A stretch of 36,565 nucleotides of DNA. It comes from Granulosicoccus sp. Its GTDB lineage: Bacteria; Pseudomonadota; Gammaproteobacteria; Granulosicoccales; Granulosicoccaceae. Within the stretch, counting starts at the first letter, position 1, and every line of letters begins with the position of its first letter. This document shows, one piece after another, positions 1 through 36,565 of this stretch. The stretch is taken from assembly GCA_020627685.1 (NCBI GenBank), contig JAHDGK010000026.1, positions 1-36,565 on the forward strand, in the 5' to 3' direction. Under the pieces are notes generated by a model, which ran no database searches, was not told the DNA's origin, and was given only the letters and a program-made list of their open reading frames with translations. The position numbers and the translations under genes are program-made.

Positions 1-5
1 TGCCC

Positions 6-1754
6 TTACTCCCCAATCGCAACACCCTCACGCCTTGGATCTGCGCCACCCAAAAGCTGGCCATCTTCTATAACGATGGCATGAAGCCCTGACGTCAAGC
101 CTCTTACGTTGACCTTAAACCCAAGCGCTTCAAGTTCACTTTGCAATGCAACGGCACCTGTACCTTCTTCTAAGTCATAGGTACCAAATCGATTAACCGC
201 ATGCGGCATGTTGATGGCGGCTTGCACATCCATACCCCAATCTATGTGGGCAATGATCGTTTTGGCGACATAACCAATAATTCGACTGCCACCGGGAGAA
301 CCTACAACCATGTAAGGCTTTCCACCCTTCATAACAACCGTCGGTGCCATGGAAGAGCGCGGACGTTTTCCAGGCTCCACACGGTTAGCGATTGGCACTC
401 CATTTTTATGGGTTGAGAAAGAGAAGTCGGTTAGTTCGTTATTCAGTAAAAAACCACCACTCATAAGACGCGAACCAAAACCGTTTTCAATGGTTGTGGT
501 CATTGACACGACGTTACCATCCGAGTCAACAATAGAGAAATGACTTGTCGATTTAAACTCAATGCTCTCATCGTCTGCTAACAACATGGCGTGATCCCAT
601 TCAGGCTCACCGGCTTCCACCGACTCAAGCGCACTACTACCCGATAAAAGTTCTGAACGCCCTTTCAGATACTTAGGGCTAAGCAGCCCATCTGTAGGCA
701 TAGGCACAAAATCGCTGTCAGCCATATAACGACCTCTGTCGGCAAATGCCAAACGAGATGCATCACCAATTAAACGCCAGCTCTCAGCCGATGTCGGTCC
801 CAAATCACTTAATGGGTAGGGTTCTAACAAACCCAATATTTGCCCTACCGTTAGGGCGCCTGATGAGGGTGGCCCCATGCCGCAGACATCATGATCTCGG
901 TAAGCAACACAAACCGGCTCACGTTCCTTGATGTTGTAGTTAGCAAGATCTGCCAACTCAAGAACACCCGGGTTTCCGGCATTTTTTACTTTTTCTACAA
1001 TGGCTTCAGCAATAGGGCCTGTATAAAAAGCATCAGCCCCGCTTGCAGATATTTTTGAGAGCGTATCTGCATAAGCCTGATTTGTAAGCACATGCCCGAC
1101 AGGATGTGCGTTGCCGGCATCATCAAAGAAATAGGCTTTGGTATCCGGATGGACCGACAGCCGCTCCTGATCATTGGCAATCATCTTGTGCAAACGCTCA
1201 GATACTTCAAAACCACTCTCGGCTAAATCGATAGCCGGCTGTACCAAGCTCGACCACTCTAATTTACCGTGAGCTTTATGCGTTTCATGCAGTAATTTCA
1301 CAGTGCCCGGAGTACCCACCGATAGTCCACCGACCACAGCACTCCAAAATTTCAAGCGCTCACCGTTTTCATCTTGAAAGAGCGTCGGCGTTGCAGCCAT
1401 CGGGGCTGTCTCCCGGCCATCGTAGGTGGTGAGTTGATCATTCGCCGCATCGTAGTAAACCATGAACGCACCACCGCCCAATCCAGATGACTGCGGCTCA
1501 ACAAGGCCTAGCATGAGTTGTGTAGCCACCATGGCATCGATAGCATTACCACCTCTGGCAAGCACATCGTAGCCAGCTTGAGCGGCATGTGGATTTGCGG
1601 CGGCGACCATGTATTTCTCTGCACTCTGCAACGTGCGTGTCGATATACCCGTTGCAATTTCCGGTGCGAATCCGTCGGCGACGTCCTGAGCCTGTGCAAG
1701 GCCTGTAAGGAAGGTTGTAGTTAGAAATGCTGCTATAACGTTCGAACTTTTCAT
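6..1754 (-). CDS. ggt: Gamma-glutamyltransferase, periplasmic precursor
   Basis: Cleaves the gamma-glutamyl bond of glutathione and related peptides in the periplasm; an Ntn-hydrolase made as a proenzyme that cuts itself into two subunits. The N-terminus is a signal peptide (MKSSNVIAAFLTTTFLTGLAQAQ). The self-processing site is visible as TSHFSIVD, whose Thr (about residue 403) should be the new N-terminal nucleophile, as in the E. coli TTHYSVVD. The downstream PRSSMAPT and GSPGGSRIIGYV motifs line the active site. About 582 residues, normal for the family. The reading frame is open upstream to 1796, but I choose ATG 1754 because AAGGGG lies about 7 nt before it and the signal peptide begins there. 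It diverges from the MttB homologue. It is complete, with its TAA at 6-8. Confidence 0.95.
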   Translation of the reverse strand: MKSSNVIAAFLTTTFLTGLAQAQDVADGFAPEIATGISTRTLQSAEKYMVAAANPHAAQAGYDVLARGGNAIDAMVATQLMLGLVEPQSSGLGGGAFMVYYDAANDQLTTYDGRETAPMAATPTLFQDENGERLKFWSAVVGGLSVGTPGTVKLLHETHKAHGKLEWSSLVQPAIDLAESGFEVSERLHKMIANDQERLSVHPDTKAYFFDDAGNAHPVGHVLTNQAYADTLSKISASGADAFYTGPIAEAIVEKVKNAGNPGVLELADLANYNIKEREPVCVAYRDHDVCGMGPPSSGALTVGQILGLLEPYPLSDLGPTSAESWRLIGDASRLAFADRGRYMADSDFVPMPTDGLLSPKYLKGRSELLSGSSALESVEAGEPEWDHAMLLADDESIEFKSTSHFSIVDSDGNVVSMTTTIENGFGSRLMSGGFLLNNELTDFSFSTHKNGVPIANRVEPGKRPRSSMAPTVVMKGGKPYMVVGSPGGSRIIGYVAKTIIAHIDWGMDVQAAINMPHAVNRFGTYDLEEGTGAVALQSELEALGFKVNVRGLTSGLHAIVIEDGQLLGGADPRREGVAIGE

Positions 1755-2011
1755 ACGCATACCCCTTGGCTGTGAATAGTGATTGGCGAAATTCACTGAC
1801 TTCTACAGTGCCACAGTTTCAACGCATATTCGATATTTTAAGGGTATCCATTGAGTCACCCGTAGAACAACTTTCCTATAAACAAGCAGTTAAATTTCAG
1901 ACACCTTCGCTAATAAGCTTTGATATATCCGGAATATTTGTCGCAACAACAACGACATTCAGTCTCAAAATCAGTCAATATGAGGATCGCGCACTAACTG
2001 AGCATTTACTC
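1755..2011. other. Intergenic region between divergent ggt and mttB-like gene
   Basis: About 257 bases that must hold both divergent promoters. The + strand frame of the methyltransferase stays open through all of it (from 1766), but the translated extension is unlike any MttB N-terminus, so I treat it as non-coding. No convincing operator, riboswitch or terminator was found by eye. Confidence 0.5.
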
Positions 2012-3562
2012 ATGGCCCGTAGACCCCGGAAAAGAGCTCGCTCTAGCAATCCGGTTAGCACCAGTATTCCTCAGCTTGAATCAAAGCAGCTGCTAAATCG
2101 TTTGAACCCTGTTGAACCTTTGAATGAGGAACAGCTTGAGCTCATCCACACAGTTTCTTTAGAGATTCTTGAAGACCAAGGCATCGAGGTTTTAGGAGAG
2201 CAGGCCTTAGCCCTCTTTCGTCATGCAGGCGCCGAGGTTAGTGCGGACGGCATCGTCAGGATGGACAGAGCTTTGGTATTGGAAACCATCGCAAAAGCTC
2301 CAAAGTCTTTCAACATTACTCCACGCAATGCTGAGCAGGCCATTCTTGTCGGGGAAAACGCTATAAATTTCGGGTTGGTCTCTGGCGCACCCAACGTCCA
2401 TGATTGCATTGGTGGTAGGCGTGCCGGGAATATGGCTGACTACGAAAAACTCATAAAGCTTGGGCAACACTTCAATGTGCTGACATTTTTCGGCAATCAG
2501 GCACTCGCTCCGCAAGACCTACCGGTTAACAACCGCCATCTGGATACCCTCTTCTGCAATTTAACGGCATCGGATAAATCGTTCGCTGCAACCGGTATCG
2601 GAGCCGGTCGATCACTCGACGCTATCGCGATGTCTGCCATCACCCTGGGTAAACCCATCGAGGCAATGACCAGCCAAACCGCTGTCATGACGAACATCAA
2701 TATCAATTCGCCGCGCAAATTGGACGATTCCATGGCGTACGGCGCAATGCAGATGGCGCTGTTAGGGCAGGCAGTTTCTGTCACACCGTTCACCTTAATG
2801 GGAGCCATGACGCCCGCCACAATGGCCGGAGCACTGGCTCAGCAAAACGCCGAAGCCTTACTGGGTATCTGCCTTGTTCAATTAACCCGAAGTGGTGCTC
2901 CAGTGATCTACGGCGGATTTACATCAAACGTTGATATGCGTTCCGGCTCCCCGGCATTTGGAACACCGGAAAACACTCTGGCCAATATGGCAGGCGGTCA
3001 ACTGGCTCGTAAATATAATTTGCCGTACCGCACCAGTGGATGCAACGCATCGAATACGGTCGACGGACAAGCGGTATGGGAAACACAGAACTCATTGTGG
3101 TCGGCCGTCATGGGTCATGGCAATCTGGTCTACCATGCAGCCGGCTGGCTCGAAGGAGGCCTGGTGGCATCATTTGAAAAACTCGTTATGGACTGCGAGA
3201 TGATCCAGCATTTGAGTTCAATGCTTAAACCTATCACGGTGACTCGAGAAGAGATCGGCATTGACGCCATGGCAGAAGTAGGTCCGGGCGGACACTTCTT
3301 CGGTTGCGATCACACCATGCAACGGTTTAAAAACGCGTTTTATGAACCTTTCTTAAGTGATTGGCAAAACCATGAGAACTGGGTAGTCGCAGGATCTAAA
3401 GATGCAACTCAGAGAGCCACAGACATCTGGCAGAAAGCTCTGAAAGAATACGAAGAGCCGGCCATGGATATCGCTATTAAAGAAGAACTTGAAGCCTACG
3501 TCATAAGACGCAAAGAAGAGCTTGGCAAAGAAGAACCCGCACTGGAGCCAACGTACTTCTAG
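2012..3562 (+). CDS. Trimethylamine methyltransferase (MttB) family protein, non-pyrrolysine type
   Basis: Belongs to the MttB superfamily, whose members move a methyl group from a quaternary or tertiary amine to a corrinoid protein. About 516 residues, the usual length. The start at ATG 2012 gives the typical basic N-terminus MARRPRKRARSSNP. There is no in-frame amber codon, so this is a non-pyrrolysine homologue like the glycine-betaine methyltransferase MtgB, and the substrate is likely a quaternary amine (inference). Recognisable stretches include LNPLNEEQLELIH-like N-terminal sequence, a Gly/Ala-rich TIM-barrel core (GAMTPATMAGALAQQNAEALL) and a C-terminal helix EELEAYVIRRKEELG. No corrinoid-protein or corrinoid:THF methyltransferase gene lies beside it. 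It is transcribed alone. Confidence 0.9.
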   Translation: MARRPRKRARSSNPVSTSIPQLESKQLLNRLNPVEPLNEEQLELIHTVSLEILEDQGIEVLGEQALALFRHAGAEVSADGIVRMDRALVLETIAKAPKSFNITPRNAEQAILVGENAINFGLVSGAPNVHDCIGGRRAGNMADYEKLIKLGQHFNVLTFFGNQALAPQDLPVNNRHLDTLFCNLTASDKSFAATGIGAGRSLDAIAMSAITLGKPIEAMTSQTAVMTNININSPRKLDDSMAYGAMQMALLGQAVSVTPFTLMGAMTPATMAGALAQQNAEALLGICLVQLTRSGAPVIYGGFTSNVDMRSGSPAFGTPENTLANMAGGQLARKYNLPYRTSGCNASNTVDGQAVWETQNSLWSAVMGHGNLVYHAAGWLEGGLVASFEKLVMDCEMIQHLSSMLKPITVTREEIGIDAMAEVGPGGHFFGCDHTMQRFKNAFYEPFLSDWQNHENWVVAGSKDATQRATDIWQKALKEYEEPAMDIAIKEELEAYVIRRKEELGKEEPALEPTYF

Positions 3563-3620
3563 AGAACCCTAAGTACACACCTTGCGCACTCCTAGCAATC
3601 AAGGCCTATAAAAATCAACG

Positions 3621-4292
3621 CTACCCATTGGCATTCAGCGGCAATGCGGCAACGATATGCACACGATTCGATTCTCCCCCGTTCATCGCCGTGTGATATC
3701 CGCGGGTATCCGTAAAATACACCGAACCATCAGCAGGCAAGTGCGTCACGTGATGATTAACCACAAACAATGAACCCGGGTTTGAAATAATAGGGATGTG
3801 CAACCTCGGCTCTGGATCTCTGTGCCATGAGTTGCAGTTGTATAAACCTTTGGACAACACACGCATACGCCCGATAGGCGCGATTTCACAAAGCGACTCC
3901 CAGACCGTTTGAAAATACGTATCGGCAAACGTTGGAACAAACTCAGTAAACGCTGATTCGTCAACGACTTCCTCACGCTGAACTTCCTTGTAACTATCAT
4001 CAACCCGGGTATAGAAAAGACCGGACAAATCGTTAGGCGTTTCAACCTCAACGCCCGGCCGTCGGGTCAGTGAAAATGCACCAAAGCCTGCGGCCAAATC
4101 ACCCTTGAATTGTGTGCGTAAAAGGCATTCCTGGAGGGCGGCACGTAACTTAGTGATATCAAACTGAGTATCTAACTTTACGATGCCTGGGCCCGGCTTA
4201 AACGATGCGACAGATTCTGTGTCCGGTTGAGCTGCCAAAAGCTCAATTAATTTCTCGCTATCAGATGCGTGCATTTCGCTGGCTGTCATCAT
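3621..4292 (-). CDS. 2OG-Fe(II) oxygenase-like protein (aspartyl/asparaginyl hydroxylase-type fold)
   Basis: About 223 residues, soluble, no signal peptide. The C-terminal half has the layout of a cupin-type 2-oxoglutarate/iron oxygenase: an HxD pair in NSWHRDPEPRLHIPI, a distal His in TRGYHTAMNGG, and an Arg in NRVHIV placed to bind 2-oxoglutarate. This fits the aspartyl/asparaginyl beta-hydroxylase-like group, but the substrate cannot be read from sequence. A TTG at 4304 is in frame; I prefer ATG 4292 or the adjacent ATG 4289. The gene is tail-to-tail with the MttB homologue and diverges from the DUF4124 gene, so it is probably an independent unit. Confidence 0.7.
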   Translation of the reverse strand: MMTASEMHASDSEKLIELLAAQPDTESVASFKPGPGIVKLDTQFDITKLRAALQECLLRTQFKGDLAAGFGAFSLTRRPGVEVETPNDLSGLFYTRVDDSYKEVQREEVVDESAFTEFVPTFADTYFQTVWESLCEIAPIGRMRVLSKGLYNCNSWHRDPEPRLHIPIISNPGSLFVVNHHVTHLPADGSVYFTDTRGYHTAMNGGESNRVHIVAALPLNANG

Positions 4293-4421
4293 CTTACGAC
4301 TCAAGCTGAACTATTGGCGAGACGATATCACCTTCGTATCTGCTTGCCCACCCAACTAAATCACCATTTATCGCCAAGAAACGGCTATTTCGGCACGTAA
4401 TTCACCTGACCGGAACTGCAG

Positions 4422-4437
4422 TGGTGCATTTCCTGCA
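4422..4437 (+). promoter_or_regulatory. Possible sigma-54 promoter upstream of the DUF4124 gene
   Basis: TGGTGCATTTCCTGCA has GG and GC exactly 10 nt apart and keeps TGG, the C at position 6 and TGCA of the sigma-54 consensus. The predicted start would be about 4448, one base before the ATG at 4449, so the transcript would be almost leaderless. A weak match, noted because it lies at the head of the nitrogen-control block. Confidence 0.25.
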
Positions 4438-4448
4438 AAAATGTTCCT

Positions 4449-5033
4449 ATGAAACTGAAAAACCGTATTGGCAGAATCTTGCGCCCAGTATTTTCGCCGG
4501 CTATTGCGTTAGTGGTAACTTGGTCCTTTAGCGGCCCGGTTAGCGCTGCTGATACCGTGATCTATAAGTCCGTGGCCGAAGATGGCAGTGTCGTATTCAC
4601 TGACGAGCCTTCTGAAGGTGCCAAGTCGTTTAAGCCGACAGAACTCAATGTCGTACCGCCGCAAGAACACAAGAAGAAACCTTCAGGAGAAATGAGCGAG
4701 CAAGCCGAAGCCGCCTTAAAAGCGCTTACAGTGCGGTTTGTGAAAATACAGAGCCCTGTAAGCGATCAGACCTTTATCAACCCGGTGGGTACTATCCCGG
4801 TGACGATCACGACGGGCCACGACGGCGCGCTACCGCTTGGGCACAAGGCACAAATTATCCTTGATGGTAAGGTTGTCAGCACAGGCTCAGGCATTAATTA
4901 CTCCGTACCTGTGCCGCACAGAGGCGCTCACACCATCAGTGCCAGAGTCTTTGATGCATCCGGCAAACTCAGAGCGCGATCCCGATCGGTCAACATCAAT
5001 GTTATTAAGAGCGTTGTCGGTGGCGGTAACTAA
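4449..5033 (+). CDS. DUF4124 domain-containing secreted protein
   Basis: About 194 residues with an N-terminal signal peptide ending near GPVSAA. The DUF4124 domain follows directly (VIYKSVAEDGSVVFTDEPS), then a polar Lys/Glu-rich linker, then a C-terminal beta-rich Ig-like segment (VRFVKIQSPVSDQTFINPVG to the end). The function of DUF4124 proteins is unknown; they are periplasmic or membrane-linked. A DUF4124 gene just before ntrB is an arrangement I recall from other gammaproteobacteria such as Pseudomonas, which supports the orientation of this block. There is no clear Shine-Dalgarno sequence before the ATG. Confidence 0.8.
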   Translation: MKLKNRIGRILRPVFSPAIALVVTWSFSGPVSAADTVIYKSVAEDGSVVFTDEPSEGAKSFKPTELNVVPPQEHKKKPSGEMSEQAEAALKALTVRFVKIQSPVSDQTFINPVGTIPVTITTGHDGALPLGHKAQIILDGKVVSTGSGINYSVPVPHRGAHTISARVFDASGKLRARSRSVNINVIKSVVGGGN

Positions 5034-5056
5034 ACTGAGCAACAGTTCGCGCATAA

Positions 5057-5073
5057 TGCACTAATTTAGTGCA
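5057..5073. promoter_or_regulatory. NtrC-type binding site 1 (perfect dyad)
   Basis: TGCACTAATTTAGTGCA is a perfect 8-bp inverted repeat around one central base. It matches the NtrC consensus TGCACC-N5-GGTGCA in its outer TGCAC/GTGCA arms and spacing. It lies upstream of ntrB, where NtrC autoregulation is known in enterics. Confidence 0.75.
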
Positions 5074-5088
5074 TATTATTCACTCCAA

Positions 5089-5103
5089 GCACCATTATTG
5101 TGC
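5089..5103. promoter_or_regulatory. NtrC-type binding site 2
   Basis: GCACCATTATTGTGC has the GCAC-N7-GTGC form of the NtrC site. Its centre is 31 bp from that of site 1, about three helical turns, so both sites face the same side of the helix, much as in the E. coli glnA enhancer. It is nested inside a wider dyad with arms TATTCACT (5077-5084) and AGTGAATA (5107-5114). Confidence 0.7.
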
Positions 5104-5198
5104 AATAGTGAATAGGCGACAAAGTCAACGAGCTAATTATCTCATTGATTTTAATAGCTTTAATTGAAATTTTGAGCTGCTAACTCTTCGCTTTCACA

Positions 5199-5214
5199 AG
5201 GTGCGTTACTTGCA
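5199..5214 (+). promoter_or_regulatory. Candidate sigma-54 (-24/-12) promoter for ntrBC
   Basis: AGGTGCGTTACTTGCA keeps GG-N10-GC spacing and the full TTGCA -12 box of the TGGCACG-N4-TTGCA consensus; the -24 box is weaker. The predicted +1 is about 5225. The two NtrC dyads would then sit about 160 and 129 bp upstream, a normal enhancer distance. The element overlaps the earliest possible GTG start of ntrB (5201), which is a reason for caution. Confidence 0.45.
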
Positions 5215-6298
5215 ACTTGTGGATGTGACTAATTTTCCTGAGCCTACAAAGGCGGCTGAATTTTCGCTTCTGGATTCGCTGGCAACCGCGGTACTTGCCA
5301 TCGATAACGGTTTGCGTATTCGGTATCTGAATATTGCAGCTGAGCAGCTACTGAGCATCAGCCAGCGCAAAGCTGTGGGCCAAAGCCTCACGCGCGCGCT
5401 CAACATACCCGATGCGCTGTTCTCAAGAATTCGAGAAGCTCTTGATAACGGACAGCCCTTCACAGACAGGCAAGTCACTGTCGAACCCCATGGTCAAGAC
5501 GCGCAGGTTGTCGACATATCACTGTCCCCTTTTCGCTCTGATGAAAATCAAATTGGCCTGATTCTGGAAATCAGCGTCGTCGATCGCCCTCTTCGTATCG
5601 CCAGAGATGAGGCGATGATCGCTCAACAAGAGCATGCCAGCTCGCTGGTAAAAGGCCTTGCCCACGAAATTAAAAACCCACTGGGCGGACTGCGCGGCGC
5701 AGCGCAGCTACTGGCAAGACAGCTCCCCGATAGCGAGCTAGCCGAATATACATCGATCATCATTCGCGAAGCTGACCGCTTGCACAATCTAATTGACCGC
5801 ATGCTCGGCCCGACAAACCGTACCCGCCGCGATGTCGTGAATTTGCATGAGGTGCTGGAGCACGTTAGAAAAATTATTATCGCGGGTGCACCTGATGGAG
5901 TCATCGTGCGCTTTGACTATGACCCCAGCATTCCAGAATGCATTACCGATAGAGACCGATTGGTACAAGTCATTCTTAATATTGCCGGCAACGCACTGCA
6001 GGCATTGAAAGACGCCGGCCGAATTACTTTTCGCTCGCGCGTAGTCAGCAGTTTCACTATCGCAGGAACACGCCACCCACTGGTCGCTTGTATCGAAATT
6101 ATCGACAACGGCCCCGGCATTCCTGCCGAACTAACCGATCAAATTTTCTTCCCCATGGTGACAGGTAATAGCCATGGGACCGGGCTTGGATTATCCATTG
6201 CACAAACAATAATGAACCAGCTAGGCGGTCTTATTGAATGCAGTAGTGAACCAGGCAATACAAATTTTACAGTTTTGATTCCTTTGGAGATCGCATGA
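5201..6298 (+). CDS. glnL: Nitrogen regulation sensor histidine kinase/phosphatase NtrB
   Basis: Cytoplasmic partner of NtrC: phosphorylates it under nitrogen limitation and, when bound by PII, dephosphorylates it. A PAS domain covers about residues 20-125. The H-box is GLAHEIKNPLGGLRGAAQLL with His155 (counted from GTG 5201) as the autophosphorylation site. The ATP-binding domain follows, with an N-box near QVILNIAGNALQA, DNGPGIP and GTGLGLSIAQ. No membrane segment, as expected for NtrB. Its stop overlaps the ntrC start (ATGA at 6295-6298), so the two are translationally coupled. The start is uncertain: GTG 5201, 5219 and 5225 are all possible and none has a good Shine-Dalgarno. GTG 5225 fits the predicted sigma-54 transcript, which would make it leaderless. 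Confidence 0.95.
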   Translation: MRYLQLVDVTNFPEPTKAAEFSLLDSLATAVLAIDNGLRIRYLNIAAEQLLSISQRKAVGQSLTRALNIPDALFSRIREALDNGQPFTDRQVTVEPHGQDAQVVDISLSPFRSDENQIGLILEISVVDRPLRIARDEAMIAQQEHASSLVKGLAHEIKNPLGGLRGAAQLLARQLPDSELAEYTSIIIREADRLHNLIDRMLGPTNRTRRDVVNLHEVLEHVRKIIIAGAPDGVIVRFDYDPSIPECITDRDRLVQVILNIAGNALQALKDAGRITFRSRVVSSFTIAGTRHPLVACIEIIDNGPGIPAELTDQIFFPMVTGNSHGTGLGLSIAQTIMNQLGGLIECSSEPGNTNFTVLIPLEIA

Positions 6299-7707
6299 GC
6301 GACGAATACGTTTGGGTGATAGACGACGATCAGTCGATTCGCTGGGTTTTGGAAAAAACGCTCAAACAGGCTGGCATGCAGGTAAATGTGTTTGAGTCTG
6401 CCGATGAAGCCCTGGACACGATGCGTGGAAACGCATTAGCACCGGACGCTGTCATCAGCGATATCCGGATGCCGGGTTCAGACGGCCTGTCCTTGCTGAC
6501 TCAGATGAAAAGATCTCATCCCGATTTGCCGGTACTGATCATGACCGCCTTCTCAGATCTGGATAGTACCGTCTCAGCATTTGAGGCAGGTGCGTTCGAA
6601 TACATTCCCAAGCCGTTCGATGTAGATACGGTTATTGATCAGGTCAGACGAGCATGCAGCCTGCAAAAAGATCAGCGCAGTCAGGCAACCATACGACCCA
6701 AAGGACAATCACGTAACGATGAACCGGCAGAACTCATTGGTGATGCTCCAGCTATGCAGGATGTGTTCAAGGCTATCGGCAGACTTTCGCGATCAAAGAT
6801 CACTGTACTGATCAACGGCGAGAGCGGAACCGGTAAAGAACTTATCGCTAATGCCCTGCATCGTCATAGTCCGCGCGCGGATAAACCCTTTGTGGCACTG
6901 AACATGGCAGCGATTCCGCATGACCTTATGGAATCTGAATTATTCGGACATGAGAAGGGCTCGTTTACCGGCGCACAAAGTACTCGAATAGGACGCTTCG
7001 AACAATCGGACGGCGGTACGCTCTTTCTAGATGAGATTGGCGATATGCCGGCAACCCTACAAACGCGGTTGCTGCGTGTTTTGGCAGACGGACAGTTCTA
7101 TCGCGTAGGCGGACACACTCCCATAACGGTAGACGTGCGCATCATCGCGGCGACCCATCAAGATCTGGAAGCTCTGGTTGCAGAAAAGCGTTTCAGAGAA
7201 GATCTGTTTCACCGCCTTAACGTCATTCGCATCGAAGCACCACCTCTACGGGAAAGACGGGAAGATATCCCTCGCTTGCTTCGCCACTTTTTAATTAAAG
7301 CTGCAGAAGAACTCGGTGAAGAACCCAAGGTGATGACACCGGAACTCGAGTCCTATGTCAGCTCGCTCAGTTGGCCAGGCAATGTACGACAGCTTCAGAA
7401 CACAGCGCATTGGCTCACCGTCATGTCTGGTGGTACCGAGCTGGAAGTTGATGATATGCCTGCTCAAGTCAGAGACGAACCTGGAACCGTCGAGGTTGAT
7501 TGGGAGAGCGGTTTACGGCAATGGGCAAATCGCCAACTCAATGAGGGCAATACTGATTTATTGGGGATGGCTCAACCGGCTGTCGAGCGAATTCTTATTA
7601 AGTGCGCACTTAACAAGACACAAGACCGTCGGCAAGAAGCAGCCCGCTTGATCGGCTGGGGTAGAAATACACTGACCCGAAAAATTAAAGAACTTGAGAT
7701 GGAATAG
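6295..7707 (+). CDS. glnG: Nitrogen regulation response regulator NtrC
   Basis: Sigma-54-dependent activator of nitrogen-starvation genes. The N-terminal receiver domain (about 1-125) has the acidic pocket DDD and the phospho-acceptor Asp56 in VISDIRMPG. The AAA+ domain has Walker A GESGTGKE, the sigma-54-contacting loop GSFTGA, Walker B GGTLFLDEIGD and the arginine-finger region FREDLFHRLNVIRI. The C-terminus is a Fis-type helix-turn-helix (DRRQEAARLIGWGRNTLTRKI). 470 residues, standard for NtrC. It overlaps ntrB by 4 nt and probably acts on the two dyads at 5057-5103. It ends 21 nt from a convergent gene. Confidence 0.97.
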   Translation: MSDEYVWVIDDDQSIRWVLEKTLKQAGMQVNVFESADEALDTMRGNALAPDAVISDIRMPGSDGLSLLTQMKRSHPDLPVLIMTAFSDLDSTVSAFEAGAFEYIPKPFDVDTVIDQVRRACSLQKDQRSQATIRPKGQSRNDEPAELIGDAPAMQDVFKAIGRLSRSKITVLINGESGTGKELIANALHRHSPRADKPFVALNMAAIPHDLMESELFGHEKGSFTGAQSTRIGRFEQSDGGTLFLDEIGDMPATLQTRLLRVLADGQFYRVGGHTPITVDVRIIAATHQDLEALVAEKRFREDLFHRLNVIRIEAPPLRERREDIPRLLRHFLIKAAEELGEEPKVMTPELESYVSSLSWPGNVRQLQNTAHWLTVMSGGTELEVDDMPAQVRDEPGTVEVDWESGLRQWANRQLNEGNTDLLGMAQPAVERILIKCALNKTQDRRQEAARLIGWGRNTLTRKIKELEME

Positions 7708-7728
7708 ACAGCGGCGAGGGATGCAAGC

Positions 7729-8409
7729 TTAGTCGCGCAGCACGCCTGCGCAATTCGCATTTGCTGAGCTGACATCCCACTCGCCGTTGCGAGTGCATGC
7801 TGACGCGTAAGAGCGATGCACTCGAAAGCGTCCGCTGTTCGGGATGCCATCGTCGAGCTGATTGTCCAGTTGCGAGAGGATATTGACCGGTATTTGATTA
7901 CCGGTATAAATCTCGTTTGCAGGGTTTACGGCATCTGCAGCCTGAGCACTGTACGTAATTTTGTAATACCCATTAAATGGATTGGTTGGACACGTACCCG
8001 TCGCGCATTCCACGTCGGTGGCTGTGCCGACAGAAGATTGCGCACCGTCATATTGACCTTTAATAAAACCTGCCAAAGATAGTTGCTGCCAAACTCCAGC
8101 TCGCTCACGAGAGTCATCAATACGACCATTACCGTTACCGGCCAGGGCCGCACTGTCTATTTGGGTTCCCGCTTTGGAAAAATCACCTGGGATAGACCGA
8201 TAGCGTTCCTGAAAAGAGAACCAGGCTGTTTGGATACTAGAGACTTCAGTGCTGAGAGATCTCACCCGCGCATTATCAATAAGCGCCTGACCTTTGAAAA
8301 CACCGCCCAGAATCAGACCGATAATGACGAGCACAATAGCCACTTCGACAAGGGTAAAGCCTTTGGCCGATCGTTTCATTGAGTAAGGCATTTGATTGAG
8401 AAACATCAT
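7729..8409 (-). CDS. Prepilin-type protein with N-terminal cleavage/methylation motif
   Basis: Begins with a short basic leader and the prepilin peptidase site KGFTLVEVAIVLVIIGLILGG, with the conserved Glu5 after cleavage at Gly. The hydrophobic helix is followed by a soluble domain of about 190 residues that holds four Cys in two close groups (CATGTC and a C-terminal pair), likely disulfides. Type IV pilins and type II secretion pseudopilins share this form; which this is cannot be told, because no pilus or secretion gene is nearby. Starts are possible at 8409, 8406, 8391 and 8379. The last gives the shortest leader, MKRSAKG; AAAGG lies just before the first two. Confidence 0.8.
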   Translation of the reverse strand: MMFLNQMPYSMKRSAKGFTLVEVAIVLVIIGLILGGVFKGQALIDNARVRSLSTEVSSIQTAWFSFQERYRSIPGDFSKAGTQIDSAALAGNGNGRIDDSRERAGVWQQLSLAGFIKGQYDGAQSSVGTATDVECATGTCPTNPFNGYYKITYSAQAADAVNPANEIYTGNQIPVNILSQLDNQLDDGIPNSGRFRVHRSYASACTRNGEWDVSSANANCAGVLRD

Positions 8410-8570
8410 CCTTTATCTCACGGTATCAGAATTACGAACCCAAGGATAATCAAGCGTGTTAGCCCTTACAACTCACATTGACAAATTCACTAGGTATTCA
8501 TACAGCATGCAGGCCACACTCCGGTGACCCTCACGCTGAATGCGCCAAGCGATTAACCAGCGATGGCGAA

Positions 8571-9137
8571 CTACGCCTGCGAACTGCCGAGATAGCTCAT
8601 TACGACGGCCGCATTACTGTCCGGTGGGAAGACAGGGTAAAAAACCTTCTCGATGATGCCGTTGCGAACAATCAGCGTAAATCGTTTGAGCAACGTTTTT
8701 CCTTCCACATCGAAAGTTGGAAACCGCATAGCGTCAGCGAGTGCTAAATTGTGATCGGACAATAAGCTAAACGGCAATTCCAATCGGGTTGCAGCCTCTG
8801 ATTGATCAGCAGGGCTTTGTGTTGAAAGCCCATAAACAGCATCGACTCCCAACGCTGAAAGCTCCTTCGCGTGGTCTCTGAAAGCACACGACTGAGGTGT
8901 ACATCCTCTCGCTCCCGGCATGGAATCCCAACCATCGGGCAAGGCTGTGCCAGGGGTACCTGTCATGGGGTAAGCATAGATAACAACCAAACCTTTCAAA
9001 TCGCTCAAAGAGACATCGGTGCCACCGGTGGACGCTAGCGATACTGATGCCAGGGTCATACCCGTCAAATGATCGGTACCACCGTCATCTTCAGGTGCTG
9101 GAATGGTGCTCCAATCAACATCAGTCAGACCGGACAT
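8571..9137 (-). CDS. Peroxiredoxin (AhpC/TSA, BCP/PrxQ-like)
   Basis: Thioredoxin-fold peroxidase that reduces peroxides in the cytoplasm. About 188 residues. The motif GCTPQSCAFRDH has two Cys five residues apart, as in atypical two-Cys BCP/PrxQ enzymes, where the first is peroxidatic and the second resolving. The segment YAYPMTGTPG precedes it, but about 15 residues separate this from the Cys, so the usual PxxxTPGC motif is split by an insertion; similar proteins are annotated as redoxin family. Two ATGs in a row (9140, 9137) follow AGGAG; spacing favours 9137. It is transcribed alone, in the same direction as asnS. Confidence 0.85.
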   Translation of the reverse strand: MSGLTDVDWSTIPAPEDDGGTDHLTGMTLASVSLASTGGTDVSLSDLKGLVVIYAYPMTGTPGTALPDGWDSMPGARGCTPQSCAFRDHAKELSALGVDAVYGLSTQSPADQSEAATRLELPFSLLSDHNLALADAMRFPTFDVEGKTLLKRFTLIVRNGIIEKVFYPVFPPDSNAAVVMSYLGSSQA

Positions 9138-9197
9138 CATGCTCTCCTTTTTTGAGTCTAAAAAATTCGCCTATCGAGTAGATTTTATAAGCGCTGC

Positions 9198-10592
9198 TTA
9201 GAAAGGTGCACTACGCGGCACGCGTGGAAATGGAATCGCATCTCGAATGTTCTCCATACCCGTTACATAATTGAGCACCCGCTCGAATCCCATACCAAAC
9301 CCTGCATGTGGCGCACTGCCATAGCGTCTCAGGTCTCGGTACCAATCCAACTCATCTTGCAAACCATGGGCTATCAATTTTTCATCAAGTACTGATAATC
9401 GTTCTTCACGTTGACTGCCACCAATGATTTCACCAATGCCCGGTGCCAACACATCCATAGCTGCGACCGTTTTTCCATCATCGTTCTCACGCATGTAGAA
9501 CGCTTTAATTTCTTTGGGGTAGTTCTGCAAAATAATCGGTCGACCAACATGCTCCTCTGCTAACCAACGCTCGTGTTCTGATTGCAAGTCCAGCCCCCAG
9601 CTCACTGGAAACTCAAACTTCTTGTCACACTTTTCTAACAGCGTAATGGCATCGGTGTAATCCATTCGCTCAAAACTGGATTCGGCCACATGCTGCAATC
9701 GAGTCAGGGCTTCTTTATCAATGCGCTGCGCAAAAAACGCCATGTCATCCTCGCACTCATCCAACACAGCCTTGAACAAGTACGTTAAAAAATCCTCAGC
9801 AAGATCAGCATTATCATTTAAATCAGCAAACGCCATTTCCGGCTCAACCATCCAGAACTCAGCCAGATGCCTGCTGGTATTAGAGTTCTCAGCTCTGAAC
9901 GTGGGGCCGAACGTGTATACCTTGCTCAAGGCCATTGCATAACTTTCTGCATTGAGTTGACCGGATACGGTGAGATAAGCCTCACGAGCGAAGAAGTCTT
10001 TATCGAAATCCACTGCACCTTTGTCGGTGGTCGGCGGCTTTAATGCATCGAGTGTGCTTACCCGGAATAATTCACCGGCGCCCTCACAGTCGCTGGTTGT
10101 GATGAGCGGTGTGTTGACCCATTGGAATCGCCGCTCTTTAAAGTAGCGGTGAATACCACTGGACAACGTTGATCGCACACGGCTTATTGCGCCAAATGCA
10201 TTAGTGCGTGGTCGCAGGTGCGCAACAGATCTCAAGTACTCGAAAGTATGACGCTTTTTCGCAATGGGGTATTGCTCTGGATCGTCCACGCCACCCACGA
10301 TGGTGATACTAGTAGCTTGCACTTCAACCGACTGTCCCTTGCCTTCGGATGCAACCAGAGTTCCGGTTACCTCAATGGCAAAGCCTGCTGAGATAGTCAG
10401 AACCTCTTCTGTGTAGTTTTCCAGGCTTTTATCAGCGATGACTTGTAGCGCATCAAAGCAAGTCCCGTCATAAAGCGCAATGAAGGACAAACCCGCTTTC
10501 GAATCACGACGGCTTCGGGCCCAGCCTTGAATGGTTACCGTTTGTCCTGTGGGTTCAGTTTTTAGAAGCTCAACAATATCTTGCTTGTTCAT
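9198..10592 (-). CDS. asnS: Asparaginyl-tRNA synthetase
   Basis: Charges tRNA-Asn with asparagine. 464 residues, as in E. coli. An N-terminal OB-fold anticodon-binding domain ([15 protein letters not shown]) leads into the class II catalytic domain: motif 2 [21 protein letters not shown] and motif 3 [21 protein letters not shown], ending [12 protein letters not shown]. The start ATG overlaps the stop of holA (ATGA, 10589-10592), so the two genes are cotranscribed and coupled. Confidence 0.98.
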
Positions 10593-11632
10593 GCAGGTAT
10601 CTTTGGATGTTTTTTAATTAAAGCATCGCCACCGAGAGCGAGCTGTGTAACCAATGCTTCCAGTGCATCCCAATGCGAACCGGATGCCTGGCCTTTTATT
10701 TGACGATCAATGTTTGTACACGCAGATAACATTGATAGCCAATTGCGTGCCGAATGCCTCACGAGTGCTTTTTTCAATGGCTCTGCTCGATTCTGCCAAA
10801 CGCCTGCACTTTTCAACGCAGACGCCTCTGATACCCCAGCCTCAACCGCCTCAGCACTTCTGGCACCGGCCCGAATTTCGTTATTGAGCGTCCATAAAAT
10901 CAAGACCTCGCTGACAGCTTCGTCTTTTAAACCTGCCAGAATTCTCAATGCTCTGGCACTCTGTCCGTTCAAAGCCGCTAGTGACAAATCGCCGATGGAA
11001 TAACGGGCACTATCAGTCACGGCGTCAAGCACCTGCTCTGCAGTTAGCGCGCCCGAAGGATACAGCAACGCCAAACGCTCTACTTCTTGTCTGGCAGCCA
11101 ACAAATTTCCCTCAACACGCTCACAAATGATGGCCAGCGCGTCTTTGTCCGGCACCAACCCCACAGCACTGAGTCGTTGCTTAAGCCAGGTACCCAGCTG
11201 GGTGGCTGGCACAGGCCAGACAGCAATGGTCACACCCACCTTGTCGATCGCTTTGAACCAAGCGCTATTGGTACCGCTGCGATCCAACTTGGCGCTACTA
11301 ATTAACAGCAAAACGTCATCGGGTGGCGAGGCACAGTACTGTTTGAGTACCTCACTACCAATTCGGCCCGGTTTACCCGTGGGAAGACGTAACTCAATGA
11401 GCCGCTGCTCTGCAAACAAGGAGAAACTATCGGCAGCTTCGCGAAACGTGGACCAGTCTGAATCGTCAGTCACCATGATGACCTGGCGCTCAGCAAAACC
11501 TGCATCTTTGCCGTGTTGGCGCAACTTATCTCCGATTTCCATGATTTGGAGCGGTTCGTCGCCATACAGCAAGTACACAGGGGCACGATTTTGCTTCAAA
11601 TGCGCATCTAGTTTGTCAGGATAAAGTTTCAT
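10589..11632 (-). CDS. holA: DNA polymerase III subunit delta
   Basis: Clamp-loader subunit that opens the beta clamp. About 347 residues, typical for HolA. Recognisable parts are the N-terminal [19 protein letters not shown], which ends domain I's first helix, the central LGTWLKQRL and [18 protein letters not shown] (domain II), and the C-terminal collar helices. A GTG at 11638 (GTG GCC ATG) is also possible; ATG 11632 gives the family-like MKLYPDKL start. Unlike the common lptE-holA order, it is followed by asnS. It diverges from pyrD. Confidence 0.95.
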
Positions 11633-11705
11633 GGCCACCGTTTAAGTATTGAACGTGTAGCATACCCAATACACACACCTAACCGCGACGCCTGACGTGG
11701 AAAAC

Positions 11706-12746
11706 ATGAACTTTTCACAACCCCCGAAAGACCGCTTTTTTGCCATCAGCCGAGCCATTTTGTTTGAGATGGATCCGGAAAAAGCCCACGACTTGGCACT
11801 CAAGCTCATGAGTACAGGACCCGTCCCTCGCTTTCTGGCAAAAAAATACGAAACTCAGACCTCCCCGGTTAGCTGTCTGGGTCAGGAATTCTCTAATCGC
11901 ATTGGTCTGGCAGCAGGCTTAGACAAAAATGGAGATTACATTGATGCTTTAGGGGCCATGGGTTTCGGCCATCTGGAAATCGGTACGGTAACACCGCGTG
12001 CTCAGGCGGGAAATCCTAAGCCGAGAATCTTCCGGCTGACGCAACACGGTGCTTTAATCAATCGCTTAGGCTTCAACAATCATGGGGTTGATCATCTGGT
12101 GGAACGCGTGAAAAAACGGCGTTACACCGGCAAGTTGGGCATCAACATTGGGAAAAACGCGGTAACCCCTATTGATGACGCGCAAAATGACTACTTATTT
12201 TGCCTTGAGCGCGTTTACCCGCACGCAGACTACATCACCATCAATATTTCTTCACCCAACACCCAGGGGCTACGCGACCTGCAACATGGCGAGCGACTGG
12301 CAAGCCTGTTGAACGCTCTGAAGGAAGCCCAGAGCAGGCTTGCGACACAACATGGCAAATACGTCCCTATCGCGGTGAAAATCGCGCCTGATATGAACGA
12401 TTCGGAGCTGGATGAATTCTGCGAGCAGGTTCTGGCGCACGAGATCGATGCCGTCATCACGGGCAACACAACCAACGGTCGAGAGCCTGTTAAAACCCAT
12501 CTCTATGCCAAAGAGACAGGTGGCATGAGTGGTGCACCACTTAAGCCGTTGGCCGACGATCGGCTTCGCGCAGTTTCCCAGCGCATCGGAACAAAGGCTG
12601 CACTCATTGGTGTTGGAGGTGTCAGCTGTGGTGATGATGCACAAACCAAAGTGGATGCCGGAGCGACACTCGTCCAACTTTATTCCGGGTTGATTTACCA
12701 CGGCCCGGCCCTGGTTCGCGATTGTGTAGAACGCACAGCCGTATAA
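11706..12746 (+). CDS. pyrD: Dihydroorotate dehydrogenase (quinone), class 2
   Basis: Fourth step of pyrimidine synthesis, oxidising dihydroorotate to orotate with quinone as acceptor at the inner membrane. About 346 residues. The N-terminal amphipathic helix (FFAISRAILFEMDPEKAHDLAL) is the membrane/quinone segment that marks class 2. FMN and substrate motifs include GLAAGLDKNGDYID, NRLGFNNHG, the catalytic-Ser region NISSPNTQGL and IGVGGVSCGDDA near the end. A GTG at 11697 is in frame three codons upstream. It is first in a likely operon with the DHH protein (25-nt gap). Confidence 0.97.
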   Translation: MNFSQPPKDRFFAISRAILFEMDPEKAHDLALKLMSTGPVPRFLAKKYETQTSPVSCLGQEFSNRIGLAAGLDKNGDYIDALGAMGFGHLEIGTVTPRAQAGNPKPRIFRLTQHGALINRLGFNNHGVDHLVERVKKRRYTGKLGINIGKNAVTPIDDAQNDYLFCLERVYPHADYITINISSPNTQGLRDLQHGERLASLLNALKEAQSRLATQHGKYVPIAVKIAPDMNDSELDEFCEQVLAHEIDAVITGNTTNGREPVKTHLYAKETGGMSGAPLKPLADDRLRAVSQRIGTKAALIGVGGVSCGDDAQTKVDAGATLVQLYSGLIYHGPALVRDCVERTAV

Positions 12747-12771
12747 ACCGCTGGTTAGTGGACGAAGCCCT

Positions 12772-13731
12772 ATGACAGTTATCGATGTTTTCAACGGCGA
12801 TGCGGACGGCATCTGCGCGCTGCACCAACTTAGACTCGCAGCCCCTTGTGAAAGTACGTTAATCACAGGCGTGAAGCGCGATATCGCATTGGTCAAGCAA
12901 ATCAAAGCTGAGGCTTCCGATAAGATCACGGTACTTGACGTATCGTTAGATAAAAATCGCGATGCCCTGCTACCGGTCCTCGATAGCGGTGCAGAGGTCA
13001 CTTACATTGATCATCATTTCCCAGGCGACATTCCAGAGCGCCAAAATCTAACGACGCACATCAATACCGATTCTGAGATGTGTACCGGCTTGATAGTCAA
13101 CGAACTACTCGGCGGTGAACATCTTGCCTGGGCCGTAACGGCGGCGTTTGGAGACAACCTTCTGACGACAGCAAGAACAGCCGCTGCTCCGCTTAATTTA
13201 TCTGAAGATGAACTAGAGAAACTCCAAACCTTAGGTACCTTGCTCAACTACAACGGCTATGGTTCGACGCTTGACGATTTGTACTTCCCACCAGCGGAAC
13301 TCTACAAACGAGTGCAACCTCACAGCTCACCTTTCTCTTTCATTAACGAGGACGGAGCCTTCACTACGCTTGCCGATGGTTTTAAAAGTGACCACGAAAG
13401 GGCGCTGTCGATAACGGCAGAGAGGGCAACGGACGATATCGCTATTTACATTTTCCCTAATGACGCCTTCGCCCGTAGGATCAGCGGCGTATACGCCAAT
13501 GAACTGGCTCAAGAAAATCCGACACGGGCGCACGCCCTGCTTAGTGAATTAGACGATGGCTCCTATTTAGTCAGTGTTCGCGCGCCGCTAAATAATCGCA
13601 CGGGCGCCGATGAACTGTGCCGACAGTTTGAAACGGGAGGTGGTCGCAAAGCTGCAGCCGGAATTAACAAACTACCGGCAACAGAGCTTGAAAAATTTGC
13701 CTCTGCTATGAGTTCTCAATTTCAAGCCTAG
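12772..13731 (+). CDS. DHH/DHHA1 family phosphoesterase
   Basis: 319 residues. The N-terminal DHH domain shows FNGDADGICAL (metal-binding Asp residues) and YIDHHFPG, the defining DHH motif; the C-terminal DHHA1 domain shows GGGRKAAAGI. The family includes nanoRNases, c-di-AMP phosphodiesterases and RecJ; this short version lacks RecJ-size extensions and its substrate is unknown, though a nano-RNA or phosphoanhydride is plausible (inference). Its place between pyrD and a small secreted protein gives little functional hint. Confidence 0.85.
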   Translation: MTVIDVFNGDADGICALHQLRLAAPCESTLITGVKRDIALVKQIKAEASDKITVLDVSLDKNRDALLPVLDSGAEVTYIDHHFPGDIPERQNLTTHINTDSEMCTGLIVNELLGGEHLAWAVTAAFGDNLLTTARTAAAPLNLSEDELEKLQTLGTLLNYNGYGSTLDDLYFPPAELYKRVQPHSSPFSFINEDGAFTTLADGFKSDHERALSITAERATDDIAIYIFPNDAFARRISGVYANELAQENPTRAHALLSELDDGSYLVSVRAPLNNRTGADELCRQFETGGGRKAAAGINKLPATELEKFASAMSSQFQA

Positions 13732-13743
13732 TGTTCACATCCC

Positions 13744-14412
13744 GTGTTACGTGTAACTACATTCATCGCCTTGATGGTTCTAACCTGTCTTGCTCATGCC
13801 GAACAGAGCATGGCAATACAAAGCCCGTTAAGAGTTGAAGGTACATTCACCAGGACCAGCGCAGATGCGCGATTAAATGGCAATGAACTTAAAACCACGT
13901 CTTCGGCAGTCACAGGCTTAGTCACTTATTACTTCCGGAAAGAAGTGTTCGGGCAACTGGGATATGGCAAACCGACACTCCACAGACGTGTGGTAAACGG
14001 GGAAATCATTCCGACTCAAAGCAGCGATACAAACTCATTGTTTTGGTACGGATTCGGATTTCGCTCACAACGTCAGGGAAGCACCAGTGACTACCTGGGA
14101 GTCGGCTTCAGATTTTCCGCAAGCATTGGTGAATTGGAAGATGACAACTCGTCTAAAACCTTAAGACTGTTCTCGCAAAAAGATACGTCACAGCGTTTGG
14201 GAGAATTGGAAGTCTCTATAGAATCCGGCAACAATGGCAGTATCAATAAACTTGGCGGAAAACATGTTTGGTTTTCAAGCAACGGGTTCGGCTTTGGCTT
14301 TCAATGGGCATTTGGCTCAGGTCGCAACGTAGAAGACTCAGGTGACGAAACCAGCTACCGCACGAGAGACGCTGGCATCGTCTTTATGTATCGCCCCAAG
14401 CTCTATAAATAA
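13744..14412 (+). CDS. Putative secreted/outer-membrane beta-barrel-like protein, unknown function
   Basis: 222 residues from GTG 13744, only 12 nt after the DHH gene. The signal peptide MLRVTTFIALMVLTCLAHA ends at an AHA-E cleavage site. The rest is rich in alternating aromatic/polar strands (VTYYFRKEVFGQLGYG, SLFWYGFGFRSQ, YLGVGFRFSASIG, NGFGFGFQWAFGSG) and closes with FMYRPKLYK. This looks like a small barrel of about eight strands in the outer membrane. I do not recognise the family. It is the last gene of the pyrD operon and converges on the deacetylase gene. Confidence 0.6.
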   Translation: MLRVTTFIALMVLTCLAHAEQSMAIQSPLRVEGTFTRTSADARLNGNELKTTSSAVTGLVTYYFRKEVFGQLGYGKPTLHRRVVNGEIIPTQSSDTNSLFWYGFGFRSQRQGSTSDYLGVGFRFSASIGELEDDNSSKTLRLFSQKDTSQRLGELEVSIESGNNGSINKLGGKHVWFSSNGFGFGFQWAFGSGRNVEDSGDETSYRTRDAGIVFMYRPKLYK

Positions 14413-14421
14413 TAAACGCGC

Positions 14422-15345
14422 TTAGGCATTCATAAGCTCTTTTATATGCGCAGCTCCACAACGGCCCAATGCGGGCAAATCGTATCCCCCCTCTAACATC
14501 GAAACAATTCGTCCGTTAGAGTGCCGGCTTGCAATATCGACGATTTGCTGAGTTATCCAAACGTAGTCTTCATCTTGTAGTTGCAAGTTGGCTAGTGGGT
14601 CGTGCGCGTGCGCATCAAAACCCGCACTAACAATAATCATTTCAGGGCTAAAAGACTCAAGAGCGGGTAACCAGGCATCTGTAATCGCTGCGCGAAACTC
14701 TGCGCTTCCCGTTGCAGATGGCAGAGGCACATTCACTCGCTGATTTTCAACGTTTGGCCTATATCCACCCGGATACAGAGGGTGTTCGAATGAGGAGCAG
14801 AAAAGAATACTGGCATCTCCCTCAACAATATCCTCAGTGCCATTTCCATGATGAACATCAAAATCAACAATAGCCACACGTTCCAGACCATGTGACTTAA
14901 TGGCATGCTTAGCAGCGATGGCCACATTGCCAAAAAAACAAAAACCCATGGCCTCTCTACGCTCCGCGTGGTGGCCAGGAGGGCGAACCAGGCAAAACGC
15001 ATTGCTAACATTGCCTGACATGACTTGATCTACGGCCAACACGCCTGCACCTGCACCACGCAATGCGGCTTCTAATGAAAACGGATTCATTGATGTATCG
15101 GCGTCTAACTGAACTGATCCAGTGGACGGTGAGCTGTTGCGAAGCAAATCGATGTAGCTTTGCGGGTGAGCCAGCAATACATGATTGACGTCGGCCAAAG
15201 GCGCTTCACTGTGCACCAGCTGCTCGTACAAACCTTGTTGCTTGAGCTGATCTGCAATGGCTGCGATGCGCTCTGGACATTCCGGATGTCCGGGGCTTAT
15301 TTCATGTTGAACGCAAACACTGTGAGATATCAAAGCCGTGGTCAT
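14422..15345 (-). CDS. Histone deacetylase family protein (class II-like, AcuC/HdaH-like)
   Basis: Zinc-dependent amidohydrolase of the arginase/deacetylase fold; bacterial members remove acetyl groups from protein lysines or from polyamines and similar small molecules. All catalytic motifs are intact: RPPGHHAE (His125, His126), [10 protein letters not shown] with zinc ligands Asp163 and His165, SAGFDAH with Asp244, and EGGYD with Tyr288. 307 residues, normal length. The ATG has AGG 7 nt upstream. It diverges, across only 76 bp, from a PatZ-type acetyltransferase, which suggests it is the eraser of the same modification (inference). Confidence 0.92.
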
Positions 15346-15421
15346 TGAATTACCTAAAAACTAAGAAAGAAACGTTTTGATCAATATACCAGCACAGTTA
15401 GCTCCTGTACTATCGTAAGTT
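15346..15421. promoter_or_regulatory. Shared divergent promoter region, deacetylase / acetyltransferase
   Basis: 76 bases separate the two divergent starts and must carry both promoters. The stretch is A/T-rich near TTGATCAATATA, but no -35/-10 pair with 16-18 bp spacing is clear by eye. The shortness itself suggests joint control. Confidence 0.45.
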
Positions 15422-17872
15422 ATGTCCACACTTCATCTTGATAAGTTGCTCGACCCCACTTCAGTCGTGGTTATAGGTGCGAGTGACCGTGCGGACTCTA
15501 TCGGATATTCCGTCACAAGAAATTTGCTGGGTACTCATTACACCGGCCAGATTCATCTCGTTAATCCGCGTTACAAGTCGGTGTTAGGCCACCCTTGCCT
15601 ACCCGATCTTAAATCCATTGAAGAAACACCCGACTTAGCCATTATCAGTACCCCTGCCAGGCTCTTAAAGAAAATCCTGACACAGTGTGCGAAGAAGAAA
15701 ATCAAAGTGGCTATGGTGATGACAGGCTCAAAGGAATCTCAACCATTAGGCGCTTTAGCACGCTCATTGGGAATTCGTATCATTGGCCCGCATAGCACTG
15801 GCCTTATCAGACCGGGCATCGGACTTAACGTCAGCTACAGTCAAAACAATCTCATACCGGGCTCACTCGCCATAGCCAGCCAGTCAACATCGCTGGGCAC
15901 CGCGATGCTCGACTGGGCTCAGACCAACAATATCGGTTTTTCAGGCGTCATACTCACTGGGGGCGACACTGACATTTGTCTTGCAGATATCATCGATCTA
16001 CTGGCAGAAGACCCCTCCACAAAGGCCATAATCGTGTACGTCGAAAGAGTCGGTGGCACTCGTAGTTTTCTCAGCGCCTTGAGTGCCGCTGCCCGATTAA
16101 AACCGGTCGTACTCATGCGTTCTACCAAAGAAGGCGCTCGCTACTGCGATGTACTAACGCGTTCCGGGCAAGTTTTCTCTTCTGACAACGTCTTCCAAAC
16201 CGCCTTGAACCGAGCGGGTGTGGTTCGTATCAGAACCTTTCAAAACCTATTCGCTGCTGCAAAAATTCTGTCCTCTGGTGCGCGAGTAAAAGGCAATCGG
16301 CTAGCAATTGTCAGTAACGGCGCGGCGCCTTCCATGATGGCCATAGAAAGACTGGACGTAAAACATTTTCAATTACCACGTCTGCTTGAAGAAAACCTCA
16401 TCAGTATTAAAAAAACTTTGGGCGAGAGCGCATCTGGCAGTAATCCCTTTGTACTGAGAAAACCTGAAAACTTACCCGCTCTATATTCGCAAGCGATAGA
16501 ACAACTACAGTCTTTTCCAAACATAGACGCTGTCTTGGTTATTTTCGTACCAGACTCGCGAAATAACGCTGCAGACATTACGAACGCTGTATTGAAACTT
16601 CCAAAGTCTAAGACACCCATACTGGCTTGTTGGATGGGAGACGCAAGCGTAAAAGATGCTCGGGAGACTCTCTCTGAAGCGGGCATTCCCTCCTTTAGAA
16701 CACCGGAGGCTGCTGTCGACGGATTTGATTTTTTAAACCGCTATTTCGTGAGTCAACAGCAACTTCTACAGCTACCTAACCCCACAGCAAGCAACACCAG
16801 AGCCGACGCAAACTCGGCAAGAAATCTTGTGTCAGACGCGATAGACAATGGGCAGCGACTTCTGGATGTTGAATCAACGCAAACCTTAATGGCTTTGTTT
16901 GATATTCCCACGCAGCCATCGCAAATCAAGCAAACAGCGACAGCAAGCATACAACAACAGCAAGATCGTCAACTGATAGTGTCCATCGTCCGCGACGCAA
17001 CATTCGGCCCCACGCTATCAGTAGGCATCGGCGGGCAGCTTGCAGCTGTTGTCACCCAACGTTCAGTTCAACTTCCTCCGCTTAACCGGTTTCTTATACA
17101 AGAGCTCTTACAAAGCCGCGATATAAGAAATTACATGGGGTGGTCGGGGCATACTGAATCAAAGGCATTCAATGACGTTGCACACATACTACGACGATTA
17201 TCTGAACTAGCCTGTGAAGTGCCCGATGTCTTTTTTCTGGAAATCTACCCCTTGGTTGTCACAGAAAACGGTGCAGTTGTATCGGATGTAACCGTTTGCC
17301 TTGAGCGATCAAAAATACAAAAGGTTTACGGTCACCTATCGATACACCCTTATCCACGACAGTGGATACGATCCATCGAACTTAAAAACGGATCGCCCGT
17401 TCAATTGCGACCGATTCGACCGGAAGATGCCAGCGGTATAAAAAACCTTGTGAAAGAGATGTCTCCGGAGTCTCGCTATTTTCGATTCATGCACGCCATC
17501 AACGAGCTGTCTCCGCAAATGCTCGCGCAATTCACCAAACTTGATTACGATCGGCAGATGGCATTCGTAGCAGTCGATCCGCTTGATGAGGTCATCGGTG
17601 TCAGCCGATATGTGATCAGCAACGATCGCCTCTTCGGAGAGTTCGCCATTTCCATTTCAGAAAACTGGAAATCACAGGGGCTCGCCTCTGCCTTAATGAA
17701 ACTGCTTCTCGAACACGCACGATCACAAGGTCTAGAAAGCTTGCAGGGCGATGTCCTCATGACCAATACACCCATGCAAGCACTCATGAAATCCTTAGGT
17801 TTCACGTCACGTCCAGACTCCGAGGACCCGGAAGTTCTAAGATTCCAATTCTCTTTAACTGAAACCTTATGA
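15422..17872 (+). CDS. PatZ/Pat-type protein lysine acetyltransferase (degenerate acyl-CoA synthetase + GNAT)
   Basis: 816 residues. The N-terminal two-thirds are an NDP-forming acyl-CoA synthetase-like module: CoA-binding VVVIGASDRADSIGYSV, succinyl-CoA-ligase-like IIGPHSTGLI and an ATP-grasp part. The C-terminus (about 660-816) is a GNAT domain (VQLRPIRPEDA, ESRYFRFMHAI, ISENWKSQGLASALM). In E. coli and Salmonella this protein acetylates acetyl-CoA synthetase and many other proteins. Two departures: the phospho-His of active synthetases (SHTGAL) reads TRSGQV, with Arg247 in its place, and about 65-75 residues holding the ATP-binding Lys and HKSDVGGV segment are missing around residues 500-520. 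The module is probably only a sensor. The stop overlaps the next gene by 4 nt. Confidence 0.88.
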   Translation: MSTLHLDKLLDPTSVVVIGASDRADSIGYSVTRNLLGTHYTGQIHLVNPRYKSVLGHPCLPDLKSIEETPDLAIISTPARLLKKILTQCAKKKIKVAMVMTGSKESQPLGALARSLGIRIIGPHSTGLIRPGIGLNVSYSQNNLIPGSLAIASQSTSLGTAMLDWAQTNNIGFSGVILTGGDTDICLADIIDLLAEDPSTKAIIVYVERVGGTRSFLSALSAAARLKPVVLMRSTKEGARYCDVLTRSGQVFSSDNVFQTALNRAGVVRIRTFQNLFAAAKILSSGARVKGNRLAIVSNGAAPSMMAIERLDVKHFQLPRLLEENLISIKKTLGESASGSNPFVLRKPENLPALYSQAIEQLQSFPNIDAVLVIFVPDSRNNAADITNAVLKLPKSKTPILACWMGDASVKDARETLSEAGIPSFRTPEAAVDGFDFLNRYFVSQQQLLQLPNPTASNTRADANSARNLVSDAIDNGQRLLDVESTQTLMALFDIPTQPSQIKQTATASIQQQQDRQLIVSIVRDATFGPTLSVGIGGQLAAVVTQRSVQLPPLNRFLIQELLQSRDIRNYMGWSGHTESKAFNDVAHILRRLSELACEVPDVFFLEIYPLVVTENGAVVSDVTVCLERSKIQKVYGHLSIHPYPRQWIRSIELKNGSPVQLRPIRPEDASGIKNLVKEMSPESRYFRFMHAINELSPQMLAQFTKLDYDRQMAFVAVDPLDEVIGVSRYVISNDRLFGEFAISISENWKSQGLASALMKLLLEHARSQGLESLQGDVLMTNTPMQALMKSLGFTSRPDSEDPEVLRFQFSLTETL

Positions 17873-18741
17873 GCCCACAAGTCGAACCCTTAAGCCTAAG
17901 CATAGACGGTCGTACTATCGCCGGTATACGCCAGCGTGATTCTGCCGTTGAAGATGCTCCCAAAATGCTTTGTGTTCATGGATGGCTGGACAATGCAAAC
18001 AGCTTCGTTCCCCTAATGCCTTACTTGCCGGCGTTCGATCTAGTCGCCATCGACCTTCCAGGTTGTGGCTACAGCGATGCTTTAGAGCAAGGCTACTCGT
18101 TACACGAACTGTGCTATCAACTGACTCGAATAATCGAGGCGCTAGGGTGGTCAGAATGCCATGTGCTCGGGCATTCTCTGGGAGGCTGCATAGCGCCCCT
18201 ACTAGCAGTCGCCTCCCCTAACATTGTGCAAACCTTGTTATTAGTGGAAGCGATCGGCCCGGTGAGCGAATCAGCTGAACAGTTGCCCACTCGCATGGCT
18301 AAGGCCATGAGTCACCGACTCGACCCGTCACGATTCAACTCACGACTATTCAACAACAAGCAGGAAGCTATCGAATCTCGTCTCAGAGCCGCAAAAATGG
18401 CTCAGAGCTCGGCAAAACTTATCATCGATAGGCAAGTTAATGCCGAGGGAGACGGGTACCGCTGGAGATTCGACCCTCGATGGCGCACAGCCTCAGCCCA
18501 GTACCAAACCGAAGAGCAAGTTCAAGAAGTCTTAAAGGCCGTGACCTGCCCTGCACTCACGATTCTGGCGGACGACGGTATTATCCTAAATCGGCCGGAA
18601 ACCAATGATCGCCTCAGCGCACTGAGAAACAGGCAGTCAGTGAGCCTGCCCGGACAACATCATCTTCACATGGATACGCCTGAGCCGGTAGCAGCCGCCA
18701 TCAACGGATACCTGCAAACTTTGCCGGCCCTGGGTGGTTAA
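17869..18741 (+). CDS. Alpha/beta-fold hydrolase
   Basis: 290 residues, cytoplasmic. The cap-type hydrolase fold shows VHGWLDNANSF (oxyanion HG), VAIDLPGCGYSD, the nucleophile elbow GHSLGG (Ser103), and a C-terminal catalytic His in PGQHHLHMD. The acid is likely in TILADDGI. It resembles MhpC-type and serine esterase enzymes, but the substrate is not evident. Its start overlaps the stop of the acetyltransferase gene (ATGA), so the two are coupled in translation and may share a pathway. Confidence 0.88.
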   Translation: MSPQVEPLSLSIDGRTIAGIRQRDSAVEDAPKMLCVHGWLDNANSFVPLMPYLPAFDLVAIDLPGCGYSDALEQGYSLHELCYQLTRIIEALGWSECHVLGHSLGGCIAPLLAVASPNIVQTLLLVEAIGPVSESAEQLPTRMAKAMSHRLDPSRFNSRLFNNKQEAIESRLRAAKMAQSSAKLIIDRQVNAEGDGYRWRFDPRWRTASAQYQTEEQVQEVLKAVTCPALTILADDGIILNRPETNDRLSALRNRQSVSLPGQHHLHMDTPEPVAAAINGYLQTLPALGG

Positions 18742-19026
18742 TTGCAATCTCGAAACTTTGGCGTGGCAACAAACAGCAGCTTACGTGTTAGCTGAAAAAA
18801 ATGTATGGTTGCCAGCGTTCTCGAAAACAGCCGCGCATCCGCGTAAATAGTGGCTAGTCTTATCAGGTTCCGAAGAACTTATAAAAATCAAACTGTCTGA
18901 CCTGCTGCAAAGCTTGCATAAGGATCTAATGCTGCCAAAAATCAGGCGATGTCATTTTTTACTACGGTTCTTCAAAAGTTTCCTAACTAGCGCATTCACA
19001 TTGACTCAAGCGGTTACAATTCTCCG
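18742..19026. other. Intergenic region before the SNF2 gene
   Basis: About 285 bases without a gene. It holds a 5-bp hairpin (CAGCT/AGCTG, 18777-18794) followed by A residues, which is not a terminator on either strand, and a TACAAT (19015-19020) just before the GTG start without a good -35. Nothing else was recognised. Confidence 0.4.
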
Positions 19027-22000
19027 GTGAACAATCAGCCTCGTATACTTAACTTCGACGATGTCATCGAACTGTGTGGTTCCGTGGCCACATCGCGTGG
19101 ACAAGTCTATAAAGCCAGTGGTGCTGTTCAAGAAGTTGATTGGATACCCGATGGCAATATACTGTGCGGAACGGTGCAAGGCAGCGAGTCCGAGCCCTAC
19201 CACGCTAGAGTCACTATTGCGCCACACCGATTTGACGGTGAGTGCACCTGCCCAGCTCATTACAACTGCAAACATGTTGCAGCTACGCTGCTGAGTTGGA
19301 TTGATCAACAAACTGCATCTCCGACTGTCGACGATCAAATGCTACGTGCGGTCAATCGCTGGCTCCAGAAAGTGGTTGAGCAAGGGCGCAAAGCCGCACC
19401 ACTACACGAGCATCATGAGCCCGGCGAACCATTGCTGTTTTATCAACTTGATAAGACTCCGCTGACTCAAAGCAGTAGCGGCATCACGCTGCAGATATTG
19501 CAAAGCCGACTGCTTAAACGCGGCGGCTACGGCAAAGAAACACCATACCGATATAACGGACATTACTATCACCCGGATTGGGTGCTACAAAGCGACCGCG
19601 CTATCCTTGAACTTGCCATCGGCAAGCAAAGCGATTTTTCTTATCGTGAACTCACCATCGAAGGCGACATCGGTCACCTGCTGATGAACAAGCTGGTAGA
19701 CACGGGCAGAACCTTCTGGGGATCGGACAGAGAAAAGCCGCTTACCCGAGGCACAACCCGCACTCTGGACTTTAACTGGCACCTGAAAGATGACAACAGC
19801 TTCCAACTGACGACTCAGCTGCCGGAGGTTGAGGATTGGACACTGATCCCATCAGACCCACCCTGGTATCTTGACTCTTCGCAAGTTTGCGCAGGGCAAC
19901 TCGACAAAGCCCCTCATGTAGGCCTGCTGTCACAGTTTATTGAAGCACCACCGCTGCCAGAGGCACACGCACAGGCAGTCAGTAATTACCTTGCCTCGCG
20001 CCTGCCTGACAGCACGCTACCGTTGCCAAGAGAACCCAATTTCGTCCGGATTGATGAAGCACCGCAACCCGTATTGGTGTTGCAGTCCCGCGATGACAGC
20101 GCTGATATCCGCGACTTCTACGCATCTATAAAATTTCGGTATGCGGATTACCTGCTGCCTTTTGACGGTATGGAAGCTGATGCGACCCTTGAGGGAAAAA
20201 CAACCGACGGGAAACCTCTAGTCTTAAAAAGAGATCTGCCGGCTGAGATTCGATATGCGGTGGATTTCGGTAAGCACTTCCCCGAATTCGAAGCAGCAAC
20301 GTCAAACGATGCGGAATTTTATTCCAAAGCCGACAAGCAACCACGATCCAAAGAGGTTCAGCGTATCGCGCATTCCTGGCGCGAGCTGTTAAATGAGCGA
20401 ACAGAACTGAGCAATCGGGGTTGGACAGTACAAATACGTGAGCCTTTCGATCTGAATTTCAAATCGGTCACACAGATTGAGGCCACAGTAAGCGAAACCA
20501 CATCAAACTGGTTTGATATGGCATTGAAGCTCCGCCATGACGATCAGCAGTTTGATCTGCTACCACTCGTGATTGATTGGCTTCAAGGGGATTCGCGCGA
20601 TAGCTCTATCCTGTTACAAGCCGACGACGGCCAATGGTTGGAAGTTGCACCTGAATTGTTTGCACCCGTTGCAGAAACGCTCATGGAGCTTTACGACGAT
20701 CCGAGCGCAGCAGAACACTTCAGATTACCAAGGCAACGCGCCGGCACTCTGGACACATTGGAAAGTCATTGGCAAAAACAAGGAGTCAGTGTTGCTTGGA
20801 ATCAAGCACAAAACGTTTTCGATCTTGCTGAGAAACTCCGTAATTTCGATGGCATTGAAAATTCAGATGCCCCCGTTAACGTCAATGCGACGCTTCGCCC
20901 TTACCAGCTCGAGGGTATGGCGTGGCTGGGTTTTCTTGCAGAGTTCGGTTTCAACGGCATCCTTGCCGATGACATGGGTTTGGGGAAAACCGTACAAACT
21001 CTGGGGCACTTGCAACAAGAGCGAGACATCGGCCGACTGACCAAGCCCACGCTTATCGTTGCACCCACCAGCTTATTAGGAAACTGGCAACGTGAAGCCG
21101 CCCGCTTTACACCAAACCTAAGCACCTTGATTTGGCATGGCACCCAACGCAAATTAGGCGACTTAACCACAAACCCGATTGATATTGTTATTACAAGCTA
21201 TGCGTTGGTCACGCGTGATATCAATCTGCTCGGCCAGCAAGATTTTGGGTGTGTCGTACTCGATGAAGCACAGGCCATCAAAAACCCAACAGCGAAAGTC
21301 ACTCAGGCACTAAAAACTCTCACCATTGAGAGACGCATCTGCCTCACAGGTACGCCGTTGGAAAATCATTTGGGCGAACTCTGGTCGCAGTTCGATTTTC
21401 TGATGCCAGGATTCCTGGGTTCACGTAAACATTTCAATCGATACTTCAGAACTCCGATAGAGAATCACGCAAGCGTTGAGAGACAATCCAGGCTAAGCGC
21501 ACTTATCCGCCCATTTTTACTGCGTCGACGCAAAGAACAGGTGGCCACTGAGTTACCGCCAAAGACTGAGATTATTCGCGAAGTCACGCTCGAACCAACA
21601 CAAGCGCGCTTATACGAGAGTATTCGCATTAGTATGGAACAACGGGTACGGGCATTATTGGCTGAACGCGGATTGGCTCGTAGTCACATTGAAATGTTGG
21701 ATGCGCTTCTTAAGCTGCGTCAAACCTGTTGTCACCCTGCGCTGGTCAAACTCGATAGCGCGCGCGGCATAGAAGAGTCCGCAAAGACGGACTTACTCAT
21801 GTCAATGCTCGACGAGCTCATCAGTGAAGGTAAGAAAATTTTACTGTTTTCCCAGTTTACTGAAATGCTGGGACTGATAGAGGCTGAACTCAATAAACGC
21901 GAGATACGCTACGCCAAACTTACCGGCCGAACCCGTAAACGGGATGAAGTTATTGACTCATTCCAACACGGAGATATTCCGCTATTTTTAATTAGTCTGA

Positions 22001-22320
22001 AAGCCGGTGGCACCGGATTAAACCTGACAGCAGCAGACACTGTGATTCACTACGATCCGTGGTGGAACCCTGCTGTTGAAAATCAGGCAAGCGATCGCGC
22101 CCATAGAATCGGACAGAACAAACCGGTATTCATCTACAAGCTGGTTGCCAGCAATACGGTAGAAGAAAAAATTATGGCCATGCAGGCCCAGAAAAAGCAG
22201 TTGGCAGATCAAACTGTTAATCAGACAGAAGCAACCGCTATGCAAAATCTAACGGCTGACGATATTCTTGATTTGTTTGCAGCCTCCGAAGAGGATGACT
22301 CTGCTTCATCCGCTGCGTAA
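19027..22320 (+). CDS. SWIM zinc-finger SNF2-family helicase/ATPase
   Basis: 1097 residues. A SWIM zinc finger (CTCPAHYNCKHVAA; Cys73, Cys75, Cys81, His83) leads, followed by a long bacterial-SNF2-specific region, then the two-lobed SF2 ATPase: RPYQLEGMAWLGFL (Q-like), DDMGLGKTVQTL (Walker A, near 648-659), VLDEAQAIKN (Walker B, DEAQ), CLTGTPLENHLGEL, and the C-lobe with SLKAGGTGLNL and DRAHRIGQ. Such proteins remodel DNA-protein or RNA polymerase complexes (RapA relatives) and act as double-stranded DNA translocases rather than true helicases. GTG start. The 3' end overlaps that of the convergent transporter gene by 15 nt. Confidence 0.92.
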   Translation: MNNQPRILNFDDVIELCGSVATSRGQVYKASGAVQEVDWIPDGNILCGTVQGSESEPYHARVTIAPHRFDGECTCPAHYNCKHVAATLLSWIDQQTASPTVDDQMLRAVNRWLQKVVEQGRKAAPLHEHHEPGEPLLFYQLDKTPLTQSSSGITLQILQSRLLKRGGYGKETPYRYNGHYYHPDWVLQSDRAILELAIGKQSDFSYRELTIEGDIGHLLMNKLVDTGRTFWGSDREKPLTRGTTRTLDFNWHLKDDNSFQLTTQLPEVEDWTLIPSDPPWYLDSSQVCAGQLDKAPHVGLLSQFIEAPPLPEAHAQAVSNYLASRLPDSTLPLPREPNFVRIDEAPQPVLVLQSRDDSADIRDFYASIKFRYADYLLPFDGMEADATLEGKTTDGKPLVLKRDLPAEIRYAVDFGKHFPEFEAATSNDAEFYSKADKQPRSKEVQRIAHSWRELLNERTELSNRGWTVQIREPFDLNFKSVTQIEATVSETTSNWFDMALKLRHDDQQFDLLPLVIDWLQGDSRDSSILLQADDGQWLEVAPELFAPVAETLMELYDDPSAAEHFRLPRQRAGTLDTLESHWQKQGVSVAWNQAQNVFDLAEKLRNFDGIENSDAPVNVNATLRPYQLEGMAWLGFLAEFGFNGILADDMGLGKTVQTLGHLQQERDIGRLTKPTLIVAPTSLLGNWQREAARFTPNLSTLIWHGTQRKLGDLTTNPIDIVITSYALVTRDINLLGQQDFGCVVLDEAQAIKNPTAKVTQALKTLTIERRICLTGTPLENHLGELWSQFDFLMPGFLGSRKHFNRYFRTPIENHASVERQSRLSALIRPFLLRRRKEQVATELPPKTEIIREVTLEPTQARLYESIRISMEQRVRALLAERGLARSHIEMLDALLKLRQTCCHPALVKLDSARGIEESAKTDLLMSMLDELISEGKKILLFSQFTEMLGLIEAELNKREIRYAKLTGRTRKRDEVIDSFQHGDIPLFLISLKAGGTGLNLTAADTVIHYDPWWNPAVENQASDRAHRIGQNKPVFIYKLVASNTVEEKIMAMQAQKKQLADQTVNQTEATAMQNLTADDILDLFAASEEDDSASSAA

Positions 22321-23643
22321 GGCTAGCTTACGCCGTATTTCTGCATGCACAGCCTCTGTAATGGGATAGCGACGCATTGTCCAAATCGCAGCGAGCTTGA
22401 AGAGTATGCAAGGTGCGCCGTATAAAATTGCCAGCCACAACAACGCATCACCATCGTTAGCCTCTGTAGCGCTAAAGCCTGCTACTTCCAGTAGCGGAAA
22501 AGCAATGCCTATCGCTAAGCCATAGGATAATTTCGATGCCGTCCCCCAAAGCGCGAAAAACAATCCTGGACGACGGTAACCGCTTTCCAACGCATCCCAT
22601 TCGATTACATCTGCGTTGATTGCACTGGGTAATGCTAGATCAGCGCCCGTTGCAAAACCGGTGGCTGCCACAATCACATAAAACCAAATAATGGAGTCGC
22701 CATCCAGAAAAGGTGTCCATAGAAAAAATAGACAGGCGATAACCATGGCAATTGACCATGTCTTATGTTTGCCCCATCGTTTTGAGATAGCCACCCAAAC
22801 AGGAACTGCTGCAGCGGCACAAATAAAATAGAGAAATAAAAACACGCCAGCCTTATCAGGCGCATCCAAGACGTGCGTGACAAACAACAGAAACAACGTG
22901 GCCGGTATGGCATTCGCAACAGCATTGAGCAGAAAACTGAGCAGCAGCTGCCTAAACGGATTGGGTGTTTTCATCAACGACCAGGCGGCCGACACCGAGT
23001 TGCTAGGCAACGTTGTTTGCGCTGTATCAGGCACTTTAAAGGCCGCCCAGATAGTGGAAATCACCAAAGTGACCAATACCAGCAGCGTTATGATAAACAA
23101 GGTGGTCGACAGGTCTTGAGTTTCACCATTACCCACCAATGCCGGAACGACCAGCGCAGCCAGTGTGCCGGCCAGACCGAAAGCCACGCGGGTGCCCGTG
23201 ATCAGACTGCGCTGGTTGTAGTCATCTGAGAGCTCGGCAGCCCAAGCGCTGGCCGGCACGATTGCCAGAGTGCCGGCAACATAAATACAAACAGTCCAGG
23301 ACAGCAGATAAAAGGCACCGACATCTTCAGCCGGGTTGAACAGAAACCAGACTGATAAAGCCACTAATGGTGCCGCTGCCACAACAAACACTTTGCGCCG
23401 ACCAAAACGACTTTTCGATTGATCTGACCAGTAGCCTACAAGTGGGTCAGTTACGGTGTCACACAGTCGGGCTAGTAATAGCAGCCCACCTATAAGGGAC
23501 AGACTCAGAGACGTGGACTCTGCGTAATAGGTGGGCACAATAACTTGCAACGCGATGAACGCAGCAGCAAGCGGAAAGGCCAAACTGCCATAAGCAGCAA
23601 GTACGCCTTTGGACAAGGTATGGGACAAGGTCTGCCTACTCAC
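22306..23643 (-). CDS. GPH-family (MFS_2) sugar:cation symporter
   Basis: 445 residues with about 12 hydrophobic segments, inner-membrane carrier. The glycoside-pentoside-hexuronide signature appears in LCDTVTDPLVGYWSDQSKSRFGRRK, as in MelB relatives; its second half has a similar loop (GYRRPGLFFALWGTASKLSYGLA). The substrate is unknown, though sugar or sugar-glycoside is the family rule. It lies 38 nt after the CBM9-like lipoprotein gene on the same strand, so it is likely the last gene of that operon. GTG start with weak ribosome binding site. Confidence 0.88.
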   Translation of the reverse strand: MSRQTLSHTLSKGVLAAYGSLAFPLAAAFIALQVIVPTYYAESTSLSLSLIGGLLLLARLCDTVTDPLVGYWSDQSKSRFGRRKVFVVAAAPLVALSVWFLFNPAEDVGAFYLLSWTVCIYVAGTLAIVPASAWAAELSDDYNQRSLITGTRVAFGLAGTLAALVVPALVGNGETQDLSTTLFIITLLVLVTLVISTIWAAFKVPDTAQTTLPSNSVSAAWSLMKTPNPFRQLLLSFLLNAVANAIPATLFLLFVTHVLDAPDKAGVFLFLYFICAAAAVPVWVAISKRWGKHKTWSIAMVIACLFFLWTPFLDGDSIIWFYVIVAATGFATGADLALPSAINADVIEWDALESGYRRPGLFFALWGTASKLSYGLAIGIAFPLLEVAGFSATEANDGDALLWLAILYGAPCILFKLAAIWTMRRYPITEAVHAEIRRKLALRSG

Positions 23644-23681
23644 TAGAGGCAGCTAAAGAATAAAGGCAAAAGATAAGGTAA

Positions 23682-24941
23682 CTATTGCGGCGGAGCTTCT
23701 AGCCTAACATTACCCATCTTTAGTGGGAAACGCCAAGTGTCATCCACACCCGTATCGTTGAACCAAGCCCACTTGGCATCCCTTATTCCACCATCAACGT
23801 CATTATTAATGTTGATTTCAAATCCAAAAGTGGTATCGGTGGGAATTCGTCCGGCATTAAGATCAATCCGGAACTCATAAATTTGTTGATCACCCTGGCA
23901 CAAACAGACGCCAAACCTTATCGCTGCAGGATCTATAGGTGCTGATCGATCTCCGAATTGCATGCGAGACGTCGCTGGTTGGCTGGATTGATTTTCGCCA
24001 CCATCGCTTCCGAGCAACGCCGTAATGACGTGGTAGTCGTCAAAACCATCGTAGCTGGCGCCTTTACTGTTGTTGCCATCCCAATAGATGTCTACAGAAT
24101 CATCCTCAAAAAATAGCTCAGGCGAATCACCCTGTGGTGATTGTTGCGGGCCTTGCTCAGCAAATACCAGTACATATAAGAATTCACCGTCATGCATGGC
24201 CGCCCACCTGAAGTTTCGATCTTCGCCATCCTGTACAACGCCGTCGTCGAGAACGACCTTTTCAATCTTGAGCGACTCTCTTTGCTGATCTAAAAACTGG
24301 GCCTGCCCCCACAGAGAATCGTATCGACCATCAATGACCGGAGCCCTGTCCGTATATAAAATTAAAACGGAGGGTGGAATATCGGCAGCATCACCGGGTC
24401 TGGAGCCAGCCTGACGCTCTTCAAGATTACTTGCCCCATCAGAATCTGTATCTAATTGAGGGAGAGGATTTGCATCAGATGTACTGGTTTGATACTCACC
24501 CGTTTCTATCTCAACAGACTGGTTTACCGTAATCGCCTGGCCGATGTTTCTGTCATAGACAGCCAAAGGAAGCTCTCCTTGCAAACTCACAGGCAGCTCA
24601 GGAACACCTGTTTCAACCCAGGTGATTTTCAGTCTGGGGTCAGAGCCTTCGGGTACAAAAACCTGTCCGACCCATGGCGAAGCCGTTGCACTTGTGCGAG
24701 TTGCCGGGTAGTCAACTCCGTCAATTTCCACTAAAACACGGGCATCAAGATTTCCTTGCACAATGGCCCGTGCATTTAAAAATTCAGGCGGGCTGATCAC
24801 CATGCCGTCAGGCTGGTTCAATGTTGCTGATCCGTTCGGGGTGTCTGTACAAGCACTGACAAAAGCTGCAGCCAGTAACAACACAGCTTTGGGCAGGTAT
24901 TTCCCGGCCTGAACACAGCGATTTCGACCTATGGCTGGCAT
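23682..24941 (-). CDS. CBM9/DOMON-like lipoprotein with calcium-binding type repeat
   Basis: About 419 residues. The lipobox FVSAC near residue 31 marks an exported lipoprotein. A beta-rich N-terminal part is followed by a thrombospondin type 3-like calcium motif (DTDSDGASNLEERQAG) and a C-terminal CBM9-type domain starting at APVIDGRYDSLWGQA and including FFEDDSVDIYWDGN and FGFEININNDVDGG. CBM9 domains bind sugars or sit in heme/sugar-binding DOMON proteins. A GTG start at 24953 is in frame, but AAGG overlaps it; ATG 24941 has better spacing. It follows the Ig-like protein gene closely and precedes a sugar symporter, so a role in glycan capture is plausible (inference). Confidence 0.72.
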   Translation of the reverse strand: MPAIGRNRCVQAGKYLPKAVLLLAAAFVSACTDTPNGSATLNQPDGMVISPPEFLNARAIVQGNLDARVLVEIDGVDYPATRTSATASPWVGQVFVPEGSDPRLKITWVETGVPELPVSLQGELPLAVYDRNIGQAITVNQSVEIETGEYQTSTSDANPLPQLDTDSDGASNLEERQAGSRPGDAADIPPSVLILYTDRAPVIDGRYDSLWGQAQFLDQQRESLKIEKVVLDDGVVQDGEDRNFRWAAMHDGEFLYVLVFAEQGPQQSPQGDSPELFFEDDSVDIYWDGNNSKGASYDGFDDYHVITALLGSDGGENQSSQPATSRMQFGDRSAPIDPAAIRFGVCLCQGDQQIYEFRIDLNAGRIPTDTTFGFEININNDVDGGIRDAKWAWFNDTGVDDTWRFPLKMGNVRLEAPPQ

Positions 24942-24960
24942 TGTCTTCTTCACCTTGAAA

Positions 24961-25689
24961 TTAAAGCGGGCGGTTGACGGTAATAGTTAATCGACACCCG
25001 TCAGCGCCACAAGTTTCTCCATCGACAATATCGCCTCCTCCACCTGAACCACCACCGGATGCTCCTCCAGCAATTAATCCAAGCAACAAGACACCGCCCA
25101 GGATATAGACGAATTTAGGAATTCCTGAACTGGATTCTTCAACCACAGCCGGAGACTGCTCGGCTGTTTTGACCGCAGGCGATGCTGGTGTTTGCGGCTT
25201 TAAAATCTCTCGAACCAACGGGCTGAACGTATAACCACGCACCGTTCGGTTGCCGCTCACATCACGAGCCTGAATGTAGTACTCAATGGCACTGTAAAGC
25301 TTGGGGTCGGTTGGCACCTGCGCAATGTAGGTGGACGATGACGACAGAGGAGTCATTAAAAATCGGCTGAAATTAGTCTCACCTGCAAACCGGTAGTAAA
25401 AGGTTACGTTGTCTAGCTCACCGTCGTCGACCACCGTTGCAACGAAAGTTTGCCGGATACCGGCCTCTGCCTGCGCAGTCACATCGTGCTCAATTAAAGG
25501 AGGGTCGACATCGACGGTGCTGATTCTGGGGTAGGCAGTGGATGAATCATATTGCGCGTATTCGACGCCCAAGCCGCCCGCATCAAGGCTTATAGGGGTT
25601 TCGTACTGGGCGACCGCCCACCTTGACCCAACCAAGAGCTGGGCTATCGAGAACCAAATTACTACAGCTAATTTCACGAACCTAACCAT
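24961..25689 (-). CDS. Exported Ig/Fn3-like protein with C-terminal membrane anchor, unknown function
   Basis: About 242 residues from ATG 25689 (an upstream in-frame start at 25740 would add a polar tail). A signal peptide (VRFVKLAVVIWFSIAQLLVG) is followed by a beta-sandwich segment: PPLIEHDVT, FVATVVDDGELDNVTFYYRF, YIAQVPTDPKLYSAIEYYIQ and ARDVSGN, the pattern of many periplasmic Ig/Fn3-type domains. A Pro/Ala-rich linker leads to a transmembrane helix (FVYILGGVLLLGLIAGGAS), a Gly-rich run and a short tail with two Cys. First gene of the three-gene operon with the CBM9-like lipoprotein and the symporter; gap to the next start 7-19 nt. Confidence 0.65.
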   Translation of the reverse strand: MVRFVKLAVVIWFSIAQLLVGSRWAVAQYETPISLDAGGLGVEYAQYDSSTAYPRISTVDVDPPLIEHDVTAQAEAGIRQTFVATVVDDGELDNVTFYYRFAGETNFSRFLMTPLSSSSTYIAQVPTDPKLYSAIEYYIQARDVSGNRTVRGYTFSPLVREILKPQTPASPAVKTAEQSPAVVEESSSGIPKFVYILGGVLLLGLIAGGASGGGSGGGGDIVDGETCGADGCRLTITVNRPL

Positions 25690-25815
25690 TTCGTTCCCTT
25701 GCACAAACGTCTTTTCGAACGTCCCGCTATTAGAGTACAAGATCGCATATCATTGCAGAATCAACTTGTTAATCTTTATGAACTAGTTTAACGACAACTG
25801 ACCGGACAAGTAATA

Positions 25816-26418
25816 GTGAACAAATATAAGCGATATATCCCGATAGCAGCCCTAATTTTGGTCGCTCTCGGAGTAAATCTAGATCAATTCGGCATTGATC
25901 TTAACGCACTATCAAAAGGTGCTGGCACGACTACGACTCAATCCAGTACTCAAAACAATTCGTCAGGTAACACTAGTAGCAATTCAAGTTCCCACACAAC
26001 AAGCAGTACCGAAAAGTGGTCAGACACAAACCCAAACATCAATCTATGGCATATATTTGACGGCGAAATTAATCGGAGCGGCAAACCCGTCGGCTTCCAT
26101 TCCCGACCAGGCGGGCAGGATCCGGCAAACGCAAGAGTGAGATCAGTTCGCGACGCACCCAATAGAGCCGGTGTTTATACCGCTTCCATCGAAATCCGGG
26201 ACGGAAACCAATGGAAAGAGAAGTTCTCAAGTTTTTTTCCCGACTCCATGTCTCGAGACGAGGTCCTAAACGCCATCCTCAACGCTTACAACAACAGCAG
26301 CGATCCTAACGCACAACCCTTTGAAGGCCCTTCTGGGCTTGGTTTCAAGATACAAGGTTATACCTCTAACAGAGGTGGTATTAATACCGCGTTCCCGATC
26401 TATGTGAGATCCCAGTAG
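25816..26418 (+). CDS. Membrane-tethered EndoU-type RNase-like protein
   Basis: 200 residues from GTG 25816. A hydrophobic N-terminal segment (YIPIAALILVALGV, 7-20) is a signal or anchor, then a Ser/Thr/Asn-rich linker (38-66), then a bacterial EndoU domain (about 76-200): LWHIFDGEINRSGKPVGFHSRPGG with candidate catalytic His79 and His95, FKIQGY (Lys178, Tyr182) and INTAFPIY (Thr191). EndoU domains are metal-independent or manganese-aided RNases best known as toxin tips of CDI and Maf systems. Here the domain is alone, with no toxin-delivery stem and no immunity-like gene on either side. The linker is typical of surface or periplasmic placement. Family call by pattern only. Confidence 0.7.
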   Translation: MNKYKRYIPIAALILVALGVNLDQFGIDLNALSKGAGTTTTQSSTQNNSSGNTSSNSSSHTTSSTEKWSDTNPNINLWHIFDGEINRSGKPVGFHSRPGGQDPANARVRSVRDAPNRAGVYTASIEIRDGNQWKEKFSSFFPDSMSRDEVLNAILNAYNNSSDPNAQPFEGPSGLGFKIQGYTSNRGGINTAFPIYVRSQ

Positions 26419-26542
26419 GACTTTTAGACATCACACAAAACATAAGATCCAGTGGCTCGTTAACTTATCGTCAGATAAATCAAAACTCCAGGTTTCGCTC
26501 GCTCAACTAGTATCAGTGAGTTATTAGTAAAACTGGCTTGAT

Positions 26543-28255
26543 ATGACTGAACCGGCTCGCAGCTTTTACCAGGTACTCGCTGTACTTAGCGTTTGCCTGA
26601 CGATAGGACTCTGCAGTGCCTTTGCACAAAGCACCGCAGCTGCTGATGAAAACGAGTCTATTAAATTTGATGAGCCAGCCGAAGACAGTGCAACAAAACT
26701 CGAAAGACTCAATTACATTCAGGACGTGCTCACGTCAAAAATTGAGAACCGCCGGGCACTGGGCGATCAGATAGAGACAGCTAACGAGCAAGACAAAGCA
26801 GACTTACGAAAACAAGCAGAAGCTATCAGCGCAGATATCGAGCAGCTTCGATACACGCTTGAGAACATTGCTATCGGTGGACTTGATACTAGCCTGTTCG
26901 AAGTCGAGAAAGAGAGCGAAAAAAGTAACTGGCAAGAAGATATCGCACTTATTGCAGAGCCGGTTATCGATAGCCTAAAAGAACTCACCGAGAAACCCCG
27001 AAAACTTGCTGAGCTTAAAGAAACCATTGAAAGACATGAAGAGGAGATAATCGCGACGCAAAAAGCCTTGGCGAATCTGGAACCTTCACTAGCACTCAAC
27101 CCTGAGGGTGATTTGAAGATCACACTCGAAGAGCTCGCAGCCCAGTGGTACGAGCGAGGTACTGATGCTGAGAATGCTATTGGTATAGCACGTATACAGA
27201 TAGCAGAACTACAGGGTGACAAGTCAATATCCGAAGCTTTGCTTCATCATCTATCCGGTTTCATTACAGGGCGCGGCCTTACCATAGTGCTTGCGATTAT
27301 TGCCGCCGCCATTGTGTGGTACGGACTTCGATTCCTTCTGCGCGGTTACCGCGCAACCATTTCAAACGACAGAGCGCCAGAACAGCGAACACGATATCGA
27401 CTCGCTGCCTATAGTGTTCACGCACTGACATTCGTGTTTACTCTTCTGGCTGTCTTTGGCGTGTTCTATGAGCGAGGTGATGTTCTTCTTCTCGGGTTGC
27501 TCATTCTGTTGATATTCGGACTTGCGCTGGGTGTCAGACATCTCCTGCCTCGGTACGTCTCTGAAGCCCGCCTGCTGCTTAACATAGGTCCTCTGCGTGA
27601 AAACGAAAGAGTCTTTTACAACGACCTACCTTGGCGGGTGGAGTCTATTAACATGTATACGATTCTTAAAAATCCGGAGCTCAACGGAACCTTACGCGTG
27701 CCATTGGCTGCCTTGAGCGGATTCATTAGTAGAGCCGTTGATAAGGAACCCTGGTTTCCTAGCTCACTGGGTGATGTGATTCTGTTAAGCGACAATACTG
27801 TTCATGAAATCATTGATCAGAACCCGGACACTGTGGAATTAAAACAACGAGGCGGTCAAATCAGCAGCGTGCCCAGCAAAGACTTTTATAAAACTGAGAT
27901 GGTTAACCTTACACGCGGTGGTACGTTTGGCGTCTGCAGCACGTTTGGTATCGACTACCAACATCAGGCTATCAGTTTGTCACACGTGCCGGATATATTA
28001 GTTCGGACAGTGAGTGCTCATTTGGCAACAGCTGGCTATGAAGCGTCCATATGTAATATAGAGGTAGAACTTAAGGAGGCGAACTCTTCCTCTCTGGATT
28101 ACTGGGTTTTCGTCACATGCAAAAGCGCGGTAGCTCACGCCTATCTAGATATTCAACGGATCATACAGAGCGCTTGCATAAAAGCTTGCACGGATGAAAA
28201 GCTAAGTATTCCCTTTCCACACTTGTCCATTGTTAACAAAGGCGTTGAAGTTTAA
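26543..28255 (+). CDS. MscS-like mechanosensitive channel with periplasmic coiled coil
   Basis: 570 residues. The signal peptide (to about residue 28, AFAQS) is followed by about 200 residues of charged, heptad-like helix (KLERLNYIQDVLTSKIENRR; KLAELKETIERHEEEIIATQKAL), a periplasmic coiled coil. Three hydrophobic helices follow (ITGRGLTIVLAIIAAAIVWY; HALTFVFTLLAVFGVFY; VLLLGLLILLIFGLALGV), then a cytoplasmic beta and C-terminal region with MscS-like traits (GDVILLSDNTVHEI, LKQRGGQISSVPSKDFYKTEM, IPFPH near the end). The pore helix and Gly-Ala packing are less clear than in MscS, so a regulatory or divergent member is possible. ATG 26543, weak ribosome binding site; 124 nt after the EndoU-like gene. 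Confidence 0.75.
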   Translation: MTEPARSFYQVLAVLSVCLTIGLCSAFAQSTAAADENESIKFDEPAEDSATKLERLNYIQDVLTSKIENRRALGDQIETANEQDKADLRKQAEAISADIEQLRYTLENIAIGGLDTSLFEVEKESEKSNWQEDIALIAEPVIDSLKELTEKPRKLAELKETIERHEEEIIATQKALANLEPSLALNPEGDLKITLEELAAQWYERGTDAENAIGIARIQIAELQGDKSISEALLHHLSGFITGRGLTIVLAIIAAAIVWYGLRFLLRGYRATISNDRAPEQRTRYRLAAYSVHALTFVFTLLAVFGVFYERGDVLLLGLLILLIFGLALGVRHLLPRYVSEARLLLNIGPLRENERVFYNDLPWRVESINMYTILKNPELNGTLRVPLAALSGFISRAVDKEPWFPSSLGDVILLSDNTVHEIIDQNPDTVELKQRGGQISSVPSKDFYKTEMVNLTRGGTFGVCSTFGIDYQHQAISLSHVPDILVRTVSAHLATAGYEASICNIEVELKEANSSSLDYWVFVTCKSAVAHAYLDIQRIIQSACIKACTDEKLSIPFPHLSIVNKGVEV

Positions 28256-28301
28256 ACACCTAACGCACCTCTCGATGCACACGTTAAAACGCTTTCGCCT
28301 C

Positions 28302-29150
28302 CTAAATCAGTGAGCCCTGTTGAGGGATAGGCCAAGCAGGTAGCGACGCTAAAGGATACGAAACCTTCTGCTGCAAGCTTAGATGAAACTGTTCTGCAAA
28401 CAGCGGGCAATGGAAGTTATTGGGGCAGTGAATCATGATAATGGGCTCTATACCTTCGGCGATCCATTGTGCGGTCTGGGTTGCCCATCGCTCGATCCAA
28501 AATTCATTGCGGCCGTCTGGGTGCAACATAAGTCGGATAAACGCTTTGTCGTTATAAACTCTCGGCAGTACCGGTAAGTCCGGCTTTTCATGAACGGCTG
28601 CCACAACTTCCGGATGGCTTAAATCGCCTTGATACAACGATTGGCAATCTAACACTGCCCGGCCAAAACCGTAGTGGTTGAGCATAGGCTCTAGCTGTTC
28701 GGGGTGAGAGAAAAGCTCTGGATTTCTGACCTCAACAACTGCCGTGCCCATATCGGCAACTCGATCTAAGCCTTGTACGAAGCGTCTGAAAAATTCCATC
28801 CCAACCCATTGTGGAAACTGAAGTAGAAACGGCCCCAGATGATCACGCAGTGGGTTTATTGTCTCAAGGAACTGGATAAGTATTCGCTCATCCGGCTGTC
28901 GTTGATGCGTGACGGCACTAGGCAATTTGAAGCTGATTTTACAGTCAGTTCCCTGCAGGGCTTCCAACCAACTAGCAACATTGCTGTGCGAAGGTATGTG
29001 GTAGAAAGTTGTGTTCCCCTCGACTGCGTTGAATACAGATGCATAACTGTTTAAAACCGACGGCTCTGCATCAAAATAAACGTTTCGCCAACCGGGAAAG
29101 GCCCATGCGGGCAGCCCAAGACGATATGGGAATGAAGATGAAGTTGGCAA
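28302..29150 (-). CDS. DUF72 (YecE-like) protein
   Basis: 282 residues, TIM-barrel-like family of unknown function. Family marks are the N-terminal RLGLPAWAFPGWRNVYF, the EGNTTFYHIPS segment, FKLPSAVTH, GPFLLQFPQW and VVEVRNPELF. The start is TTG 29150: the next in-frame stop lies just upstream, no ATG precedes the conserved N-terminus, and no ribosome binding site is evident, so the start is inferred from family alignment. It converges on the channel gene with a 46-nt gap. Confidence 0.88.
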   Translation of the reverse strand: MPTSSSFPYRLGLPAWAFPGWRNVYFDAEPSVLNSYASVFNAVEGNTTFYHIPSHSNVASWLEALQGTDCKISFKLPSAVTHQRQPDERILIQFLETINPLRDHLGPFLLQFPQWVGMEFFRRFVQGLDRVADMGTAVVEVRNPELFSHPEQLEPMLNHYGFGRAVLDCQSLYQGDLSHPEVVAAVHEKPDLPVLPRVYNDKAFIRLMLHPDGRNEFWIERWATQTAQWIAEGIEPIIMIHCPNNFHCPLFAEQFHLSLQQKVSYPLASLPAWPIPQQGSLI

Positions 29151-29214
29151 TGGATGACTGTTTTAAAAAATAACTAAGCCATTATCCAATAAACAGGCTT
29201 AACTAGTCACCTGC

Positions 29215-29262
29215 AAAAATGGCCCTCTAATGCAAACGAATTTCGTCTACACCAGAGGACCA
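29215..29262 (-). terminator. Rho-independent-like terminator after the VIT-VWA gene
   Basis: Read on the minus strand, TGGTCCTCT (29262-29254) pairs with AGAGGGCCA (29228-29220), all nine bases paired with one G-U, and is followed by TTTTT (29219-29215). The 25-base loop holds an inner ACGAA/TTCGT dyad. The large loop lowers confidence. Confidence 0.5.
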
Positions 29263-29291
29263 TAAAGACAACATACTAAACCTGAGAACTT

Positions 29292-31472
29292 TTATTGCTC
29301 GGAGGTCTTGCCATGACGCTTTCTCGGGAGTGCATCATATATATTCAACCCGAGACGGACCACACATAAAAACAGCAGCATCAGAAACAGCGTGTAACCC
29401 ACCGAACCACCACCTACTGGAGAGGCCACCGGCCTGTTTTGAGAAAAAGCCGGGCTATTACTATCTTGACGATTTGACCCGATGCTTGAACTCAGTCTTT
29501 TCTCCCTGGCTTCTCGCTCACGAATGATTCTCTCCGAGTTAGTCCGGTCAATACCCGCGGCTTCAAACGCTGACTCACGAACTGCAATTAGCGAGGTGTA
29601 GTCGGTAACCAACCCATGCTTCAACGCCAAGCTGGTAATACCGTCACGGGTATCATCGGTTTCACCAAAAAGATTTTGCTGATGAAGTAAATCTTTAATG
29701 CTAGCGAAAGCCCATAACCTCTCTAACTCCGGATTCTCAATAGCGACATCAGGAAAATTCAATTGCGATTTATACTGCTTAGGAGTACCGGAAATATCTG
29801 CATTTAGCGTAACACTAGCCTCTCCAGACCCGGAATACTTACCCATAACGATCAATTGCTCACCACGATAAACACGAGTGTATTGATCAGGTGTTAGATC
29901 ACGAGTTCGAACGCCATCAATACTGATATTGATATTGTGCATGGCCTCGTGAGTCACCTTACTGACCACTTGCATCATGAGCCCTAACATGTCGTCTTGA
30001 TTCGACACGCTAACGGCGAATCCTTCCGCATGTCGCGTCAACCCTTCTAACAAAGGACGGTTAGAATTGTTGCCCATCACGGCGGTGAACACGCGAACGT
30101 CTTTCTTTTCTATCAGCTTTAAAAATTCCGTCATTTCAGTTTGGCCTACATTCGCAACCCCGTCGGTGACTAATACAATGGCTGATGTTCTATCTGCATC
30201 AATGTTTTCAATACCAACACGCAGGCCATCATATAAATTGGTGCCCCCGCCCACTTCATATCGATCAAGTTGCTGCAGGGTCTGGTTAAGATTTTCCTGA
30301 GTAGCAAATTTCAATTCACCCGACAGGCTAGTGGCTGTATCACTAAATAAAACCACTTGATATCTGTCCGTTTCTCCGAGCGAACGTAAGGAACGTTCAA
30401 GACCATCAAGCAGTGTGTTGAACTTCCCATTCATCGATCCAGATGTGTCAAGAACGAAGACCCAATCACGCCCTTCTACAATGGGTGCCAGATCAATTCC
30501 GGGGGTAAGAGTCAGCATGAACGTACCACTAGACGAGTTCTCATCCTTGTAGGTCACAAGGTCGACCGCGCCAGGAAGGTTCTCGTTGAGCCTCCAATAA
30601 ACAACGATATCTTTATTCAACGAGTAGACAGAGGATTGGGGAGCGTTTGGATTCCAGTTGCCGGATATTGCATCGGTGTTTTGTAATTCTTTATGGTTGA
30701 TTTCACCGTTCGTTAAGCCAGTACCAACAACAGCGCCGGAACCACTCTGACTATCAATGAAGAGCTCCCACTCCCCGCTATCGATCTGGCGTATGCTTCC
30801 CTGCCCGTTGGTTACCCGCATAGCATCGACAGGATACGCAGAGCGAAGTCGTAATCTAAATGAGAACTCATCACTCACCTCTTCGTTGCGATTCCAGAAG
30901 TTGTTGGCTGCTTCATCAACACCTCCGTCTTCTAAGGGGTACACGTAGCGTCCCATGGAATGATCCACCGGATTCTGCTGCAGGTAGACAAGCCGGACTC
31001 TGACATCTTGATTCGCTCGTACCGGTGACACCTCCATATCAAACGTCCGGTAGTCATCCTGCTCTACCAGGGCCGAATCGAGCCCCTGCTGCTGTTGCTG
31101 TTCGTGCAGCTTCCGCGCAGCTTTTTTCTCCAGCACCTCTGCATGCACTGGCACTCCATCTATCCAAAAAGTGAACTCGCCAACGGCGGCATCTTTAGGT
31201 ACAGGAAAGCTGTAGGTCGCATCCTTGTCTGTGGCATACGGATTTCTGAAAATCTGATCGATCTCAGTGGTCGCGAAACCATTCTCTATCACCACAGACA
31301 CATGCTGCTCTGCCAGTATGAGCTCGGGGCTCCCGTCTTTAGGACTCAGCAGGCCTGCGGCTTGGGAAGACCCTGTAGCCAGTAACCCCAATCCCAGTAC
31401 AGAAACGGCACCCAAAATTTTGGTGCACCTACCCAAACTGCTAATTAATCTATTTTTCAATAAGTTAAACAT
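29292..31472 (-). CDS. VIT and VWA domain protein with C-terminal membrane anchor
   Basis: About 726 residues. The signal peptide region (VLGLGLLATGSSQAA) is followed by a VIT domain (EQHVSVVIENGFATTEIDQI, FPVPKDAAVGEFTFWIDG, EKKAARKLHEQQQQQG) and a VWA domain with an intact MIDAS motif, DTSGSMNG, plus a downstream VTDGVANVG. The C-terminus is a hydrophobic helix (YTLFLMLLFLCVVRLGLNIY) and a basic tail (PRKRHGK). It resembles the marine proteobacterial sortase-target family, but I see no LPXTG-like motif and no sortase gene here. ATG 31472 has GGAAGA upstream; a TTG at 31499 is also in frame. It diverges from the TetR gene across three operator-like palindromes. Confidence 0.87.
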   Translation of the reverse strand: MFNLLKNRLISSLGRCTKILGAVSVLGLGLLATGSSQAAGLLSPKDGSPELILAEQHVSVVIENGFATTEIDQIFRNPYATDKDATYSFPVPKDAAVGEFTFWIDGVPVHAEVLEKKAARKLHEQQQQQGLDSALVEQDDYRTFDMEVSPVRANQDVRVRLVYLQQNPVDHSMGRYVYPLEDGGVDEAANNFWNRNEEVSDEFSFRLRLRSAYPVDAMRVTNGQGSIRQIDSGEWELFIDSQSGSGAVVGTGLTNGEINHKELQNTDAISGNWNPNAPQSSVYSLNKDIVVYWRLNENLPGAVDLVTYKDENSSSGTFMLTLTPGIDLAPIVEGRDWVFVLDTSGSMNGKFNTLLDGLERSLRSLGETDRYQVVLFSDTATSLSGELKFATQENLNQTLQQLDRYEVGGGTNLYDGLRVGIENIDADRTSAIVLVTDGVANVGQTEMTEFLKLIEKKDVRVFTAVMGNNSNRPLLEGLTRHAEGFAVSVSNQDDMLGLMMQVVSKVTHEAMHNINISIDGVRTRDLTPDQYTRVYRGEQLIVMGKYSGSGEASVTLNADISGTPKQYKSQLNFPDVAIENPELERLWAFASIKDLLHQQNLFGETDDTRDGITSLALKHGLVTDYTSLIAVRESAFEAAGIDRTNSERIIREREAREKRLSSSIGSNRQDSNSPAFSQNRPVASPVGGGSVGYTLFLMLLFLCVVRLGLNIYDALPRKRHGKTSEQ

Positions 31473-31490
31473 TTTTATTCTTCCATTTAT

Positions 31491-31507
31491 ATTAAACAAC
31501 GTTTAAT
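31491..31507. promoter_or_regulatory. TetR operator-like palindrome 1
   Basis: ATTAAACAACGTTTAAT: two perfect 7-bp arms around 3 bases. It lies 19 nt upstream of the VIT-VWA start codon, in its leader or promoter. Confidence 0.7.
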
Positions 31508-31550
31508 TTAATAGCGAAGCAAGGCGTATATCGGCCTTTGCTTAGGATAT

Positions 31551-31567
31551 ATTGAACGACGTTTAAT
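31551..31567. promoter_or_regulatory. TetR operator-like palindrome 2
   Basis: ATTGAACGACGTTTAAT, the same 17-bp pattern with one arm mismatch; centre 60 bp from copy 1. Probably within the promoter region of both divergent genes. Confidence 0.7.
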
Positions 31568-31583
31568 TAATTTACAAGCAAAA

Positions 31584-31600
31584 ATTGAACATCGTTCATT
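31584..31600. promoter_or_regulatory. TetR operator-like palindrome 3
   Basis: ATTGAACATCGTTCATT, third copy, centre 33 bp from copy 2. It is nearest to the TetR gene (start 31684) and could serve autoregulation. Confidence 0.65.
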
Positions 31601-31683
31601 AATTTTTTTAACCAGCGCTCAAAATCTAAGTGATTCGGCCTCTAGCCGTTATAATCGCCAGACCTTCCTACCGCAAATTTACG

Positions 31684-32286
31684 ATGGGCCGACGCAGCGA
31701 CCACAGCCGAGAAGAGCTTCAGAGCTTAATCGTAGAAGCCACGCTGGACTTGGTTAAAGAGCACGGCGCTGAAAAAGTGACTGCACGGCAGATAGCACAA
31801 GCGGTGGGTTACACACCCGGCACTCTGTACTCAGTGTTCATTAACCTCCAGGACATCTTTCTGCACGTCAATGAATTAGGGCTGAGCACGCTTTTTGAAC
31901 AATGCGCCAAAGCTATGAGTGCTCAGACGGAGCCTTTTGCAGCTATTCGCTCGTTGGGTATTGCCTATCTCGAGTTTGCTACCAACAACACGCATCAATT
32001 CGACCTGATGTTTGCCAGAGCAGACTCCCCTTCTGAAGAAGCGCCTGCTGCAATTCAAACACGCATACGTTCTATGTTCGACCTTATTGAGGAGCAACTA
32101 CGAATATTGAACCCCGACGCTACAACGGCACAGGTCAAACTGGGTGCAAGAGCGTTATGGTCAGGAGTACATGGCACGGCAACTTTGCGATTGTCTGACC
32201 AGCTCTACCTAGATCGAAGTAGCAGTGACTCAGACGTCGTAGATATGTTGGTTAATAATTTCCTAAGGAGCTGGCAACATCGATGA
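31684..32286 (+). CDS. TetR/AcrR-family transcriptional regulator
   Basis: 200 residues from ATG 31684 (MGRRSDHSREELQSLI); a longer open frame begins at 31630 but adds no family sequence. The TetR-type helix-turn-helix is VTARQIAQAVGYTPGTLYSVF. The C-terminal ligand-binding region resembles the TetR_C_33/WHG type, with FDLMFAR and GARALWSGVHGTATL. The ligand is unknown. The three palindromes at 31491-31600 are its likely operators, so it should control both the divergent VIT-VWA gene and its own operon. Its stop overlaps the next start by 4 nt. Confidence 0.92.
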   Translation: MGRRSDHSREELQSLIVEATLDLVKEHGAEKVTARQIAQAVGYTPGTLYSVFINLQDIFLHVNELGLSTLFEQCAKAMSAQTEPFAAIRSLGIAYLEFATNNTHQFDLMFARADSPSEEAPAAIQTRIRSMFDLIEEQLRILNPDATTAQVKLGARALWSGVHGTATLRLSDQLYLDRSSSDSDVVDMLVNNFLRSWQHR

Positions 32287-32735
32287 GCTCCGCCACACAC
32301 TCGTATGCGCTCGTATTTCTTCAGTTTCTTTGCATTGCTTTGTTGGCATCACCCATCAGCGATTTTTTCAGCCTGACATTTGTCACCATACTTGGCCTCA
32401 TGTTGCTAGCAGACGCAGTAGCTCTGGCCCTCTGGGCACTCATCAGCATGAAGAGAGGTACATTCCGAGTTTTACCAGAACCCTCCGCCAACGCGCAATT
32501 GACCATGAACGGGCCTTACCAATGGATTCGACATCCTATGTATACCGCTGTGCTTCTGGCCGGTTTAGGGGCTGTATTGGTGCATGCAACATTATTTCAT
32601 TGCATCATATTTTTATCTCTTTCACTGGTTTTGTATTTCAAAATTAGACGTGAGGAGACAGCACTGCTCAACCGTTATCCTGAGTACGCAGCCTATCGAT
32701 CCCATTCCAAGGCGCTGGTTCCGTTCCTGTATTAG
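32283..32735 (+). CDS. Isoprenylcysteine methyltransferase-like (ICMT/PEMT) membrane protein
   Basis: 150 residues, mostly hydrophobic: about four membrane helices. The family's SAM-binding C-terminal motif is present: GPYQWIRHPMYTAVLLAG (RHPxY), then KIRREETALLNRYPEYAAYRSH (EE and YPEYxxY). In bacteria these enzymes methylate small hydrophobic molecules or lipids; the substrate here is unknown. Coupled to the TetR gene (ATGA) and 26 nt before the aldehyde dehydrogenase. Confidence 0.85.
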   Translation: MSSATHSYALVFLQFLCIALLASPISDFFSLTFVTILGLMLLADAVALALWALISMKRGTFRVLPEPSANAQLTMNGPYQWIRHPMYTAVLLAGLGAVLVHATLFHCIIFLSLSLVLYFKIRREETALLNRYPEYAAYRSHSKALVPFLY

Positions 32736-32761
32736 TTTCGCTGTTGTAGACGTTATAAGTT

Positions 32762-34216
32762 ATGAATAAAAACGATCTTTGGTTTGACGCCTCATGCTGC
32801 TTTATAGCCAATCAATGGTTAGAACCACTTTCAGGCGAAACACTGGAACTCAGTAACCCATCGGACGGAAGCCTGCTTTGCCAGATTGCCCGATGCAAAC
32901 AAGCAGATGTTGACAGAGCGGTGTCCACCGCACAAAAAGCATTAGGGGGTGAATGGGGCAAACTCACCGCACCTGAACGCGGCAGAATTCTCTATCGCAT
33001 GGGACAACTTGTTCTAGAACGGGCCGATCAATTAGCCCGCTTAGAAGCGATGGATGTCGGCAAACCATTAAAACAGGCTAAGGCGGATGCAATTGCGCTA
33101 GCCCGCTATATGGAGTTTTACGCCGGCGCCTGCGACAAGGTACACGGATCGACAATTCCTTATATGGATGGATACACCGTTTACACCTTACGCGAACCAC
33201 ATGGTGTCACCGGACATATCGTTCCGTGGAATTATCCCATGCAAATCATTGGACGATCGGTAGGCGCTGCACTTGCCATGGGAAACGCTACCGTACTTAA
33301 ACCGGCAGAAGAGGCTTGTTTAACGGCGTTGGCGTTCGCCGACATTGCCCGTGAAGCCGGTCTTCCAGAAGGTGCATTAAACGTAGTACCCGGATTAGGT
33401 GCAGAAGCTGGAGCTGCACTTAGCTCACATGCCGGCGTTCAACACATCTCGTTTACAGGCTCAGTAACTGTTGGAAAACTAATTCAATCAGCTGCTGCTG
33501 CGAACGTTGTACCCGTGACGTTAGAACTGGGAGGTAAATCTCCACAGCTTGTATTTGAAGATGCCGATATCGATGTAGCACTACCATTTTTAGTAAACGC
33601 TGGAATCCAAAATGCCGGGCAAACCTGCTCAGCCTCTTCAAGAATTCTGGTACATCGTACTCGTTACGATGAAGTCGTGGAAAAGATGGCAGCCAGTTAT
33701 AGCCAATTACGAGTTGGTGCAGCCCTGGACGATCTTGATATCGGGCCGCTAATATCGGCTCGTCAAAAAGGCATCGTTAACAACTTTATAGACAAAGCTT
33801 CAGACTTACATTTAGCAGCACAAGGCTCTGTGTCAGATGAAGTCAACGATGGGGGGCATTACGTCAGCCCCATGTTGTTCAGCGGTGTCACACCTGAGCA
33901 TACTCTGGCTCAAGAAGAAATTTTCGGTCCCGTGCAGGTGGTCATTGGTTTCGACGATGAGGAACATGCTGTACAGATCGCTAACGGAACTCAATACGGA
34001 TTGGTTGCCTCCATATGGTCTCGCGATGGAGCACGACAGATGCGGCTGGCAAAACGACTTAGATCAGGGCAAGTGTTTATAAACAACTACGGCGCAGGCG
34101 GCGGCGTGGAACTGCCATTTGGCGGTAGCGGGCTTTCGGGGCATGGCCGTGAAAAAGGCTTCGAAGCCTTGTACGGTTTTTCAACCTTGAAAACGGTTGC
34201 CGCAAAACACGATTAG
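32762..34216 (+). CDS. Aldehyde dehydrogenase family protein
   Basis: 484 residues. NAD(P)-dependent oxidation of an aldehyde to an acid. Motifs: VPWNYPMQ, the nucleotide-binding FTGSVTVGK, catalytic Glu in LELGGKSPQ, catalytic Cys in NAGQTCSASSR, and QEEIFGPV near the end. It is closest in style to betaine- and gamma-aminobutyraldehyde-type dehydrogenases, but a substrate should not be assigned. Part of the TetR-controlled operon; the SDR gene follows after 10 nt, so the pair may oxidise an alcohol and then its aldehyde (inference). Confidence 0.93.
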   Translation: MNKNDLWFDASCCFIANQWLEPLSGETLELSNPSDGSLLCQIARCKQADVDRAVSTAQKALGGEWGKLTAPERGRILYRMGQLVLERADQLARLEAMDVGKPLKQAKADAIALARYMEFYAGACDKVHGSTIPYMDGYTVYTLREPHGVTGHIVPWNYPMQIIGRSVGAALAMGNATVLKPAEEACLTALAFADIAREAGLPEGALNVVPGLGAEAGAALSSHAGVQHISFTGSVTVGKLIQSAAAANVVPVTLELGGKSPQLVFEDADIDVALPFLVNAGIQNAGQTCSASSRILVHRTRYDEVVEKMAASYSQLRVGAALDDLDIGPLISARQKGIVNNFIDKASDLHLAAQGSVSDEVNDGGHYVSPMLFSGVTPEHTLAQEEIFGPVQVVIGFDDEEHAVQIANGTQYGLVASIWSRDGARQMRLAKRLRSGQVFINNYGAGGGVELPFGGSGLSGHGREKGFEALYGFSTLKTVAAKHD

Positions 34217-34226
34217 GGAGTAGAAA

Positions 34227-35000
34227 ATGAATTCGACATCAACGAATACATCCGGAAGATTATCCGGTAAAAACGCAATTGTCACCGGAGGTGCATCAGG
34301 ATTTGGTGCCGGCATCGTTCGCAAATTCGCGGCAGAAGGCGCTAATGTCATGATTGCCGACATCAACTTGGAAGCCGCTCAAGCTCTGGCAGCGGAAATC
34401 GGTGATCAAGCCGCAGCTTGTGCAGCCAACGTTAGCAAAAGCACTGATGTCAACGCACTTGTAAATGCAACGATAGAGTCCTTCGGCTCAATCGACATAC
34501 TGATCAACAACGCGGGAGTCACCCATCTTCCAATGCCCATGGAAGACGTTAGCGAGGAAGATTTTGATCGCGTGTTTTCAGTGAATGCGAAGTCTGTATT
34601 TCTCACGGCTAAAGCGGTAGTACCAATTATGAAAGCTCAGGGGCACGGTGCGATTTTGAACGTTGCCTCTACCGGTGGTGTTAGCCCTCGTCCCAACTTA
34701 AGTTGGTATAACGCGACAAAAGGCTGGATGATAACGGCGACTAAAACAATGGCTGTGGAATTAGCGCCAGCGGGTGTTCGGGTTAACGCAATTAACCCGG
34801 TTGCTGGCGAAACACCCTTATTAAAATCGTTTATGGGTGAAGACACACCCGAGGTTAGAGCGAAATTCATATCTACCATACCGCTGGGTCGATTTTCATC
34901 CCCAGAAGATATGGGAAATGCCGCCTGCTATCTATGCTCCGACGAAGCCAGTATGGTTACAGGAGTTTGTATGGAGGTAGATGGAGGCCGTTGTATATAG
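34227..35000 (+). CDS. Short-chain dehydrogenase/reductase (SDR)
   Basis: 257 residues, classical SDR. Rossmann motif TGGASGFGAG, NNAG, catalytic Ser in NVASTGG and the YxxxK pair in WYNATKGW; Asp in the ADINLE loop after beta-2 suggests NAD(H) preference. The C-terminal DGGRCI follows the usual GxxxxVDGG. The ATG has GGGAG 6 nt upstream. The last gene of the TetR operon; its stop abuts that of the convergent rpe with no spacer. Confidence 0.93.
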   Translation: MNSTSTNTSGRLSGKNAIVTGGASGFGAGIVRKFAAEGANVMIADINLEAAQALAAEIGDQAAACAANVSKSTDVNALVNATIESFGSIDILINNAGVTHLPMPMEDVSEEDFDRVFSVNAKSVFLTAKAVVPIMKAQGHGAILNVASTGGVSPRPNLSWYNATKGWMITATKTMAVELAPAGVRVNAINPVAGETPLLKSFMGEDTPEVRAKFISTIPLGRFSSPEDMGNAACYLCSDEASMVTGVCMEVDGGRCI

Positions 35001-35678
35001 TTATACGTTGGCCATATTGGCGCGCATTGCATCGATTACTGCAGCGTAGTCTGGCTCGTTAAATATTGCACTACCCGCAACAAAGGTATCCGCGCCTGCC
35101 GCGGCTACCTTAGCGATATTGTCCACCTTAATACCGCCATCAACTTCAAGTCGAATATCGCGACCGGTTTGATCAATTATCTTTCGCGCTACTTCAATTT
35201 TTTTGTAAGTGGAATCGATAAAGCTCTGTCCACCAAAACCCGGATTGACGCTCATGAGTAAAACAATGTCCACTTTATCGATGACCCATTCAAGAATATC
35301 CAATGGCATAGCTGGATTAAAAACCAAACCAGCCTGACAACCTTGGTCGCGAATCAACTGCAGTGTTCTATCAACATGTGTTTCCGCATCAGGGTGGAAT
35401 GTGATTAGATCGGCACCCGCTTTAGCGAACGCTACTGCCAACGCATCTACGGGCTGAACCATGAGATGCACATCTAGCGGTACAGGCTTTCCATCACTCG
35501 TCACACAATGAGGTTTTATGGCAGCGGCAACCGCCGGCCCGATAGTCAGATTTGGCACATAATGATTGTCCATGACATCGAAATGAATCCAATCGGCGCC
35601 AGCATCAATTACGGCGCGAACCTCATTGCCTAAAGCAGCAAAATCAGCGGACAAAATAGACGGGGCAATTCGATACAT
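35001..35678 (-). CDS. rpe: Ribulose-phosphate 3-epimerase
   Basis: Interconverts ribulose 5-phosphate and xylulose 5-phosphate in the pentose phosphate pathway. 225 residues, TIM barrel. Signatures: [63 protein letters not shown] and [12 protein letters not shown]. The start has a strong ribosome binding site, GAGGAG 5 nt before the ATG. Usual neighbours gph and trpE are not next to it. Confidence 0.97.
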
Positions 35679-35962
35679 AAGTACTCCTCAGCACGCCCCT
35701 TGTGGACGCTCTAAAGTAGATGGTGCCTATAAAAACACATGGACAAAGTTAGTGCGACAAGGATACTGGAATTGGACGCAATGGAGATAGATTTCACTAG
35801 AAAACCCGGATGTCTGCCTACCTATTCATCGACTACACTACACCTAAGCGTACGACGCGAACACAAGGTGCGTTAAATAACGGTAATTGGTGCATCCACG
35901 ACCCGAGAAGCTTGCGTAAGACCTAACAGTGCAACTCTTCTCAACTACTTCGGGAATTTCCA
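35679..35962. other. Intergenic region between divergent rpe and CHI-like gene
   Basis: About 284 bases with no open frame of note. It repeats 14 bases also seen at the ntrB promoter (CACAAGGTGCGTTA), but without the -12 GC, so I do not call a sigma-54 site. No terminator or riboswitch seen. Confidence 0.4.
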
Positions 35963-36478
35963 GTGAAAACATTCCTCTTGTTGATCTCTATACTCTTCAG
36001 CCACCACGTGGTTGCGGACTTGTCGATCGCGCAGCAACATGTCGACGATGCTCAACTCGTCGGTAAGGCACGGTTCAAGGTACTGTTCTGGAGTGTTTTC
36101 GACGCCGAGCTGTATGCCGAAAAAGGTGAATTTTCACAAGACAAACCATTCACACTGTCCTTGTCGTATTTGCGAGAGATTAACGGATCAGAGATTGTCG
36201 CAAAATCTATGTCTGAGATTAAAAGCCAAGACAACTTCCCGTCCGAAAAACTAGCAACCTGGAAATCGACTCTGGATTCGATTATTCCGGATGTAGATAC
36301 AAGCATCACAATCACTGGCGTTCAGAACAACAACTCTCACACACTATTCTATAAAAACGGCACGCTGATCGGAGAGATTAAGGATCCCGAATTCACTCGC
36401 GCGTTTTTCAATATCTGGTTAGGTGAAAAAACGTCTGAACCCAAGCTGCGAAGCCGCTTACTGGGAATGGCATATTGA
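35963..36478 (+). CDS. Chalcone isomerase-like periplasmic protein
   Basis: 171 residues from GTG 35963. A short signal peptide (MKTFLLLISILFSHHVVA) precedes a domain of the bacterial chalcone-isomerase-like family: LVGKARFKVLFWSVFDAELY, FTLSLSYLREINGSEIV, then HTLFYKNGTLIGEI and FTRAFFNIWLGEKTSEPKLRSRLLG. Bacterial members are exported and lack flavonoid-pathway partners; their role is unknown, with fatty-acid binding suggested for the fold. Confidence 0.85.
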   Translation: MKTFLLLISILFSHHVVADLSIAQQHVDDAQLVGKARFKVLFWSVFDAELYAEKGEFSQDKPFTLSLSYLREINGSEIVAKSMSEIKSQDNFPSEKLATWKSTLDSIIPDVDTSITITGVQNNNSHTLFYKNGTLIGEIKDPEFTRAFFNIWLGEKTSEPKLRSRLLGMAY

Positions 36479-36509
36479 CGTAGCTTCCGGGCGCCGTATG
36501 ATGGTTCCC

Positions 36510-36565
36510 ATGAGCGAAAAACATTCAAATCACGATCACGATCACGATCACGATCACGATCACGA
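36510..36565 (+). CDS. 5' end of a gene for a protein with N-terminal His-Asp repeat (partial)
   Basis: Starts at ATG 36510 (in-frame ATGs at 36498 and 36501) and runs off the window. The visible protein is MSEKHSNHDHDHDHDHDHD, a histidine/aspartate tract expected to bind Zn, Ni or similar metals. Such tails occur in metal chaperones, CDF transporters, SlyD-like and other proteins, so the family cannot be named from this fragment. Confidence 0.5.
   Translation, partial: MSEKHSNHDHDHDHDHDH
36531..36565 (+). repeat. CACGAT hexanucleotide tandem repeat
   Basis: Nearly six exact copies of CACGAT (35 bases) to the end of the window, each adding a His-Asp pair in frame. Copy number changes would alter the tract by two residues without a frameshift. 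Confidence 0.95.

Follow-up and report, generated by a model that had tools for sequence, protein, structure and literature searches.

In Bacillus subtilis, the genes for an acetyltransferase (AcuA) and a Zn-dependent deacetylase (AcuC) lie in one operon, acuABC, next to acsA, as described in the available text of PMC8556138. A sirtuin, SrtN, additionally acts on Acs (available text of PMC6640162 and PMC11254643). In Rhodopseudomonas palustris, an HDAC-type enzyme, LdaA, works beside the sirtuin SrtN and reverses the acetylation of acyl-CoA synthetases by the Pat-type enzyme RpPat (excerpts of PMC6640162). Enteric bacteria carry a type I writer, Pat (PatZ), and their eraser is CobB, an NAD-dependent sirtuin.

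We analyzed a 36,565-nt stretch of Granulosicoccus sp. DNA (the window) in which an HDAC-family gene (the eraser) and a Pat-type gene (the writer) are divergent, with start codons 76 bp apart as the first-pass annotation had stated (Table 1). That annotation had also drawn a parallel to acuA/acuC, which is apt as an analogy, but eraser and writer each belong to another branch of their family than AcuC and AcuA do. AcuC is class I-like and falls in cluster 2c (available text of PMC11532494). AcuA is a small GNAT, whereas the writer here is a large type I Pat. Unlike AcuC, the eraser here is class II/cluster 1-like, class II being the name that we take to apply. The window locus has neither an AcuC-type class I-like eraser nor AcuA and acsA as neighbors; acs and acuB are likewise missing beside the pair, and the genes are divergent, unlike acuABC. 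The writer shares its type I architecture with enteric PatZ and shows 30-31% identity with E. coli PatZ in a structural alignment, whereas RpPat consists of a GNAT alone (type IV; available text of PMC8556138). Our searches of the open-access literature turned up no paper that describes neighboring Pat and HDAC genes in proteobacteria.

Table 1. Position of the eraser, the writer and associated features in the window.
Feature	Position	Strand	Remark
HDAC-family (class II type) lysine deacetylase, predicted, 307 aa	14422..15345	-	Pfam match, motifs, structure model
HDAC motif EGGY (residues 285-288)	14482-14493	-	
HDAC motif RPPGHH (residues 121-126)	14968-14985	-	
Divergent intergenic region, 76 bp, between HDAC and writer start codons	15346..15421	.	
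-10-like motif TATATT, genus-conserved, facing HDAC	15383-15388	-	chosen after inspection
-10-like motif TACTAT, genus-conserved, facing PAT	15408-15413	+	8 nt upstream of ATG; chosen after inspection
PatZ-type (type I GNAT) protein lysine acetyltransferase, predicted, 816 aa	15422..17872	+	
Writer CoA-binding and Succ_CoA_lig (flavodoxin-like) domains	15461..16270	+	ligase His position is Arg
Writer ATP-grasp domain remnant	16946..17299	+	equivalent of E. coli PatZ 510-576 missing at about 16949
Writer GNAT catalytic domain	17402..17809	+	profile match
Writer E740 codon	17639-17641	+	aligns with E. coli PatZ E809 (GNAT glutamate)
Alpha/beta hydrolase, 290 aa	17869..18741	+	4-nt overlap with writer stop

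The eraser reading frame matches Pfam Hist_deacetyl (PF00850) at 6.6e-89 over profile positions 1-297 of 298. Its zinc-binding and catalytic residues had been described as intact, and all of them are invariant in a 37-row alignment: RPPGHH with the His-His dyad H125/H126, the Asp-His-Asp zinc ligands D163, H165 and D244, and EGGY with the catalytic Y288. The structure model (pLDDT 93.2) was compared with solved folds as a second look at Foldseek matches rather than a full search, and HDAC-family chains ranked first. The nearest solved structure is 5ji5, an HDAC superfamily protein of Burkholderia phymatum (Z 50.2, rmsd 1.2, 304 residues, 52% identity); this code does not appear in the available text of PMC11532494. 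HDAC6 and HdaH are the other best solved relatives, and HDAC10 and acetylpolyamine amidohydrolase rank lower. The eraser has 307 residues versus 365-375 in HdaH-type chains (sub-cluster 1b), and its model aligns over residues 1-307 to residues 3-332 of P. aeruginosa HDAH, which is about 23 residues longer over that span. RPPGHH and EGGY go with deacetylation and not with long-chain deacylation, and a gatekeeper Glu marks polyamine-directed HDAC10 while a PIS motif marks the bacterial cluster 4 enzymes (ApaH), all according to the available text of PMC11532494. At the gatekeeper position, located by alignment to the PKG motif of HDAC6 CD1, the eraser reads P250-L251-A252, that is, Leu, with neither the PIS motif nor the HDAC10-type Glu. 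Its motifs are those of true deacetylases without a polyamine gatekeeper, and deacetylase activity is predicted from them.

The writer is the sole strong PatZ-type acetyltransferase match in the genome. Pfam places CoA_binding, Succ_CoA_lig, ATP-grasp_5 (profile positions 101-220 of 221 only) and GNAT domains in it, and the CoA-binding and flavodoxin-like domains are a probable acyl-CoA sensor. E. coli PatZ (886 aa) retains a full-length ATP-grasp domain, whereas that of the writer is shorter by about 70 aa and has lost its A-lobe, a shortening that the first-pass annotation had not mentioned. Reduction of the ligase part is seen three times on the PAT tree (a quick search without L246 and L251, whose selected ORFs were antisense), and the loss in the window writer is one of these three separate events. 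The same ATP-grasp stretch is missing in two other PatZ lineages, so the shortening marks a variant. In the SHTG motif, aligned to 8wzu and 2csu, the His, presumably catalytic, is replaced by Arg, and the writer therefore lacks the phosphorylatable His of active NDP-forming acyl-CoA synthetases. By alignment column, 27 of the 37 non-genus writers paired with an HDAC have this His, versus 1 of 16 genus rows; the PAT alignment was made without L183, L191, L196 and L202, which were cut or lost by a simple ORF caller.

In a second look of the same kind, acyl-CoA ligase or GNAT chains ranked first for the writer model. Its GNAT part matches the Streptomyces lividans Pat GNAT of 4u5y (Z 22.9, rmsd 2.1, 163 residues aligned), which was solved with the Acs C-terminal domain. 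PatZ activity requires the N-terminal domain (available text of PMC8556138), so the writer may have suffered from the ATP-grasp truncation. Its reading frame has nevertheless stayed open in two species, with a dN of 0.20 and a dS that is undefined and apparently saturated. Across six genes compared between the window and L171, dN was 0.10-0.20 and dS was undefined for all, which we read as saturation.

We investigated how frequently the eraser and the writer adjoin in other genomes, a check under which the first-pass annotation would have lost its case had adjacency not been conserved. It is conserved, in several orientations. Seventeen genus relatives were searched, and the HDAC adjoins the writer in all 16 that have an HDAC orthologue. 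In a class sample of 230 genomes (E-value cut-offs 1e-75 and 1e-60), the pair is adjacent in 19 of the 38 genomes holding both genes, where about 0.12 would be expected, and apart in the other 19. Divergent, writer-first and convergent layouts occur there, and one betaproteobacterial clade has a tandem pair with the HDAC first. Named carriers include Sedimenticola selenatireducens BK-1 and Ectothiorhodospira shaposhnikovii DSM 243. In a phylum sample (cut-offs 1e-70 and 1e-50; the two samples share genomes and both include the window's own), 13 of 62 genomes with both genes have them adjacent. Twelve of these are among 30 same-class genomes; outside the class, adjacency is found in only 1 of 32. 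The class sample places HDAC-writer adjacency far above chance.

The two genes co-occur in 38 class-sample genomes (P = 1.9e-19, uncorrected for relatedness or genome size). PatZ and SIR2 genes also co-occur (21 genomes, P = 3e-4), and in this control the two are adjacent in 0 of 21. Twelve class-sample genomes have the HDAC with no writer at threshold, although in two of them, G099 and G195, a weaker match adjoins; 18 have a writer without this HDAC. An HMM search added G099, G195, G147 (GNAT-only partner) and G079 at 2.5 kb, none of which is counted in the 19. A PAT-like or GNAT gene lies within 2.5 kb in 14 of 80 GTDB loci, and at two loci (L036 and L211) the HDAC adjoins a GNAT-only gene. 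On the HDAC tree (a quick search that kept one bad row, L069, with 12% of columns), the label "writer beside it" changes 19 times, at least nine of them on starred branches, and label-change counts on this tree and the PAT tree do not alone separate gain from loss. Neighbors of writer-less HDAC genes are scattered: among the matches listed, from a scan covering 156 of 161 listed proteins, MoxR-type AAA ATPases (15/156) and polyprenyl synthetases (7/156) lead. AMP-binding enzymes account for 2 of 80 such neighbors in the first set, again among the matches listed.

A sigma-70 scan of the region between the two genes returned no site. In the window, some 20 bp separate the two -10-like motifs of Table 1, but their spacing varies widely among relatives, so we do not claim mutually exclusive overlapping promoters. 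The hydrolase downstream had been suggested as a further component of the system. In every one of the 17 genus loci whose sequence extends far enough (that of L183 stops within the writer), the hydrolase follows the writer. It does not do so in L187, from the same family, nor, as judged by the BLAST thresholds applied, in the other loci. The hydrolase is a constant neighbor in the genus only, and we rejected it as a general component of the module.

The genome's Acs, encoded on a contig other than that of the pair, carries the classical Pat target motif, PKTRSGKIMRR. Eight of the ten best acyl-CoA synthetase matches in the genome have an (S/T)GK motif close to their C-terminal end. The proposal that the HDAC stands in for CobB fails in this organism because the genome has a SIR2 (sirtuin) gene, and we discarded the HDAC as sole CobB replacement here; yet in the class sample, SIR2 is unmatched in 13 of the 19 genomes whose pair is adjacent. 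Besides the sirtuin gene, the window's genome has two other HDAC-family genes, so further erasers may act alongside this HDAC.

The pair is likely a reversible protein-lysine acylation module that controls AMP-forming acyl-CoA synthetases (Acs and kin). Its observed basis is open genes, catalytic residues, a conserved adjacency that changes state and orientation, and target motifs in the genome; from these we infer the activities, common substrates and acyl-CoA sensing of the pair. The writer would sense acyl-CoA through its N-terminal CoA-binding/flavodoxin-like domains. At high acetyl-CoA levels, its GNAT domain would acetylate the catalytic lysine of the synthetases and turn them off, and the adjacent Zn-dependent HDAC would hydrolyze the acetyl group and turn them on again without NAD+. 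Adjacency kept across many bacteria in several layouts suggests that the pair works as one on-off switch, which probably acts on acetyl-CoA-making enzymes.

PatZ-type enzymes can modify proteins other than acyl-CoA synthetases, and in the window the pair has no matched synthetase gene as a neighbor. Both points would fit a functional writer-eraser pair whose main targets lie elsewhere, such as transcription factors, nucleoid or ribosomal proteins. However, Acs and seven more of the ten best AMP-forming synthetase matches carry the lysine motif, and the GNAT model resembles a Pat GNAT whose solved structure includes part of Acs; we consider such a pair unlikely. Still less likely is inherited synteny without functional meaning, which we regard as very improbable. 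The order pyrD-DHH-HDAC-PAT-ABH is retained by many genus members, as synteny would have it, but beyond the genus the remaining window genes that served as probes were not found next to the pair. Divergent, writer-first, eraser-first and convergent pairs are all found, and the 19 label changes and the PatZ-SIR2 control (0/21) also argue against it.

The eraser could also be an amidohydrolase for small molecules (polyamine, acetoin-like or xenobiotic), with adjacency reflecting only a common acetyl-CoA/acetate regulon. Some cluster-1 enzymes have turned to small molecules, and the polyamine enzymes of cluster 4 also carry RPP and EGGY (both from the available text of PMC11532494); the scattered neighbors where no writer adjoins would agree with this. 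Yet the eraser retains the second Pro of RPPGHH where small-molecule hydrolases have RPAGHH, its gatekeeper is Leu, and its best solved relatives rank above HDAC10 and acetylpolyamine amidohydrolase, and we judge this role to be quite improbable. The best reading of the comparison remains an acylation module that may work like Bacillus acuA/acuC but is built from different protein branches.

A further, tentative possibility, which we consider unlikely, is that this self-contained module was repeatedly assembled and rearranged across the class, that its writer began as a working fusion of ADP-forming acyl-CoA ligase and GNAT, and that the window form is an end point, an ATP-independent acyl-CoA sensor. 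If so, the His-keeping non-genus partners (27/37) could both make and use acyl-CoA. Judging by the naturally shortened writers, one stretch of the PatZ ligase domain may be dispensable. A conserved gene pair makes the link between an eraser and its writer directly testable. The module would be a counterpart to CobB that does not depend on NAD and, if the proposal is true, bacteria reached the acuA/acuC arrangement twice, each time with other branches of the two enzyme families.

The two genes start 76 bp apart (see table), and open reading frames and domain matches show that the first-pass annotation had both placed and named them correctly, as an HDAC-family gene and a PatZ-type acetyltransferase (writer) gene. 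Two motifs recur in the intergenic region (15346-15421) and its equivalents in genus loci L002 and L171-L186: TAnnATC within 25 nt 5' of the writer ATG (13/18 loci; shuffle mean 0.35) and TGnTATA within 70 nt 5' of the HDAC start (12/18; shuffle mean 0.48). The motifs were picked post hoc and start codons were assigned by pattern; their recurrence suggests that the -10 elements are conserved and that the writer mRNA is leaderless.

Features at and around the HDAC-writer locus
Feature	Coordinates	Strand	Remarks
DHH/DHHA1-family protein	12772-13731		directly behind pyrD
222-aa ORF	13744-14412		between DHH gene and HDAC
HDAC-family protein, 307 aa	14422-15345	minus	PF00850, 6.6e-89
PatZ-type writer, 816 aa	15422-17872	plus	CoA-binding, succinyl-CoA-ligase-like, partial ATP-grasp and GNAT domains
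Alpha/beta hydrolase	17869-18741	plus	behind writer
SNF2-family helicase, 1097 aa	19027-22320		weak SWIM zinc-finger match

The pairing is real and conserved. A close HDAC orthologue was found in 16 of 17 genus relatives, the remaining one (G007) being 68% complete, and the writer lies divergently beside it in all 16. Among 230 genomes drawn across the class (E ≤1e-75 for HDAC, ≤1e-60 for writer), 50 encode the HDAC, 56 the writer and 38 both. The two are neighbours in 19 of these 38, the window's genome included, against a chance expectation of roughly 0.12 genomes (3.4-Mb genome assumed). One genome (G064) holds two pairs; the 20 pairs comprise 16 divergent, three writer-first and one convergent. 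At least 14 of 80 GTDB loci place a PAT-like or GNAT gene no more than 2.5 kb from the HDAC (nine divergent, and five HDAC-first tandem loci that form a single clade), a lower bound because several loci are incomplete at their ends. In a phylum sample of 299 genomes that overlaps the class sample (cut-offs 1e-70 and 1e-50), 13 of 62 genomes with both genes have them adjacent: 12/30 inside the window's class and 1/32 outside. The control pairing, PatZ with a sirtuin gene, is adjacent in 0/21 genomes that encode both, the nearest starts being 18.7 kb apart.

Passive synteny would explain the adjacency as inherited gene order, but this is hard to reconcile with the several orientations and with turnover of the label 'writer beside HDAC', which changes 19 times on a tree of 144 HDACs, at least nine times on well-supported branches (quick method, one bad row retained). 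Against adjacency, the genes lie apart in half of the class-sample genomes holding both, and 12 genomes have the HDAC with no writer at the cut-off; in two of these 12 (G099 and G195) a weaker writer match adjoins the HDAC.

At two loci a GNAT-only gene adjoins the HDAC, as if exchanged for the full writer: L036 (upstream of 6001), one of the nine divergent GTDB loci, and L211 (HDAC 6491-7537), whose genome, G147, encodes a full writer elsewhere. In another genome, two HDAC genes of the family stand in tandem, with 6 nt between their match coordinates (G501:C36:32504-34348). The HDACs of L006, L028 and L043, from metagenome bins whose titles name Klebsiella pneumoniae and Bordetella parapertussis, group with other proteobacteria, and these titles may be mislabelled.

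By alignment, the window HDAC carries RPPGHH, the Asp-His-Asp zinc ligands and EGGY, with P-L-A at the gatekeeper site. Its AlphaFold model (mean pLDDT 93.2) best matches 5ji5 (Z 50.2, rmsd 1.2, 304 residues), followed by HdaH-type enzymes and HDAC6. PMC11532494 associates RPPXHH plus EGGY with deacetylation as opposed to removal of long acyl chains, RPA with hydrolases of small molecules, and Glu or PIS at the gatekeeper with polyamine preference; it adds that RPP and EGGY also occur in polyamine enzymes. Because of its RPPGHH, EGGY and P-L-A gatekeeper, we predict that the window HDAC is a protein lysine deacetylase.

The writer model, though weaker (mean pLDDT just 77.8, built from 12 sequences), aligns over 780-783 residues with E. 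coli PatZ (Z 32, rmsd 5.0-5.4). E740 aligns with PatZ E809 in a column that is Glu in 42/44 rows and Asp in two. The segment equivalent to PatZ 510-576, the ATP-grasp A-lobe with the GYPVALK and HKSE signatures, is missing. The closest relative, L171, shares this loss, and the 14 other aligned genus rows keep the segment. It is also absent from L239 and L240, both divergent to an HDAC, and from L241-L245. Mapped onto a 62-row tree from which those columns were left out, the character requires three changes, each imposed by supported branches; three separate losses are the simplest reading. The frame is open in both deletion-sharing species (dN 0.20; dS undefined, apparently saturated).

The ligase His of the SHTG motif, located by alignment to genuine ADP-forming ligases and counted per column, is present in 27/37 non-genus HDAC-paired writers: 25/27 rows of the first set and, in the phylum sample, 2/10 rows that adjoin an HDAC and could be read. 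The 16 genus rows have Arg (14), Gln (1) or His (1). E. coli PatZ lacks this histidine, and a review (PMC8556138) describes type I Pats as lacking the catalytic ligase histidine. Many writers paired with an HDAC may thus retain ligase activity, whereas the one in the window seems to have been pared down towards a sensor.

The alpha/beta hydrolase had been proposed as a further component. In the genus it comes straight after the writer at all 17 loci that extend far enough (gap -65 to 34 nt), with a 4-nt overlap at eight of them. The same-family locus L187 does not have it there, so the association holds only within the genus. Of 16 fetched genus loci, 12 have the DHH/DHHA1 gene with pyrD on one side and the HDAC on the other, and eight have the helicase near the hydrolase, with these two genes on different strands in L176 and L180. 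The 222-aa ORF has no Pfam or NCBIfam match and, among fetched genus loci, is matched only in L171.

The suggestion that PatZ is paired here with an HDAC instead of the sirtuin CobB did not hold up: a single SIR2 match occurs in the window's genome, together with two more distant HDAC-family genes. In the class sample, SIR2 was detected in 6/19 genomes with an adjacent pair (none in the other 13) and in 10/19 with both genes apart.

The search of open-access literature found no published account of an HDAC-PatZ pairing. The pair resembles acuA/acuC of Bacillus in its way of working, on present evidence, but falls outside the acu system, because both enzymes come from different protein branches. 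Two synthetase-like AMP-forming matches of this genome carry in-frame TAA codons (G000:C113:11613-13142, one; G000:C37:25597-27135, two) and are possible pseudogenes or assembly errors.

Apart from the window writer, its genome has no strong PatZ-type match; the runner-up (5.8e-9) shares 20% identity across residues 4-395. A canonical Acs (1047 bits, cut-off 725) is encoded, with PKTRSGKIMRR near its end, and in 8 of the 10 best synthetase matches an (S/T)GK motif lies close to the C-terminus, which is the classical Pat target context. Given this context, and by analogy with AcuA/AcuC and RpPat/LdaA, the most likely use of the pair is a switch in which the writer would turn Acs off and the HDAC would turn it on again.
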